Below are positions 1 to 64,000 of a DNA stretch of 64,000 bases, in pieces. Positions within the stretch are counted from its first letter, which is position 1. Every line of letters begins with the position of its first letter. Below the pieces are notes generated by a model, which did no database searches, was not told the origin of the DNA, and was given only the letters and a program-made list of their open reading frames with translations. The stretch lies in NCBI GenBank assembly GCA_017445225.1, contig JAFSUN010000008.1:1-64000 (forward strand), read 5' to 3'. Position numbers and translations under genes: made by a program. This DNA comes from Erysipelotrichaceae bacterium. GTDB lineage: Bacteria; Bacillota_I; Bacilli_A; Erysipelotrichales; Erysipelotrichaceae.

Positions 1-1
1 A

Positions 2-148
2 GGCCTGTATAAGACCTCAAATGGCATGTGTATCAATGCGGACATTAATGGAGCATTGAACATACTTAAGAAAAGTAGTGTTGTGAGTTTGACAACTCTA
101 TACAGTAGAGGGCAAGTGGACAGCCCGTTAAGAATAAGGATCGCCTGA
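2..148 (+). CDS. tnpB: TnpB (RNA-guided nuclease of IS200/IS605), C-terminal fragment
   Basis: Frame 2 reads straight from the window edge to a TGA at 146-148, giving 48 residues. They start with GLYKTSNGMCINADINGALN, the TnpB C-terminus in which the Asp of the NAD-x-N segment belongs to the third RuvC catalytic motif. The rest of the protein (bridge helix, first two RuvC motifs, zinc finger) lies upstream of the window. TnpB is an RNA-guided DNA endonuclease encoded by the transposon that uses an RNA transcribed from the element's right end. Whether this copy is intact cannot be judged. Confidence 0.85.
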   Translation, partial: GLYKTSNGMCINADINGALNILKKSSVVSLTTLYSRGQVDSPLRIRIA

Positions 149-258
149 TCATGGTACACTAACTATTGTCAGGTGAACAAAGCTTAAATATCAAACTTCT
201 TAAGAAGCCCATAAGTCTTTAGCTTATGGGAGGTTCACTTCATGACCTTGCCGTGCAG
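120..258 (+). ncRNA. Candidate right-end (omega/reRNA) guide RNA of TnpB
   Basis: In IS200/IS605 elements the TnpB guide RNA comes from the 3' end of tnpB plus the right end, and its guide is the roughly 16-20 nt just past the element boundary. Here the 3' tnpB region is followed by the end hairpin and GGTTCAC. The guide would be about 239-258, which lies in the last codons of the neighbouring minus-strand gene. Boundaries are approximate and the call is by analogy. Confidence 0.4.
208..230 (+). repeat. Subterminal hairpin of the IS right end
   Basis: CCCATAAG (208-215) pairs perfectly with CTTATGGG (223-230) around a 7-nt loop. It is followed by AGGTTCAC. This is the kind of structure recognised by TnpA at IS200/IS605 ends, and it also forms the scaffold part of the TnpB guide RNA. 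Confidence 0.7.
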
Positions 259-588
259 CAGATGGAAGAAAGTCCCGATCAGACTTGTCAGTCCGCAGAC
301 ACCGATCAGCAGAATGATGTTCAGGAAACTGATCTTCAGTCCCCTGTTCAGAAGTACGATCACATATCCCGCAACGCAGAGAACGGCGGTGATGATGGTG
401 AAGGTGTAGTGGGTGGGATAGTAGAAGTAGTTCATGACCAGATTGATCAGCAGTACCGCGCCCGGCACGACAAATAAGGCCAGCGGCATGCCGTCAGTGC
501 TGTTTTTCTGGAACAGAACACCCATTACTATCAGGATAGCTGCCACTAAAATCTGCAGCAGAACATTCAAAACATCATCTTTTTTCAT
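235..588 (-). CDS. Hypothetical four-helix membrane protein, 3' end touching the IS
   Basis: A 117-residue protein starting MKKDD, chosen because AGGAAC lies just upstream of this ATG; an upstream ATG at 622-624 is also in frame. Four hydrophobic stretches cover most of the length, so it is an integral membrane protein. I do not recognise a family. Its TGA stop (235-237) lies inside the GGTTCAC tail of the adjacent IS right end, so the last codons and stop may be a product of the insertion, with the original C-terminus lost. Confidence 0.6.
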   Translation of the reverse strand: MKKDDVLNVLLQILVAAILIVMGVLFQKNSTDGMPLALFVVPGAVLLINLVMNYFYYPTHYTFTIITAVLCVAGYVIVLLNRGLKISFLNIILLIGVCGLTSLIGTFFHLLHGKVMK

Positions 589-611
589 AGTTCCTATTAT
601 CTTCATATTCA

Positions 612-640
612 TTGTCCGTGTCAAACAAAAGTGCTACTAT
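612..640 (+). promoter_or_regulatory. Promoter placing transcription start at the DUF5131 ATG
   Basis: TTGTCC (612-617), a 17-bp spacer and TACTAT (635-640). The predicted start of transcription, about 7 nt after the -10 box, coincides with the ATG at 647, and no ribosome binding site precedes it. This suggests a leaderless mRNA. Confidence 0.45.
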
Positions 641-646
641 TTCTTC

Positions 647-2554
<1,908 letters not shown>

Positions 2555-2555
<1 letters not shown>

Positions 2556-3580
2556 TGAGAACTGATGATTTTGATTTTGAACTTCCCCAGGAACTGATCG
2601 CTCAGACCCCCCTGGCTGACCGCAGTTCTTCCCGGCTGCTGGTCGTCAACCGCAAGACCGGAACTTACGAAGACCATCACTTCAATGAAGTGATCGATTT
2701 TCTGCGGCCTGATGACATCATCGTCAGAAACAATACCCGCGTCATTCCCGCCCGCCTCTTCGGCATCAAGGAAGCGACCAACGGCCATTGTGAAGTCCTG
2801 TTATTGAGGGATACCGGTGATGACATCTGGGAGTGCCTCGTCGGCAACGCCAAGATCGTCAAGCCGGGCGTGATCATCACCTTCGGCAACGGGGAACTGA
2901 AAGCTGAATGTGTCCGCTTTGGTGAAAGCGGTGTCCGCTATCTGAAGATGATCTACGATGGCATCTTCATGGAAGTACTGGACCGGCTGGGTGAAGTACC
3001 CCTGCCGCCCTACATCCGGGAGAAGCTGGCTGATCCCGAAAGATATCAGACCGTCTATTCCAAGATCGAGGGCAGCGCTGCCGCTCCGACGGCCGGCCTG
3101 CACTTTACCAATGAACTTATCAAGAAGATCGAAGCCAAGGGCTGTAAGTTCGTCGACGTTACCCTGCACATCGGTCTGGGAACCTTCCGGCCGGTACAGG
3201 TCGATGACATCAACGACCACCACATGCACAGCGAGCACTACGAGATCTCCCAGGAGGCTGCGGAAATCCTCAACCGGGCCCGGGCCAATGGCCAGCGGAT
3301 CATCTGCGTCGGCACCACCAGCGTTCGCACCCTGGAGAGCGTGATGCAGAAGTATGGCTGCTTCAAGGCCTGCTGTGATGAGACCGACATCTTCATCTAT
3401 CCGGGCTATAAGTTCCTGGCTGCGGATGCGATGATCACCAATTTCCATCTGCCGAAGTCCACCCTGATCATGATGATCTCGGCGTTCGGCGGCAAGGATC
3501 TGATCTGGAAAGCCTATCACCACGCGATTGAAGAAAGGTACCGTTTCTTCTCCTTCGGTGACAGCATGATGATATTATGA
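2555..3580 (+). CDS. queA: S-adenosylmethionine:tRNA ribosyltransferase-isomerase
   Basis: QueA transfers and isomerises the ribose of SAM onto preQ1-tRNA to give epoxyqueuosine-tRNA. The 341 residues match the family length. The N-terminal FDFELPQELIAQ, the central SAAPTAGLHFT segment and the C-terminal ITNFHLPKSTL are family hallmarks. It follows tgt with a one-base overlap and overlaps queH by four bases (ATGA), so the three consecutive queuosine steps are made from one message. Confidence 0.97.
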
Positions 3581-4254
3581 GAGAAAACGCCAGGAAGTAT
3601 TACTACAGCCTCCAGCAGGAGGAGATCGAGAGAATAAAGGAGAGCGGAAACAGGCCCTCCCTTTTGATGCATACCTGCTGTGCCATGTGTGCCTGCTGGC
3701 CGATCGTCTATCTCTCCGAATACTTTGACCTGACCCTCTACTACTTCAATGACAACATCTATCCGGAAGCGGAATACCGCAAGCGCTTAGGCGAACTGCA
3801 GCGCTACGTCCGTGAGTTCAATCAGGAATTCAACAGAGATGTAAAGATCATAACCACCCCCTATCAGGGAGAGCAGTACCGTCAGCAGTTTCTGCCCTAC
3901 GCTGACAGTAAGGAAGGCGGCGAAAGATGCCTGCACTGCTTTGACTTAAGAATGGGCAGCGGCATCGAATACGCCGAACAGCACGGCTATGATTACTTCT
4001 GCACGGTGATGACCATCTCCCGCCAGAAGAATTCCATCATTCTCAATCAGATCGGCGAAAGACTGCAGAAGGAGCACCCTTCCGTCCGATACTTCTTCTC
4101 CGACTTCAAGAAGGAAGGCGGACTGGAAAAGGCCGATCAGCTGATCCGCCAACATGACATCTACCGTCAGAACTACTGCGGCTGCTTCTATTCATATAAT
4201 GAAATGTTGGAAAGAGCCCGAAAGGATTACCGGGAGGAATTGAAAAATGATTAA
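3577..4254 (+). CDS. queH: Epoxyqueuosine reductase QueH
   Basis: QueH (formerly DUF208) reduces epoxyqueuosine to queuosine in tRNA and replaces the unrelated QueG in many Bacillota. The 225-residue protein shows the metal-binding cysteines expected: HTCCAMC near residue 34, RCLHCFDLRM mid-protein and YCGCFYS near the C-terminus. The start overlaps the queA stop by four bases, and its own stop overlaps the next gene by eight. No QueC, QueD, QueE or QueF gene is nearby, so the precursor may be imported rather than made here. Confidence 0.93.
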   Translation: MRENARKYYYSLQQEEIERIKESGNRPSLLMHTCCAMCACWPIVYLSEYFDLTLYYFNDNIYPEAEYRKRLGELQRYVREFNQEFNRDVKIITTPYQGEQYRQQFLPYADSKEGGERCLHCFDLRMGSGIEYAEQHGYDYFCTVMTISRQKNSIILNQIGERLQKEHPSVRYFFSDFKKEGGLEKADQLIRQHDIYRQNYCGCFYSYNEMLERARKDYREELKND

Positions 4255-5050
4255 GCTGTTCATCTCTGACATCGACCACACCTTATACTCCAGTGAGCTC
4301 AAGTGCATTCCCCAGGCCAACATTGACGCCATTAAGGCGATGATGGATCAGGGGATCGTCATCTGTCTGGCCACTTCCCGCATCTACGAGGGCTTAATGC
4401 CGACCGCCCTGTCATTGGGACTGGATAAGGTAAGAAGCTACGGTGTCGGCTTCAACGGGGCTGTGGTAAAGCGGATCGACGAAAACCGCGTCATCGCCGC
4501 CGAGGCCTTTCCCAATGAGGATGTCCAGTTCATCAAGAACTATGCCGTGGATAACCGCATCGGCTTCATGCTCTATCAGGATCATTCCTACGTGACCAAT
4601 GCCTACACCAGGATCGCTGAATACAACTTCATCGATGTCGGTGCCGATGTCATTCTGACCAACGACTTCGACAAGTACCTGGTCGACCCCGTCCATCAGA
4701 TGTCCTATTCCGATGACAGCGTCAACATGTATGAACTGGCTGAGGAACTGGACGAAAGGACCGGCCACCGCTTCAACGTCAACGTGGCCCAGCCGATCGT
4801 CATCGACTTCTCCCCCAAGGGCACCAGTAAGCTCTCCGGCCTGCTGCACGTCATTGAGGACATGGACATTACCCTGGAAGAGGTAGCGGCCTTAGGTGAT
4901 GGCGATAACGATGCGCCGATGCTGAAGGCGGCCGGGGTTTCCGGCTGTGTCGGCAACGGTTCCGCCCTGGCCAAGGCCAGTGCCAAGCACGTTCTGGCCC
5001 CCTGCAGGGAAGCCGGAGCGGCCGAATTCATTCGCAAATACGTATTATGA
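4247..5050 (+). CDS. Cof-type HAD-superfamily phosphatase
   Basis: A 267-residue HAD hydrolase. Motif I is DIDHTLYS, which carries both catalytic Asp residues, and motif IV is GDGDNDAPML with a large cap domain between them, the Cof/YidA layout of sugar-phosphate or flavin phosphatases. The substrate cannot be read from sequence. Its ATG overlaps the end of queH by eight bases, so it is the last gene of the tgt operon. A role in queuosine metabolism is possible only by association. Confidence 0.85.
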   Translation: MIKLFISDIDHTLYSSELKCIPQANIDAIKAMMDQGIVICLATSRIYEGLMPTALSLGLDKVRSYGVGFNGAVVKRIDENRVIAAEAFPNEDVQFIKNYAVDNRIGFMLYQDHSYVTNAYTRIAEYNFIDVGADVILTNDFDKYLVDPVHQMSYSDDSVNMYELAEELDERTGHRFNVNVAQPIVIDFSPKGTSKLSGLLHVIEDMDITLEEVAALGDGDNDAPMLKAAGVSGCVGNGSALAKASAKHVLAPCREAGAAEFIRKYVL

Positions 5051-5072
5051 AAAAGGCGTTTCCGCCTTTTTT
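5050..5072. terminator. Bidirectional terminator
   Basis: AAAAAGGCG-tttc-CGCCTTTTTT is a hairpin with A and T tracts on either side, so it can end both the plus-strand tgt operon and the minus-strand rpiB transcript. Confidence 0.85.
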
Positions 5073-5114
5073 GTCTGTCTTAGAAGTGAATGGGCATTCT
5101 CAGAAAGTGAATGC

Positions 5115-5576
5115 TTATTCAGCGGCCTTCAGATGCTGGGTCTGTTCGATCTCGCTGATCATGTCGATCCTTCTCTGATGACGTCCGCCTTCATATTCGG
5201 CATTCAGCCACTCGTCGACGATCATCTTGGCAACCTCAATGCCGACAACACGGGCACCGAAGCAGATGATGTTGGCATTGTTATGCATCTTGGTCAGGCG
5301 GGCACTGAACGGTTCGGAAACACAGGCGGCCCGGATGCCGTGAACCTTGTTGGCAGCCAGGGAGATGCCGACACCGGTTCCGCAGATGCAGATGCCGCAT
5401 TCGACTTCCCCGCCGGCGACGGCCTTGCCGACCTTGTAGCCGGAGATCGGATAGTCAAAGCTGGCCCGGGTATTGGTACCGTAATCGACGACTTCATGGC
5501 CCTTGCCTTCCAGGTAGGCCTTGATCTCATTCTTCATATCAATCGCTGCATGATCATTTCCAATTCCTATTTTCAT
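5115..5576 (-). CDS. rpiB: Ribose-5-phosphate isomerase B (RpiB/LacAB family)
   Basis: A 153-residue protein with the RpiB signature: GNDHAAIDMK at the N-terminus, the active-site Cys loop ICGTGVGISLAANK and the HNNANIICFGAR segment. RpiB interconverts ribose-5-phosphate and ribulose-5-phosphate in the pentose phosphate pathway. Allose-6-phosphate or galactose-6-phosphate isomerase (LacAB) shares the fold, but a single stand-alone gene favours RpiB. GAGAGG precedes the ATG. It appears monocistronic, with its own promoter and a shared terminator. Confidence 0.9.
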   Translation of the reverse strand: MKIGIGNDHAAIDMKNEIKAYLEGKGHEVVDYGTNTRASFDYPISGYKVGKAVAGGEVECGICICGTGVGISLAANKVHGIRAACVSEPFSARLTKMHNNANIICFGARVVGIEVAKMIVDEWLNAEYEGGRHQRRIDMISEIEQTQHLKAAE

Positions 5577-5603
5577 TGTTGATTTCCTCTCATATCTAAC
5601 ATT

Positions 5604-5632
5604 ATTATATAACCTTTTTCCCCCATTTGAAA
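5604..5632 (-). promoter_or_regulatory. rpiB promoter
   Basis: On the minus strand, TTTCAA (5632-5627), 17 bp and a perfect TATAAT (5609-5604), about 30 bp before the rpiB ATG. Confidence 0.6.
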
Positions 5633-5649
5633 CCCGGCATTGACCGAAT

Positions 5650-5675
5650 GAAAATCATGGCTTGCACCATGATCT
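5650..5675 (-). terminator. Terminator of the dut operon
   Basis: ATCATGG (5654-5660) pairs with CCATGAT (5667-5673). On the minus strand the stem is followed by TTTCATT, just after the dut stop codon. Confidence 0.55.
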
Positions 5676-5678
5676 TTT

Positions 5679-6176
5679 TCATTTCTGATCGGTGGAGCCG
5701 AAGCCGCCGGTCCTTACGGCACTGGCGTCATCATCCACGCAGATGCCGAAGGGCACAAAGATCCCCTGGGCAAAGCGGTTGCCCTGCTTGAGCGACAGCT
5801 GGCGGTCGCTGTTATTGGTCACCTGAATCTGGATGTGACCTTCATTGGCAGCGTGATAGTAATCGGCATCGATGATCCCGACGGTATTGTCCAGCTGCAG
5901 GCGGTATCGGAAACCCAGGGAACTGCGCGGGAAGATCTGCAGGACCCAGCCATTCAGGATCTCACAGCGGATGCCGGTCGGGATCCGGGCGGTCTCTCCC
6001 GGTTTCAGTTCCAGATCATAGGGCAGTGAAAAATCATAGCCGGCACTTCCGGCCGTTGCCCGCTTCGGTTTTACGATCACGTCATATAAGGCCAGAGCAT
6101 CCTCCCGGTACTTTTCCGGCAGGTCACCGTAAAACTGTCTGAATGACACCTTTTCAAAACACGCTACTTTTTCCAT
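5679..6176 (-). CDS. dut: dUTP diphosphatase
   Basis: dUTPase hydrolyses dUTP to dUMP and pyrophosphate, keeping uracil out of DNA and supplying thymidylate synthesis. All five trimeric dUTPase motifs are visible in order: AGSAGYDF, PRSSLGF, GIIDADYY, GNRFAQGIF and the C-terminal RTGGFGST arm. The ATG at 6176 (MEKVACF) is preceded by AGGAG and gives 165 residues; upstream in-frame codons look non-coding. It follows the membrane protein gene by seven bases, so both are probably on one transcript. Confidence 0.94.
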   Translation of the reverse strand: MEKVACFEKVSFRQFYGDLPEKYREDALALYDVIVKPKRATAGSAGYDFSLPYDLELKPGETARIPTGIRCEILNGWVLQIFPRSSLGFRYRLQLDNTVGIIDADYYHAANEGHIQIQVTNNSDRQLSLKQGNRFAQGIFVPFGICVDDDASAVRTGGFGSTDQK

Positions 6177-6183
6177 AAAACTC

Positions 6184-6645
6184 CTAATATCCACTGAGGC
6201 TATCCCAGTGCTTCTGTCTTTTGATTGCGATCCAGGCCCTGACCAGTTCATACATCACATAGCCATGGAAAGCCAGGGATATGAGCTCGCCGATGCCGGG
6301 GTCACTAAGCATTGCCAGGATCATCCACAGGGTATCGAGGCCGAACATCACCGTGGCGATCTGCATCCAGATGGCCTTGTATTGCGACAGGTGCCAGCAG
6401 ATCAGATACAGGCAGGCGACCATGGCGGACGCAATCAGCAGGCCAAAGCCAAAGGCGGTATTGCCAAACATCATCTTGACCACGATCGACATGGCACTCA
6501 GATATTCCACTGCATAGGATGAAACCACGAAGGTAAAATCAGCCTGCACAGCCGTCAGAACGATGTTTACCAGCGACAGTAAGCCGACTGATAAGAGCGA
6601 ACTGCGGCCGGTCAGATAATCCTGATCAGTCATTAAACTGTTCAT
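6184..6645 (-). CDS. Hypothetical multi-pass membrane protein
   Basis: 153 residues from the ATG at 6645, chosen because GGGGGTGAT precedes it at a good distance. Four hydrophobic segments span most of the protein, with a short charged C-terminus (KRQKHWDSLSGY). I do not recognise a family. It sits directly upstream of dut in the same orientation. The link to nucleotide metabolism is positional only. Confidence 0.7.
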   Translation of the reverse strand: MNSLMTDQDYLTGRSSLLSVGLLSLVNIVLTAVQADFTFVVSSYAVEYLSAMSIVVKMMFGNTAFGFGLLIASAMVACLYLICWHLSQYKAIWMQIATVMFGLDTLWMILAMLSDPGIGELISLAFHGYVMYELVRAWIAIKRQKHWDSLSGY

Positions 6646-6696
6646 AACGTAATCACCCCCCAATTACTCTTATACTATACTACAAAATAGTCCTGA

Positions 6697-6725
6697 TTAA
6701 AATTCCCGGGACGATGGTGTATAAT
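6697..6725 (+). promoter_or_regulatory. Promoter of the acyltransferase gene
   Basis: TTAAAA (6697-6702), 17 bp and a perfect TATAAT (6720-6725). The ATG at 6751 follows after a short leader with AAGGAG. Confidence 0.7.
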
Positions 6726-6750
6726 AGGCATTATCTGAGAAGGAGAAACC

Positions 6751-8934
6751 ATGAACGGAAAGCGCAACGGTCTTCTGGACCTCTTCAGGGCCATCCTGTG
6801 CATCGCGGTACTGCTCTACCACCTTGAAGTGCTCAAGGGCGGTTTTCTGGCGGTCTGCGGTTTCCTGGTGCTCAGCGGTTTTCTGACGACGGAATCTTTG
6901 AAAAAGCAGGATAGCATCGATCTGCTTCAGTATTACAAGAAGAGATTTGTAAGACTCTGGCTGCCCTTAGCGGCGGTGGTCTTCACCACCCTGGCCGTCA
7001 TGACGGCCTTCCCTGACATCGTCTGGGTCACCATGAAACCGGAAACCACCAGCGTACTGGCCGGCTATAACAACTTCTGGCAGTTAGCTGCCAATTTTGA
7101 CTACTTTGCCCGCCACAGCGATTCCCCCTTCATGCACTTCTGGTATATTGCCATCCAGCTGCAGTTTGATCTGTTCTTCCCGATCATTTTCATAACGGTC
7201 AGAAAGCTGACCGGCAACCGGGAAAAGCCGACGGCGGTAATCTACACCATCGTGGCCCTGGGCTTAACGGCCCTCTTTGTTCAATACTATCGAACCCAGT
7301 CACTTACCGTGGCCTATTATCATACCCTCTCCCGCCTGTTTTCGCCTTTCGCGGGTGTCGCCTTAAGCTATCTGAAAGAGCCTCTGGAGGGCTTATTCAG
7401 CCGTCAGCCCCTGGTCGTCTATGTTGGCAGCTTATTACTTCTTCTAGTCGGTTTCTACGGGTTTGGCTCTGAAAGCCCCTGGTTCCCGCAGCTGATGATC
7501 GCGGCGACCCTGCTCAGTGCCGTCAATATCCTGGCAGCTGTTAATCATGAGAAGGAAGTCTCTGACCTGGGAATCATCAGAACGCTGTCTGATCACAGTT
7601 ACGAGATCTACCTCGTTCAGTACCCCATCTGCTATCTGTACCGCTGTCTTAGTACTGAAGACCTGCTGCTCAGCAACGACATCATCGTCATCATCATCTT
7701 AGTCCTGCTGGCTGCCTTCCTGGTCCACGGAGCCCTTAACAGTAAGATCAGAGCCCTCAAGGTATCGCTGGCCCTGGGCCTGTTAATGACGAGCTTGCTG
7801 GGTGGCCGGGTATATCTGCTGGCCGCCGATAACACCGAAGAGATGCGGCAGCTGCAGCAGCAGCTGGCCGAAAATGAGGAACAGATGCTGAAAGAGCAGC
7901 AGGAAGCCGCTGAGCGGATGGCCCGGGAAAACGCAGAATGGGAAAGAAAGCTGGCCGAGATGGATGCCGATGAAGATGCCATCAGGGAGATGGTTTCCAA
8001 CCTGACCGTGACTGCCATCGGCGATTCGGTAATGGTCGGAGCCGCCAACAAACTGAAGGAAACCTTCAGGAACTGCTACGTCGATGCCAAGGTTTCGCGC
8101 ACCGGCTGGGTCGTCGAAGGCATTCTCAAGAAGCTTAACGACCAGAAATCCCTCGGTCAGGCGGTCGTCCTGCACCTGGGCACCAACGGTGACTGCCCGG
8201 AGAGAGTCAAGGATAAGATCATGAAGCAGTGCAAAGGCCGGGAAGTCTTCTGGCTGACCGTGACCAACGACAAGAACGTCCACGTCAACGATAAGCTCAA
8301 AGCCTTCGTGGAAAAACATGAAAATGCCCACCTGATCGACTGGCAGATCCTGTCCAGTGAGCATCCTGAGTACTTCTACTCCGACAAGATCCACCTGAAT
8401 TCGGCCGGCCGCAAGGGCTATGCCCAGACCGTCCGCGATGAGATCTCCCGCTACTACCTGGAGCTGTTCGCCCAGCGTTGCCAGCAGATCATCGATGAGC
8501 ACGAACAGGAGTTAAGAACGCGCATCTCTTTCTTCGGAAACGAGTTACTGACGGGTATCTACAGCCACCTCTCTCAAGCCCTGTCCTTCGCTGACTATCA
8601 TTCCGAAGCTGTCGACTTTAATGCCCTTAAGGAGCAGATCCTGACAATTCAGGAAGCCGGAAACCTCGCTCATAACCTCATCTTCTGCTTCGACAGCTCC
8701 ACCCCTGTGACCCGGGAAAACTATGAAGAACTGCGGAATGAACTGGCGGATAACCGAATCATCATCGTTGACTTCAGCGGTCAGCTGGCTGAGATGAATC
8801 GGGCCCGGATCATCGATCTAAATGGCGAGCTGACAAGGCATCCGGAATACCTCTCCCCGGATAAGCTGCATCTGACTCCGATCGGCAACCAGATGCTCTT
8901 CCAGATGATCAGCACGGCACTGAATGAGCAATAA
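6751..8934 (+). CDS. OatA-like membrane O-acyltransferase with tandem SGNH domains
   Basis: A 727-residue protein. Residues 1 to about 360 form a multi-pass acyltransferase-3 domain (start LLDLFRAILCIAVLLYHLEV). A Gln/Glu-rich coiled segment (about 365-415) leads to an extracytoplasmic SGNH esterase-like domain with GDS (424-426), HLGTNG (475-480) and DKIH (545-548). A second SGNH-like copy fills about 600-727; there the GDS is replaced by GNE, but the DKLH block (704-707) remains. The layout resembles OatA-type enzymes that O-acetylate peptidoglycan or surface glycans. The acceptor is not determinable. AAGGAG precedes the ATG, and the gene is monocistronic. Confidence 0.85.
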   Translation: MNGKRNGLLDLFRAILCIAVLLYHLEVLKGGFLAVCGFLVLSGFLTTESLKKQDSIDLLQYYKKRFVRLWLPLAAVVFTTLAVMTAFPDIVWVTMKPETTSVLAGYNNFWQLAANFDYFARHSDSPFMHFWYIAIQLQFDLFFPIIFITVRKLTGNREKPTAVIYTIVALGLTALFVQYYRTQSLTVAYYHTLSRLFSPFAGVALSYLKEPLEGLFSRQPLVVYVGSLLLLLVGFYGFGSESPWFPQLMIAATLLSAVNILAAVNHEKEVSDLGIIRTLSDHSYEIYLVQYPICYLYRCLSTEDLLLSNDIIVIIILVLLAAFLVHGALNSKIRALKVSLALGLLMTSLLGGRVYLLAADNTEEMRQLQQQLAENEEQMLKEQQEAAERMARENAEWERKLAEMDADEDAIREMVSNLTVTAIGDSVMVGAANKLKETFRNCYVDAKVSRTGWVVEGILKKLNDQKSLGQAVVLHLGTNGDCPERVKDKIMKQCKGREVFWLTVTNDKNVHVNDKLKAFVEKHENAHLIDWQILSSEHPEYFYSDKIHLNSAGRKGYAQTVRDEISRYYLELFAQRCQQIIDEHEQELRTRISFFGNELLTGIYSHLSQALSFADYHSEAVDFNALKEQILTIQEAGNLAHNLIFCFDSSTPVTRENYEELRNELADNRIIIVDFSGQLAEMNRARIIDLNGELTRHPEYLSPDKLHLTPIGNQMLFQMISTALNEQ

Positions 8935-8949
8935 ACAATTATTAACCTG

Positions 8950-8973
8950 ACGGCATGGCATCCATGCCGTTTT
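8950..8973 (+). terminator. Terminator after the acyltransferase gene
   Basis: ACGGCATGG-cat-CCATGCCGT is a perfect 9-bp stem with a short T run. Confidence 0.7.
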
Positions 8974-9054
8974 ACATTGTTCTGTACAATCAGCCCTTTC
9001 TATATGATAATAAAGGCATGAAGCATTCCCCTGTTTTTGAAAGGAGGCTGCGTT

Positions 9055-12000
9055 ATGAAAGGATCATTAATCATTAAAAAAGCGTTGATCGGGTTATTGG
9101 CGCTGTTAATGTTGTTTCTGACTGCCTGCGGCCGGGAAAGGCCGCCCTTACCGGTGAACCCGGTCAAACCGGCGGAACCGACACCGTCTGAGCCGGTGGA
9201 GCCAACCGGTGCCGACTGGCGGACCACCGCCCGTGAGATGTCTGATGAGATCGTCGAGCTACCAGCCTGGCCTTATGACAGCCCGGCTGTTGATTTCGTG
9301 CCGAGCGAGGGTATCCGCATAACGGCCGAAGCCGGAAGCCTCTATGATGATACCGTCATAACCATGGCGCCGGTCAGTGAAGACAGCGAACGGCTGATCC
9401 AGATCGCTGAAGAATTCAAGGAGATCGGCGAACCGCTGGTCGCCGCCTGGGAAGTCCACGCCGGCCTGGAAGAAGACGAAGTTCTTCCGGGTGAATACAC
9501 CGTATCCATTGACCTGACCACCCTGGGCATCGATGAAACCCTCTGGCCGGCCATCCGCCTCTACCGCCTGTCGGACGATGGTAAAATGTCCGAATACAAT
9601 ACCACATTGGAAGGCAGCATCCTGACCTATTCAAGCTGCCGCAACAGCCTCACCCTGGCTTCCCTCGCCACCTGCTTTGTTGTAGGGATTGCCTTGGGCT
9701 TACCGATCTATTATGGCATTGAGAAGATCAAGGCCGACTGGTACTACTGGGACTGGACCGGTGCCTCCTATCACAACGGCAAGACCAAGTACGGTAATTA
9801 CGTCATCAAGTGGCGCATGAAGGATGTCGATCCCGATCAGGAAGCCACCAAACAGCGCATGCAGGAGATAGCCGACAGTTATGTCGCCAAGGCTGAAGAG
9901 GACTACCGGCAGGAAACCGAAGACCGCCAGGATACCTCCATTCTCTATCGGATGTTCAATGAAAACAAGTCGGTGGCTGACCGGCTGAAGGAATACGTCG
10001 AAAAGGATCCCGAATACAAGAAGCTGGCTGCTTCCCTGAAGCTTCCCAAGCTGATTAAGGCCGTTGATGAGGCCATTCAGCGGGCCTACGCCTATCTGGG
10101 CGGGGAAGTCTTTGCCCGCATGCCCAAGGATGATCTGACCTTCCGCTTAAAGCGGACCGACGGCGACGAGCCCGAGGATACCTACGGCAACTCGGTGGCC
10201 ACGATGCTGTCGGACAGCTACATCGAGATCAACGTCGACAAGATCATCGGCATCCTGAATAACGACGAAAAGAGCAAGCTGGATCAGGACAACATGCTGC
10301 TGACGATAACTCATGAGCTCTTCCACATCTGCCAGGAACGCTACCACTTCCGCTATCTGACCGACAGTATCCGCTTCGATGAGATGACGGCTGTCGTTCT
10401 TGAGGCCGATGCCAAGGAATACTATAAGGAAAAGAAATACATCACCACCGATCCGGAGCTGACCCGCTCCAACTACTGGGGAACCCTGCGGCTGCCTATC
10501 GATGATTCGGTCTGGACCAAACTGATCATGCGGCATCAGGGCTACCTCCTGTCGGAACTGGTGTTCTACCTGCGGGAAAAGACCGGCCAGAAGCCCGATG
10601 GCGTGGACATCTACCGCTGCCGCAGTTTCCATAAGAAACCGGTGACCTCCGAACCACTGATGGCGGCTTTCAAGCTCTCGGAGGTGACCTTCGACCGGCT
10701 GTTCCGGCAGTTCTGCGTTGATCATGTCAGGGACTTTACCGGCAACTTCACCGAAGATGAAGCCCGTAAGGAATACAACCTCTATCCCCGGGAAAAACTG
10801 GTAAAGGATAAGGGGATCCATGTCAGCCTGAGCACCGACGGCAGCTATTCCGCCGGCGTCCGCTGCTTTGAAATGTACGATGCCAGCCCGCTGCCGCTGT
10901 TGATGATCATGGACAAGGATCTCGCCGCTCAGCATCCGGAAGCCAATCTGGTGCCCGGAGAGACCTATGTCTCAACCCGTAACGGTGCCTACCTGCCCGG
11001 ACCCGACCGCTGGATCGGTGCCTCCATGAAAAACCGCCTCTTCCTGGAAGTCTATGGCAAGCTGGGACCCAAGACCGGTACCACGGCCGGCTATACCGTC
11101 TGGCCAATGGATGCCCCGGATGTTCCCAAGCTGGCCTGTGCCGATGGGGCCCTGAACATCACCTTCCCCGAACCCCGGGGAGCGGCTAAGGAAGGCCTGC
11201 TGGATGGACTGGTCGTAAAGATTGCCTCCTCCGACGGCAAGAAGACCGAGAAGGAATTCGGCAAGGCCCTGATGGGCAAGACCGTATCCATCCCCTTAAG
11301 GGAATTATTGGAAGACAACACCAAAGAAGCCGAGCTGACCGTCTCCATGGCCGAATTTGTTTACAGTACCAAGGACAAGGCCCTCCCGGGACGCTTCAGT
11401 AAGGACGCCAAGATCAAGGTTGCCTATGAGGTCAAGGGCACCTCCTACCGCTACAACTCCACCACCATGGTGAACCTGACGGCAGAACTGGCCCACCCGG
11501 CCTTAAGGGATGCCTTTGAGAAGTCGACCCTCTTCCTGAATGAGGATGGTACATTCACGATCTCCGGAAGCGGCCAGGCCGTTCGCGAACCGGAAGATGA
11601 CTACACCACCGTCGAAGGTTCCGCCACGGCCCAGTTTACCATCACCGGAAAGTGGGATGCCAAAAAGGGTCAGGGTACCGCTACCATCAGCGGCTCGGTA
11701 ACCTATAACGAAAAGTACACCCACCTGAAGGAAACCATTACCTCATCACCGGTCAAGGACCGCGACGGCAAGCGCTTTACCATTCACAGCGTCGATCGTA
11801 AATACCGTGAGGAGCTCACCGACTACAGGTACTCCTTCTCTGGCAGCGGCAAGGTGGAAACCGCCACCCGCGGTGACCTCTACAAGGATGTCGACGGACT
11901 GGTTCTGGCCCTCAACAGCGACTGGACGCGGGAAGGCAAATATGAAGTGTGGATCTGGTCCACCTACGACCGCACCGGGGACCCTTCCATCGAAGTCCAT

Positions 12001-12138
12001 GAAACCGAAGAGCGCGAGCTCTACGACAGAAAAGATCATTGGGAGCCCTGGGGTGAAGGCTGGAAGATCTGCTGGACCATCGGTCAGCACGATCCCGTTC
12101 TGGGTTCCGGAACCCCGGTCACCCCGCTGTTCCCCTGA
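9055..12138 (+). CDS. Large surface lipoprotein with HExxH metallopeptidase motif
   Basis: A 1027-residue protein with a lipoprotein signal peptide: a positive N-terminus, a hydrophobic core and the lipobox LTAC followed by Gly. A proline-rich linker and a beta-rich region follow. In the middle, HELFH (420-424) and, 19 residues later, an E-x-x-A (Glu443) match the zinc-binding pattern of gluzincin metallopeptidases. The C-terminal 400 residues look beta-rich. The ATG has a near-perfect GGAGG; an in-frame upstream TTG would put codons on top of it. No family name is assigned. Role inferred: a surface-anchored protease or peptidase-like protein. Confidence 0.8.
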   Translation: MKGSLIIKKALIGLLALLMLFLTACGRERPPLPVNPVKPAEPTPSEPVEPTGADWRTTAREMSDEIVELPAWPYDSPAVDFVPSEGIRITAEAGSLYDDTVITMAPVSEDSERLIQIAEEFKEIGEPLVAAWEVHAGLEEDEVLPGEYTVSIDLTTLGIDETLWPAIRLYRLSDDGKMSEYNTTLEGSILTYSSCRNSLTLASLATCFVVGIALGLPIYYGIEKIKADWYYWDWTGASYHNGKTKYGNYVIKWRMKDVDPDQEATKQRMQEIADSYVAKAEEDYRQETEDRQDTSILYRMFNENKSVADRLKEYVEKDPEYKKLAASLKLPKLIKAVDEAIQRAYAYLGGEVFARMPKDDLTFRLKRTDGDEPEDTYGNSVATMLSDSYIEINVDKIIGILNNDEKSKLDQDNMLLTITHELFHICQERYHFRYLTDSIRFDEMTAVVLEADAKEYYKEKKYITTDPELTRSNYWGTLRLPIDDSVWTKLIMRHQGYLLSELVFYLREKTGQKPDGVDIYRCRSFHKKPVTSEPLMAAFKLSEVTFDRLFRQFCVDHVRDFTGNFTEDEARKEYNLYPREKLVKDKGIHVSLSTDGSYSAGVRCFEMYDASPLPLLMIMDKDLAAQHPEANLVPGETYVSTRNGAYLPGPDRWIGASMKNRLFLEVYGKLGPKTGTTAGYTVWPMDAPDVPKLACADGALNITFPEPRGAAKEGLLDGLVVKIASSDGKKTEKEFGKALMGKTVSIPLRELLEDNTKEAELTVSMAEFVYSTKDKALPGRFSKDAKIKVAYEVKGTSYRYNSTTMVNLTAELAHPALRDAFEKSTLFLNEDGTFTISGSGQAVREPEDDYTTVEGSATAQFTITGKWDAKKGQGTATISGSVTYNEKYTHLKETITSSPVKDRDGKRFTIHSVDRKYREELTDYRYSFSGSGKVETATRGDLYKDVDGLVLALNSDWTREGKYEVWIWSTYDRTGDPSIEVHETEERELYDRKDHWEPWGEGWKICWTIGQHDPVLGSGTPVTPLFP

Positions 12139-12145
12139 CAAACAA

Positions 12146-12174
12146 AAAAAGAGAAGTCCATGACTTCTCTTTTT
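12146..12174. terminator. Bidirectional terminator between lipoprotein and tRNA-Leu
   Basis: AAAAAGAGAAGTC-cat-GACTTCTCTTTTT is a perfect stem with A and T flanks, so it terminates the plus-strand gene and the minus-strand tRNA. Confidence 0.9.
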
Positions 12175-12176
12175 AA

Positions 12177-12261
12177 TGGTGCACCAGGTGAGACTTGAAC
12201 TCACACGACTCTCATCATACGCGTCTGAGACGTACGCGTCTGCCTATTCCGCCACTGGTGC
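12177..12261 (-). tRNA. tRNA-Leu (anticodon CAG)
   Basis: 85 nt on the minus strand. The 7-bp acceptor stem GCACCAG/CTGGTGC, the TGGCGGAAT D-arm start typical of tRNA-Leu, an anticodon loop CTCAGAC between paired TACGT and GCGTA, a long variable arm, the T-arm GTGAG-TTCAAGT-CTCAC and an encoded CCA are all present. It reads CUG codons. Confidence 0.95.
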
Positions 12262-12274
12262 GGGTGCACAAACA

Positions 12275-12303
12275 ATTATACTCAATAATTGTTCATACTT
12301 CAA
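12275..12303 (-). promoter_or_regulatory. tRNA-Leu promoter
   Basis: On the minus strand, TTGAAG (12303-12298), 17 bp and TATAAT (12280-12275). Transcription would start about 7 nt before the mature tRNA 5' end. Confidence 0.75.
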
Positions 12304-12340
12304 ATATTTTTTATCAAAAATCGCATTTCAGCCGGTAAAA

Positions 12341-12991
12341 TCAGCCGCAGATCTCCTTAAAGACCTCATTTGTATCCTTACAAATGGTTTTTGCTCCGGC
12401 TTCCACCAGCTGAATGAGGTCCCGGAAGCCCCAGCTGACGGCGATGCAGTCGATGCCGGCATTGGCCGCCGTCATCACATCGACCTCGGAATCGCCGACA
12501 TAGACGCTCTCTTCCCTTTGACTCCCCAGCAGTTCAATGGATCTTAAGACCGTATAGGGCTGCGGTTTTCTTCTGACAGCCGGACTGTCGCCGACGCAGA
12601 TGTCGATGTAGTCGGCGAAGTACAGATCCCGCAGGCTCTCCACCGCCTTCTGCGGCTTGTTGGAGACGATGGCCATCTTAATGCCCTTTTCCTTCAGTTT
12701 GCCCAGCAGTTCCATGATCCCGTCATAGGGTCTGGTGGTGTCGGTACAGTGCGCGGTATAGTACTCCTGCTGAGCAGCCAGCGCCTTATTGAAGGTCTCT
12801 TCATCGATGTCCTGGGGAGCCGCACACTTAACAAGGCGGGCGGTGCCGTTGCCGACAAAGGCCCGGACTTCGGTAATGGTCCGATCAGGCCAGCCAAAGG
12901 CTTCCATGGTGTGGTTGGTAGCCAGCCAGAGATCTTCGAGGGTATCCAGCAGGGTACCGTCCAAATCGAAGATGACAGTAGTATATTTCAT
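12341..12991 (-). CDS. gph: HAD-family phosphatase, phosphoglycolate phosphatase-like
   Basis: A 216-residue HAD hydrolase of the Gph/PpaX subfamily: motif I FDLDGTLLDT, motif II VSNKP, the motif III lysine in RRKPQP and motif IV VGDSEVD, with a small helical cap between motifs I and II. These enzymes dephosphorylate phosphoglycolate or act on pyrophosphate; the exact substrate cannot be assigned. It begins three bases after preA ends, so it shares that transcript. Confidence 0.85.
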   Translation of the reverse strand: MKYTTVIFDLDGTLLDTLEDLWLATNHTMEAFGWPDRTITEVRAFVGNGTARLVKCAAPQDIDEETFNKALAAQQEYYTAHCTDTTRPYDGIMELLGKLKEKGIKMAIVSNKPQKAVESLRDLYFADYIDICVGDSPAVRRKPQPYTVLRSIELLGSQREESVYVGDSEVDVMTAANAGIDCIAVSWGFRDLIQLVEAGAKTICKDTNEVFKEICG

Positions 12992-12994
12992 GAT

Positions 12995-14440
12995 CTAGAT
13001 CCTTCCTAATTTCTCCTTAGGTACTCTGACTTCGCTGGAAACGATCGCCTCCATCGGGCAGACCAGCACGCAGAGATGACAGCCGACGCAGTTATCGGGA
13101 TTCAATACGGGTTTGCCGTCGACGATCTTAATGGCCTGATGACCGCCGTCCTGACAGGACAGATAACATCTCTGACAGCCCACGCACTTATCTCTTAAGA
13201 AGCGCGGGAAGATCACATAGGAGCGGTCGAGCTTTTCAGTACCGACGATGCCGCTGATGGTGGTCTTGTGGATGTCCTTGATGTTTTGGAAACCGTGATC
13301 CTGCAGATAGAGGGCCAGGCCGCTCTTGAGGTCATCGATGATGCGGTAGCCGTACTGCATGACGGCCGTGGTGACCTGAACACTGTCGGCGCCCAGAACG
13401 ATGAATTCCAGGGCATCCCGCCAGGTTTCAATGCCGCCCATGGCGGAGATGTGCTTGCCGTCCAGCATCTCATCCTGCGCCAGTTCAGCGGTAAACCTTA
13501 AGGCGATCGGCTTGACAGCCTTGCCGGAATAGCCTCCGATGGAAGCCTGGGCAATGCCGTCATTGGGATTGATGTCGACTTCGATCAGGCTCTTGATGGT
13601 ATTGATGGCCGCTACGCCATCAGCCCCGCCCCGGATGGCAGCTTCAGCACTGTCCTCAATGTGGGTAACATTGGGCGTCAGCTTGGCGATGAAGGGCAGC
13701 CGGGTATGCTGCTTAACGACCCGGGAATAACGCTCCACCAGTTCCGGGATCTGTCCGACATCGGAACCGGAGTTTTCTTCGGTCATGTTGGGGCAGGAGA
13801 AGTTCAGTTCCAGGGCATCAGCGCCGCTGTCGTTGAGGATATCGGCCAGGTAGGCCCACTCCTCTTCGTTTCTTCCCATGATGGAAACCAGCAGGAACTT
13901 ATCCGGGTAGTTCTTCTTCAGTTCCTTAAAAATCTTAATGTTTTCTACGACGCTGTGGTCGGAGAGCTGTTCGATGTTCTTGAAGCCGATCAGGCGGTTG
14001 TTGTCACCCTTGATGGCGGAAAAGCGCGGTGAGGCCTCGACGATGTCCATCAGGCAGATGGTCTTGAAAGCGGCACCGGCCCAACCGGCTTCAAAGGCCC
14101 GGGCACACATGTCATAGGTTGAGGCAATGACGGAACTCGACAGCAGAAACGGATTCTCCAGCGGAATGCCGCAGAAATCGGTCTTCAGGACATCGTAGTT
14201 GATCTCCCGCTGTTTATCCGGAGCCAGGGAAGTGAGAATGCCCCTGATGTCCAGATCTACGGGACAGCTCTGACGGCAATGTCCGTCACAATCGGTACAA
14301 GGCACCTGACCGCCCAGTTCATTACGAACCGCTTCAGCATTGTCAAAATACAGACTTCTCAGCAGTCTGGCCGGCTGCAGTACTTCGCATGAGCGGCTGC
14401 AGGCAGCGTCGTGGCATAACAGACATTCATCCCATTTCAT
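12995..14440 (-). CDS. preA: Dihydropyrimidine dehydrogenase PreA-type with extra N-terminal Fe-S domain
   Basis: A 481-residue protein. Residues 1 to about 85 hold two cysteine clusters (CLLCHDAAC-x3-C and CTDCDGHCRQSC) like the N-terminal Fe-S domain of PreT and of mammalian dihydropyrimidine dehydrogenase. A flavin (FMN) TIM barrel of the dihydroorotate/dihydropyrimidine dehydrogenase type follows (about 88-400; LNFSCPNM is the pyrimidine-binding part). The C-terminus carries two 4Fe-4S motifs (CVGCQRCYLSC, CVGCHLCVLVC). PreA normally works with the FAD/NAD subunit PreT, which is not in the window. Function inferred: uracil/thymine reduction. AGGAAC precedes the ATG. Confidence 0.85.
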   Translation of the reverse strand: MKWDECLLCHDAACSRSCEVLQPARLLRSLYFDNAEAVRNELGGQVPCTDCDGHCRQSCPVDLDIRGILTSLAPDKQREINYDVLKTDFCGIPLENPFLLSSSVIASTYDMCARAFEAGWAGAAFKTICLMDIVEASPRFSAIKGDNNRLIGFKNIEQLSDHSVVENIKIFKELKKNYPDKFLLVSIMGRNEEEWAYLADILNDSGADALELNFSCPNMTEENSGSDVGQIPELVERYSRVVKQHTRLPFIAKLTPNVTHIEDSAEAAIRGGADGVAAINTIKSLIEVDINPNDGIAQASIGGYSGKAVKPIALRFTAELAQDEMLDGKHISAMGGIETWRDALEFIVLGADSVQVTTAVMQYGYRIIDDLKSGLALYLQDHGFQNIKDIHKTTISGIVGTEKLDRSYVIFPRFLRDKCVGCQRCYLSCQDGGHQAIKIVDGKPVLNPDNCVGCHLCVLVCPMEAIVSSEVRVPKEKLGRI

Positions 14441-14503
14441 ATTGTTCCTACCTCGTTTTCTTCTTTAGTATAGCGCTTTTTGCCCCTTTTACATAGAGGA
14501 GCT

Positions 14504-14529
14504 AAAAAAAGACACCCCAGATGTCTTTT
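14504..14529 (-). terminator. Terminator of tRNA-Arg
   Basis: On the minus strand, AAAAGACA pairs with TGTCTTTT around a 7-nt loop, followed by a run of seven T, just after the tRNA. Confidence 0.8.
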
Positions 14530-14535
14530 AAAAAA

Positions 14536-14611
14536 TGGCGCGCCCGACAGGACTCGAACCTGCAACCACTTGAATCGGAATCAAGGACTCTATCCATTGA
14601 GCTACGGGCGC
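14536..14611 (-). tRNA. tRNA-Arg (anticodon CCG)
   Basis: 76 nt on the minus strand: acceptor GCGCCCG/CGGGCGC, D-arm GCTC/GAGT, anticodon stem CTTGA/TCAAG with loop TTCCGAT, T-arm GCAGG-TTCGAGT-CCTGT, discriminator G and an encoded CCA. It reads CGG. Confidence 0.95.
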
Positions 14612-14621
14612 CTGCTTGAAT

Positions 14622-14627
14622 AGTATA
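14622..14627 (-). promoter_or_regulatory. tRNA-Arg promoter (extended -10)
   Basis: TGC-TATACT on the minus strand, about 11 nt before the mature tRNA. There is no clear -35 box, but the extended -10 fits. Confidence 0.5.
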
Positions 14628-14668
14628 GCACAAAAACGGGAGGAATTATAGAAATCATTTATGTGTTG

Positions 14669-14677
14669 TGCTAGAAT
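14669..14677 (+). promoter_or_regulatory. mscL promoter (extended -10)
   Basis: TGC-TAGAAT, with its -10 hexamer at 14672-14677, lies 24 bp before the mscL ATG. The -35 region is weak. Confidence 0.45.
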
Positions 14678-14701
14678 TGAAGATAATCAAGGGAGGATTA
14701 T

Positions 14702-15091
14702 ATGAAAAAGTTTTTAAAGGAATTTAAGGAATTCGCCATCAGAGGCAATATGTTCGACATGGCTGTCGGCGTTATCATCGGCGGCGCTTTCGGAAGCATC
14801 GTATCATCATTAGTAGCCGATATCCTGACACCGGCTATCGGAATGCTGTTCGGCTCCGAAGTTAACTTCTCCGAACTCACCCTCGGCGCAGTTCAGATCG
14901 GTAACTTCCTGAATGCCGTCTTCTCATTCCTGATGACTGCCTTCTGCCTGTTCCTCATTGTCAAGGCTGTTAACGCTGCCAGAGCTGCCAAGGCCAAGGA
15001 AGAAGAAGCTGCCCCGGCACCCGAGCCGGAGCCGAGCGACGAAGCCAAGCTGTTAGTCGAAATCAGAGATCTGTTAAAGGTAAAGAGATAG
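14702..15091 (+). CDS. mscL: Large-conductance mechanosensitive channel
   Basis: A 129-residue MscL. It has a short amphipathic N-terminus (MKKFLKEFKEFAIRGN), a first transmembrane helix with the conserved DMAVGVIIGGAFG pore segment, a periplasmic-type loop, a second helix and an Ala/Pro/Glu-rich cytoplasmic tail ending in a short helix. MscL opens under membrane tension to release solutes on osmotic downshift. GGGAGG precedes the ATG. The gene is flanked by its own promoter and terminator. Confidence 0.96.
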   Translation: MKKFLKEFKEFAIRGNMFDMAVGVIIGGAFGSIVSSLVADILTPAIGMLFGSEVNFSELTLGAVQIGNFLNAVFSFLMTAFCLFLIVKAVNAARAAKAKEEEAAPAPEPEPSDEAKLLVEIRDLLKVKR

Positions 15092-15102
15092 TCTTTCAGT
15101 GA

Positions 15103-15124
15103 TAAACCCGGAAACGGGTTTTTC
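15103..15124 (+). terminator. mscL terminator
   Basis: AAACCCG-gaaa-CGGGTTT followed by TTC. Confidence 0.75.
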
Positions 15125-15134
15125 TTATGCTTAA

Positions 15135-15161
15135 AAAGACATCTGCCTGAACAGATGTCTT
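15135..15161 (-). terminator. Terminator of the XRE regulator gene
   Basis: AAGACATCTG pairs with CAGATGTCTT; on the minus strand it is followed by TTTT, just after the regulator's stop codon. Confidence 0.8.
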
Positions 15162-15180
15162 CATCTTTATTGTCAGCGTT

Positions 15181-15768
15181 TTACTGGTCGCCGCCCTTTC
15201 CCCACTGTTTCAGGGAGGATGCCAGGGCAAAGCCGAAGAACACGATGCCGATGCCGGCAAAGATCAGCAATGCCGAAACTGTCTTCATGGCATCATAACT
15301 GCTCTGCATGGCCGGATCGACCAGAAAGCCGGGATCGTCGAGGTGAATGCCGTCAATGACATTGGGAAGCTCCATGCCCATGCTGCTGAGGCTGCTGTTC
15401 AGCATTGATCCCATGACGATGAATCCCACACCGCTTAGGGCCGTATAGAGACCTGCCAGCCAGCCAAACCTCCGGGCCATGCTGCGCAGGAAACCGGGAA
15501 GATTATCGATCCATTCCGGATATTCCCTTATTTCCGTCTTTTCAGCGGAAACTGTTTCCCTCACGGTTTCTTCCGCCTCTGAGAGCAGCCAGTCGGTTGA
15601 TACTTCAAAGACCCGGGCCAGATCGGCCAGTCTGGTGATGTCGGGATTGGATTCACCGGTCTCCCACTTGGAGACGGACTGCCGGGATATCCCCAGGGCA
15701 TCGGCCAGGTCCACCTGGGACATGCCGGCCTTCTTACGGCAGTAGATGATTTTTTCATTCAGTTTCAC
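15181..15768 (-). CDS. XRE-family regulator with C-terminal membrane domain
   Basis: 195 residues starting with GTG, set by AGGAGG eight bases upstream. Residues 1-65 are a helix-turn-helix of the XRE type (MSQVDLADALGISRQSVSKWE is the recognition region, about residues 16-36). After a charged linker two hydrophobic helices follow (about 100-120 and 160-185), so the DNA-binding domain is tethered to the membrane. Such regulators often control adjacent stress genes, but no partner is obvious here. The signal and targets are unknown. Confidence 0.85.
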   Translation of the reverse strand: MKLNEKIIYCRKKAGMSQVDLADALGISRQSVSKWETGESNPDITRLADLARVFEVSTDWLLSEAEETVRETVSAEKTEIREYPEWIDNLPGFLRSMARRFGWLAGLYTALSGVGFIVMGSMLNSSLSSMGMELPNVIDGIHLDDPGFLVDPAMQSSYDAMKTVSALLIFAGIGIVFFGFALASSLKQWGKGGDQ

Positions 15769-15860
15769 TTAAGACACCTCCTGATCATATGATAGTATTT
15801 GTTCTCTCATAAAGCGACCAAGCGGGCATTGAACTTTGTCAACTGCTGGTTGCGCCGGCT

Positions 15861-16772
15861 TTACTGGCGGGGCAGGAAGATCTCCTGAGCCTCCGGAAGA
15901 GCTTCGATGACGACTTTCCGGTGGCTGCCGCCGGCCTCGCCATCCAGTGTCCACTCAGTGGGGTTTTCAAATTCCAGCGTTACCTTGCGGGTAGCGAAAC
16001 TGACGATCAGCTGATTGTCAATGTCCCCGGCTACCAGCATCGTGATCAGATCATTCAGTTCGAGAATGTTTTTCGGGGTTCTGATCAGAGTCACCTCGAA
16101 GAGGCCGTCATTGAGCTGTGAGCGGTTGATCATGGCCGGTTCCAGACCGCCGATGGACGTGGTGTTGGAGATGGCGCCGATCAGGAAGTTGCCCTCCACC
16201 TGAACTTCATCACTGCTGACCCTTAAGCCGATGCGGGCATTGAGGGCTTCCGGAATGTTGCCGATGGCCGTCAGCGCGTAGGCCAGATATCCGAAGGTAT
16301 TCTTGAAGTTCTGATCGGTTCCGTAGCTGACCTTGGTAAAGGCCCCGAAGGCCGCCACGTAGTTAAAATAATGTTCATTGAATTTGCCGATGTCGTATTT
16401 ATAGGTATAGTTCTGCCGGACGCCTTCTGCCAGCCTGGCAACATCCAGGTTGCGGGTGCCGTACAGAGAACTGGCAAAGTCGTTGGTACTGCCCATCGGG
16501 AAGTAGCCGATGGTGGTCTTCCGGCTGTTCTGGTGCAGACTGTTGATCAGCTTATTTAAGGTACCGTCCCCGCCGCAGCAGATGATGCAGTCATAGGGAT
16601 AGTCGGTTTCATCGAGGATGTTTTCCGAGCCCAGACGTTCAGTGGGAATGATCGGATAGAGGACGACTTCGCAATCGCGCACGACCAGTTCATTGACCAG
16701 CGAGTAGATCTTTTCCTTGTTTCCCTGGATCCCGGAGGAGAAATTGGCTAAAAACAGAACTTTCTTTCTCAT
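15861..16772 (-). CDS. Diacylglycerol/lipid kinase family protein
   Basis: A 303-residue member of the DgkB/YegS lipid kinase family. It has the nucleotide-binding GGDGTLN loop near residue 70, the MGSTNDFA segment and a C-terminal beta domain ending in DGE and EIFLPRQ. These soluble enzymes phosphorylate diacylglycerol or related lipids, or in other members sphingosine-like substrates. The substrate here is inferred. Its start overlaps the preceding nucleoside phosphorylase stop by four bases (ATGA), so they share a transcript. Confidence 0.88.
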   Translation of the reverse strand: MRKKVLFLANFSSGIQGNKEKIYSLVNELVVRDCEVVLYPIIPTERLGSENILDETDYPYDCIICCGGDGTLNKLINSLHQNSRKTTIGYFPMGSTNDFASSLYGTRNLDVARLAEGVRQNYTYKYDIGKFNEHYFNYVAAFGAFTKVSYGTDQNFKNTFGYLAYALTAIGNIPEALNARIGLRVSSDEVQVEGNFLIGAISNTTSIGGLEPAMINRSQLNDGLFEVTLIRTPKNILELNDLITMLVAGDIDNQLIVSFATRKVTLEFENPTEWTLDGEAGGSHRKVVIEALPEAQEIFLPRQ

Positions 16773-17548
16773 TTCATCCGCTCCTTTTCGATCCGGTATC
16801 CGGCTTCCAGGGCCAAATAGGCAATGCGGTCCTTGTCCTCAAGATTGTCGTGGTTGCCCAGACTTCGCCTGTCCCACTGCTCCCCATCCAGGTTATCGGC
16901 GGAATAGAAGAAGTGCAGCAGTCCCTTTCCTCTGAACAGGGCCAGAGCGCTCATGGCTGAACACTCCATGTCAACGCAGATGCAGCCTTCCGCCTTTCTT
17001 CTTTCCATCTTGTCCCGGGTCTCCCGGTAAACACCGTCGGTCGTCCAGACCTTGCCGGTATGGTAGCTGACCTTCAGTTCCCTTAACAGTTTTTCAAAAA
17101 GCGGTCCGTACTGAGCGTTGACCTCTACCTCATCACTGGCCTCCAGGTAATGATAACTGGTACCCTCATCCCTCATGGCCCTGTAGGGAATGATCACGGC
17201 GCAATCGCCAATGGAGGAATCCAGGACTCCGCAGGTGCCGAACAGGACGATGTTCTCAGCGCCCAGGACATAGACATCTTCAAAGAGAGCGACACAGGCC
17301 GGGGCGCCGACATCGGCGTTCACCAGGGCCATCTTAACGCCCTTATACTCGATCTCATAGACTGAGGCGACGGTATTGGCACAGCCCAGTTCCCACTTCG
17401 CAACACCGCCGGTTTCCCGGACCATTCTGTCAAAGGTCACATGGGAAAAACAGCTGATGACGGTCTTGGGAAAAGTATCATCATGGGTTATCAGATCTTC
17501 GGGATTGATGATGGCCCTTCTTTCGGGACTGAACTGTTTCAGCAGCAT
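16769..17548 (-). CDS. Nucleoside phosphorylase (uridine/purine phosphorylase superfamily)
   Basis: 259 residues from the ATG at 17548, which has GAGG eight bases upstream; a GTG nine bases earlier would overlap the ribosome site. It shows the PNP/UDP phosphorylase pattern: a phosphate-binding segment, the conserved FGTCGVLD loop and the VDMECSAM motif that binds the ribose. Uridine phosphorylase is the closest guess from the MECSA motif, but purine specificity is not excluded. It is the first gene of a two-gene operon with the lipid kinase. Confidence 0.85.
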   Translation of the reverse strand: MLLKQFSPERRAIINPEDLITHDDTFPKTVISCFSHVTFDRMVRETGGVAKWELGCANTVASVYEIEYKGVKMALVNADVGAPACVALFEDVYVLGAENIVLFGTCGVLDSSIGDCAVIIPYRAMRDEGTSYHYLEASDEVEVNAQYGPLFEKLLRELKVSYHTGKVWTTDGVYRETRDKMERRKAEGCICVDMECSAMSALALFRGKGLLHFFYSADNLDGEQWDRRSLGNHDNLEDKDRIAYLALEAGYRIEKERMK

Positions 17549-17634
17549 CGCATTCACCTCTTTTTTCTAGTTATAACATTTAATCCGATTTTTGTAAATC
17601 ATGGTACACTCAGTGCGCCGAAATGCCGCTGATA

Positions 17635-17643
17635 TGTTAAAAT
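17635..17643 (+). promoter_or_regulatory. Hexokinase promoter (extended -10)
   Basis: TGT-TAAAAT (-10 at 17638-17643), 29 bp before the ATG. The -35 region is not recognisable. Confidence 0.45.
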
Positions 17644-17672
17644 ACAACTGATAGAAAAAAGAGGAAATAAGA

Positions 17673-18968
17673 ATGGATATCAGACAGAAAGCCGTAGATT
17701 TCATGCTGAAATACGGTCAGCATCCCGACTATATTGATCTGCCGAAGCAGACAGCCTACATCGTTGAACAGATGAAGCTCGGTCTGGCCGGCCAGCCGTC
17801 CGATCTGATGATGATCCCGACCTACCTCTCAACCGAAGGAAAGGTAAAGAACGGGGAAAGCGTCATTGTCATCGATGCCGGCGGCACCAACTTCCGCATC
17901 TGCGTTGCCACCCTGACCGAGGAAGGTGTCAAGGTCGACCACTTCTTCAAGAGAAAGATGTTTGGCGTCGGCACCCCGATCGACAAGGATCAATTCATCG
18001 AAGAACTGGCCAAGCTGATCTTCCCGTTACTGCCCTATGCCAACAGAGTCGGCTTCTGCTTCTCCTACGCTGCTGAGATCACCCCGGACAAGGACGGTAA
18101 GGTCATCTCCCTGTCCAAGGAAGTCTACATCAACGGCATTGAAGGCACCCTGTTATGCCATGAGATCGAAGACAAGTTAAGAGAAATGGGCCAGAAGGAA
18201 GACATCAAGTTCATCCTGCTGAATGATACCGTCGCTACCCTGTTAGGCGGTCCGGCCATTAAGGAAGATGAGAAGTTCGACACTCAGATCGGCTTCATCC
18301 TGGGAACCGGCACCAACATTGCCTATGACGAAATGGGCTGCAACATCACCAAGATCAAGTGCAATCCCAAAAAGAAGATGATCATCAACACCGAAAGCGC
18401 CGGTCTGGTACCGATGAAGATCGGTGAACTCGACAAGCAGCTCGACCGCGAAAGCGCCAACCCGGGCCTGCACCTCTATGAAAAGGCCATCTCGGGCGGC
18501 TATCTGGGCACCCTGCTGAAGCAGACCCTCATCAAGGCGGCGGCAGACGGACTGTTCTCAGAAGGCAATAAGATGGCTGAACTGCCGGACTTCGACCTGG
18601 CCACCGTTGACAGTTTCCAGAGAAGACCGTTCGGCGACAACCATCTGACCAAGGCCTGCGGCAATGAAGATGACATCGAACTGGTATACCACTTCATTGA
18701 CCTGATCCTCGACAGATCAAGCAAGCTGGTCACCGCCAGCCTGGCGGCCATCCTGATCGAAACCGACGGCGGCAAGAAGCTCAGCCAGCCGGCCAGAGTC
18801 ATGGTGGAAGGCACCTCCTTCTTCAAGACCTATTCCTACAGGGAAAGAATTGAAAGCTACATGCGGGAATATGTCCACAAGCAACTGGGCCGCTACTACA
18901 TGTTCACCAGCGGTGAGGATGTCAACCAGATCGGCAGTGCCATCGCCGCCATTCTCAACGCCAAATAA
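17673..18968 (+). CDS. Eukaryotic-type hexokinase
   Basis: A 431-residue protein of the hexokinase-1/hexokinase-2 superfamily typical of eukaryotes. It has MMIPTYL near residue 46, the phosphate-binding IDAGGTNFRI near residue 67, a catalytic loop with LLNDTVATL, GFILGTGTN and the C-terminal helix region that ends the large domain. Most bacteria use ROK or Glk glucokinases, which are shorter and lack MMIPTYL. Function inferred: ATP-dependent phosphorylation of glucose or another hexose at C6. AGAGG precedes the ATG. It is a single-gene unit with its own promoter and terminator. Confidence 0.9.
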   Translation: MDIRQKAVDFMLKYGQHPDYIDLPKQTAYIVEQMKLGLAGQPSDLMMIPTYLSTEGKVKNGESVIVIDAGGTNFRICVATLTEEGVKVDHFFKRKMFGVGTPIDKDQFIEELAKLIFPLLPYANRVGFCFSYAAEITPDKDGKVISLSKEVYINGIEGTLLCHEIEDKLREMGQKEDIKFILLNDTVATLLGGPAIKEDEKFDTQIGFILGTGTNIAYDEMGCNITKIKCNPKKKMIINTESAGLVPMKIGELDKQLDRESANPGLHLYEKAISGGYLGTLLKQTLIKAAADGLFSEGNKMAELPDFDLATVDSFQRRPFGDNHLTKACGNEDDIELVYHFIDLILDRSSKLVTASLAAILIETDGGKKLSQPARVMVEGTSFFKTYSYRERIESYMREYVHKQLGRYYMFTSGEDVNQIGSAIAAILNAK

Positions 18969-18994
18969 GGCCTGAAGACAAGAACCAGATACTG

Positions 18995-19028
18995 AAATGA
19001 CGGACTTCGGTCCGCCATTTTAAATTTT
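18995..19028 (+). terminator. Hexokinase terminator
   Basis: AAATG-a-CGGAC pairs with GTCCG-c-CATTT around TTCG, one mismatch, then TAAATTTTTTT. Confidence 0.8.
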
Positions 19029-19091
19029 TTTCAATTTGCTGAAATAAAATGCCCCTGAAATTCATTAATATGGCAGAAAGGAGGAGAACAG

Positions 19092-19631
19092 ATGACCAGT
19101 ACTCTTACGCATCAGAAGAACATGGAGATCGATGACTGCCTGCATCGGCTGGCCGCTGGTGAGATGAACGCCCTCGAGCGATTATATGAACTGACCAGCA
19201 CGAACATATACGGCTATGCACTGTCCTTAATGCAGAATAAGAGTGATGCTGAGGATGTCATGCATGATCTGTATGTCAGTGTGTACAGTAATGCGGCCTT
19301 ATATTCCTCGAGGCAGAAACCGCTGGCCTGGATGCTGACCATTACCAGAAATCTGGCCATGGCCAAGCTGAAGGAAAAGAACCGCAGTCAGGAGTTAACC
19401 GACCTGCAGCTGCAGTTCATCAGTTCGGAAGAAAAACTGTCACCGATCGAGAAGGAAACCCTGAGGCAGACCTTGAGGATTCTGAACGATGAAGAACGTC
19501 AGATCGTTGTCCTCCATTCACTCGGGTTCAGGCATGTCGAGATAGCCGCAACTCTCGCAATGCCCCTGCCTACGGTATTGACCAAATACCACAGAGCTTT
19601 GAAAAAACTCAGAAAGGAGCTGGAAAAATGA
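19092..19631 (+). CDS. ECF-type sigma-70 family factor
   Basis: A 179-residue sigma factor with region 2 (SDAEDVMHDLYVSVYSNA, then WMLTITRNLAMAKLK for -10 recognition) and region 4 (LNDEERQIVVLHSLGFRHVEIA helix-turn-helix). There is no region 1 or 3, as in ECF factors. It overlaps by four bases with a membrane protein that has the RsgI-type domain, its presumed anti-sigma factor. AAAGGAGG precedes the ATG. Targets and signal are unknown. Confidence 0.92.
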   Translation: MTSTLTHQKNMEIDDCLHRLAAGEMNALERLYELTSTNIYGYALSLMQNKSDAEDVMHDLYVSVYSNAALYSSRQKPLAWMLTITRNLAMAKLKEKNRSQELTDLQLQFISSEEKLSPIEKETLRQTLRILNDEERQIVVLHSLGFRHVEIAATLAMPLPTVLTKYHRALKKLRKELEK

Positions 19632-21307
19632 ATAACAGGGAATTAGAAAAAAATCTCTTCAAGGCTATTGAAAACTCTGCACCCGATAACCTGGGATCCA
19701 TTAAGGAATCCTGCCGCCACACCGTCCAGCGCTCACCCCTGCCGAAAGCCAGCCGTTTCAGCCTGCTGAAGCCGGCCCTGTCACTGGTAGCTGCCCTGGT
19801 ACTGTTTGTCGGCGGATTCAGCCTCTACAACAGCCGGATGAACGCCGTCTTTACCACCGTGGACCTCGACGTCAACCCTTCCATCGAACTGCAGATCAAC
19901 CGCAATGACAAGATCATCAACGCCATCGCCAACAACGCCGACGGCAAGAAGATCCTGGCCGACATGAACTTCAAGGGCAGCGATGTCAAGGTCGCCGTCA
20001 ACGCCATCGTCGGTTCAATGGTCCGTAACGGCTACCTGTCCGAACTGACCAATTCCATCCTGGTTTCCATCCAGAATAAGGATGAAGCCACGGCGCAGAA
20101 ACTGCAGCAGCAGCTGGCCGCCGAGATCAACACTCTTCTGCAGACGGAAACCTTCAGCGGTGCCGTCCTGGCCCAGACCGTCAGCGAAAACGACGACACT
20201 GCCCGAATCGCCGAAGAATATGCCATCTCCCTGGGCAAGGCCCAGCTGATCCAGGAGATCTGCGACAAGACCCTCTATACCCCCGCCGATCTGGCACCTC
20301 TGAACATCAACGACCTCAGCCTGATCCTCAAGCACGTCAATACCAGTTCGGTATCCGCCACCGGTACTCCTTCCGAAAAGCAGTACATTGGTGAGGACAA
20401 GGCCCTGGAAGTCGCCCTGAATGATCTCGGCATTACCGACAAGAGTCTGTTAAGGGACCTCGACATCGAATTTGAATACGAAAAGGGCCAGCCGGTCTAT
20501 GACATTGAATTCGAATACAACGGCAATGAATATGAATACGACATCGATGCCGTCAGCGCCAGGATCGTCGATAAGAACATCGATACCGCTGACCGCCAGG
20601 AAAAGAGCGTACCTGAGCATGCCAACGTCATCGGCAAGGACAAGGCTAAGGAGATCGTTCTGAATCATGCCGGTGTCAAGGCCGCTGATGTAAAGAACTA
20701 TGAAGTGGAGCTCGACAGCGAAAAAGGTTCCGTCGTCTATGAAATCGAGTTTGAAGCCAACGGCTATGAATACGAATATGAGATCAATGCCGTGACCGGC
20801 AAGATCCTGAAGAACGAAAAGGAAAAGGCTGACGGCTCCTCCGTCAAGCCATCATCAGACACCAGTACCAATTACATCGGTAAGGAAAAAGCCAAGCAGG
20901 CCGCCTTCAAGCATGCCGGCGTCAAGGAAAATAACGTCAGGGCTCTGGAGGTCAAGCTCGATAAGGAAAACGGCAAGGCCGTCTACGAAGTGGAATTCAA
21001 GGCCGGCGGCTATGAATACGACTATGAGATCGATGCCCTGACCGGCAAGATCCTCAAATCCGAGAAGGAAAAAGATGATGACTCATCTTCAGATAAGGGC
21101 AGCAGCACGGTCACAACCACGATCAGCGCTGACCAGGCCAAGCAGATCGCTCTGAAGCATGCCGGCGTTACCGCCTCCAAGGTCAAGGCTGAGCTGGACA
21201 AGGGTGTCTGGGAGATCGAGTTTACCGCCAACGGCTACGAATACGAATATGAGATCAACGCCACTACCGGCAAGATCATCCACAGCGAAAAGGAAGCAGC
21301 CGACTAA
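19628..21307 (+). CDS. RsgI-like anti-sigma factor with four PepSY repeats
   Basis: A 559-residue single-pass membrane protein. A short cytoplasmic N-terminus of about 45 residues is followed by one transmembrane helix (about 48-68) and, outside, the RsgI middle domain (VDLDVNPSIELQINRNDKII). Four PepSY-type repeats begin at residues 253, 334, 416 and 499, each with an IG/IS-x-DKAK start and a GYEYEYEIN-x-TGKI ending. Coupling to the sigma gene implies the cytoplasmic tail holds the sigma factor until an outside signal is sensed. The ligand is unknown. Confidence 0.88.
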   Translation: MNNRELEKNLFKAIENSAPDNLGSIKESCRHTVQRSPLPKASRFSLLKPALSLVAALVLFVGGFSLYNSRMNAVFTTVDLDVNPSIELQINRNDKIINAIANNADGKKILADMNFKGSDVKVAVNAIVGSMVRNGYLSELTNSILVSIQNKDEATAQKLQQQLAAEINTLLQTETFSGAVLAQTVSENDDTARIAEEYAISLGKAQLIQEICDKTLYTPADLAPLNINDLSLILKHVNTSSVSATGTPSEKQYIGEDKALEVALNDLGITDKSLLRDLDIEFEYEKGQPVYDIEFEYNGNEYEYDIDAVSARIVDKNIDTADRQEKSVPEHANVIGKDKAKEIVLNHAGVKAADVKNYEVELDSEKGSVVYEIEFEANGYEYEYEINAVTGKILKNEKEKADGSSVKPSSDTSTNYIGKEKAKQAAFKHAGVKENNVRALEVKLDKENGKAVYEVEFKAGGYEYDYEIDALTGKILKSEKEKDDDSSSDKGSSTVTTTISADQAKQIALKHAGVTASKVKAELDKGVWEIEFTANGYEYEYEINATTGKIIHSEKEAAD

Positions 21308-21317
21308 ACAGCAGATT

Positions 21318-21341
21318 AAAAGAGGGACTTCCCTCTTTTTT
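21318..21341. terminator. Bidirectional terminator
   Basis: AAAAGAGGG-actt-CCCTCTTTT with a T run on the plus side and an A run on the minus side. It lies between the anti-sigma gene and the end of the amidotransferase gene and touches that gene's stop codon. Confidence 0.8.
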
Positions 21342-21988
21342 CATGCTTCAAAGTATTTCCGGAAGAATTCGGTATCATGCATCATTTCCGGATGATACTG
21401 CACGGCCAGGATGTTCTCCCCTTCCAGTGCCTCAATGGTACCGTCCAGGCTGCGGGCCGTTACCCGCAGGTTTTCTCCTACCAGGCCAGCGGCGTGATGG
21501 TGGTGGGAATTGACCATGACCCTGGTACAGCCGTAGATCTTGGCCAGCTGGCTGCCCTCTTCAATGACGATCTCATGGAGGTCATTGTTGGCGTGGCCTT
21601 CAATGCCCTGTCTTAAGGTACCGCCGAAGTAGACGTTGATGACCTGATGGCCGCCGCAGATGGCCAGGATCTTCTTGTTCCTCTTTCGGAAAGCTTCTAT
21701 GCAGGCCTTATCGCTGGCGTAGAGATCAAATTCCTCATTGAGGAGAATACTGTCGCTTTTCTCCTCATGGAAATAGGCCGGATCGATGTCGATGATCGAG
21801 CCCGGCAGCAGCAGAAAATCGCACATGTCCGCCAGGGTTTCGGCACTCTGAGCACTGATGATCGGGAACAGCTGATAGTTCAGTTCATCAGCGATGTCCT
21901 TGAAATCCTTGGGTATGTAATATCTCTTATTGACGTAACCGTGGGAATGATCCACGGCATAACGCATCGCAATCGCTATCTTAATCAT
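21341..21988 (-). CDS. Class I glutamine amidotransferase-like (peptidase C26) protein
   Basis: 215 residues from the ATG at 21988, which has GGAGG five bases upstream inside the preceding gene. The nucleophile elbow ICGGHQ, the LLLPGS oxyanion strand, the HHHHAA region and the C-terminal QYHPE motif give a Cys-His-Glu triad of the gamma-glutamyl hydrolase (PuuD/C26) family. Substrates are gamma-glutamyl compounds such as gamma-glutamyl-GABA; the specific one is not readable. It overlaps the upstream membrane protein by eight bases and ends the hslO-moxR operon. Confidence 0.85.
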   Translation of the reverse strand: MIKIAIAMRYAVDHSHGYVNKRYYIPKDFKDIADELNYQLFPIISAQSAETLADMCDFLLLPGSIIDIDPAYFHEEKSDSILLNEEFDLYASDKACIEAFRKRNKKILAICGGHQVINVYFGGTLRQGIEGHANNDLHEIVIEEGSQLAKIYGCTRVMVNSHHHHAAGLVGENLRVTARSLDGTIEALEGENILAVQYHPEMMHDTEFFRKYFEA

Positions 21989-23168
21989 CTTGGCCTCCAT
22001 AACGGTCTTCGTTATACATTTCGGTAAGTCTGGTGAAGTCGTATTTTTCGCGGTCCTTCTCCTTGACGGTAGTCAGGTATTCGTTGGCCGTGATGTGTTC
22101 CGGGAACTGATAATCCTCCTGGATCAGCTTGTTGACGGTACGACGGTATCTCCTTCTGATCTCCGACAGCCGGCCGCCGAAGAGCTTTCGCTTTTCCTTC
22201 TTCTCCTCCGTGCGGCTGAGGGCGGTCTTGACCATGCGGACATTGCCCTCGTTGACCATTTCCATCTTCTCCTCCTGACGGTTCTTGAAGATGAAGGCGA
22301 TGATTCCCAGGACGATGGCGATCAGACCGAAGGCGGCGATGTTGGTGATCAGCTGGGTGTTGGAGCGGTTGACGTAGTTCTGATACTGGTTGCCCAGATT
22401 GTCAAAGGCATCATACTTCTCGATCAGTTCATCCAGATAATGCGGATTGTACCTGAACAGCCAGGGGAACCAGGCGCTTAACAGCTTCAGTAACAGAACG
22501 CCGATATACAGTAAGCCCTTAAGGGCATAGCCGACGCCTCTGATCAGGACCGCCAGGATGGTGATCAGAATCTCCAGGAACAGATTGAACACCTGACTCT
22601 GGAAGATCAGCACGATGATGGCGATGAACAGGATGGTGTTCTCGATGACGATCCGGTTGGTCTCATCCAGGACATTGACGAACGGCAGCCGGTAGAACAG
22701 ATCGATGTTGTTGATCATGCCTACCGCAATGCCGATGATCAGATACGACAGCAGCGAATTGTAGACCGGCGAGAGGCTTTCGTTGGTCTTGAAGAAGAAG
22801 TTCAGTATCGAGGCCGTGATCAGGCTGACGATCATGACGATCGCCACCTGCGTGCTCTTGATGACGCGGTCGCGGTCATTGAGATAATACGATCCCAGCA
22901 ATACCACATCATATACGGTTACGGCAATGGCAGCGGCGAGGCCCGGCTGTAACAGCCAGTTCAGAACTCCCAATACCAGGGACAGTCCCGCGATGGCCCC
23001 CTTGCGATAGGCATCGGGACACAGGCACACCAGCCAGTAAGCGATGAAGCTGCCAAGCAGGATGAAGCTCAGATCGATCTTTACCACCGGGAAGACGATT
23101 CCCATCAGCACGATCACGTAGACCTGGAACAGATGGAAGGTATTTAACAGGATGTTGCGGCTCTTCAT
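21981..23168 (-). CDS. Membrane protein with C-terminal DUF4129-like tail, third gene of a MoxR system
   Basis: 395 residues. Nine or more hydrophobic helices fill about 1-245 and another lies near 280. A strongly charged cytoplasmic tail (EEKKEKRKLFGGRLSEIRRR) ends in a helical segment. In many bacteria the MoxR-DUF58 pair is followed by a membrane transglutaminase; here the gene keeps the membrane part and tail but I see no transglutaminase Cys-His-Asp core. It overlaps the DUF58 gene by four bases. Function unknown. Confidence 0.7.
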   Translation of the reverse strand: MKSRNILLNTFHLFQVYVIVLMGIVFPVVKIDLSFILLGSFIAYWLVCLCPDAYRKGAIAGLSLVLGVLNWLLQPGLAAAIAVTVYDVVLLGSYYLNDRDRVIKSTQVAIVMIVSLITASILNFFFKTNESLSPVYNSLLSYLIIGIAVGMINNIDLFYRLPFVNVLDETNRIVIENTILFIAIIVLIFQSQVFNLFLEILITILAVLIRGVGYALKGLLYIGVLLLKLLSAWFPWLFRYNPHYLDELIEKYDAFDNLGNQYQNYVNRSNTQLITNIAAFGLIAIVLGIIAFIFKNRQEEKMEMVNEGNVRMVKTALSRTEEKKEKRKLFGGRLSEIRRRYRRTVNKLIQEDYQFPEHITANEYLTTVKEKDREKYDFTRLTEMYNEDRYGGQDD

Positions 23169-24268
23169 GCTTCCACCTCCAGTTTACTGACGGTCACGCC
23201 CCGGACACTTACCGGTACGCTGTCATCATAGACGAACAGATGGACGCTGCCGGACTGGGCCAGCCACTTCCGGATGAAGTAGGCGTACTTGTCTTTATAT
23301 TTGTTGCAGATGATGATGTAGCCCTTGTTGACGATGACATTCTGGATGTTCATCAGTTCCTCGCTCTTCAGCTTGATCTGACCGGTACAGCAGGAAAGCT
23401 CGTCATAGATGTTGACGATGTTGGCATGGGTAAACTCGGCCGTGGTGCTGATGCGATGGAACTTGCCATAGTTGTTGCAGCCGAACTGGACGGAGATCTT
23501 GTTGCGGTAGGCAAAGTCGACGACGCCGGCGGCCAGTCTTACGGCGCTTTCCACATAGGGATCGTGATCATAGTTCAGACCGGCATTGTCTTCCGCCAGT
23601 AACAGGACGGTAAACTCCGGCTGAGAGGTGTATTCGTACTTCTTGACCTGCATCTTGCCCAGCTGAGCGGTCTTCTTCCACTCGATGTCCTTGAAACTGT
23701 CACCGGCCAGATAATCCCGGGTGCCCAGATAGAACATCGGGTCGGGATTGATGAAGCGGTTGACGAAGTTTTCGCCGAAGGATGAGGAGCTGTTCAGCAT
23801 CTTTCTTTCGACATCTACCGGGGTCGGATGGACGATAAGATTGATCATCGGGGTCTCGGTCAGTTCCACGCGGCTGGTATTGAACAGATTGACCAGGGTG
23901 ATGCGAGCTTCGATCTCATAGTAGCCTCTTTGCTGAGGCAGGACTTCCCATTCACTCAGAACCTGCTGAAAAGAGCGAAGTGATGTTACGGTCGTAAACG
24001 TCTTGCGTTTCTGGATCGCAAAATCGATATCGCTGCTTGTTCCGTCAAAGCTGTCCGGCATCGTGATGACGATCTTGATGATCGGCAGAATCATCATCTT
24101 GTGATTCTGGATCAGTAAGGACAGCCTGACCGGTTCCTTTTCCCTGCACCTCACGTGGTCAGCGCTGAATGATATGGAAAGATTCTCCGGAGCTTTCTTC
24201 TTAAAGCTGGTGATGAAATACCGGTATATCAGCAGGACCACGGCGAATATCGTCATGGCCTGCCACAT
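23165..24268 (-). CDS. DUF58 domain protein
   Basis: 367 residues: an N-terminal hydrophobic segment (WQAMTIFAVVLLIYRYFI), a beta-rich middle and the DUF58 signature with an Asp-rich region (RDYLAGDSFKDIEWKKTAQ) around residues 180-200. DUF58 proteins are vWA-like partners of MoxR ATPases and are thought to bind metals and client proteins. The upstream MoxR stop and this ATG share one base (TGATG), so they are translationally coupled. It is a likely membrane-associated chaperone partner. Confidence 0.88.
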   Translation of the reverse strand: MWQAMTIFAVVLLIYRYFITSFKKKAPENLSISFSADHVRCREKEPVRLSLLIQNHKMMILPIIKIVITMPDSFDGTSSDIDFAIQKRKTFTTVTSLRSFQQVLSEWEVLPQQRGYYEIEARITLVNLFNTSRVELTETPMINLIVHPTPVDVERKMLNSSSSFGENFVNRFINPDPMFYLGTRDYLAGDSFKDIEWKKTAQLGKMQVKKYEYTSQPEFTVLLLAEDNAGLNYDHDPYVESAVRLAAGVVDFAYRNKISVQFGCNNYGKFHRISTTAEFTHANIVNIYDELSCCTGQIKLKSEELMNIQNVIVNKGYIIICNKYKDKYAYFIRKWLAQSGSVHLFVYDDSVPVSVRGVTVSKLEVEA

Positions 24269-25215
24269 CAGCGGTTAAAATCCTCCGTGGGAACGATGCA
24301 TTCCCTGATTATCTCATTCAGAATGCCCTCGGCATTCTGTTCGGTAGTATAGGTAAAGCCCTTGAGAATGAGTCGGTGGGCAAAGACCGGAGTGCACAGT
24401 TTCTTGATGTCATCGGGAATGACATAGTCGCGGTCCTGCATCCGGGCATAGACCTTCAGGCACTTGACCATGGTAAGAGTTGCACGTGGTGAAATGCCCA
24501 GGGCGATGTTTTCATGGTTACGGGTCTTGTTGACGATCTGCAGCAGATAGTCATAGACATCATCGCTGATGCGGACGTCCTGCCACTGCCGGCCCAGATC
24601 GCGGATCGTGTTGGCGTCCATGATGCTTTCGAGGGTCTCGATGGGATTGAAGACCGAGTGGGCCTTGACCATCTTCATCTCATCTTCCCGGCTCAGATAG
24701 CCCAGATGGATGCAGAGGGTAAAGCGGTCGATCTGCGCTTCCGGCAGCGGATAGGTACCGCTGTTTTCCACCGGGTTCTGGGTAGCGATGACCAGGAAGG
24801 GATCGGATAACGGATAGGTGGTTCCGTCGATGGAGACCTGCTTTTCCTCCATGGCTTCCAGCATGGCGGCCTGGGTACGCGGAGCGGCACGGTTGATCTC
24901 ATCCGCGAGGATCAGACTGGTGAAGATCGGTCCTCTCCGGAATTCAAACTCGCTGTTCTTCTGGTTGTAGTAGTTGATGCCCAGAATGTCACTCGGCAGT
25001 AAGTCCGGCGTGAACTGGATGCGCTTGAAGTCCAGATTCAGACTTCTGGCGACACTTCTGGCCAGCATCGTCTTGCCGGTGCCGGGCACGTCTTCCAGTA
25101 AGGCATGGCCCTTGACCAGCATCGCAATGAAGATCAGGTCGACGGCGTCTTCGCACCCGACCATGACCTTGGCAACGTTTTCTCTCAATAATCTGTCAGC
25201 TTCCCGGATATTCAT
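24268..25215 (-). CDS. MoxR-family AAA+ ATPase
   Basis: A 315-residue AAA+ ATPase with Walker A GVPGTGKT-like sequence (DVPGTGKTM), Walker B (LILADEINRA), the sensor ATQNPVE and the C-terminal lid with the SPRATL arginine motif. MoxR ATPases work as chaperones that insert cofactors or assemble complexes together with vWA/DUF58 partners. GGAGG precedes the ATG, which overlaps the hslO stop by four bases. It is the central gene of the hslO-moxR-DUF58 operon. Confidence 0.95.
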   Translation of the reverse strand: MNIREADRLLRENVAKVMVGCEDAVDLIFIAMLVKGHALLEDVPGTGKTMLARSVARSLNLDFKRIQFTPDLLPSDILGINYYNQKNSEFEFRRGPIFTSLILADEINRAAPRTQAAMLEAMEEKQVSIDGTTYPLSDPFLVIATQNPVENSGTYPLPEAQIDRFTLCIHLGYLSREDEMKMVKAHSVFNPIETLESIMDANTIRDLGRQWQDVRISDDVYDYLLQIVNKTRNHENIALGISPRATLTMVKCLKVYARMQDRDYVIPDDIKKLCTPVFAHRLILKGFTYTTEQNAEGILNEIIRECIVPTEDFNR

Positions 25216-26090
25216 TTTCCTGCCTCCTGATTTCTAACATATTCCTCCAGTTCCGCTTGCGAGAACTGGTAGCGTTCACTGCAGAAGCGGCATACCACTT
25301 CACAGCCATGATCCTCTTCGATCATGGTCTTAAGATCGCTCACCGGCAGATGAGCGAGTACCTGCCCGAACTTTTCCCGGCTGCACTCACAGGTGAACTG
25401 CGGATTGGCCTGTCCAAGTTCCTTATAATCATCAAACAGCGCGTCAACGATGTCTCTAGGGGAATCATATTCCAACAACAGCTGAGAGATCGGCTTGATA
25501 TTGGCGGCGATGTCCTCGATGATCCGGATGTTTTCTTCCGAGGTATTCGGCATCAGCTGGATCACCAGGGCTCCGGCCGACTTGACGCTGCGGTCGGTAT
25601 CGATCAGCACGCCCAGCGCTACCATTGAAGGGGTCTGTTCACTGACCATGTAGTAATAGGCAAAGTCATCGCCGAGCTCGCTGGTCTGTAAGTCGACTTC
25701 GGAGACGAACGGTTGCTTCATGCCCAGGTCCTTTACGACCCGGATGACGCCTTCGGTGCCGACGGCCTGGCCGACATCCAGCTTCTCAGGGCTCTTTTCC
25801 AGATAGACATGGGGATTGTCCACATAGCCTCGGACGTTGCCGCCGTAGTAGCAGTCGACGACGATCTGGCCCAGGGGTCCCTTGCCGTTGATCTGGATCT
25901 CGATCTTTTCCTGGGGGCTTTTGAGCATGCTGCCCATGACGGTACCGACCGCCAGGGTCCTTCCCAGGGCAGCGGTAGCGGTTGGCCACAGGTCATGACG
26001 GTCCTGGGCTTCCTGCACCAGCTGGGTTATGTCACAGCAGAAGATCCGTACTTCATTGTTCAGTGCTGTTCCTCTTGTTAAGTAATTCAT
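25212..26090 (-). CDS. hslO: Hsp33 redox-regulated chaperone
   Basis: A 292-residue Hsp33 holdase. The C-terminal zinc switch is present as CEC near residue 240 and CRFC about 30 residues on; oxidation of these four cysteines activates the chaperone. The N-terminal RGTALN and central features match the family. It follows ftsH by 54 bases with a hairpin between, the usual tilS-hpt-ftsH-hslO order of Bacillota. The moxR operon follows directly downstream, overlapping by four bases. Confidence 0.96.
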   Translation of the reverse strand: MNYLTRGTALNNEVRIFCCDITQLVQEAQDRHDLWPTATAALGRTLAVGTVMGSMLKSPQEKIEIQINGKGPLGQIVVDCYYGGNVRGYVDNPHVYLEKSPEKLDVGQAVGTEGVIRVVKDLGMKQPFVSEVDLQTSELGDDFAYYYMVSEQTPSMVALGVLIDTDRSVKSAGALVIQLMPNTSEENIRIIEDIAANIKPISQLLLEYDSPRDIVDALFDDYKELGQANPQFTCECSREKFGQVLAHLPVSDLKTMIEEDHGCEVVCRFCSERYQFSQAELEEYVRNQEAGK

Positions 26091-26104
26091 GTGTCATTCT
26101 CCTT

Positions 26105-26129
26105 AAAAGGCAGCACAACGGTACTGCCT
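26105..26129 (-). terminator. Hairpin between ftsH and hslO
   Basis: On the minus strand AGGCAG pairs with CTGCCT, followed by TTTTAAGGAG. The T run is short, so this may be a partial terminator; the next ribosome site begins at the end of it. Confidence 0.45.
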
Positions 26130-26144
26130 CTTGCATTATGTTTC

Positions 26145-27998
26145 CTAGGCCTCGGCAATGGCCGGAGCGTTCTTGGTTCCGTACTTGACGATGTTGTCGA
26201 GATCTTCCTTGGTCAGGGTCTCGTTCTCGATCAGTTCGCGGACGATGTTGTCAAGTTCCTGACGGTTGGCTGCGATGATCTTCTTGGCTTCTTCATAGCA
26301 GCCGTTGATGATCTTGCGGACTTCCTGGTCGATCTCAAAGGCGACCTTGTCGGAATAGTTCTTGTTGTTGACATAGTCACGGCCCAGGAAGACGTTCTCG
26401 GAATCGGAAGCGTACTGGACAGCGCCCAGTGAGCTCATGCCGTACTGGTTGACCATGGCCTTGGCGATCTTGGTGGCTCTCTCCAGGTCGTTGGAAGCGC
26501 CGGTACTGATCTCACCCAGTACCAGTTCCTCAGCGACACGGCCACCCAATAAACCGGTGATCTCGGCCAGCAACTGCTTCTTGGTCTGTAAGAACATCTG
26601 ATCTTCCTTCGGGGTCATCAGGTTGTAACCGCCGGCCTGACCTCTCGGGATGATGGTGACTTTCTGAACGATCTCAGCGTCTTCCAGATGAATGCCGATG
26701 ACGGAGTGTCCGGCTTCATGAGTGGCGACCAGTCTCTTTTCCTTGTCGGAATACTTGCGGCTCTTCTTGGCCGGGCCGCCGATGACACGGTCGATGGCCT
26801 CATCGAGGTCTTCCATCGTGATGATGTCTCTCTTGCCTCTTACCGCCAGAATGGCAGCTTCGTTCAGGACGTTTTCCAGATCGGCACCGGAGAATCCCGG
26901 GGTTCTGGCAGCCAGGGCACCCAGATCGATGTCCTTGCTGAGTTTCTTATTGCGGGCGTGAACTTCCAGAATGGCCTTTCTGCCGGCCTTATCCGGCAGG
27001 GAGACGGTGATCTGACGGTCGAAACGTCCAGGTCTTAACAGAGCCGGGTCCAGGATGTCCGGTCGGTTGGTAGCGGCGATGATGACGATACCACGGTTCT
27101 CATCAATGCCGTCCATTTCAACCAGCAGCTGGTTCAGGGTCTGTTCTCTTTCGTCGTTACCGCCGCCTAAGCCGGCACCTCTCTGACGGCCGACGGCATC
27201 GATCTCATCGATGAAGATCATGCAGGGAGCGGTTCCCTTGGCTTTCTTGAACATGTCTCTGACACGGCTGGCACCGACACCGACGAACATTTCGACGAAG
27301 TCAGCACCGCTGATGGAATAGAACGGTACGTCGGCTTCACCGGCGACGGCCTTGGCCAGCAGGGTCTTACCGGTACCGGGGTTGCCGACCATCAGGATGC
27401 CCTTGGGAATTCTGGCACCCATCTTGGCGAACTTTTCCGGTGAACGCAGATACTCGATGATCTCCGCCATCTCTTCCTTCTCTTCCTCACAGCCGGCCAC
27501 ATCGGTGAAGCGAACCTTGATGTTGCTTTCAAGGCGGGCTCTTGACTTGGAGAATTCAAAGGCCTTGTTGTTGGATGATCCGTTCATCCTGGTCAGCAGG
27601 AACAGGGCGAAACCGATCATCAGACACAGCGGTACGATCTGCGTCAGGATCTCCATCAGATAATTGGTCTTGTAGGGATTGACGATCTTGATGTTGCCTT
27701 CCTTAACATTCTTCTGGAGAATGTCGATCAGCTCATCAGTCTTGACTTCCGTATTAGGAACGGAGGCTACAAAGCCCTTTTCCGTATCATTTTCCTTATA
27801 TCTGCCGGTTACGTCGATGACGGTGTTGTTCATGGTGAGGACGACTTCCTCGATCTGCTGGTTGCTAACCAGCTTCATGAACTGACCGTAGGTAAGGGCA
27901 GAAGTAGTGGAGGCCCGGGAGTAGGAATACAGGCTGGTCACCAGCAGAGCCACGACCAGATACGGTATCCATCCCAAAAATCTCTTATTGTTATTCAA
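26145..27998 (-). CDS. ftsH: ATP-dependent zinc metalloprotease FtsH
   Basis: A 617-residue membrane protease. Two N-terminal transmembrane helices are followed by the AAA+ module (Walker [10 protein letters not shown], Walker [10 protein letters not shown]) and an M41 protease domain with HEAGH. FtsH degrades membrane and regulatory proteins as a hexamer. The start is TTG at 27998, with AAGGAG ten bases upstream; no ATG nearby gives the full N-terminus. It lies between hpt and hslO as in other Bacillota. Confidence 0.97.
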
Positions 27999-28029
27999 TT
28001 AACTCACTCTCCTTAACGACTCAGAAAGA

Positions 28030-28569
28030 TTAATACAATTCATCCTTTAATACGCCGATATATGGCAGATTGCGGTACAGCTGGTTGTAATCCAGTCCAT
28101 AGCCGACCACAAACTCATTTTCAACTTTGAACCCTGTATAATCTGCTTCCACTTCTACCTGGCGTCTGGAAGGCTTGTCAAGCAGCGCCACGACCTTGAC
28201 GCTCTTGGCGCCCTTGTCAAACAGCATCTTCTTCAGTCTCTTGATCGTGATGCCGGTATCGACGATGTCTTCTACCAGAACGATGTCCATGCCGATGATG
28301 GAACGGTCGAGGTCCTTGATGATCTTGATGTCACCGACGCTCTTGGTTCCCCGGTAGCTGGACACGCACATGAAGTCAATTTCGATCGGCAGATCGATGT
28401 GCTTGATCAGTTCTGCCATGAAGGGCACGGACCCTTTCAGAATGCCTACGAATAAAACATTGCCTACTGATTCACGGTATTCTTCGGTCAGCTGGGCGCC
28501 GATCTCAGTACAGCGCTCAATGATCTGCTCTTGGGATACCAGTACTTTCTTTAAATCTTTTTCCAGCAT
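28030..28569 (-). CDS. hpt: Hypoxanthine phosphoribosyltransferase
   Basis: 179 residues, with the PRPP-binding motif LVEDIVDTGIT and an N-terminal domain of the type I PRTase. It converts hypoxanthine and guanine to IMP and GMP in purine salvage. It starts 30 bases after tilS ends and lies 31 bases before ftsH, in the conserved tilS-hpt-ftsH cluster. Confidence 0.95.
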   Translation of the reverse strand: MLEKDLKKVLVSQEQIIERCTEIGAQLTEEYRESVGNVLFVGILKGSVPFMAELIKHIDLPIEIDFMCVSSYRGTKSVGDIKIIKDLDRSIIGMDIVLVEDIVDTGITIKRLKKMLFDKGAKSVKVVALLDKPSRRQVEVEADYTGFKVENEFVVGYGLDYNQLYRNLPYIGVLKDELY

Positions 28570-28599
28570 GTTCTCTCCTCCAGAATGTGAAACTACATA

Positions 28600-29814
28600 T
28601 CATTTTAGCATAAACATATTGGCATTAATACAAAAATGTTTGATGTCACAGCCGATCCCAGGCACAAAAATAACCTCATTTCGGCTGTTGACGATGACCG
28701 GCCAGAAGTACCTTTCATCGTGGGGAATCTTGCGGTCGATCAGGAAACGGGACACCTTCTTACGGCCGTATCGTAATTCGATGGCATCGCCTTCCTGCCA
28801 GCAGCGGATGGTAAGCGGGAAGTCTTCATCCGTAACATTGACCGACTCAATTCGTTTTCCCATATCACGGATCGCGAAGTATTCCGTATCAAAGTACTTC
28901 CGTTCATCAAGAACGTATTCGTACTTTTCCTTCTTTTCAAAAACATAGATGTTTCCGTATTCTGCCACCAGCTGCAGATCATCACCGATGTCCGTTACTG
29001 CCCGGCGACTGTTTAAGGCAATTCTGACCAGTTCCCGGACAAATTCTCCGGAAAGGGTGAGGTCCGGTTTCTTACGGCTGATCAGCCAGCGGATCAGATC
29101 TTCCTTAGCGGGTTCCTCTTCAAACTGAGCACGGGTGATCTTTTCACCCGGATACTTCTTTTCAAATCCGGCCAGTTTTTTTCGCTGTCCTTCATTGAAC
29201 TCTGCGATCTCTCTCAGCCAGGTTTTGATCTGCCGGTCATCCGCCTTCTCGATCAGGGCATGGCGGATGCGGTTTCGCTGATACTTGTCAGAGAAGTTGG
29301 ATTCATCATCGTGGAAAGGCACCCCATTGGCCAGGCAGTAATCCCGGGTATCCTGCTTGCGCATGTCCAATAAGGGCCTCAGAATTCTCATGCCGTGGTG
29401 AGAGGTTTCCGGCTGGATGCCATAGTACCAGCCATGGGAGCCCCTTTCCCGAGCCATCAGGTAGTTTTCCAGATGGTCGTCCTGCTGATGTCCCAGTAAT
29501 AACGCCGTGGCCCGCTTTTCGTCATAGACCTCCTTATAGAAGGCATAGCGGACCTCCCGGGCCCATTTCTGAAAGTTATCGGGATCTTTCTGAACGGGAT
29601 ACAGGGTTCTGACCTCGATGCCCCTTTCCCCGCAGTATTCTCTGACCAGCCTTTCCTCATCATCGGCGCTCTTCCTTAACTTATAGTTAACGAAGCAGAC
29701 CGTCAGCTTGAGGCCTCTTTCCAGACACAGAGAAAGAAGTGCCATGGAATCGCATCCGCCTGACACTCCCATTACATATTCACTCTGCCTGTCCTTAATG
29801 AGTTCGCTGATCAT
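28600..29814 (-). CDS. tilS: tRNA(Ile)-lysidine synthase
   Basis: 404 residues. The N-type ATP pyrophosphatase domain has the SGGCDSMAL P-loop near residue 18; the C-terminal TilS domains follow. It adds lysine to C34 of the CAU-anticodon tRNA-Ile so that it reads AUA. The ATG at 29814 has no Shine-Dalgarno sequence and lies just after an 11-bp inverted repeat, which is unusual; a different start could be used. Confidence 0.93.
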   Translation of the reverse strand: MISELIKDRQSEYVMGVSGGCDSMALLSLCLERGLKLTVCFVNYKLRKSADDEERLVREYCGERGIEVRTLYPVQKDPDNFQKWAREVRYAFYKEVYDEKRATALLLGHQQDDHLENYLMARERGSHGWYYGIQPETSHHGMRILRPLLDMRKQDTRDYCLANGVPFHDDESNFSDKYQRNRIRHALIEKADDRQIKTWLREIAEFNEGQRKKLAGFEKKYPGEKITRAQFEEEPAKEDLIRWLISRKKPDLTLSGEFVRELVRIALNSRRAVTDIGDDLQLVAEYGNIYVFEKKEKYEYVLDERKYFDTEYFAIRDMGKRIESVNVTDEDFPLTIRCWQEGDAIELRYGRKKVSRFLIDRKIPHDERYFWPVIVNSRNEVIFVPGIGCDIKHFCINANMFMLK

Positions 29815-29815
29815 G

Positions 29816-29844
29816 AAATAATCTTATCACAGTTAAGATTATTT
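29816..29844 (-). repeat. 11-bp inverted repeat directly upstream of tilS
   Basis: AAATAATCTTA (29816-29826) and TAAGATTATTT (29834-29844) form a perfect stem with a 7-nt loop. It lies one base before the tilS start codon and 17 bases after the end of the preceding gene. It may terminate the upstream transcript, form an operator, or block ribosome access to tilS. Confidence 0.6.
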
Positions 29845-29860
29845 GTTCACGGTTATGCGC

Positions 29861-30445
29861 TCATTTGTTGCGATAGTCCAGCGTTTTCAGAAAGCGCTGA
29901 TAGATCTCCCGGAACAGCTCACTTTCGGTATCCAGGTGAGCCTTGACATCGATGATCCGGGCCGTATTGATGTACTTGCCGTCATTGAGAAACAGCACCG
30001 AACAGCGGCTCAGCCCTTCGATCCTGCCTAACCTCATCAGATGCTTCAATCCATCGGGATTCTCCTTTTCATCGTAGGCCATTTCGTAAGCGTGACTGTT
30101 GGAAGTCATCGGGATCACGAAGGCCTTACTGTTGAAGACGTTGATGACCAGACCGAAGTGCTGATAGGCGACCTCTGAAAGATAAGCCCGCCCAAAGTCG
30201 ATGTAGCAGCAGTCTCCGGGACTGATCGTCAGGCCGAACTTACGACAGGACTTCAATTGTGAACGGACCTGATAGTTGTACTCGCTTAACAGAGTATCCC
30301 GGGCCACGTTGGCCGGCATTTCACTGAACTGATGGCGCACATTAACTATATAATCATCAATGGCCTCCCTTAATACCTTGCGGTCCTGAGCCTTTTCAGC
30401 CGAGAACTCCGCATATTCCGTTCCGTAAAGATTGTGATTGTTCAT
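29861..30445 (-). CDS. MazF/PemK-like protein (tentative)
   Basis: 194 residues. An N-terminal helical region of about 70 residues precedes a segment resembling the MazF/PemK fold: GDCCYIDFGRAYLSEVAYQH, then LVINVFNSKAFVIPMTSN, then LSRCSVLFLNDGKYINTARI. MazF toxins are ribosome-independent mRNA endonucleases, but no antitoxin gene is next to it, and the catalytic residues cannot be confirmed by eye. AGGAGGGG precedes the ATG. It may instead be a related housekeeping protein of unknown role. Confidence 0.5.
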   Translation of the reverse strand: MNNHNLYGTEYAEFSAEKAQDRKVLREAIDDYIVNVRHQFSEMPANVARDTLLSEYNYQVRSQLKSCRKFGLTISPGDCCYIDFGRAYLSEVAYQHFGLVINVFNSKAFVIPMTSNSHAYEMAYDEKENPDGLKHLMRLGRIEGLSRCSVLFLNDGKYINTARIIDVKAHLDTESELFREIYQRFLKTLDYRNK

Positions 30446-30501
30446 TTTTTACCCCTCCTGCTTACTATTAGTAAGGAAGAAGGAAACATTCTTAAAAAAT
30501 A

Positions 30502-30533
30502 GAAAAGAATTACGGCATCCGCAATTCTTTTTT
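30502..30533 (-). terminator. Terminator of the amidase gene
   Basis: On the minus strand AAAAGAATTgCGG pairs with CCGtAATTCTTTT, one mismatch, followed by a T-rich run. It lies just past the amidase stop. Confidence 0.75.
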
Positions 30534-30538
30534 GTATC

Positions 30539-31957
30539 TTACCAGTATTTGTCCGCAACCCAAGAGGGCTTGCAGGTGATGTTGAGTTCCTTTTCAATGG
30601 CGGCCGCAAAGCTGATCAGCACATCCTCCTGCCAGGGGCCGGCCATCAGATAGTAGCTCATCGGGCTGAATGGTTCGCAACTCTGAGCCACGGCCGGAAT
30701 GGTCAGCGAGGGATTGCCGGATACCGCTGCCAGGTTGGTTACCGGCAATGAGGCCGCATAGATCAGTACATCGACGTTTTCCCGGGCCATGACTCCCTCG
30801 ATCAGTTCATGAGCCAGCTGATCAAGTTCCAGGCGCTTTTGCCAGTACTCGCTTTCCCTAAGCTGTCCGCTGACGGCTTCGGAGCTTTCCAGTAAGCCCT
30901 GACCGTATTTAAGACAGCGTTCACTGTGATCCTTATTGAACTGAATGATGGCTGCCAAGGTCTTGTTGCGGCAGTTATGCGCTGCCAGATATCTCTCCAG
31001 ATCATTCTTGAATTCATAGTTCAGCAGGGCAAACTCATCCAGTTCCCCCTGATCATATTCGATTTCCACCGGCTCACAGCCCTGAGTCCTCAGTATTTCC
31101 CTAAGTTTCTCGGTGGCTTTCCGACAGTCATCGCTCATTTCAGCATTTTTGAAGATCATGATGCCGGCTCTTTTTCCCTTGATGCTCTGGCTAAGGGCGG
31201 CGAGATAATCCTTCTTCTGAAGTACCCAGGTTGCCGGATCATCTTCATCTTGGCCTGTCATGATATCCAGCAGAACCGCCACGTCATTGACGCTGTTGGC
31301 CATCGGACCGGCGGTGTCCTGAACATGGGAGATCGGCAGAATACCGTTACGGGAAACCAGGCCAACCGTGGGCTTGATAGCCGTGATGGCATTGGCGATA
31401 GCCGGATACATGATCGAACCGTCGGTTTCCGTGCCGACAGACAGCGGCACAAAGCGGGCTGATACCGCTACTGCCGAACCGCTGGAAGAACCGGAGACGT
31501 CAAAGCCGGGCTGATAGGCATGATTGACCTGTCCGTTGCGGGAAGAATAGCCGGAAGGCATGTTGTCGGTGCTCATCCAGTAGGCAAACTCTGAGAGATT
31601 GGTCTTGCCGATAATGACGGCTCCGGCCTCTCTTAATCTGGCTGCCAGGAAGGAATCCTTATCGCAGATGAGGTCATTAAGGGCATAGGAGCCGGCCGTA
31701 TTGTGCATCCCCCTGACATCGATGTTATCCTTCAGGACAATGGGAATGCCGTGCAGCGGACTTCTGAGTCCCTGTTCTCTGATTTCCTGATCCATGGCCC
31801 GGGCGATGAAGATGGCATCACCGTTGAGTTCGGCCAGGGAATTTAGATTCCTGCCGCTCTGATCGTTGGCGGCAATGGCTGAAAGGGCCTGTTTGGTCAA
31901 CTGTTCTGAGGTCCACTTCCCTTCCAGAATGCCCTGTGACAGTTCCTGTATTTTCAT
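30539..31957 (-). CDS. Amidase-signature family amidase
   Basis: 472 residues from the ATG at 31957 (AGGAGA upstream; an earlier in-frame ATG lies in non-coding-looking sequence). The amidase-signature catalytic triad is visible: Lys in VLKDNIDV, and the two serines in SGSSSGSAVAV with GTETDGSI. The family includes GatA and enzymes that cleave many carboxamides; without GatB or GatC next to it, a stand-alone amidase is more likely. Substrate unknown. Confidence 0.85.
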   Translation of the reverse strand: MKIQELSQGILEGKWTSEQLTKQALSAIAANDQSGRNLNSLAELNGDAIFIARAMDQEIREQGLRSPLHGIPIVLKDNIDVRGMHNTAGSYALNDLICDKDSFLAARLREAGAVIIGKTNLSEFAYWMSTDNMPSGYSSRNGQVNHAYQPGFDVSGSSSGSAVAVSARFVPLSVGTETDGSIMYPAIANAITAIKPTVGLVSRNGILPISHVQDTAGPMANSVNDVAVLLDIMTGQDEDDPATWVLQKKDYLAALSQSIKGKRAGIMIFKNAEMSDDCRKATEKLREILRTQGCEPVEIEYDQGELDEFALLNYEFKNDLERYLAAHNCRNKTLAAIIQFNKDHSERCLKYGQGLLESSEAVSGQLRESEYWQKRLELDQLAHELIEGVMARENVDVLIYAASLPVTNLAAVSGNPSLTIPAVAQSCEPFSPMSYYLMAGPWQEDVLISFAAAIEKELNITCKPSWVADKYW

Positions 31958-32046
31958 AGTCTTTCTCCTGTTTTTCTCATTATATGTCACGGGTGATTTA
32001 TCGGCAATCATTATACTACCTTGTTTCTGAAAGGAACGTTTGCCGT

Positions 32047-32073
32047 AAAAAAAGCACTTCCCTGGGGAAATGC
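32047..32073 (-). terminator. tagO terminator
   Basis: On the minus strand GCATTTCCC pairs with GGGAAGTGC, followed by TTTTTTT. Confidence 0.8.
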
Positions 32074-32080
32074 CTGTTGA

Positions 32081-33211
32081 TTACTGAACGGTTTCCTGTT
32101 CGCCTTCCGGCTTTTCCGCAACAGCCTTTTCTTCAACTTCCTCTTCATCAGCCGGAGTGGCAATGTGATGGTTCATCAGTTTGTCGAGCAGATTGAGGAT
32201 CGGCCGGTATTTCTTGGTGATCATGCCAGTATACTCGATGAACAGGTCAAACATGATGATCATGAAGATCAGCAGACAGATGCCGATCGGCGTATTAACG
32301 CAGTACAGATAACTGGTTAAGCCAAACAGCGCCGTAACGATGTAGATGGCGATGACGGCACCGGTCTGGCCCAGTTTCATGTTCTTCATCAGGATGTGAT
32401 GGAAATGGCTTTTGTCCGGAGCTGAGATCTTCTGACCCTTCAGCTTGCGGCGGATGATGGCCGAGAAGGTATCGAAGATCGGGACGAACATCAGGGTGAT
32501 CGGGATGGCCAGGGTGATGAAGGTCGTGCTCTTGAACCCGTACAGGGAGATGGCAGCGATCATGAAACCCAGGAACTGGGCTCCGCAGTCGCCCATGAAG
32601 ATGGAGGCCGGATGGAAGTTATAATAGAGGAAGCCCATGATACTGCCGGCGAGCATCAGGCAGATGACATATTCTTCCGGGGAATGAATGATCGTCGACA
32701 GGATGGCGATGGTGACCAGAACGATGGGACAGAAACCGCCGGCCAGGCCATCCAGACCGTCGATCAGGTTGACGGCGTTGGTAATGCCGATGACCCACAG
32801 ATAGGTGACCACATAGCTGAAGGCCTTCATGTTGATCACGATGCCAAACGGCAGCTTGATGCTGGCGAGATAGACCTTGCCATAGAAGACCAGTACCGAG
32901 GTGGCAATGAACTGGAAAACCAGCTTGAACCAGGGCGGTACGTCAAAGATGTCATCGATCAGTCCCTCTATGAAGATGATGGTCCCGCCCAGGATGATTC
33001 CGTTGAAGGTATCATTCTCGCGGACAAAGATCAGAGCTGAGATTATGAAAGCCAGGTAAATGGCCACGCCGCCGATGCGCGGGATCTTCCCGTGATGGAC
33101 GGTACGGTTGTTTTCCTTGGCATAGATATTGAACTTGAATGCCAGCTGCTTAACCGGCAATATCAGTATCGCTGAGATGGCCAGCGGTACCAGAAAATAC
33201 AGATATGTCAT
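32081..33211 (-). CDS. tagO: Undecaprenyl-phosphate N-acetylglucosaminyl 1-phosphate transferase (TagO/WecA type)
   Basis: 376 residues with about ten transmembrane helices and the MraY/WecA family motifs NAVNLIDGLDGLAGG and FMGDCGAQFLGF. It transfers a sugar-1-phosphate from UDP-GlcNAc to undecaprenyl phosphate, the first membrane step of wall teichoic acid or related polymers. The C-terminal Glu-rich tail is unusual but not part of the enzyme core. AGGTGATC precedes the ATG. Confidence 0.9.
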   Translation of the reverse strand: MTYLYFLVPLAISAILILPVKQLAFKFNIYAKENNRTVHHGKIPRIGGVAIYLAFIISALIFVRENDTFNGIILGGTIIFIEGLIDDIFDVPPWFKLVFQFIATSVLVFYGKVYLASIKLPFGIVINMKAFSYVVTYLWVIGITNAVNLIDGLDGLAGGFCPIVLVTIAILSTIIHSPEEYVICLMLAGSIMGFLYYNFHPASIFMGDCGAQFLGFMIAAISLYGFKSTTFITLAIPITLMFVPIFDTFSAIIRRKLKGQKISAPDKSHFHHILMKNMKLGQTGAVIAIYIVTALFGLTSYLYCVNTPIGICLLIFMIIMFDLFIEYTGMITKKYRPILNLLDKLMNHHIATPADEEEVEEKAVAEKPEGEQETVQ

Positions 33212-33255
33212 ATGATCACCTTTTATAATTATATCACAGCAGTCAATCTGCTCTC

Positions 33256-33462
33256 TTACATGTGATACATGATGGCCAGAATGAACTGAGCACTCAGATA
33301 CCCCAATGCCATGGACATCATCACCAGCAGCAGCTGGGCCTTGGTCCGCTTATCCGGTGAGTTGAGCATGATCTTGCCCAGATCCAGAGAACTCAGGCAG
33401 TAAAAACTGAAGCCGAAGGTCGCAAAGTGGAGAATGATTCTGGCGATTTCTCGAAAATTCAT
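33256..33462 (-). CDS. DUF1146 small membrane protein
   Basis: 68 residues with two hydrophobic helices, matching DUF1146/YwzB in length and pattern. This gene follows the atp operon in many Bacillota, including Bacillus, and does so here after the atpC terminator. Function is unknown. AAGGAA lies upstream of the ATG, and a TATAAT at 33495-33490 on the minus strand could start its own transcript. Confidence 0.8.
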   Translation of the reverse strand: MNFREIARIILHFATFGFSFYCLSSLDLGKIMLNSPDKRTKAQLLLVMMSMALGYLSAQFILAIMYHM

Positions 33463-33489
33463 GCCGATGTCAGTTCCTTTCTTTCACCT

Positions 33490-33495
33490 ATTATA
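33490..33495 (-). promoter_or_regulatory. Candidate -10 box of the DUF1146 gene
   Basis: A perfect TATAAT on the minus strand, about 28 bp before the ATG. No good -35 box is visible. Confidence 0.4.
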
Positions 33496-33547
33496 TCACA
33501 CGTCACCGGGGTTTTAGACGCTTAAGAATTAATGAAGATTTCCACGC

Positions 33548-33571
33548 AAAAAGGCATTTACATGCCTTTTT
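33548..33571 (-). terminator. Terminator of the ATP synthase operon
   Basis: AAAAAGGCAT-ttac-ATGCCTTTTT is a perfect 10-bp stem directly after the atpC stop codon. Confidence 0.9.
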
Positions 33572-33572
33572 C

Positions 33573-33970
33573 TTATCGGTCGCTGTCCAGGGCCTTGATG
33601 CGGTTGATTGCGATGCTGAGGGCGACCTCGGCTCTCTTGATGTCGGATTCGCTGGTTGCGGTCTTGAGTCTTTCTCTGGCCCGCTGTTCCTTGATCCGGG
33701 CTCTCTCGATGTCGAGCTCGTCGATGTCCTCAATGGCGTCACACAGCAGGGTTGCCTGGTTGTTTTCAAAGTAGAAGATGCCGTTGGATACCGTATATTT
33801 CTTTTTCTCACCGTGCTCCTGGGTATTGATCACGCCGATGTCGATCGGGGTCATGAACGGCATGTGATTGGACCGGATGCCCCTTCTGCCGTCCGGTGTG
33901 GGCAGATTGATGGAATCGGCTTCGATCTGGCGGTAGAGCCCCTTATAGGTTATCAGCTTAACGGTAAACA

Positions 33971-33971
<1 letters not shown>
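33573..33971 (-). CDS. atpC: F1 ATP synthase epsilon subunit
   Basis: 132 residues: an N-terminal beta sandwich (about 1-85, with GRRGIRSNHMPFMTPIDIG, the usual GxxGxLxxHxPxxxxL-type region) and a C-terminal two-helix arm rich in Arg and Glu. Epsilon sits at the foot of the rotor with gamma and can inhibit ATP hydrolysis. Its ATG shares one base with the atpD stop. It is the last gene of the operon. Confidence 0.94.
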
Positions 33972-35371
<1,400 letters not shown>

Positions 35372-35381
35372 TTACTCCTTT

Positions 35382-36221
35382 CTACAGAGCATCCGCACCG
35401 GCGGTGATCTCGTTGACTTCCTGGGTGATGGAAGCCTGACGGGCCTGATTCAGCCTTAACGATATTTCATCGATCAGACTCTGAGCGTTCTTGTTGGCGC
35501 TGTCCATCGCGCTTCTTCTGGCGGCATGCTCACTGGTACGCGCTTCCAGGAAGGTTGAATAGACGATGGCGCTGATGTATTCCGGAATCAGATTGTCCAA
35601 AACGGTCTTGAGATCCGGGGCAAATTCCACCTCCCTTTCCTCCACTTCCTTCGGGATCTCCAAGGGAAGCAGTTCATAGGTGGCGGGTGTAAAGGTAAGG
35701 GTATTTACATACTGGGTATAGATGATGTCAAACTTGCTGATCTCCCCCCGACGGTATAATTCCAGGCTGTTGTCGATCAGTTTATTGATGACAGCCGGTT
35801 CCAGGTCATCCAGTTCATCGAACCGCTTGATGACCATGTAATTGTTACTGTCGAGCCACTTGATCCCGTAGCTGCCGATCGCGAAGATCGGGTCCATCTT
35901 GTTCACCGTCTTTTCCACGTATCTCAATAAGTCCATGTTATAGGAACCGCAGAGACCGGAATTGGAGGTGATGATGATGTGCAGCGGGTTATCGACCCGG
36001 TTGGGCCGGAAGTAGACGTTGTCGCGGTCAGCCTCCTTCATGCCGGACAGGGCTGACAGCAGCATCGTATGGAACTCCTCCGAATAGATGCTGTTTTCCT
36101 CCATGCGGGCCCGCTGCTTCTGCAGCTTGGCGGTGGAGACCAGCGACATGGCGTTGGTGATCTTCTGGGTAGAGCGGACGGACTTTAACTGACGCCTGAT
36201 GGTACTTACCTGGCCGGCCAT
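35382..36221 (-). CDS. atpG: F1 ATP synthase gamma subunit
   Basis: 279 residues. The N-terminal IRRQLKSVRSTQKITNAM helix and the C-terminal AMDSANKNAQSLIDEISLRLNQARQ helix form the rotor coiled coil, with a Rossmann-like domain between (NSGLCGSYN). It shares one base with the stop of the AtpH-AtpA fusion gene. Confidence 0.96.
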   Translation of the reverse strand: MAGQVSTIRRQLKSVRSTQKITNAMSLVSTAKLQKQRARMEENSIYSEEFHTMLLSALSGMKEADRDNVYFRPNRVDNPLHIIITSNSGLCGSYNMDLLRYVEKTVNKMDPIFAIGSYGIKWLDSNNYMVIKRFDELDDLEPAVINKLIDNSLELYRRGEISKFDIIYTQYVNTLTFTPATYELLPLEIPKEVEEREVEFAPDLKTVLDNLIPEYISAIVYSTFLEARTSEHAARRSAMDSANKNAQSLIDEISLRLNQARQASITQEVNEITAGADAL

Positions 36222-38284
36222 CAGAATCGGCTGGCTTTCTGCAGACGGTACCGGTTGGTGAACTTTTCAATGGCGTCATAGAGTTTCTTTTCCAGTTCCG
36301 GTGTCAGTACCCTCTTCTCTTTGATCTCTTCAATGATTCCCAGATGGGAACTGTGCATTTCCATCAGCAAGGACCGCTCGTAATCGGCGACATTCTCGGT
36401 CTCGATCAGATCCAGCAGTTTCTTCTGAGCGCTGTAGAGCATGACCACCTGATCCTCATGGGAGGCCGGTGAGTACTGCGGCTGCTTTAACAGAGCCATT
36501 AAGCGCTGGCCGTGCTGGATGGTCCGCTTGGTAACCGGATCCAGGTCGCTGCCGAACTGGGCGAAGTCGAGAACTTCCTGATACTGAGCCAGTTCCAGTT
36601 TCAGGGAACCGGAGACCTTCTTCATGGCCTTGCTCTGGGCGGCACTGCCGACACGGGACACGCTCAAGCCGCTGTCGACGGCCGGGCGGAAGCCGCTGTT
36701 GAACATTTCGGTCTGAAGGAAGATCTGACCGTCGGTAATGGAAATGACGTTGGTGGGTATGTAGGCGGAAATGTCGCCGGCCAGAGTCTCAACGATCGGC
36801 AAGGCGGTCATGGTACCGCCGCCCAGCTCCTTGGACAGCTTGGCGCTTCTTTCCAGCAAACGGGAATGCAGATAGAAGACGTCACCAGGATAAGCTTCTC
36901 TTCCCGGAGGCCTTCTGAGTAACAGCGATAAGGTACGGTAAGCGATGGCGTGCTTGCTCAGGTCATCGTAGACGATCAGAACGTCCTGCCCGTGCTCCAT
37001 CCAGTATTCACCGATGGCACAGCCCGCATAGGGAGCGATGTATTGCAGTGAAGGCAGGTCGGAAGCACTGCTGAGAACGACGGTCGTATAGTTCATGGCG
37101 CCTTCCTGACGGAGCTTCTGGACCAGCTGAGCCACATAGGAGGCCTTCTGGCCGATGGCTACGTAGATGCACTTGACGTTCTTGCCGCGCTGATTGAGGA
37201 TCGTATCGATGGCGATGGCGGTCTTGCCGGTCTGGCGGTCGCCGATGATCAGCTCACGCTGACCCTTGCCGATCGGGATCATCGAATCGATGACCTTAAG
37301 GCCGGTTTCCAGCGGCTCATTGACCGATTCACGGTTTATGACACCGGGTGCGGGTCTTTCGATCGGATAGTAATCAGCCGTTCTGATGGCGCCCTGGCCG
37401 TCTACCGGCTTGCCCAGGGCATTGACGACTCTTCCCAGCAGGGCATCGCCGACCGGTACCTCGATGATCTTGCCGGTGGAATGGGCGGCGTCGCCTTCGA
37501 CGACTTCGTCCTCATCTCCCAGCAGTACGGCACCGATGGACTCGCTCTCCAGGTTCATGACCATGGCGGAGGTATTGCCGATCTTGATCAGCTCGCCGGC
37601 CATGGCGTTGTTGAGTCCCGTAATGTGGACGATGCCGTCAGCTACCAGGCTGACCACACCGACCGTATCGGAGCTCTCGGTATAGATGGTGTCGCCGACA
37701 CCGACATTTTCAATGTATTTATGGATGGCCGCCGTCATCTCCTCTTCGGTATGATAGACGGACTCATCGGCATAAAGCTGGTTTCTTAAGCGGTTGATCC
37801 GGGTGGCATAGGAACCGTCCCAGATCTTGTCGCCGATCACGACCTTGACGCCGCCGATCAGCGAAATGTCCAGACAGTTCTGCAGCTTTACCGGCTTATC
37901 CAGCTTGCCGGAAATGGCTTTCTCGATTTCGGCAACCGTTTCCCGCTCCAGCATGCGAATGGAATAAACCGTGCCAAAGGAAATACCCTTGCCCTCATAA
38001 TAGGTGTCAAGGTATTCATTCAGTAATGCACTTGCCGAGCATTCGGCTACTGCCAGGGTCCGGAAGAACTCCGTCGTTACTTCCCGGTCCCTCAGAAAGC
38101 TCAGGGCCTTGGCCTTCTTCTCTTCCAGAGGGATCCTGGAGTCTTCGAAAAACTCCTTCAGATCACTGTTGGCATTCAGCGCATCATTCAGAAGGGTCAG
38201 CAGTACGGTATACTTCAGTTCCCTTCCTTCTCTTAAGGCCAAATCCACCAGATCTCTGGCATGCTGCCTTAAATCGGTACTCAT
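36221..38284 (-). CDS. atpA: ATP synthase delta-alpha fusion protein (AtpH-AtpA)
   Basis: One uninterrupted 687-codon frame. Residues 1 to about 175 are the delta subunit (OSCP family), ending in the expected [20 protein letters not shown] region. Residues from about 180 to 687 are the alpha subunit, with [16 protein letters not shown], Walker [12 protein letters not shown], the [21 protein letters not shown] segment and a complete C-terminus. The two parts match the usual free lengths (about 180 and 505 residues) with almost no linker. An in-frame ATG (37738, codon 183) lies where alpha would normally begin, just after GAGGAG. The atpF overlap (ATGA) is upstream and atpG follows. In other bacteria atpH and atpA are separate. 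Confidence 0.9.
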
Positions 38285-38793
38285 TTTCCGGATACTTCCT
38301 TAATGAAGCTGTCAATGACCTGACGGTCGCTTTCGACGTCAAGTTTCTCTGACAGCATCCTTTCCGTCGCACTTAAGGCTACGGAGACGATCTCATCATG
38401 CATGTCATCCAACATCTTTGACTTCTGGAGTTCGATGCTGTGCCGGGCTTCTTCAACAAGCTGCCGGGAGAGCTCCTTGCCCTCGTCGACCATGTTGTCC
38501 TTGAGCCTCTGTGCTTCCCTCTGGGCGTTGGCTACGGTTTCGGTAGCCTCTTCTTCCGCCTGGGAAAGCTTCTCTTCCATCAGGGACTTCAGCTCTTCGT
38601 TTTCCTTCTTCAGGGCTTCAGCCTGCCTTAACAGATTCTGCTCATAGGCAGCCCGTTCGGCCATGATCTTCTTGGCCGGTCCCCAGGCCAGTTTCTTCAT
38701 CAGCAGAAACAGAACCAGCGTAGCACCCAACTGGGCCAGAATTGTCAGGATGTTCGGCATTAACTTGCCTAAAACATCGACATTGATATTCAT
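38281..38793 (-). CDS. atpF: F0 ATP synthase b subunit
   Basis: 170 residues: one N-terminal membrane helix followed by a long charged helix with Ala/Glu/Lys-rich heptads that dimerises as the outer stalk. In F1Fo the b dimer binds delta. It lies four bases after atpE and overlaps the fusion gene by four bases. Confidence 0.95.
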
Positions 38794-38797
38794 AATG

Positions 38798-39028
38798 CTA
38801 AGCTCCTAAGACGAAGATGATGAGGAAGGCAATCAGAAGGCCGTAAATGGCGCAGGTTTCGGAAATGGCAGCACCGATGATGGCCATAGATCTGATCTGG
38901 TCAGCGGCATCGGGGTTCTTTCCGATGGATTCTACGGCCTGCTGGGCTACTCTGGCTTCACCGATACCGGTGACCATGCCTGTCATAACTGATAAAGCAG
39001 CAGCGATTGCGATAAGTCCTTTTTCCAT
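38798..39028 (-). CDS. atpE: F0 ATP synthase c subunit with two membrane carboxylates
   Basis: 76 residues: two transmembrane helices joined by a polar loop (AVESIGKNPDAA). The ion-binding carboxylate is Glu57 in the second helix (ISETCAIYG). A second carboxylate, Glu24, sits in the first helix (GIGEARV). Thr58 and Tyr62 complete the site. Relative to the Fusobacterium nucleatum Na+ c subunit (Glu32, Glu65, Ser66, Tyr70) every position is shifted by the same eight residues. This predicts Na+ coupling; the ion is inferred. Confidence 0.95.
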   Translation of the reverse strand: MEKGLIAIAAALSVMTGMVTGIGEARVAQQAVESIGKNPDAADQIRSMAIIGAAISETCAIYGLLIAFLIIFVLGA

Positions 39029-39049
39029 GTGTTTCTCCTCCGTATGTTT

Positions 39050-39736
39050 CTAATCCGGCAGTTCCTTGCCGATGAATGTGATTGATAATGTGATGAATAT
39101 GTAGGTCTGCATCAGGCCTGCAAACAGGTCAAAGTAGAAATGCAGGGCCGGAGCAACGATGACTCCGAGGAAGTTGAAGTTGCCGATGACCGGTATCAGT
39201 CCGGAAACGCTGGCCAGCATCGCGTAGATGACCATCATCAGGATGCTGCCGGAGACGATGTTGCCGAACAGCCTCAGTGACAGGGAAGCCAGTGTGGAGA
39301 CCTTGCTGATGAGGTTGATGGGGAACAGGACGGCGATCGGTTCAAAGTAGCTCTTCAGATAACCCTTGAAGCCGCGGTATTTCCAGGAATACACCTCGAT
39401 CAGGATACAGGTGATGGCCGCCAGCGACAGCGTCACCGAGAAGTTGGCGGTCGGCGGCTCAATGGACAGCAGTCCCGAGATGTTGGACAGGAAAATGTAG
39501 ATCATCGTCACCCCGATGTAAGGACCCAGTTCTTCGGTGATCTTCTCATTGGTTTCATCCTTGAGCATTCCCTCAACGAAGCGGATGAGCATGATCATCA
39601 GCAGTACCAGGCCCTTGGGCTCGGAAAGCGGATCGAATTTCCTCAGCGAACGATTTACCAGCAAGATCAGCACGATGATGATGGCGCTGACTGCCAGTAT
39701 TGAAAAGACAGTATTCTGCAGTTCCACCTTCCACAC
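39050..39736 (-). CDS. atpB: F0 ATP synthase a subunit
   Basis: 228 residues with five or six transmembrane helices. The essential stator arginine is in SLSLRLFGNIVSG, facing the c ring. The helix ending FAGLMQTYIFITLS is the conserved C-terminal helix. It follows atpI and precedes atpE. Confidence 0.95.
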   Translation of the reverse strand: MWKVELQNTVFSILAVSAIIIVLILLVNRSLRKFDPLSEPKGLVLLMIMLIRFVEGMLKDETNEKITEELGPYIGVTMIYIFLSNISGLLSIEPPTANFSVTLSLAAITCILIEVYSWKYRGFKGYLKSYFEPIAVLFPINLISKVSTLASLSLRLFGNIVSGSILMMVIYAMLASVSGLIPVIGNFNFLGVIVAPALHFYFDLFAGLMQTYIFITLSITFIGKELPD

Positions 39737-39739
39737 CCC

Positions 39740-40078
39740 CTATTCCTTTCTAATGAAACCGTAAACATATAGTGTAATCTTGAACATCATCAAGCCTGAA
39801 AAGGCTCCCCAGACGCTGACATATTGCGGCAGCACGAACCCCATTAACAACGGCAAAGAGAGCAACATCATTCTCACCCAATACTGCTGATACAGCCGCG
39901 GCCGGTACGCCTGGCCCTCAATGGCATCGCTCATCGTATCGGAGATGATGAGGATGTTGAGAGCGTAGCATGCCAGACCCAGCACGATTCCCAGGGAGAC
40001 CCGGAAATCGATGATCAGGAATATCAGGGCAATTATGACCCCGCTCAATGATGAAATCTTTAATATCTTCTTTTCCAC
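39740..40078 (-). CDS. atpI: ATP synthase subunit I
   Basis: 112 residues with four hydrophobic helices, of the AtpI family that helps c-ring assembly in several bacteria, including Na+-dependent ones. The start is GTG at 40078 with no clear ribosome site; it begins 12 bases after upp ends, so coupling to upp is likely. It is the first gene of the atp group proper. Confidence 0.85.
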   Translation of the reverse strand: MEKKILKISSLSGVIIALIFLIIDFRVSLGIVLGLACYALNILIISDTMSDAIEGQAYRPRLYQQYWVRMMLLSLPLLMGFVLPQYVSVWGAFSGLMMFKITLYVYGFIRKE

Positions 40079-40090
40079 AAAAGTGTGAAA

Positions 40091-40711
40091 TTACTTGGTT
40101 CCGAAGATACGGTCGCCGGCATCGCCCAGACCCGGGACGATGTAGCCGATCTCGTTCAGCTTTTCATCCTTGGCTGCCAGATAGATGTCGACATCAGGAT
40201 GGGCTTTTTCGATGACATCGATGCCTTCCTGAACGCCTACCAGGTTGATCAGTTTGATGTTGGTCGCTCCGGTCTTCTTGACCATGTCGATGGCTGCCTT
40301 GGCACTGCCGCCGGTAGCCAGCATCGGGTCCAGGATCAGAACGATCGACTGAGCGATGTTCTTCGGGAACTTGGCATAATACTGATGAGGTTCCAGAGTT
40401 TCCTCATCGCGGTATAAGCCGATATGACCGACCTTGGCAGTCGGGATCATGTTCTGAATGCCGTCAACCATTCCCAGTCCGGCTCTTAAGATCGGTACCA
40501 GTACGACGTCCTGAGCCATCTCATAGCCGACGGTCTTGCCCATCGGGGTTTCGATGTTGATCGGGCGTAACGGCAGATCCTTGGTGATCTCATAGGCCAT
40601 CAATGAGGCGATCTCATCGAGGTACTGTCTGAAATCCTTGGTTCCGGTTTCGATCTTGCGCATGGTTGTCAGCTTATGAGTGATAAGCGGATGGTTTAAT
40701 ACATGTAACAT
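40091..40711 (-). CDS. upp: Uracil phosphoribosyltransferase
   Basis: 206 residues from the ATG at 40711, preceded by AGGAGG eight bases away. The PRPP motif [11 protein letters not shown] is present. It makes UMP from uracil and PRPP. The upp-atp neighbourhood is normal for Bacillota; the TsaC-GlyA gene ends 27 bases upstream. Confidence 0.95.
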
Positions 40712-40738
40712 TGTTTCATCCTCCTGAATGTACATTTA

Positions 40739-42562
<1,824 letters not shown>

Positions 42563-42691
42563 CCTTCTCCCTCCTTTTCTCTAGTATTTTATCACAACCT
42601 GTCATTCAAGTATAGAAAATAAGAACGCCAGATAACCTCTATGTTATAGAAAAGCCCCGCAAAAACCTATACAATTATGATGGTGAAACCA

Positions 42692-43231
42692 ATGGATAAA
42701 AAGAACGCAAGAGAACAGCTGAGAAACCGGATTCCAGAGCAGGAATACCGCCTTTCAGCGGGCCGCAGGATTGAAGAACGCCTGCTTTCCTCTCCTCTTT
42801 TCCAGAACGCCCACCGCATCTTCTGTTACCTTTCAACCGCATCGGAAGTAGTGACCGATGAAATCATCACTGTCTGCTTAAAAGATAAGGAACTTTACGT
42901 GCCGAAGTGCCTGGCCAAGGGTGAAATGCTTGCCGTAAGGATAACGGGGGAAAGCGAATTTGAACTTAACCGTTTCGGGATAAGAGAACCTAAGAATACT
43001 GATATGACATCTTCTGATTTTGATCTCATCATCGTCCCCTGCCTGGCAGCCGGCCGAAACGGTGAAAGACTGGGGCATGGCGGCGGTTACTACGACCGCT
43101 TTCTGGCAGGCAGTTCCGGAAAGACCGTCTGCCTGTGTTTTGAAAGAAACATTCTTGCTGAGATCCCCCTGGATGAGCATGATGTTCTGATGGATGTCGT
43201 CATCAGTGAAGAAGCCGTCTATCGCCGTTAA
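42692..43231 (+). CDS. 5-formyltetrahydrofolate cyclo-ligase
   Basis: 179 residues from the ATG at 42692, preceded by GGTGA; two ATGs just upstream are less well placed. The family motif RLGHGGGYYDRFL and the N-terminal basic helix are visible. It converts 5-formyl-THF to 5,10-methenyl-THF with ATP. It lies divergently from the tsaC-glyA gene, next to another folate-linked enzyme. Confidence 0.9.
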   Translation: MDKKNAREQLRNRIPEQEYRLSAGRRIEERLLSSPLFQNAHRIFCYLSTASEVVTDEIITVCLKDKELYVPKCLAKGEMLAVRITGESEFELNRFGIREPKNTDMTSSDFDLIIVPCLAAGRNGERLGHGGGYYDRFLAGSSGKTVCLCFERNILAEIPLDEHDVLMDVVISEEAVYRR

Positions 43232-43260
43232 AATCTTTATAATCAGGCTATCAAATATGC

Positions 43261-43266
43261 TATACT
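43261..43266 (+). promoter_or_regulatory. murA promoter (extended -10)
   Basis: TGC-TATACT, 24 bp before the murA ATG. No clear -35 box. Confidence 0.5.
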
Positions 43267-43290
43267 AATCAGGACAAGGAGTTATTAACA

Positions 43291-44553
43291 ATGCGCGAAG
43301 TCATTAAAATAGAAGGCGGTCATCGCCTGAACGGGACCCTGAGAGTGTCCGGTGCCAAGAATGCCACCGTTGCCCTCATCCCCGCCAGTGTGCTGGCTAC
43401 CAAACCGGTAAGGCTGGTCGGCATACCGGACATCTCCGATGTCGTGTCCCTGAAGGAGATCCTTCAGTACATGGACATCGAGGTACAGACCCCCTTTGAA
43501 GATGAGATCTACATCGATCCCAGCAACATGCACAACAAGCCGCTGGTCATCGATGCCGTATCCAAGTTGCGGGCTTCCTACTATTTCATGGGGGCCCTGC
43601 TGGGTAAATACCGGGAAGTTACCATCAAGATGCCGGGCGGCTGTTACCTGGGTCCCCGGCCCATCGACCTGCATCTGAAGGGTTTTGAAGCTCTCGGAGC
43701 CAAAATCAAATACGAAAACGAGAATTATATAATCAAGGCTGACCGGCTGGTCGGCTCCCGGATCTACCTCGACATCGCCTCCGTCGGCGCCACCATCAAC
43801 ATAATCATGGCCGCCGTCCATGCCGAAGGCCGGACCACCATCGAGAACGCTGCCCGGGAACCGGAGATCATCGACGTCATCACCCTGTTAAACAAGATGG
43901 GGGCTCAGATCAGAGGTGCCGGTACCAGCGTCATCACCATTGACGGTGTTGAGACCCTGGGCGGCTGCTTCCACGAGATCATCCCAGACCGCATTGAAGC
44001 CGGAACCTTCACGATACTGGCTGCCGCCATGGCTGACCACGTCCGGATCGAGAACGTCATTCCCTACCACATCGACTCCCTGATCTCCAAGCTCAAGGAA
44101 GCCAATGTCAACATCGATGCCAAGATCGATTCCATCGATATCTACAGTTCACCGCGCTTACAGGCGGTTGACCTGATCACCAAGCCCTATCCCGGTTTTG
44201 CGACCGATCTGCAGGCCCCTCTGACCAGTCTGTTGACCCAGGCTGAGGGCGTCAGCGAGATCGTCGAGACCATCTATCCGGAGCGCTTCAAGCACTGTGA
44301 ACAGTTAAGCTACATGGGTGCCAACATCCTGGTCACCATTCCCAAGGCTTCTATCAGAGGCCGGACTCCTCTGCACGGGGCTTCCGTCCGGGCTACGGAC
44401 TTAAGATGCGGCGCTTCCCTGGTCGTCGCCGGCGTCATCGCGGACGGCATCACCACCATCGATGACATCTATCACATCGACCGCGGCTACGAAAACCTCG
44501 ACAACAAGCTGCGCAGCATCGGCGCCCGCATCTGGCGGGAAAAAGTCGATTAA
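43291..44553 (+). CDS. murA: UDP-N-acetylglucosamine 1-carboxyvinyltransferase
   Basis: 420 residues. The N-terminal GAKNATVA and the active-site loop MPGGCYLGPRPIDLH with the catalytic cysteine (targeted by fosfomycin) are intact. It transfers enolpyruvate to UDP-GlcNAc in the first committed step of peptidoglycan synthesis. AAGGAG precedes the ATG. murA also lies close to the atp operon in Bacillus. Confidence 0.97.
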   Translation: MREVIKIEGGHRLNGTLRVSGAKNATVALIPASVLATKPVRLVGIPDISDVVSLKEILQYMDIEVQTPFEDEIYIDPSNMHNKPLVIDAVSKLRASYYFMGALLGKYREVTIKMPGGCYLGPRPIDLHLKGFEALGAKIKYENENYIIKADRLVGSRIYLDIASVGATINIIMAAVHAEGRTTIENAAREPEIIDVITLLNKMGAQIRGAGTSVITIDGVETLGGCFHEIIPDRIEAGTFTILAAAMADHVRIENVIPYHIDSLISKLKEANVNIDAKIDSIDIYSSPRLQAVDLITKPYPGFATDLQAPLTSLLTQAEGVSEIVETIYPERFKHCEQLSYMGANILVTIPKASIRGRTPLHGASVRATDLRCGASLVVAGVIADGITTIDDIYHIDRGYENLDNKLRSIGARIWREKVD

Positions 44554-44619
44554 TTTCGAATTCTCAACGAGCCTCTTTCAACCCTGGAAGAGGATTCGGT
44601 CTTTATGGGAGGACTGAAA

Positions 44620-46440
44620 ATGAAAAGACATTCATTCAGAGATAAAATACGTTACCGGTTTGACAACTTCATGTCCCGGGGCTCACTGGGCCTGCTGTGG
44701 ATCCTGGTGATCTTCATCGTGGTGGCGGTCATCGCCATTTCCGGGTTGATCACCCTGCTGGGCTTCAATGACGGTGACAGCATCTTCAACCTGATGTGGG
44801 ACAGCTTCGCCAACATCATCAATGCCTGGGTCCCCTCCTTTGATGATGGCACCCTCGGCTATCGCGTCATGATGGCCATTGCGGCCCTGACCGGTGTCGT
44901 GGTCACCGGCAGCTTGATCGGTGTCGTCGCCAGTGCCATTGAGGAAAAGTTCATCGGCTTGAGAAAAGGCAACTCTCAGGTCGTTGAGGAAGATCACCTC
45001 GTCATCCTGGGCTATTACGATGGCGAGCATACGCTGTTGCGCCAACTGATCCTGGCTGCCCGCAACAAGCCGCGCACCATCGTCATCGGTTCCGAAAAGG
45101 AAAAGGATGATCTCGCTGAGTACATCCGCGACAACGTCAAGGTCCCTTCCAACATTAAAATCATCTGCCGTCAGGTCGATCCGCTGGATCCGGTATCCCT
45201 GGAAAAACTGTCGATCGCGACCTGCCGTTCGGTCGTCATCTCGCCGACTGATGATACCCGGACCGTCAAGATCCTGCTGGCGCTGATCGACGTCATGAAG
45301 AAATACCAGATCACCGGCATCGATGTCAATGCCATCATTGCCAAGGAAGACAACCGCTTCCCGTCCTTACTGGCCAAACAGCACGGCATCACCGTCTTAC
45401 AGTCGGCCAATACCCTGGGAAGGATGATCGCTCACTCCTGCACCCAGCCCGGCTTATCAGAGGTCTTCCGCGATCTCTTCAACTTTGAAGGCTCTGAACT
45501 CTATCTGATCAAGCTGCCTGGCCAGGAAAACCTGACCTTTGAACAACTGACTCTCCGGGTTGAAGGAGCTGCCCCGGTCGGCATCATGCACGATGACGAG
45601 CTGCGGATCAATCCCCGCCGCGATCAGGTGATCACCAGTGACGATGAGATCCTGGTTTACGGCCCGACCGCCGCTTCTGCCCGCTTATTGGCCCAGCCGG
45701 CCTGCTCACCGGTACCGTTCATCCGAAAGTATCATGGTCAGGATGAACCGACCAACGTCACGATCTTCGGCAACAAGAGCTCCCTCAAGACCATCTTAAG
45801 GGAACTGCCCGATGACATTAACCAGGTTACCCTGGTCAACTACGACCACTACAATCAGGAACTGATCCAGTCGATCTGCGATCAGCGTCACATGAAGCTG
45901 ATTCTCAGGGAAGGCGACGTCCGTGTCGAATCCGTCCTTTACAACCTGGTCAGAGATGCCCGTCACGTCATCATCCAGAGCAACTATGGCGATGAAGAGG
46001 AAGCTGACAACACGACCATCTTCCTGCTGCTGCATCTGCGCGACATCCGTAAGAAACATCAGCTGACCTTCAATATCACCGCCGAAATGCGCCGGGAGAA
46101 AAACCAGGTGCTGGCCTCGGATGACGACAACACCGACTTCATCGTCGCTTCCAACATATCAGCGATGATGCTGGCCCAGCTGGCCGAAACGCCGCAGCTG
46201 CTGGGAGCTTTCCGGGAGATCCTTTCCAACATCGGCAATGAGCTCTACCTGCGGCCGGCTGATACGCTGGAATGCCTGGGTGAGCATCTGGTCGGTGAGC
46301 TCCGCCAGATCCTTTTGGAGCAGGGCTACATCTTCTTGGGTTTCATGAAGGCTGACGGCAGCTATGTCCTCAACCCTTCCATCAGGGAACGGGTAACTCT
46401 GGACGAAGGCTGCAGCCTGATCGTCTTCGGCGAATATTAG
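44620..46440 (+). CDS. CASTOR/POLLUX-like ion channel protein
   Basis: 606 residues from the ATG at 44620, which has GGGAGG seven bases upstream. Two or three N-terminal transmembrane helices (about 27-50, 90-112) are followed by two large cytoplasmic Rossmann-like domains of the RCK/TrkA-N type (VILGYYDGEHTLL and TIFGNKSSLKTIL starts). This matches the family of plant CASTOR/POLLUX channels and their bacterial relatives. Ion and gating ligand are unknown. Confidence 0.75.
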   Translation: MKRHSFRDKIRYRFDNFMSRGSLGLLWILVIFIVVAVIAISGLITLLGFNDGDSIFNLMWDSFANIINAWVPSFDDGTLGYRVMMAIAALTGVVVTGSLIGVVASAIEEKFIGLRKGNSQVVEEDHLVILGYYDGEHTLLRQLILAARNKPRTIVIGSEKEKDDLAEYIRDNVKVPSNIKIICRQVDPLDPVSLEKLSIATCRSVVISPTDDTRTVKILLALIDVMKKYQITGIDVNAIIAKEDNRFPSLLAKQHGITVLQSANTLGRMIAHSCTQPGLSEVFRDLFNFEGSELYLIKLPGQENLTFEQLTLRVEGAAPVGIMHDDELRINPRRDQVITSDDEILVYGPTAASARLLAQPACSPVPFIRKYHGQDEPTNVTIFGNKSSLKTILRELPDDINQVTLVNYDHYNQELIQSICDQRHMKLILREGDVRVESVLYNLVRDARHVIIQSNYGDEEEADNTTIFLLLHLRDIRKKHQLTFNITAEMRREKNQVLASDDDNTDFIVASNISAMMLAQLAETPQLLGAFREILSNIGNELYLRPADTLECLGEHLVGELRQILLEQGYIFLGFMKADGSYVLNPSIRERVTLDEGCSLIVFGEY

Positions 46441-46462
46441 AAAAAATAACCCCTACATTAGC

Positions 46463-46488
46463 GGAGAAACTTCTTGCAGAAGGACTCC
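46463..46488 (+). other. Imperfect inverted repeat before rpmE
   Basis: GGAG-aaa-CTTCT-tgc-AGAAG-ga-CTCC. No T run follows, so it is not a standard terminator. It overlaps the region where a -35 box of the rpmE promoter would lie. Confidence 0.4.
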
Positions 46489-46499
46489 CGTTATGGTAA

Positions 46500-46505
46500 T
46501 ATAAT
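46500..46505 (+). promoter_or_regulatory. rpmE promoter -10 box
   Basis: A perfect TATAAT. The -35 region is not clear (a TTGCAG lies 20 bp upstream). Transcription would start near 46512. Confidence 0.5.
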
Positions 46506-46525
46506 TAAGCATTTGTGCACTTACT

Positions 46526-46546
46526 TTGGATTCGCAGGTAATCCAA
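46526..46546 (+). promoter_or_regulatory. Leader hairpin of rpmE (possible L31 autoregulatory element)
   Basis: TTGGATT pairs perfectly with AATCCAA around a 7-nt loop in the rpmE leader, ending just before the ribosome site. Ribosomal protein L31 leaders are known in Bacillota; that this hairpin is one is an inference. Confidence 0.4.
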
Positions 46547-46562
46547 GGCGGAAGGGAGAAAT

Positions 46563-46772
46563 ATGAAGGCAAAGATTCATCCGAAGACTTTCGAAACAAA
46601 GGTTGTCTGTACCTCTTGCGGAAATGAGTTCATGACTCATTCAACCAGGAAGGAAATCAGGGTTGACACATGTTCAAACTGCCACCCGTTCTATACAGGC
46701 AGACAGCGTTTCCAGGCAGCCGCAGGACGTATTGAAAAGTTCAACAAGAAGTACGGACTCAAGAGCAATTAA
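46563..46772 (+). CDS. rpmE: Ribosomal protein L31 (zinc-binding type)
   Basis: 69 residues with CTSC near residue 16 and CSNC near 37, giving the four-cysteine zinc type of L31, and the conserved [10 protein letters not shown]. Zinc-binding L31 is typically replaced by a cysteine-free paralogue under zinc starvation. AAGGGAG precedes the ATG. rpmE lies near prfA-prmC, as in Bacillus. Confidence 0.97.
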
Positions 46773-46785
46773 TCGAAACAGAATT

Positions 46786-46805
46786 AAGGCCAGTTGGCCT
46801 TTTTC
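46786..46805 (+). terminator. rpmE terminator
   Basis: AAGGCC-agtt-GGCCTT followed by TTTTC. Confidence 0.85.
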
Positions 46806-46865
46806 TTTTACTTATTTGTACTTTTCAGCTCCCTATGATAACATTTGTTTACTGAGGTGAAGACG

Positions 46866-48974
46866 ATGAAGAGAAGGCTGTTATCATTAATTACGGTTCT
46901 GATGATACTGACTTCCTTTACTGCGGTCCAGGCTCAGGGCGATGCTTCCCCTGTCAGTACCCGCCTGCCCTCCCGAACCGGCTTCTCAGTATTCCATAAC
47001 GAAGATAACCCGGAAGAACCCGAACTGCCGGATGCGGAAAACCGGCCTCTCATCGCTTCCGTAAGTCATAATTCCAAGGGTGTTAAGATCACCTGGCCAA
47101 AGGATGCGCAAGCCAAAGGCTATGAGGTCTGGCGGGCAACAGCCGCCGACGGACAGTATAACCGGATCGCAGCCATCAAAAAGAATTCCACCGTATCCTA
47201 TATCGATAAGAAGGTAAAGACCGGTAAGGCTTACTTCTATAAGATAAGAATCATCTATCCGCAGGAAACCGGTGAATTCAGCGAACCCCGTTTATACTAC
47301 CGCTATCCAAAGCCGCCCAAGATCACGGTTAAAGCCCCTGACCTTACCAGCATCAGAGTGTCCTGGTCAGCCATAGGCAAGGCTCAATCCTATGGCATCT
47401 GGCGCAGTACCAGCAAGAACGGCACCTATGAGCTGTTGGCGACTGTCAGTACAACTTCCTATGTGGATGAGACGGTGACCACCGGCAGGAAATACTATTA
47501 CCGGGTTTCCGCCATCATCACCATTGACGGTTATTCCTATGGCCGGATGAGCGCCAAGGTGTCCGGCACTTCCCTGCTGCCGAAGACTTCCATTACCTCA
47601 GCAGACATCATCGAGACAAATCAGGTAAAACTGACCTTTAAGGAAGCCGATGGCTATGAGAAATATGCCGTCTACCGCTCCACCAGCAAATCCAGGAACT
47701 ATAAGCTCATTGCCACCGTTGATACTCCCGAATATCTGGATCAGGACCGGATCCCCGGCAAGACCTATTACTATAAGGTAAGAGTCGTCCAGTTCAAAGG
47801 AGTTAAGGTCACGGGAACCTTATCATCATATAAGAAAGTAAAGATACCGGCCTTAAAGGCAGTAACGATCCGGGAGATCTCTCAGCCCCTGTTCACCAGC
47901 AGCCTGACCGTCAAGTTCAACCGGACCAACGGGCAGAAATACGAAATCTACTGTTCCGTTGGCAATAAGAAGAACTTCAGGAAGGTCGGAACTACGGCTT
48001 CTGATGAATTCACCTATGCCGGAAAAGCCGGCAAGACCTGTTACTTCAAGATCCGGGCTGTCCGAACCATTAATGGAAAGAATTACTATTCTTCTTTTGG
48101 CCCCATCGTCTCCAAGAAGATTGCCAAGACCGGCACCATTTCCCTGGTGCCTACCGTCTTCCCGATGATCAGGGGTAAGACCTTCCGCATCAGCCTTGAT
48201 GATCCCAACCCCTTCATCTATGAATCAGCTGATGAAGCGATCTGCACGGTGGAAAACGGCATCATCACGGCTCACGAGACCGGCGATTGCGAAGTCTACA
48301 TCTTCAATAAGGACCGCACCCAGCGGGCCGTCCTGACCATCCGGGTCTACGAGGCCTTCCAGGCCGGCATCGATGTCTCTTCCTGGCAGGGTGACCGAAC
48401 GGAAGAAGACTGGCAGGCCGCCAAAGAAGATGGCGTCGACTTCGTGATGATCCGGGAAGGCTTCCGCTGCCTGCCGGACCGCTGCTTTGAAGCCAACTAT
48501 GAAAATGCCCGAAAGGCCGGCATCAACGTCGGGGCCTATCATTATCTCAATGCCACCACGGTAAAGGAGACCCGCCAGGAGGCTCAGAGCATGCTGAATA
48601 ATCTGGCCGGCAAGACCTTTGAATACCCGATCGCCCTGGATATCGAGGAAAAGGCCCACGCCCAGATGAGCCCGGAAGATCTGAACAAGCTGATCAGCAC
48701 CTTCTGCGGTGAGCTTGAAGAAGCCGGCTATCAGGTGGTCATCTACTCCTATGCCTCCCTGCTCAAGAGGGTCGACAGTGACAATCTGAGCCGTTACGGC
48801 TTATGGGTGGCCAACTGGGATGTCGTCGAACTCAATCCGGTATTTGCGGACGTGCCCCTGTGGCAGTATACTTCCGATGGCCGGGTGGCCGGTTTTGAAG
48901 GAAGAATGGATCTGAATATCTGCTATTACGATTTCCCTTCCAACATCAGGGAAAAGCATCTTAATGGCTATTAG
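46866..48974 (+). CDS. Secreted GH25 lysozyme with fibronectin-type repeats
   Basis: 702 residues from the ATG at 46866 (GAGGTGA upstream). A signal peptide is followed by four fibronectin-III-like repeats (about 70-435, each with a GYEVWRATS-like strand and a KTYYYKVR strand), a Big2-like segment (about 440-500), and a C-terminal GH25 domain with GIDVSSWQG, GAYHYL and the catalytic LDIEE region. It is expected to hydrolyse peptidoglycan outside the cell. No anchor is evident at the C-terminus. Confidence 0.88.
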   Translation: MKRRLLSLITVLMILTSFTAVQAQGDASPVSTRLPSRTGFSVFHNEDNPEEPELPDAENRPLIASVSHNSKGVKITWPKDAQAKGYEVWRATAADGQYNRIAAIKKNSTVSYIDKKVKTGKAYFYKIRIIYPQETGEFSEPRLYYRYPKPPKITVKAPDLTSIRVSWSAIGKAQSYGIWRSTSKNGTYELLATVSTTSYVDETVTTGRKYYYRVSAIITIDGYSYGRMSAKVSGTSLLPKTSITSADIIETNQVKLTFKEADGYEKYAVYRSTSKSRNYKLIATVDTPEYLDQDRIPGKTYYYKVRVVQFKGVKVTGTLSSYKKVKIPALKAVTIREISQPLFTSSLTVKFNRTNGQKYEIYCSVGNKKNFRKVGTTASDEFTYAGKAGKTCYFKIRAVRTINGKNYYSSFGPIVSKKIAKTGTISLVPTVFPMIRGKTFRISLDDPNPFIYESADEAICTVENGIITAHETGDCEVYIFNKDRTQRAVLTIRVYEAFQAGIDVSSWQGDRTEEDWQAAKEDGVDFVMIREGFRCLPDRCFEANYENARKAGINVGAYHYLNATTVKETRQEAQSMLNNLAGKTFEYPIALDIEEKAHAQMSPEDLNKLISTFCGELEEAGYQVVIYSYASLLKRVDSDNLSRYGLWVANWDVVELNPVFADVPLWQYTSDGRVAGFEGRMDLNICYYDFPSNIREKHLNGY

Positions 48975-48992
48975 AGGGCTTTGGCCCTTTTT
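48975..48992 (+). terminator. Terminator after the GH25 gene
   Basis: AGGGC-tttg-GCCCT followed by TTTTC. Confidence 0.75.
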
Positions 48993-49057
48993 CTTACGGT
49001 TAACTTTCCTTTTTTCGAAGGAAACGCAGCAGAGTCCTGCTAATTGCCTTCTACCCT

Positions 49058-49086
49058 TTGCGATATGAGCGGTAAATGTGTATAAT
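49058..49086 (+). promoter_or_regulatory. prfA-prmC promoter
   Basis: TTGCGA (49058-49063), 17 bp and a perfect TATAAT (49081-49086). Confidence 0.8.
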
Positions 49087-49113
49087 TTAAGAGCACTTCA
49101 AGGAGGTTTTACT

Positions 49114-50181
49114 ATGGATAAAATGCTGGCCAGGCTTGAAGCCATGTCAAAACGTTATGACGAGATAAATGATCTGTTAATGAATACCAGCTTTTCGGAT
49201 TCCCGGGAATATGCCAAGCTGTCCAAGGAACAGTCCAACCTGCAGGCTCCGGTCGACGCCTATCATCAGCTGACCGCGGTGATGGAAGAGATCAAGGGCA
49301 ATGAGGAGCTGCTTCACGACAGTGACTTACGGGAAATGGCCGAAATGGAACTGGCCGAACTGAAGGAAAAGGAGCAGCAGCTCATCGATCATCTGGAAGT
49401 TCTGCTGATCCCCAAGGATCCCAACGATGAATGCAACGCCATCTTTGAGATCAGAGGCGCTGCCGGTGGCGATGAAGGCAACATCTTCGCCGGTGACCTG
49501 TACCGCATGTACACCCGCTATGCCGAAAACCACGGCTGGAAAGTGGAATTATACGATGCTGAAGAAAGCGAAGCCGGCGGCTTTGCCCAGATCAGCTTCC
49601 TGGTAAAGGGTAAGGATGTTTACCGCGAAATGAAGTTTGAATCCGGTGCCCATCGCGTGCAGAGGATTCCCAAGACCGAATCAGCCGGCCGCATCCATAC
49701 CTCCACGGCTACCGTTCTGGTACTGCCGGATGTGGAAGACCCCGATATTCAGATCGATCCCGCTGACCTGATCATTGAGACCCACCGCGCTTCCGGTGCC
49801 GGCGGTCAGCACATCAACAAGACCGACTCCGCCGTCCGCATCACCCACATCCCGACCGGCATTTCCGTCAACTGTCAGGATGGCCGCAGCCAGATCCAGA
49901 ACCGTGAACAGGCCATGAGGATTATCACAGCCCGCGTCCTGGATGAATATCAGCGGAAGGCTGATGCTGAAAAAGGCGCCGAACGCCGCAGCAAGATCGG
50001 TACCGGCGACCGCAGTGAAAAGATCAGAACCTATAACTATCCGCAGAACCGCGTGACCGATCACCGCATCGGCTTCACCGTTCAGCAGCTGGACCGCGTC
50101 ATGGAAGGCAAGCTCGATGACATCATCGCTGCCCTGCTGGATGCCGACCAGAAGGCCAAGATCGCCGGAGAACAGGGATGA
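49114..50181 (+). CDS. prfA: Peptide chain release factor 1
   Basis: 355 residues from the ATG at 49114, seven bases after AAGGAGG. The GGQ motif for peptide release is in GAGGQHINK, and the anticodon-like tripeptide reads PKT in RIPKTESAGRIHTS. RF1 recognises UAA and UAG. prmC follows with a four-base overlap and encodes the methylase of the GGQ glutamine. Confidence 0.97.
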   Translation: MDKMLARLEAMSKRYDEINDLLMNTSFSDSREYAKLSKEQSNLQAPVDAYHQLTAVMEEIKGNEELLHDSDLREMAEMELAELKEKEQQLIDHLEVLLIPKDPNDECNAIFEIRGAAGGDEGNIFAGDLYRMYTRYAENHGWKVELYDAEESEAGGFAQISFLVKGKDVYREMKFESGAHRVQRIPKTESAGRIHTSTATVLVLPDVEDPDIQIDPADLIIETHRASGAGGQHINKTDSAVRITHIPTGISVNCQDGRSQIQNREQAMRIITARVLDEYQRKADAEKGAERRSKIGTGDRSEKIRTYNYPQNRVTDHRIGFTVQQLDRVMEGKLDDIIAALLDADQKAKIAGEQG

Positions 50182-51029
50182 GATTCCACGACGCCGTAAT
50201 TCAGGCCAAGCGGAAGGTCAGAAATACCGACATTTCCGAAGAGGCCGTCAAACTGCTGATGCTGGAGATCTGCCACATGACGCACAACGATCTCTACATG
50301 CAGTATGAGGAAGAGATTCCCGAAGATGTTCTCGAACAGTACAACGCCGGCGTGGAAAGACTGCTGCAGCATGAACCCCTGCAGTACATCGTCGGTTACC
50401 AGTGGTTCTACGGCTACAAGATCAAGGTCACCCCGGATGCTCTGATCCCCCGCTATGAAACGGAGGAGCTGGTAGCCAACGTTCTGGCCGACAGTGATTA
50501 CTTCTTCCCCGGAAAACAGAGGCTGGACATCGCCGATGTCGGTACCGGCAGCGGTGCCATCGCCATCGCCTTAAAGAAGGAAGAACCCCGCTACAACATG
50601 CATGCCACCGACATTTCCCTGACCGCCCTTTCTCTGGCTGAAGAGAATGCCAGATTAAATGAGTGTGAAGTGAAATTCCTGGCCGGCGACATGTTGCAGC
50701 CGCTGATCGATGCCGGCATCAAGCTGGACATCCTCGTCTGCAACCCTCCTTATATCCCCGTCCATCAGGAAGTGGAAAAGAGCGTCGGCGAATACGAACC
50801 CCATGTTGCCCTGTTCGGCGGCAATGACGGCCTGTATTTCTACCGCAAGGTCTTCGACAATGCCCAAAAGGTTCTGAAGGAAAAGAGCTTCATGGCCTTC
50901 GAGATCGGCTACGACGAGAAGGAAGCCCTGGTAAGAGAAGTCGAAAGCCGCTTCCCGGCTGACCGCTATGAAGTCCTTAAGGACATCAACGGCAAGGACC
51001 GGATGCTGTTCATCTATCACAATCTTTAA
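50178..51029 (+). CDS. prmC: Release factor glutamine methyltransferase
   Basis: 283 residues. The N-terminal helical domain is followed by a SAM-binding domain (ADVGTGSGAIAI) and the NPPY motif that holds the glutamine side chain. It methylates the GGQ glutamine of RF1 and RF2. It overlaps prfA by four bases (ATGA) and ends before a terminator. Confidence 0.95.
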   Translation: MRFHDAVIQAKRKVRNTDISEEAVKLLMLEICHMTHNDLYMQYEEEIPEDVLEQYNAGVERLLQHEPLQYIVGYQWFYGYKIKVTPDALIPRYETEELVANVLADSDYFFPGKQRLDIADVGTGSGAIAIALKKEEPRYNMHATDISLTALSLAEENARLNECEVKFLAGDMLQPLIDAGIKLDILVCNPPYIPVHQEVEKSVGEYEPHVALFGGNDGLYFYRKVFDNAQKVLKEKSFMAFEIGYDEKEALVREVESRFPADRYEVLKDINGKDRMLFIYHNL

Positions 51030-51031
51030 GC

Positions 51032-51057
51032 AAGAGAGCAAAGACTGCTCTCTTTCC
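51032..51057 (+). terminator. prmC terminator
   Basis: AAGAGAGCA-aagac-TGCTCTCTT followed by TCC. Confidence 0.8.
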
Positions 51058-51091
51058 TTATGGAAAACAAGTTCAGTAATTAACAATCATG

Positions 51092-51120
51092 TTTTCAAAA
51101 CCCTGTCAGTACGATAAAAT
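51092..51120 (+). promoter_or_regulatory. Promoter of the NmrA-like gene
   Basis: TTTTCA (51092-51097), 17 bp and TAAAAT (51115-51120), 26 bp before the ATG. Confidence 0.6.
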
Positions 51121-51146
51121 AGGAGTATATACAGGAGGATACCATA

Positions 51147-52097
51147 ATGACAAAGCTACTGTTAACAGGCGTTGACGGCAATCTGGGCGGTGTCGCTGCC
51201 GAGATACTCTTAACCTTGGAACCGAAGGAAAATCTCATCTTCTGCGGCTATAATCCAGCTTCTCTGGAGAAATATGCTGCCATGGGTGTTGAGACTCACG
51301 TTACCAACTTCAACAACCCCGACGGTTTAGTTGAAGCCTTCAAGGGTGCCGACGCCCTGGCATTGATCTCAATGCCGTTTGTCGGCCCCAAGAGACAGGC
51401 CGCTCACAAGAACGCTGTCGATGCCGCCAAAAAGGCCGGTGTTAGAAAGATCATCTACACCTCACTGGTAAATGCCGGCGATGAGACTAACCCTTCCGTC
51501 GAAAAGAAGGACCACATCTTCACCGAAAGATACGTTCAGTCTCAGGGCTTGGACCACATCTTCTTACGCAACTCCCAGTATGCGGAAGCCATGATTACGA
51601 ATTACTACACCTATGTAAAGGTTGGCGGTCCGTTAATGAATTCCCAGGGAGACGGCTTGATGGCCTACATTTCCCGCAAGGACTGTGCCAAAGCCGTGGC
51701 TTATGCTCTGCACCGTGCCTTTGAACCGCAGTATGATCATGCCATTCTCGACATCAACGGACCGGAATTAATGACCATTGCCCGTTTCTGCCAGATCGGC
51801 AACGAAGAAACCGGCAACCATGTTGAATACAAGTTCGTAACTGATGAAGAGAATTACCAGATCTTTGATGCCATGGGCGTGCCGAGAACTACTGACGGCG
51901 TTTTCAAGAAAGGCAGCGAGGCACCTTTCTCATCAGACGGCATGGTAACCTTTGCCCAGGCCATCAGAGAAGGCAAGATGGACATCAAGACTGATGATTT
52001 TCAGAAGCTGACCGGTTGTGAACCGATCACCGTCAGAGAGATGTTTGCCAATCAGGAAAACTATCAGATCGGTGACCGTCACTCCAAGGACGATTAA
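51147..52097 (+). CDS. NmrA/QOR2-like NAD(P)-binding oxidoreductase
   Basis: 316 residues with an N-terminal Rossmann motif LLLTGVDGNLGG, a variant of GxxGxxG, and the IIYTSLVNAG segment of the NmrA-like atypical short-chain reductases. The family includes quinone reductases such as QOR2 and redox sensors. Substrate unknown. GGAGG precedes the ATG. It is a single-gene unit with its own promoter and terminator. Confidence 0.8.
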   Translation: MTKLLLTGVDGNLGGVAAEILLTLEPKENLIFCGYNPASLEKYAAMGVETHVTNFNNPDGLVEAFKGADALALISMPFVGPKRQAAHKNAVDAAKKAGVRKIIYTSLVNAGDETNPSVEKKDHIFTERYVQSQGLDHIFLRNSQYAEAMITNYYTYVKVGGPLMNSQGDGLMAYISRKDCAKAVAYALHRAFEPQYDHAILDINGPELMTIARFCQIGNEETGNHVEYKFVTDEENYQIFDAMGVPRTTDGVFKKGSEAPFSSDGMVTFAQAIREGKMDIKTDDFQKLTGCEPITVREMFANQENYQIGDRHSKDD

Positions 52098-52148
52098 CTC
52101 TGCGACCTGCTTCGGTCAACCCAGTTAGAAAACATTGCGTTTTTACGG

Positions 52149-52189
52149 AATGGCATGATCTTTATTGGATCATGCCATTTACCGTTTTT
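52149..52189 (+). terminator. Terminator after the NmrA-like gene
   Basis: AATGGCATGATC-tttattg-GATCATGCCATT is a perfect 12-bp stem, then TACCGTTTTT. Confidence 0.9.
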
Positions 52190-52279
52190 CCTTATCCACC
52201 TCTGAAGACAAAGGAATATTTAAGGCTATGCATTACGAATGAAACAGGCTGTTGGAAATGACCAGACGGAAAGAAGAAT

Positions 52280-52320
52280 CAGTTTCGCAGTAAAATGAGT
52301 ATGATTACCCTGCGAAACTG
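52280..52320. promoter_or_regulatory. 11-bp palindrome upstream of the merR-type gene
   Basis: CAGTTTCGCAG (52280-52290) and CTGCGAAACTG (52310-52320) are perfect inverted repeats separated by 19 bp. A TTGCTT (52322-52327), 19 bp and TAGGAT (52347-52352) follow; a 19-bp spacer is typical of MerR-controlled promoters. The palindrome may be the regulator's operator or an RNA hairpin. Confidence 0.5.
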
Positions 52321-52376
52321 CTTGCTTGTTACGCAGCGTCATGTTGTAGGATACAGAACATAAGGAGGTAAGGGCC

Positions 52377-53102
52377 ATGTCAAAATACACGTCGGGAGAA
52401 ATCGCCAGGCTTTGCGGCATCACGGTCCGGACGGTTCAGTACTATGATGCCAGAGGCATCCTGATTCCCAGCGAACTCTCCGAAGGCGGCAGGCGGCTTT
52501 ACTCGGAAACTGATCTCAAGAGGCTGAAGCTCATCTGCTTCCTGCGGGATCTGGAACTACCCATCGAGGCCATATCTCAGATCCTGAAGGAAGAGCATCC
52601 GGAAAAAGTGATCTCCCTGCTGATGGAACAGCAGGAAAAGCTCTTCCGGGAGGAGATCGCCGACAAGGAGAAAAAGCTGGAAAAGCTGCGGGAACTGCGC
52701 AGCGGACTTAAAAGCCAGGAGTTCATTTCCCTGGAAGCCATCGGTGACATGGCCGTATTTATGGAAGAAAAGAAAAAACTGAAGAGGATGCGCTGGACAG
52801 CGATCCTGACCGGTATTCCGGTTACTGCCCTGCAGTGGTTTTCCATCATTTTCTGGATCGTCAGGGGCATCTGGTGGCCTTTTGCCGTCTGGGTACTGGT
52901 ATCGGTCATCTGGAGTACTCTGGCCAGCCGTTACTACTTCAACCATGTAAAATACATCTGCCCGGAATGCCACGAAGTGTTCAAACCGACATTTAAGGAG
53001 TCTTTCTGGGCCCATCATACGCCCGTTGCCCGCAAGCTGACCTGCACGGCCTGCGGCCATAAAGGTTACTGTGTGGAGATCTGGGGAGGTGATCAGAAAT
53101 GA
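52377..53102 (+). CDS. MerR-family regulator with membrane helices and zinc ribbon
   Basis: 241 residues. Residues 1-70 are a MerR winged helix (YTSGEIARLCGITVRTVQYY). A coiled coil (about 75-125) follows, then two hydrophobic helices (about 140-180) and a C-terminal zinc ribbon (CPECHEVF and CTACGHKG, about residues 194-230). So DNA binding is coupled to the membrane. It overlaps by four bases with a YhfC-type intramembrane protease gene. AAGGAGG precedes the ATG. Confidence 0.85.
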   Translation: MSKYTSGEIARLCGITVRTVQYYDARGILIPSELSEGGRRLYSETDLKRLKLICFLRDLELPIEAISQILKEEHPEKVISLLMEQQEKLFREEIADKEKKLEKLRELRSGLKSQEFISLEAIGDMAVFMEEKKKLKRMRWTAILTGIPVTALQWFSIIFWIVRGIWWPFAVWVLVSVIWSTLASRYYFNHVKYICPECHEVFKPTFKESFWAHHTPVARKLTCTACGHKGYCVEIWGGDQK

Positions 53103-53917
53103 AAGAGTTCGCGAATATTGTGATTAACAGAACCGCGGTCCCGGCGCTGATCGTGACGATCATTCTGATGACGGCGATTCCGGTTGCCTTCTTCATTATC
53201 TGGCGGCAGAAACATAAGGAACAGCTAAAACTCAGCTGGCTCATTGCCGGCGCACTGGGTTTCCTCCTCTGTGCCCGGGTACTGGAACTGGGCGTCCATT
53301 ATCTGTGCATCCTGGCCGATAATCCCGTATCCCGCTTCATTAACCGCAACATGGTCGCCTTTGTCCTGTACGGAATCACCATGGCCGGAGTATTCGAGGA
53401 ATGCGGCCGCCATGTCGTCATGAAGTTCATCCTGAAAAAGAACCGTACACGGGAGAACGCCGTCCTGTACGGGATCGGACACGGGGGCATCGAAATACTC
53501 GCGGTCCTTCTGCCGGCAATTGTCCTCTATCTGGTCATTGCGATCCTGTTTTCCACCGGAAACCTTGAAGACGCCCTTCGAACCCTGGACATTATCGAGG
53601 AAAACGCGGCCGCAGCGCTTCCGTCCGTTCAGGCGGCAGCCTCATTTGACTTTGCGATGATGGCGATGAACGTGGTTGAGCGGCTGCTGGCCATGCTCCT
53701 GCACATCGGGCTGACGGTTATCGTCTATTACGGCGTCATAAATGCCGATAACAGATATCTGCCGCTGGCGATCATCCTGCACATGCTGATGGATCTGTTT
53801 CCGGCAATCTACCAGCGCGGGGGCCTGCCGTTATGGGCAGTAGAGGTCTGGACAGCCGGCTGGACGGTTGCCGTAGTCTTCCTCGCCGTGAAACTGTACT
53901 GCAAAATGGAGGTTTGA
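53099..53917 (+). CDS. YhfC-family intramembrane metalloprotease
   Basis: 272 residues with about seven transmembrane helices. The motifs FEECGRH (about residue 99) and YGIGHGGIE (about 122) match the YhfC family of predicted zinc intramembrane proteases. Coupled to the membrane MerR regulator, it could cleave that regulator or a target membrane protein. This is inferred from position only. Confidence 0.8.
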   Translation: MKEFANIVINRTAVPALIVTIILMTAIPVAFFIIWRQKHKEQLKLSWLIAGALGFLLCARVLELGVHYLCILADNPVSRFINRNMVAFVLYGITMAGVFEECGRHVVMKFILKKNRTRENAVLYGIGHGGIEILAVLLPAIVLYLVIAILFSTGNLEDALRTLDIIEENAAAALPSVQAAASFDFAMMAMNVVERLLAMLLHIGLTVIVYYGVINADNRYLPLAIILHMLMDLFPAIYQRGGLPLWAVEVWTAGWTVAVVFLAVKLYCKMEV

Positions 53918-53926
53918 AAATAGCTG

Positions 53927-53953
53927 GCCGGAGCTGACAGGATCCGGCTTTCT
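53927..53953 (+). terminator. Weak terminator after yhfC-like gene
   Basis: GCCGGA pairs with TCCGGC across a 10-nt loop, followed by TTTCTTC. Confidence 0.45.
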
Positions 53954-53975
53954 TCTGGAGAACCTTAAGGTCACA

Positions 53976-54004
53976 TTGAACAATTACGGTGAGAAAGCTA
54001 TAAT
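53976..54004 (+). promoter_or_regulatory. Promoter of the BMP-domain gene
   Basis: TTGAAC (53976-53981), 17 bp and a perfect TATAAT (53999-54004), 28 bp before the ATG. Confidence 0.75.
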
Positions 54005-54031
54005 CTAATTGAGGATGGAGATGAAGAAATA

Positions 54032-55960
54032 ATGCTGACAGATTACGTAAAAGCCATGAAGATGGGCGTAAAAGAGTATAATCGGGCTCTGGCGGACAAC
54101 AGGAATCCCTGTCTGGCCGTCCTTGATGACATTCTGAAGGATGCCAGCTATACCTATGAAGAGATCGGCTACCGGGAAATTCCGCTGGAAATGATCACCG
54201 GTACCGTTACCCATGGCCGGGCTCAGTCCTTTGCAGCCAATTTCATGCCGATCATGGAACGCTACAGTGAATTTGCCCGGAAGTGGTCCAGCCTCTATGA
54301 CGATCAGCTTTCCTGCGGCATCCGTGATGCCATCAAGGTTTACGAATACCGCTGGCACTTCTATGTTCAGGAAGGAAACAAGCGGGTCTCCGTCATGAAA
54401 TACCTCGACAACGTCTCCATTTACGGCAGCATCACCCGGATCCTGGTCGATGATGACTCCCCGGAAAGTGAAGCTTACAGACAATTCTGCCGCTTCTATG
54501 CGGTCTGCCCGATCTATGAGATCATTTTCTCCGATCCCGACGACTACCAGAAACTGGCGGAAATGGCCGGCAAGGATCTGGAAACCCCCTGGGACCGCAA
54601 GGAAGTTGCCAATCTGGAAAGCTGCTTCTTACGCTTCCGCAGGATCTACCGCGACAAGGGCGGCAATCACCTGACCGGCAATGATGGCGATGCCTTCATG
54701 AAATATCTGCAGCTGTATGATCTGGCTTCCCTGTCCGATCTCAGTGAATCGGTACTGGAGAACCGCATTCAGACCATCTGGAACGAACTGCTGGTGGCCA
54801 CCAACAAGAACGATGTCTTTGTCCTGAAACCCGATGCCGAGCCTGATTCCGAAGGTCTTCTGCATTCCCTGTTAAGACCGCTGCCCCGCTACAGTGAAAA
54901 GAAACCGCTGAAGGCGGCCTTCATCCACTATGCCAGCCCTGATACGGCAGCCTGGGTCAGCGACCAGGAGATCGGAAGGATCTATCTGAACAATGTCTAT
55001 GATCCGATCGTCAAGACGGAAGCCTGGTTTGATTGCGACAGTGATGAAAAAGTCGTTCAGGCCATTGAAGAAGCCGTAGCCAACGGCAATGAAGTGATCT
55101 TCTCCACCTCGCTCAGCGGCCTGGAATCAACCATGAAGATGGCGGTAAAATATCCGAAGATCCGCTTCTACAGCTGTTCCGTCAACCGTCCCAGCAACAT
55201 CGTCAGATACTATTACGGCCGCCTGTTTGAGGCCAAGTACCTGATGGGCATGCTGGCAGCGCAGTTAAGCGAAAACCACAGGATCGGCTATCTCGATAAC
55301 TATCCGCTCTATGGATCCTTCGCCAACATGAACGCCTTTGCCTTAGGCGCCGCCGCCGTTGATCCGCAGGCCCGGATCCATGTCTTCTGGCTGGGTGACC
55401 GCAGCAGGGGGCCATGGAAGGACTACATGCGAGAAAACCAGATCAGCATCATCAGCGGCCATGATGTCGCGGAACCCCTGGATGACAATACCGAATACGG
55501 TGTCTTCAAGCTGAACGATGACGACAGCGTCATCAACTACGGCAACATCGTCTGGAACTGGGGCCGTTATTATCAGCAGATCCTGCAGCCGATCGTCGAA
55601 GGATATTCAATCGATGAGGACATCCGCGATGACCAGTCCCTGTTACTATGGTGGGGCATGGCCCAGGATGTCATCGACATTCATCTCTCCAGCCAGTTGT
55701 CCTATTACACCCGTAAGACGCTGCGCTTCTGCCGGCGGATGCTGGTGGACAGTAACTTTACCGTCTTTGCCGGCGAACTGAACAGTCTTAACGGCAATAT
55801 CCAGCCGCCGGGAAGCGGTCCTCTGAGCGGGGAGCAGATCATCACGATGGACTGGCTCAACGATAACATCGTCACCGAACTGCCGGATCCCGAGAACTTC
55901 GATGAAGGCGGCAGGCGGATGTACGATCTGTCCGGCATCAAAATTGATAACCGTAAATAA
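54032..55960 (+). CDS. Cytosolic BMP-family domain protein with ParB-like N-terminus
   Basis: 642 residues without a signal peptide or lipobox. The N-terminal part (about 45-150) has IPLEMITGTVTHGRAQSFAA and FYVQEGNKRVSVMKYL, which resemble the nucleotide-binding part of ParB/sulfiredoxin-like domains. A helical linker leads to a BMP/PnrA-like periplasmic-binding fold (about 285-560, with RPSNIVRYYYGRLFEAKYLMG). BMP proteins normally bind purine nucleosides outside the cell; here the protein should be cytoplasmic. It may act as a sensor. The ribosome site is weak. Confidence 0.7.
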   Translation: MLTDYVKAMKMGVKEYNRALADNRNPCLAVLDDILKDASYTYEEIGYREIPLEMITGTVTHGRAQSFAANFMPIMERYSEFARKWSSLYDDQLSCGIRDAIKVYEYRWHFYVQEGNKRVSVMKYLDNVSIYGSITRILVDDDSPESEAYRQFCRFYAVCPIYEIIFSDPDDYQKLAEMAGKDLETPWDRKEVANLESCFLRFRRIYRDKGGNHLTGNDGDAFMKYLQLYDLASLSDLSESVLENRIQTIWNELLVATNKNDVFVLKPDAEPDSEGLLHSLLRPLPRYSEKKPLKAAFIHYASPDTAAWVSDQEIGRIYLNNVYDPIVKTEAWFDCDSDEKVVQAIEEAVANGNEVIFSTSLSGLESTMKMAVKYPKIRFYSCSVNRPSNIVRYYYGRLFEAKYLMGMLAAQLSENHRIGYLDNYPLYGSFANMNAFALGAAAVDPQARIHVFWLGDRSRGPWKDYMRENQISIISGHDVAEPLDDNTEYGVFKLNDDDSVINYGNIVWNWGRYYQQILQPIVEGYSIDEDIRDDQSLLLWWGMAQDVIDIHLSSQLSYYTRKTLRFCRRMLVDSNFTVFAGELNSLNGNIQPPGSGPLSGEQIITMDWLNDNIVTELPDPENFDEGGRRMYDLSGIKIDNRK

Positions 55961-55965
55961 ACCAA

Positions 55966-55996
55966 AACGCAGACCCTCAGGATCTGCGTTCTTTTT
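55966..55996. terminator. Terminator between BMP gene and phosphatase
   Basis: AACGCAGA pairs with TCTGCGTT, followed by CTTTTTATTTTT on the plus side. On the minus side the tail is TTTTGGTTTATTT, so it may act in both directions. Confidence 0.75.
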
Positions 55997-56651
55997 ATTT
56001 TTCTTTCTTCTTTACGGTAGCCAGGAAGCCTTCGCTGTGGCCGTGGAGGTAACAGAGGCGGTATCCCTTTTCATCTCTTTCAAAATAGCCGACGTAGCCG
56101 TTGGGTATCGGATGAGAACCGTTACCGTCAGCCATGGCCTTGTTCGCAAAGTCATTGTAGTCAAAGTCGAACAGACTTCTTAACAGTTGCAGAAAATAGA
56201 CACCATGCGAGATGATCAGAACGTTATCGCCGTCAGCACTCTCATCATAGATCTCATCAAGTGCTCTCATGATCCTCTTCATGAACATCTCATCGTTTTC
56301 CCCACCGACATCCCGGTAATCAAAGGTTACCCGCCGGCGGTATTCGATCTCTTCCAGGTGATCATCAACATTCAGCCCTTCATAGTCGCCGAAGTACATC
56401 TCCCTCAGATCCTTCTTGTATTCAACCGGCAGATTGCGTCCGTCTAAGACGAGTTCCACCGTATCCCGGCAGCGGCCAGCCGGTGAACTGTATACCTTAC
56501 GGAAATCAACCTTCCTTAAGGCCTTGCCGGCATCAATGCCGTTCTGAAGGCCTTTCTCCGTTAACGGGGAATCACACCAGCCCTGCATCTTGTTCAGGCG
56601 GTTGAACAGTGTTTCGCCATGTCTTACGTAATAATATCTGACTTTCTTCAT
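55995..56651 (-). CDS. Histidine phosphatase family protein
   Basis: 218 residues with the catalytic YYVRHGETLFN at the N-terminus and the second His in LIISHGVYF, the phosphoglycerate mutase/histidine phosphatase fold. Cofactor-dependent mutases and broad phosphatases share this pattern; the length and lack of a longer insert favour a phosphatase. Substrate unknown. It lies convergent to the BMP-domain gene and next to the AbiE cassette. Confidence 0.85.
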   Translation of the reverse strand: MKKVRYYYVRHGETLFNRLNKMQGWCDSPLTEKGLQNGIDAGKALRKVDFRKVYSSPAGRCRDTVELVLDGRNLPVEYKKDLREMYFGDYEGLNVDDHLEEIEYRRRVTFDYRDVGGENDEMFMKRIMRALDEIYDESADGDNVLIISHGVYFLQLLRSLFDFDYNDFANKAMADGNGSHPIPNGYVGYFERDEKGYRLCYLHGHSEGFLATVKKKEK

Positions 56652-56763
56652 ATTTGTACCCTAGCCTTTTATGTCAAGAACTCTCTAACATCACTTTAAT
56701 CCATAGCATTTTAGTCTTTCTTCAAATCCTTTAAAATGACTCCGAACTTCCTCGCAATTCGAA

Positions 56764-57606
56764 TTAACCCTTGTTTACAAGTCTTCCAATCTCATGCAGT
56801 GTTCTTAAAACATCTTCGAAAGATATTTTCTTTGCATATGCGTATTCACCACAATATGATTCCCAAAGTTTCCTGATTGCCTGCTCTTCTGATATTTCAT
56901 CAAGAACAGTTTTCCAATCTTCTAATTCTACCAGTGAACCTCTCTTCTTACCTGTTTTTCTGACTGCTTCTTCAAGAATAAATGTGTTAAGACTATCTTT
57001 ATATATTTTATATAACGAATATAGATCATAATAATCTCTAGCTCTCGTATTTCCAATATTTCTGCGGATAATAGTCTCATATTTTTCTGCAACAATTGTT
57101 TCCAGATTATATGCGATTATATCAATTTCACCATCCCCGAAAATAGTTGGATATTTGTACTTAATAGCAGCTGGTGTAATCTCATCTCCCGTCGTAATAT
57201 CCATCTTCATAGGATTATTAATCTTCCCATATTTTGCATTGAAGTAAACCCTGAAATTGTTATAGTCGTCAATCTCTCTGATTGGCTCAATTCTACTATA
57301 TTCGAACTCAATTCCGTCGTTTACATTTATCAAGAGAATCTCTCTGATAATTGTTTCAATGGTTTCTTTGTCCATAGACAAACCTTTAACCGTAGTGTCG
57401 ATATCCATGGTGGTTCTTTCATTAATTCCAATCATTGATGCAATGAGAAATCCACCTTTAAGAATAAAGTTCTCAGCATATTTTGATTTTGACAATCTTT
57501 CCAGGACTCTTTCAAATAGATACATTTGAAGAATTTCCTGTGATGAAAGGTTTTTCTCCTTAGCAACATTTCTTATTTTGCCTTTAAGCTGTTCCGGTGT
57601 TAGCAT
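56764..57606 (-). CDS. abiEii: AbiEii/AbiGii nucleotidyltransferase toxin
   Basis: 280 residues with motifs of the AbiEii toxin: FILKGGFLIAS with MDIDTTVKG (GG with the Asp pair of motif I-II) and IVAEKYETIIRR with TRARDYYDLYSLY. It is a GTP-binding nucleotidyltransferase-type toxin of type IV toxin-antitoxin systems that arrest growth after phage infection. It abuts abiEi exactly (TAAATG). Base composition is far more AT-rich than the neighbours, as with transferred DNA. Confidence 0.92.
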   Translation of the reverse strand: MLTPEQLKGKIRNVAKEKNLSSQEILQMYLFERVLERLSKSKYAENFILKGGFLIASMIGINERTTMDIDTTVKGLSMDKETIETIIREILLINVNDGIEFEYSRIEPIREIDDYNNFRVYFNAKYGKINNPMKMDITTGDEITPAAIKYKYPTIFGDGEIDIIAYNLETIVAEKYETIIRRNIGNTRARDYYDLYSLYKIYKDSLNTFILEEAVRKTGKKRGSLVELEDWKTVLDEISEEQAIRKLWESYCGEYAYAKKISFEDVLRTLHEIGRLVNKG

Positions 57607-58203
57607 TTACAGTACCTCCATATATTTTCTGACTTCGGTTTCGACACCGATAACCTTTGCCATTTTTATAGTATTTCGAGGATTATATGGTTCTGAAAAA
57701 TACACTTTTATTGCCTGAGTAAATACCTGTTTATCCACTTTCTTTTGGTTCTTTATTAAATCACATATACATCGCTCTCTGTTATAGGCTCTCACCATAG
57801 AGCCTTGAGGTGTTTTAATGTCTTCTGCACCAAGTTCCAAGACAGCGGGCTGAACATAGTGAATTCTTAAATACGGATTTGCCTTTTTTAATCTGCTCGC
57901 GTTATATCCTTGGGGCAAGGTCATGTCTATAATTCTTGGGACCCTATCCGAGAGACCATGAAAGAAAAGTGCTGTACCATATGAATAAACCGCCTTATGA
58001 GATCTTTTCTGAAGGACAACATATTCATCCGGCATTTCTTTCGCAATCGAATATATTCCTTTTGATTCCCTGATCAGCAATCCCTCATCAACATATTCTT
58101 TTATTTTATATTTAGCGATTCCAAGGTTCTCTATTTCTTTTGTGGTAATGAGTCCGTCGTTTTTCTTCGCTTCACCATAAATGCTCTCCAATGCATCACC
58201 CAT
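57607..58203 (-). CDS. abiEi: AbiEi-type antitoxin and autoregulator
   Basis: 198 residues from the ATG at 58203, eight bases after AGGAGG; an in-frame GTG two codons upstream is less well placed. An N-terminal winged helix (TKEIENLGIAKYKIKEYVDEGLL) is followed by the AbiEi C-terminal domain. AbiEi neutralises the AbiEii toxin and represses the operon by binding inverted repeats at the promoter; such a palindrome lies just upstream here. Confidence 0.88.
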   Translation of the reverse strand: MGDALESIYGEAKKNDGLITTKEIENLGIAKYKIKEYVDEGLLIRESKGIYSIAKEMPDEYVVLQKRSHKAVYSYGTALFFHGLSDRVPRIIDMTLPQGYNASRLKKANPYLRIHYVQPAVLELGAEDIKTPQGSMVRAYNRERCICDLIKNQKKVDKQVFTQAIKVYFSEPYNPRNTIKMAKVIGVETEVRKYMEVL

Positions 58204-58220
58204 AGTCACCGCCTCCTATT

Positions 58221-58250
58221 CGTGCTTTAATTATAATAAATTAAAGCACG
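58221..58250. repeat. 12-bp palindrome overlapping the abiE promoter
   Basis: CGTGCTTTAATT (58221-58232) and AATTAAAGCACG (58239-58250) are perfect inverted repeats with a 6-bp centre. The -10 box lies within this palindrome, so it is the likely AbiEi operator. Confidence 0.8.
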
Positions 58251-58258
58251 TTTGTAAA
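58230..58258 (-). promoter_or_regulatory. abiE promoter
   Basis: On the minus strand TTTACA (58258-58253), 17 bp and a perfect TATAAT (58235-58230), the latter inside the palindrome. Confidence 0.75.
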
Positions 58259-58370
58259 TAAGATATAAAATACTAATGGTGATTACGGCCTTTTCTGAAA
58301 TCAGGAAAAGCGAACAAAATGCTTTCCCTCACCAAAATTGTATTTGATGTAAAATAACTCCACACCATGA

Positions 58371-58395
58371 GAAAACGGCCGGTTATCCGGCCGTT
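58371..58395 (-). terminator. Terminator after the phosphoglucomutase gene
   Basis: AACGGCCGG pairs with CCGGCCGTT around TTAT; on the minus strand it ends in TTTT. Confidence 0.8.
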
Positions 58396-58407
58396 CATCA
58401 TTCTCTG

Positions 58408-60087
58408 TTAGTCGAGATACTTGTTCAGGTCGCTGACGATGGCCTTTTCGGCATCCTTGGCCTTGTCTTCGTTTTCCGCACTGACGGAAACGTAGAACTT
58501 CAGCTTCGGTTCGGTGCCGCTCGGTCTTACGACGACGGAGCAGTTGTCCTCAAGGATGAACTTCAGGACGTCGCTCTTCGGCAAACCGTCGATGCCCTTG
58601 GAATAGTCATCGAGCTTCAGAACCTTCTTGTCGGCGAATTCATCGATCGGCTGACGGAAGCTGGCCATGATGTCCTGCATCTTCTTGAAGCCGGAAGCGC
58701 CTTCGAATTCGTTGGAATGGGTGACGTTCATGCAGTAGCCGAACTTGTCGAACAGTTCATTCAGCTTGTCCAGCAGACCGATGCCTCTGGTCTTGTAGTA
58801 AGCGAACATTTCGCAGATCAGAACCGCGGCAACAACGGCATCCTTGTCACGGGCATGAGTGCCGGCCAGATAGCCATAGCTTTCCTCAAAGCCGAAGATG
58901 AAGGAATCCTTCTTGCCCTGCTGTTCGAGTTTCAGGATCTGTTCACCGATGAACTTGAAGCCGGTCAGGACGTTGATGGTTCTGACACCGTAGCTGGCAG
59001 CGATGCGGTCGGCCAGGTCCATGGAAACAATGGATTTGACGAGAACCGGATCCTTCGGCATCTTGTTCATGGCCGTTCTGCGGGCGCAGATGTAGTCCAG
59101 CAGCAGTAAGCCTGTCTGGTTGCCGGTCAGCAGCTGCATTTCGCCCTTGTCGTTCTTGACGGCGATGCCGACACGGTCAGCGTCCGGGTCGGTGGCCAGT
59201 AACAGGTCAGCGTTGTATCTGGCAGCGTATTCCATGCCAAGAGCCATGGCCTGCTTGATCTCCGGGTTCGGATACGGGCAGGTCGGGAAATTGCCATCCG
59301 GCATTTCCTGTTCCTTGACAACGGTAATGTTGGTGTAGCCGGTCTCCTTCAGGATCCTGGTGATCGGCTTTAAGCCGGTGCCGTTGAGCGGTGAATAGAC
59401 GATGGCGACGTTCTTGTCGATCTCGGCATCACCGATCAGGGACTGGGCCTTGCAGGCTTCCAGGAAGTTGACATAGATCTCATCCGGGATGTACTTGATG
59501 ATGCCGCTGGCTAAGCCGGCTTCAAAATCGATCTTCTTGACATCGTGGAAGATGTCGGTCTTTTCGATTTCTTCCAATACGGCGTTGGCTGCTTCGGTGG
59601 TGCACTGGCAGCCATCCGGTCCGTAGACCTTATAGCCGTTATACTTGCTGGGGTTGTGGCTGGCGGTTACCATGACACCGGCAGCGCAATGCAGTTCTCT
59701 GGTAGCGTAGGAGCAGCAGGGAACCGGCATCAGTTCGGGGTAGATGTAGACTTCAATGCCGTTACCGGCCAGAACACCGGCGGTAACCTGAGAGAATACA
59801 TCGGACTTGATTCTTGAATCGTAGGCAATGGCTACTCTTCTTTCCTGAGCAGGGAAATTCTTGACAATATAGTTTGCCAGACCCTGAGAAGCCTTACCGA
59901 CCGTATAGATGTTCATGCGGTTGGTTCCGGCCGAAATGACGCCTCTTAAGCCGGCGGTGCCGAATTCCAGATCACGATAGAAAGAGTCTTCCTTCTCCTT
60001 CTCATCCATGGCCAGTAACTGAGCTCTGAGTTCAGGATCGGTTACGTTCTGTAACCAGTACTCATACATTTGCTGATATCTTTCCAT
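58408..60087 (-). CDS. pgcA: Phosphoglucomutase/phosphomannomutase
   Basis: 559 residues from the ATG at 60087 (AGAGGT upstream). The catalytic serine loop TASHNPSKYNGYK, the metal-binding DPDADR loop and the sugar-binding GFEESYG loop are all present. It interconverts glucose-1- and glucose-6-phosphate. A gut hexose role fits with the nearby HPr gene and the hexokinase elsewhere in the window. It lies after the HPr gene but behind a terminator, so it has its own start. Confidence 0.95.
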   Translation of the reverse strand: MERYQQMYEYWLQNVTDPELRAQLLAMDEKEKEDSFYRDLEFGTAGLRGVISAGTNRMNIYTVGKASQGLANYIVKNFPAQERRVAIAYDSRIKSDVFSQVTAGVLAGNGIEVYIYPELMPVPCCSYATRELHCAAGVMVTASHNPSKYNGYKVYGPDGCQCTTEAANAVLEEIEKTDIFHDVKKIDFEAGLASGIIKYIPDEIYVNFLEACKAQSLIGDAEIDKNVAIVYSPLNGTGLKPITRILKETGYTNITVVKEQEMPDGNFPTCPYPNPEIKQAMALGMEYAARYNADLLLATDPDADRVGIAVKNDKGEMQLLTGNQTGLLLLDYICARRTAMNKMPKDPVLVKSIVSMDLADRIAASYGVRTINVLTGFKFIGEQILKLEQQGKKDSFIFGFEESYGYLAGTHARDKDAVVAAVLICEMFAYYKTRGIGLLDKLNELFDKFGYCMNVTHSNEFEGASGFKKMQDIMASFRQPIDEFADKKVLKLDDYSKGIDGLPKSDVLKFILEDNCSVVVRPSGTEPKLKFYVSVSAENEDKAKDAEKAIVSDLNKYLD

Positions 60088-60139
60088 TTGTGTACCTCTT
60101 ATTAATTTAATTTTATCATATAACAGGGGGTTTGCTGAT

Positions 60140-60163
60140 AAAAAAAGGAAGATTTCTCTTCCT
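60140..60163 (-). terminator. HPr terminator
   Basis: On the minus strand AGGAAGA pairs with TCTTCCT around a 4-nt loop, followed by TTTTTT. Confidence 0.85.
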
Positions 60164-60176
60164 CTACCTAGCAAAA

Positions 60177-60443
60177 TTAAGCAATTACCTTCTGAGCTCT
60201 GAGAGTTTCAATGATGGTATTTAAAGCTTCCTCTTCACCTTCACCGTCACAGGCTAATGTGATTTCTGACTGGGTAGGAATGCCTAATGACATAACGCCC
60301 ATGATGGACTTCATATCAACGGTACGACCCTTGAAGGAAACCGTTACCTTGCACTTGCACTTGCTGGCTGCATTAACTGCTACTGTTGCCGGACGAGCGT
60401 GTAATCCAACTGGATCAACTACAACAACCTTTACATCTTTCAT
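60177..60443 (-). CDS. ptsH: HPr phosphocarrier protein
   Basis: 88 residues. The phosphorylated histidine is in VGLHARPA and the regulatory serine in KSIMGVMSLGIP (Ser46 position), so both the PTS and the CcpA signalling site are present. HPr carries phosphate in the sugar PTS. No enzyme I is next to it, so the gene stands alone. GAGGAGG precedes the ATG. Confidence 0.93.
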   Translation of the reverse strand: MKDVKVVVVDPVGLHARPATVAVNAASKCKCKVTVSFKGRTVDMKSIMGVMSLGIPTQSEITLACDGEGEEEALNTIIETLRAQKVIA

Positions 60444-60475
60444 TGTATATACCTCCTCATATCTACAGGTCTATG

Positions 60476-60481
60476 ATAATA
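60476..60481 (-). promoter_or_regulatory. HPr promoter -10 box
   Basis: TATTAT on the minus strand, about 33 bp before the ATG. The -35 region is weak (a TTGCAA lies 14 bp upstream). Confidence 0.4.
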
Positions 60482-60508
60482 CAAAATTTTGTCTTTTGCA
60501 ATAAATAA

Positions 60509-60522
60509 TTAAAGCGCTTACA
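60509..60522 (-). promoter_or_regulatory. cre-like site upstream of the HPr gene
   Basis: On the minus strand TGTAAGCGCTTTAA matches the catabolite-responsive consensus TGWAANCGNTNWCA at 13 of 14 positions. It is centred about 46 bp before the likely transcription start, where CcpA-HPr(Ser-P) could control the HPr gene itself. Confidence 0.55.
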
Positions 60523-60534
60523 TTTTGTTTTTAA

Positions 60535-60563
60535 AAGAAAACCGCATCATTTATGATACGGTT
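60535..60563 (-). terminator. Terminator of the metG-rlmH operon
   Basis: AACCG-ATCAT stem (with small mismatch) paired to ATGAT-CGGTT, followed on the minus strand by TTTTCTTTT. It overlaps the last codons of rlmH. Confidence 0.65.
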
Positions 60564-61020
60564 CATGGTTAAGTATCTTATAAGCCCGGTAGATCTGTTC
60601 CAGGATCAGGATGCGGACCAGATTGTGCGGGAAGGTCATTTCCGAAAGTTTCAGCAGCAGATCCGCTCTCTTCACCACCTCATCGCTCACTCCCAGGGAG
60701 CCGCCGATGATGAAGGTGATGTTGCTGGCGTGATAGGTATTGATCTCGGAGATCTTTTCCGCCAGTTTGGGACTGCTCATCTCCCGGCCTCGTAAGTCCA
60801 GCAGGATGACATAGCTGTCCTTCTTTATCTGCTTAAGGATCCTTTCTCCTTCGATCCGCTTGACTCTCAGTTCTTCGGCTTCCACCTCGGAACTATTGGG
60901 CTCATCGCTTACTTCGATTATCTCGGTCCTGCTGTAGGGCTGTAATCGCTTGAGATATTCGTCTACCAGCGCTTTGGTGGCTTTCTCCTTGAGCTTGCCG
61001 ACCGCGATTATCTGGATCAC
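60547..61020 (-). CDS. rlmH: 23S rRNA (pseudouridine-1915-N3) methyltransferase
   Basis: 157 residues with the SPOUT fold signature, including the SAM loop FIIGGSLGVSDEV and the C-terminal LILEQIYRAYKI. RlmH methylates pseudouridine 1915 in helix 69 of 23S rRNA. The start is GTG at 61020 with GAGG five bases upstream, and overlaps the metG stop by four bases. Confidence 0.95.
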   Translation of the reverse strand: MIQIIAVGKLKEKATKALVDEYLKRLQPYSRTEIIEVSDEPNSSEVEAEELRVKRIEGERILKQIKKDSYVILLDLRGREMSSPKLAEKISEINTYHASNITFIIGGSLGVSDEVVKRADLLLKLSEMTFPHNLVRILILEQIYRAYKILNHEPYHK

Positions 61021-62969
61021 CGGACCTCAGCCCCATCCTCTACGTTGAAGACATTGACCAGTTCCAGGTTGCCCTTGTCATCTTCGGCGGACAGTAACAT
61101 GCCCTGAGACTCCACGCCTCTTAAGGTGACCGGCTTCAGGTTGACGATGGCCAAAGCCTTCTTGCCGATCAGATCTTCCGGCTTGTACCACTTGGCGATG
61201 CCGGAGACGATCTGTCTTTCCTCCGGTCCGAACTTCAGTTTGAAGACCAGTAACTTGTCAGCCTTCGGATGCTTCTGGCAGTCGATGATCTTGCCGACGC
61301 GGATCTCCATTTTGCCAAACTCATCGATGGTTACTTCCGGCTTGTGATCCAGCGGCTTGACCACTTCAGCATTGGCAGCCGCCTTCTGCTTTTCTCTGAT
61401 GACCTCAACCTTCTTCATGATCTCCTTTTCATCCAGACGGGCGAACAGGATCTCCGGATTGGCAGTTACCTTGTTGCCACTTGGATACAGGCCGAACTTC
61501 TCGATGTCATCAAAGCTGCGCAGTTCGGTATTGAGCTGCTTCACGATCTTGTCGGCGGTTTCCGGCAGGAAGGCAGCCAGCAGGCTGGTACCGATGGTGA
61601 TGCCTTCGGTCAGATTGTACATGACGGTGGCCAGGCGGTCGCTGTTGGCCGGATCCTTGGCCAGAACCCACGGTTCAGTCTCATCGATGTACTTGTTGAG
61701 TCTTCTGAAGACCTCAAAGATATGGGTAAGAGCGTCGGCTACCCGGATCTCTTCCATGTCCTTCTCAACCTTGCCATAGGCAGAGGTTACGACCTTGATC
61801 AGATCATCATCGACTTCACCCTTGACGCCCTTGTTGGCTACTACGCCGTCAAAGTACTTGTTGGTCATGGAGATGGTTCTCTTGACCAGGTTGCCCAGGA
61901 TATTGGCCAGATCGGAATTGGTTCTTTCGACGACCAGTTCCCAGGTGATGACGCCGTCGTTTTCATAAGGCATTTCGTGCAGGACGAAGTATCTGACGGC
62001 ATCGACGCCGAACAGATCGGCCATGTCATCAGCATAGATGACATTGCCCTTGCTCTTGCTCATCTTCTCGCCGCCCTGTAACAGCCAGGGGTGACCGAAG
62101 ACCTGCTTCGGCAGCGGTTCACCTAAGGCCATTAAGAAGATCGGCCAGTAGATGGTATGGAATCTGACGATGTCCTTGCCGATCAGGTGCAGATCGGCCG
62201 GCCACAGTTTCTTATAACGGTCGGAGCTGTTGCCTTCTGCATCATAGCCGATGCCGGTGATGTAGTTTGACAGGGCATCCAGCCAGACATAGACGATGTG
62301 GCCCGGTGCGAAATCGACCGGAATGCCCCAGGTAAAGGAGGTACGGGAAACGCAGAGGTCCTGTAAACCCGGTAATAAGAAGTTGTTCATCATCTCATTC
62401 TTGCGGCTTACCGGCTGAATGAACTCGGGATGCTCATTGATGTATTCGATCAGACGGGGAGCGTACTTGCTCATGCGGAAGAAATAGGCTTCTTCCTTTT
62501 CCTCATGAACGGTATGACCGCAGACCGGGCATTTGTCGCCGTCCACGATCTGGCTCTTGGCATAGAAGGCTTCGCATTCAGTGCAGTATAAACCCTCATA
62601 GGCGCCCAGATAGATGTCACCCTGCTTGTAGAGCTTCTTGAAAATCTTCTTGACCTGAGCTTCATGGTCAGCGTCGGTGGTTCTGATGAAACGGTCATAG
62701 GAAGTATTCATCAGGTCCCAGATCCGCTTGACATCGCCCGCCTTTTCATCGACGAACTGCTTTGGGGTCATTCCGGCCTGTCTGGCACGCTCTTCGATTT
62801 TCTGGCCATGCTCATCGGTACCGGTCATGAAGTAGACATCATAACCGTCAGCTTTCTTGTATCTGGCGATGGCATCAGCCATGATGATCTCATAGGTGTT
62901 GCCGATGTGAGGCTTGCCGCTGGTATAGGCAATGGCTGTCGTGATGTAGTATTTTCCCTTGTTGCTCAT
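61017..62969 (-). CDS. metG: Methionyl-tRNA synthetase
   Basis: 650 residues from the ATG at 62969. HIGH-type PHIGN, the zinc knuckle with CTEC and CPVC, the KMSKS loop (KMSKSKGN) and a C-terminal tRNA-binding domain (EIRVGKI) are all visible. It charges tRNA-Met for initiation and elongation. A T-box leader precedes it; rlmH follows. Confidence 0.97.
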   Translation of the reverse strand: MSNKGKYYITTAIAYTSGKPHIGNTYEIIMADAIARYKKADGYDVYFMTGTDEHGQKIEERARQAGMTPKQFVDEKAGDVKRIWDLMNTSYDRFIRTTDADHEAQVKKIFKKLYKQGDIYLGAYEGLYCTECEAFYAKSQIVDGDKCPVCGHTVHEEKEEAYFFRMSKYAPRLIEYINEHPEFIQPVSRKNEMMNNFLLPGLQDLCVSRTSFTWGIPVDFAPGHIVYVWLDALSNYITGIGYDAEGNSSDRYKKLWPADLHLIGKDIVRFHTIYWPIFLMALGEPLPKQVFGHPWLLQGGEKMSKSKGNVIYADDMADLFGVDAVRYFVLHEMPYENDGVITWELVVERTNSDLANILGNLVKRTISMTNKYFDGVVANKGVKGEVDDDLIKVVTSAYGKVEKDMEEIRVADALTHIFEVFRRLNKYIDETEPWVLAKDPANSDRLATVMYNLTEGITIGTSLLAAFLPETADKIVKQLNTELRSFDDIEKFGLYPSGNKVTANPEILFARLDEKEIMKKVEVIREKQKAAANAEVVKPLDHKPEVTIDEFGKMEIRVGKIIDCQKHPKADKLLVFKLKFGPEERQIVSGIAKWYKPEDLIGKKALAIVNLKPVTLRGVESQGMLLSAEDDKGNLELVNVFNVEDGAEVR

Positions 62970-62985
62970 GTTCATTCCCCTTTCG

Positions 62986-63203
62986 AAAAAAAAGTACCCT
63001 TAAAGGACGTGCTGTGACGTGGTACCACCTTACCTTGCTTCTCGATGCGTTAACGCCGCCTTACGTTCTCACCTATTGGATGAGACGGTTCCCGGGCCAT
63101 GTTCCCCACCTTCCGTTAATGCCTTTCACCAGCCGGCAATTCTCTGGTAACCTTCAATGGGTACTCTTCCGTTCATAACCTTTAGATATCGGCCTAGGGC
63201 CAT
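62986..63203 (-). promoter_or_regulatory. T-box leader of metG (tRNA-Met sensing)
   Basis: The minus-strand leader has the T-box core AAGGTGGTACCACG (63031-63018) and ends with a T run (62993-62986) after a terminator stem. A candidate specifier codon ATG (63100-63098) lies in GGAACATGG, and UGGU in the T-box would pair with the ACCA end of tRNA-Met. So uncharged tRNA-Met should prevent termination and allow metG expression. Confidence 0.85.
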
Positions 63204-63208
63204 AACTA

Positions 63209-63237
63209 ATTATATATTGACCCCTTTCCTTTGTCAA
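63209..63237 (-). promoter_or_regulatory. metG promoter
   Basis: On the minus strand a perfect TTGACA (63237-63232), 17 bp and a perfect TATAAT (63214-63209). Confidence 0.92.
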
Positions 63238-63253
63238 AGACAGCTTAATACAC

Positions 63254-63282
63254 TTGTTCTTCCCTTCATAATCCTTTAAAAT
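63254..63282 (+). promoter_or_regulatory. Promoter of the right-edge phosphatase gene
   Basis: TTGTTC (63254-63259), 17 bp and TAAAAT (63277-63282), 24 bp before the ATG, divergent from the metG promoter. Confidence 0.5.
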
Positions 63283-63306
63283 GGCACTGAAATGGAGGTA
63301 TTTTCC

Positions 63307-64000
63307 ATGCGTCTTTTACTGATCCGCCATGGCGATCCCAATTATGAACTGGATTGCCTTACCGAAAAAGGCCGTAAAGAGGCCGCATTGCTGGCTGAAG
63401 ACATCGAAAAATGGGATGTCGGCACTGTTTATCTTTCACCGATGCGCCGCGCTCAGCAGACCGCTTCCTTCTCGTTGAGAAAGCTGAGCATCAGGGCTGA
63501 GACTTTGCCGTGGTTAAGGGAGTTTGATCACAGCGTCGACGTCAACGGCTGCCCGGAACTCATCGAAGCCTATCCCAGCAGCCGCCTTGATCCCCTTACC
63601 AATAAATACACTCTCCGGATCCCCTGGGATCTGCTGCCCCGCTACAAGGCTGAACATCCGGAATTATACGATAAGGAAGGCTGGCGCCACAGCGACATCG
63701 CTGTTCACAGCGGAATCACGGAGAACTATGACTATCTGATTTCCCGCTTTGACGCCCTGCTGAAGGAACACGGCTATGAAAGATGGAAGTCCATCTACAA
63801 GGTCAATCAGCGAAACGAAGAGACCGTTACCTTCTTCTGTCATCTTGGAATGACCAATGCCATCCTTTCCCATCTCTTCAATGTTTCCCCCTTTGCCCTG
63901 TGGGATAACATCTGCTTCCCCTCCTGTGCGATAACGGAACTGGTAACCGAAGAACGGGAAGAGGGCTATGCCAATTTCAAGGCCGTCAGGATCGGCGAGA
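63307..64000 (+). CDS. Histidine phosphatase family protein, 3' part outside window
   Basis: 231 codons are visible from ATG 63307 (GGAGGT upstream) to the window edge without a stop. LLLIRHGDPNYE is the catalytic N-terminal motif and FFCHLGMTNA carries the second histidine region. It belongs to the histidine phosphatase superfamily. It is a different sub-type from the one near 56 kb, with a longer insert in the middle. Substrate unknown. Confidence 0.8.
   Translation, partial: MRLLLIRHGDPNYELDCLTEKGRKEAALLAEDIEKWDVGTVYLSPMRRAQQTASFSLRKLSIRAETLPWLREFDHSVDVNGCPELIEAYPSSRLDPLTNKYTLRIPWDLLPRYKAEHPELYDKEGWRHSDIAVHSGITENYDYLISRFDALLKEHGYERWKSIYKVNQRNEETVTFFCHLGMTNAILSHLFNVSPFALWDNICFPSCAITELVTEEREEGYANFKAVRIGE

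Follow-up and report, generated by a model that had tools for sequence, protein, structure and literature searches.

The two genes at 19092-21307 of the window (the 64,000-nucleotide stretch of an Erysipelotrichaceae genome analyzed here) probably form a self-contained, autoregulated switch that senses the cell envelope and whose membrane component is predicted to cleave itself. The first gene encodes an ECF sigma factor and the second an anti-sigma factor that joins a SEAL-type RsgI_M domain to four PepSY repeats. The promoter motif conserved upstream of such pairs is the new element of this study. We infer every signaling step from sequence, predicted fold, and motif conservation.

Organization of the locus

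The features of the locus are listed in Table 1. The initial annotation had located both genes and paired them correctly; as read from the sequence, their open reading frames overlap by 4 nt (ATGA, 19628-19631). Because hairpins with U-tracts flank the pair, the two genes are probably organized as a two-gene operon. The upstream hairpin folded with -13.9 kcal/mol (z -4.12) and the downstream one with -12.7 kcal/mol (z -3.83), and in each case 0 of 200 shuffles was as good; neither was reported by a consensus terminator scan. According to Pfam, the operon is preceded by a hexokinase gene and followed by a convergent gene of the glutamine-amidotransferase type. The hexokinase gene, just 5' of the operon (17673-18968, forward strand), encodes both a Hexokinase_1 and a Hexokinase_2 domain, and proteins with both are mostly known from eukaryotes. 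Elsewhere in the window, a 607-aa frame (40739-42562, reverse strand) resembles by eye a Sua5/YciO-type threonylcarbamoyl-AMP synthase fused to a serine hydroxymethyltransferase.

Table 1. Features of the sigma/anti-sigma operon, and predicted repeated promoters in relatives
Feature	Position	Strand	Basis
Terminator-like hairpin with U-tract, assigned to the hexokinase gene and setting it apart from the sigma operon	18993-19031	+	RNA fold
Predicted ECF promoter: -35 TGAAATAAAA, N12, -10 region TCATTA	19040-19067	+	Motif conservation
Ribosome-binding site AAAGGAGGAG	19077-19086	+	Read from sequence
ECF sigma factor gene, 179 aa	19092-19631	+	Pfam Sigma70_r2 and r4_2, AF2, Foldseek
Membrane anti-sigma factor gene, 559 aa	19628-21307	+	Pfam RsgI_M and four PepSY, AF2 model
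N-terminal part in the cytoplasm (residues 1-47; two helices), presumed to bind sigma	19628-19768	+	AF2; function inferred
Transmembrane helix (residues 48-71) with VAA, an XAA-type motif	19769-19840	+	AF2 helix
RsgI_M (SEAL-type) domain, residues 76-210	19853-20257	+	Pfam; VIA-align Z 16.9 to 8hdj_D
Predicted autocleavage bond N83-P84	19874-19879	+	The two sole invariant columns of the alignment; B chains of solved RsgI domains start at the P84 equivalent
PepSY repeat 1	20387-20575	+	33.5 bits
PepSY repeat 2	20630-20812	+	43.3 bits
PepSY repeat 3	20876-21064	+	50.3 bits
PepSY repeat 4	21122-21280	+	50.8 bits
Terminator-like hairpin at the end of the two-gene operon	21318-21341	+	RNA fold
Predicted repeated promoters of stand-alone PepSY genes in relatives	L029 3530-3635, L034 3591-3703, L035 3676-3853		Weight matrix

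The sigma factor matched the Pfam models Sigma70_r2 (9.5e-10) and Sigma70_r4_2 (2.6e-7), both over the curated cut-offs, and the general model TIGR02937 with 54.7 bits (cut-off 42.9). With regions 2 and 4 only, it has the architecture and, at 179 aa, the size (about 180 aa) of an ECF sigma factor. Its AF2 model (pLDDT 90.8) was closest in fold to SigW and SigK by Foldseek, and the ECF assignment made in the initial annotation was thus confirmed.

The reading of the second protein as an RsgI-like anti-sigma factor with four PepSY repeats was likewise borne out by Pfam, the AF2 model, and VIA-align. Pfam detected RsgI_M with 102.8 bits (2.9e-29; cut-off 25.3) and PepSY with 141 bits over four stretches, all above the cut-off. 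The repeats start 81, 82, and 82 residues apart, so that the spacing of 81-83 residues proposed earlier was roughly right, apart from its upper value. The AF2 model (mean pLDDT 88.7, pTM 0.55) showed two N-terminal helices, then the helix of residues 48-71 and the RsgI_M domain, and last four PepSY units, each of helix plus strand, connected by low-confidence linkers. The modeled RsgI_M domain superposed on the periplasmic domain of RsgI2 with an rmsd of 2.4 over 148 residues, and the PepSY part matched the Clostridium difficile lipoprotein CD1622 (4exr; Z 10.1), YpmB (9.4), and YpeB (8.5). The rmsd of these two-domain PepSY matches is high (7-16 A), probably because the domains are freely placed.

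Distribution of the architecture and history of the repeats

For comparison, 45 RsgI_M proteins were aligned: the anti-sigma factor of the window, 20 proteins from named genomes, and 24 from an order-level search. The 20 were kept from 40 named-genome loci, the other 20 being set aside as apparently PepSY-only by coverage and a missing N-P motif (only L029 and L035 were profiled). From the 29 order-level loci (L046-L074), L051 and L055, taken to duplicate L021 and L017, were removed, as were L065, L071, and L073, which are lipoprotein-like and devoid of a sigma-binding N-terminus; L074 was kept though lipoprotein-like too, and three further matches had no locus. Because all four of these lipoprotein-like proteins, which have no sigma-binding N-terminus, carry RsgI_M, the domain may also serve outside anti-sigma factors.

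Among 60 relatives, RsgI_M was found in 21 genomes; of the eight congeners searched, one had it and seven did not. The initial annotation took PepSY on RsgI_M to be unusual. It is common in these relatives instead: the order-level search was made without selection for PepSY, and 14 of the 24 proteins kept from it carry one to three copies; the number of repeats across the 45 proteins ranges from 0 to 6. The architecture occurs widely, both across this order and among genomes labeled Clostridia; one member, L008, comes from the culturable Traorella massiliensis.

A sigma gene lies directly upstream of 42 of the 45 RsgI_M proteins, the exceptions being L005, L064, and L074, before which none was found; the sigma alignment accordingly has 42 rows. 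Sigma70_r2 was detected in all 42 and Sigma70_r4_2 in 39. In a sigma tree from which three SigI-type rows were excluded, the 32 PepSY-linked sigma factors fell on one side of a branch with a support of only 53, and PepSY linkage required one change, compared with a mean of 6.6 after shuffling. Among the non-PepSY ECF/RsgI_M pairs, L048, L058, and L069 lie behind a gene whose product has an end that by eye is rich in Asp, Asn, Gly, and His.

The four repeats of the window's protein are 35-66% identical to one another. The nearest neighbor of repeat 1 was repeat 1 of L052 (49%), that of repeat 2 its own repeat 4 (66%), that of repeat 3 repeat 2 of L059 (63%), and that of repeat 4 repeat 3 of L009 (69%). 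Over the 82 repeats of proteins with at least two, first repeats were nearest to the first repeats of other proteins in 21 of 28 cases, last repeats to last repeats in 20 of 28, and middle repeats to repeats of their own protein in 11 of 26, counts raised by the presence of close relatives in the set of 45. The terminal repeats thus look old, judging from sequence neighbors, and the middle looks like the place where copies come and go. On the identities and the positional neighbors, we rejected the recent tandem duplication that had been suggested. The alignment of repeats proposed for dating the duplications was of no use to that end, as third-position differences are too few, and probably too codon-biased.

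Comparison with known sigma/anti-sigma systems

With the SigI/RsgI systems of Bacillus subtilis and Clostridium thermocellum, the pair shares the RsgI_M/SEAL periplasmic domain with its N-P bond, the single transmembrane helix, an exchangeable C-terminal sensor, and a sigma gene directly upstream. Unlike them, it has no RsgI_N, and an ECF sigma factor replaces SigI. Pfam gave no RsgI_N match in the anti-sigma factor at E 0.1. Across the alignment, RsgI_N was found in three proteins (L046, L062, and L063) and was absent from the other 42; in the sigma factors beside those three, region 4 gave no match. Lacking RsgI_N and having a sigma factor with an ECF region 4, the pair is, by its sequence, not a SigI/RsgI pair; rather, a SEAL-type anti-sigma factor is coupled to a different sigma class.

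As in SigW/RsiW and SigK/RskA, a sigma factor with regions 2 and 4 is encoded next to a membrane anti-sigma factor. SigW/RsiW requires a separate site-1 protease, whereas the site-1 cut is here predicted to be autoproteolytic. Extracellular PepSY domains are shared with TseB/YpmB, CopD, and YpeB, proteins that, unlike the anti-sigma factor, have neither a SEAL domain nor a sigma partner. The sensor is a further difference: an array of PepSY repeats here, and carbohydrate-binding, glycosidase, PA14, or peptidase-like modules in the SigI/RsgI systems (PMC12203970).

Predicted self-cleavage and release of the sigma factor

Residues N83 and P84 were the sole invariant columns among the 45 aligned proteins (45/45 rows). 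In the RsgI entries 8her, 8hep, 8u9o, 8heq, and 8hdj of the PDB, residue 1 of the B chain aligns with P84; a cut at N83-P84 fits because the B chains of these solved domains begin there. The autoproteolysis of SEAL/RsgI proteins is reportedly the subject of two studies, Brogan 2023 and Chen 2023. In the literature surveyed by title and abstract, we found no paper joining PepSY with such an anti-sigma factor.

The published model for RsgI runs from autocleavage through RseP to ClpXP (PMC12203970). Because the N-P pair is invariant and solved RsgI chains start at the P84 equivalent, the same course, with constitutive self-cleavage followed by RseP cutting and release of the sigma factor, is the likely mechanism for the present pair. 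A single M50/RseP-type protease is encoded in its own assembly (G000:C2:47069-48091). The transmembrane helix has the published XAA motif in the form VAA; as AA was found near the helix in only 22 of the 45 proteins (L059 and L070 being anchored on the wrong N-P), the motif supports the mechanism weakly. Two published observations count against the model: in C. thermocellum, RsgI8 lacks a self-cleavage motif and is not self-cleaving, and in B. subtilis signaling was not fully blocked when the site of RsgI was closed (PMC12203970).

In the proposed sequence of events, the short cytoplasmic N-terminus of the anti-sigma factor would keep the ECF sigma factor at the membrane. Outside the membrane, the SEAL-type RsgI_M domain would cut itself between N83 and P84, as the invariant N-P and the solved relatives suggest, and both pieces would stay associated. 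The four PepSY repeats would form the outer arm, and a change in what they bind, or a pull on them, would cause the outer piece to depart. An RseP-type protease would then cut the transmembrane helix and ClpXP would clear the remainder, steps that have been described for RsgI6 of C. thermocellum and would apply here by analogy, leaving the sigma factor free. Acting at its predicted promoter, the free sigma factor would raise the expression of its own operon. Such a switch would most likely guard cell-envelope or wall synthesis.

A conserved promoter motif and its sites in relatives

The search for a regulon by promoter motif, proposed in the initial annotation, was fruitful. The motif TGMAATAAWA-N13-CRTTA was found upstream of PepSY-type pairs. 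A strict pattern, TG[AC][AG]ATAA[AT]A-N13-[CG][AG]TT[AT], matched 23 of the 32 PepSY pairs and 0 of the 10 non-PepSY pairs, and a looser pattern 27 of the 32 and again 0 of the 10; dinucleotide shuffles of all 42 upstream regions gave on average 0.02 strict and 0.08 loose matches, with a maximum of 1. As the strict pattern was derived from the same sequences that it scored, the contrast with the 10 non-PepSY pairs and the genome scans are the better tests. In the window's own assembly, which is 75% complete, TGMAATAAN{13,17}CATTA had a single match, at 19040-19067, and 0 in the reversed control. Since this sole match precedes the sigma operon itself, the sequence suggests that the operon is autoregulated.

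Other patterns were less specific. The loose pattern TGCAATAAN{14,16}YRTTA gave many matches in the 60 relatives that in most genomes were not clearly above the reversed control, and its totals were not used. A longer pattern with at most two mismatches matched 11 places in the own assembly against 13 in the reversed control, for which reason the ten beyond 19040 were taken as chance; none was seen before a PepSY or murA gene. A weak promoter-like site with a spacing off by one was noted at 60497-60530 (forward strand; score 14.6).

A weight matrix built from 23 sigma promoters was run over the collected DNA of the relatives and the window. The top score and other strong scores preceded three stand-alone PepSY genes outside the training set (L029, L034, and L035; Table 1), before which the predicted promoter is repeated in two to three tandem copies with units of 72-79 bases. 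Their products are PepSY proteins, membrane-anchored or secreted (five PepSY stretches in L029, three in L035), and a large ABC exporter-type gene adjoins these genes. The membrane-anchored layout is that of TseB/YpmB, CopD, and YpeB.

Over 315 genomes of the order, the strict site TGCAATAAWA-N12-GCATTA was found 23 times in 18 genomes, compared with 1 in the reversed control. Seven of these sites lie before a sigma gene of this family, six before a stand-alone PepSY gene, and two before murA; of the eight others, seven are inside open reading frames. The six PepSY sites come from five genomes in two genera and amount to about three independent cases, because four look orthologous within one genus. 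With a slightly looser site, the 20 named genomes that encode an anti-sigma factor of the PepSY type, some of them shared with the larger scan, yielded 16 matches, spread over 11 genomes (control, 2); by position and letters, these were assigned to the sigma operon (10), a stand-alone PepSY gene (3), murA (1), and other locations (2). A small secreted-looking PepSY-like protein of 154 aa (L136 853-1314, reverse strand), from another genus of the window's family, is encoded behind a perfect site and had no NCBIfam match. L064 (1347-2724) has RsgI_M, three PepSY repeats, and the motif directly upstream, but a sigma gene was not found before it; G016, the genome it belongs to, also has a full pair at L072.

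The 421-aa product of the murA target matched the MurA model PRK12830 of NCBIfam with 634 bits (cut-off 552). Of 19 genomes searched for murA, the start was readable in 16, each with 389 bases or more upstream, and a site at -241 to -253 was present in four, all of genus g31. These are all the readable genomes of g31 (the fifth has only 181 bases upstream), and their sites keep both boxes and differ in the spacer; no site was found in the other 12 genomes with a readable upstream region. In the window, murA (43291-44553) closely follows another gene, and the weight-matrix scan found no site before it. No stand-alone PepSY gene was found in the own assembly, at its completeness of 75%.

The signal and its alternatives

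The initial annotation proposed a peptide, protease, or metal signal, and nothing was found in favor of these. The putative targets in relatives, PepSY proteins and murA, instead favor cell-envelope homeostasis as the source of the signal. According to PMC7478892, SigI of B. subtilis, which is SEAL-controlled, supports wall elongation through mreBH and lytE. The PepSY membrane proteins TseB/YpmB and CopD also act in wall elongation; the PepSY domains of TseB bind PBP2A, TseB may bind MreC, and the PepSY part of CopD bound none of the PBP domains tested (PMC10653890). The envelope is favored because SigI and TseB/CopD act in wall elongation and because of the murA site. By analogy with TseB/YpmB, which docks on PBP2A and perhaps MreC, it is conceivable, as a tentative proposal, that the repeats attach to the wall-synthesis machinery and so register wall elongation, either mechanically or through their occupancy; faltering growth would strip away the self-cut outer half, and the sigma factor would induce competing PepSY proteins and, in some lineages, murA.

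The repeats may instead, like the propeptides of M4 peptidases, bind or inhibit a secreted protease, an excess of which in free form would pull or cut them and so fire the sigma factor, with the induced stand-alone PepSY proteins mopping up the protease. Both the match of the repeats to M4-propeptide PepSY, by sequence (9vy3) and by fold (vibriolysin propeptide 3nqz, Z 7.7), and the promoter motif shared by stand-alone PepSY genes speak for such a sensor. We nevertheless regard it as unlikely, since no protease gene was seen among the targets in relatives, murA would go unexplained, and TseB and CopD, which are membrane proteins with PepSY domains, have their role in the growth of the wall (PMC10653890). 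It is quite improbable that the pair is a purely local element that sets its own level only and has no wider regulon, or that it is on its way to loss. The single motif match in the own assembly and the seven of eight congeners without RsgI_M would agree with this, but that assembly is 75% complete, the reading frames, the N-P site, and the promoter are intact, and relatives have further sites. Hardly credible is a true SigI/RsgI system in which the sensor module alone was swapped: the RsgI_M domain with its N-P site is what such a system would have, but this reading is already contradicted by the missing RsgI_N in 42 of 45 proteins, that of the window included, and by region 4 of the window's sigma factor, whose structure is nearest SigW and SigK; the three proteins that do have RsgI_N adjoin region-4-less sigma factors.

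If the repeats do sense wall elongation, one domain would be shared by the sensor and its output, and the switch would have a built-in negative feedback. SEAL domains that cut themselves have been described in SigI/RsgI systems, where plant polysaccharides and defects of the wall are sensed. In the present pair, such a domain would work with a different sigma class and a PepSY sensor, in Bacillota that are represented mainly by metagenome-assembled genomes. Through the conserved motif, the regulon can be predicted from sequence, which gives a first handle on its putative targets, PepSY proteins and murA. The motif would also provide a transcriptional read-out for testing what extracellular PepSY domains bind.
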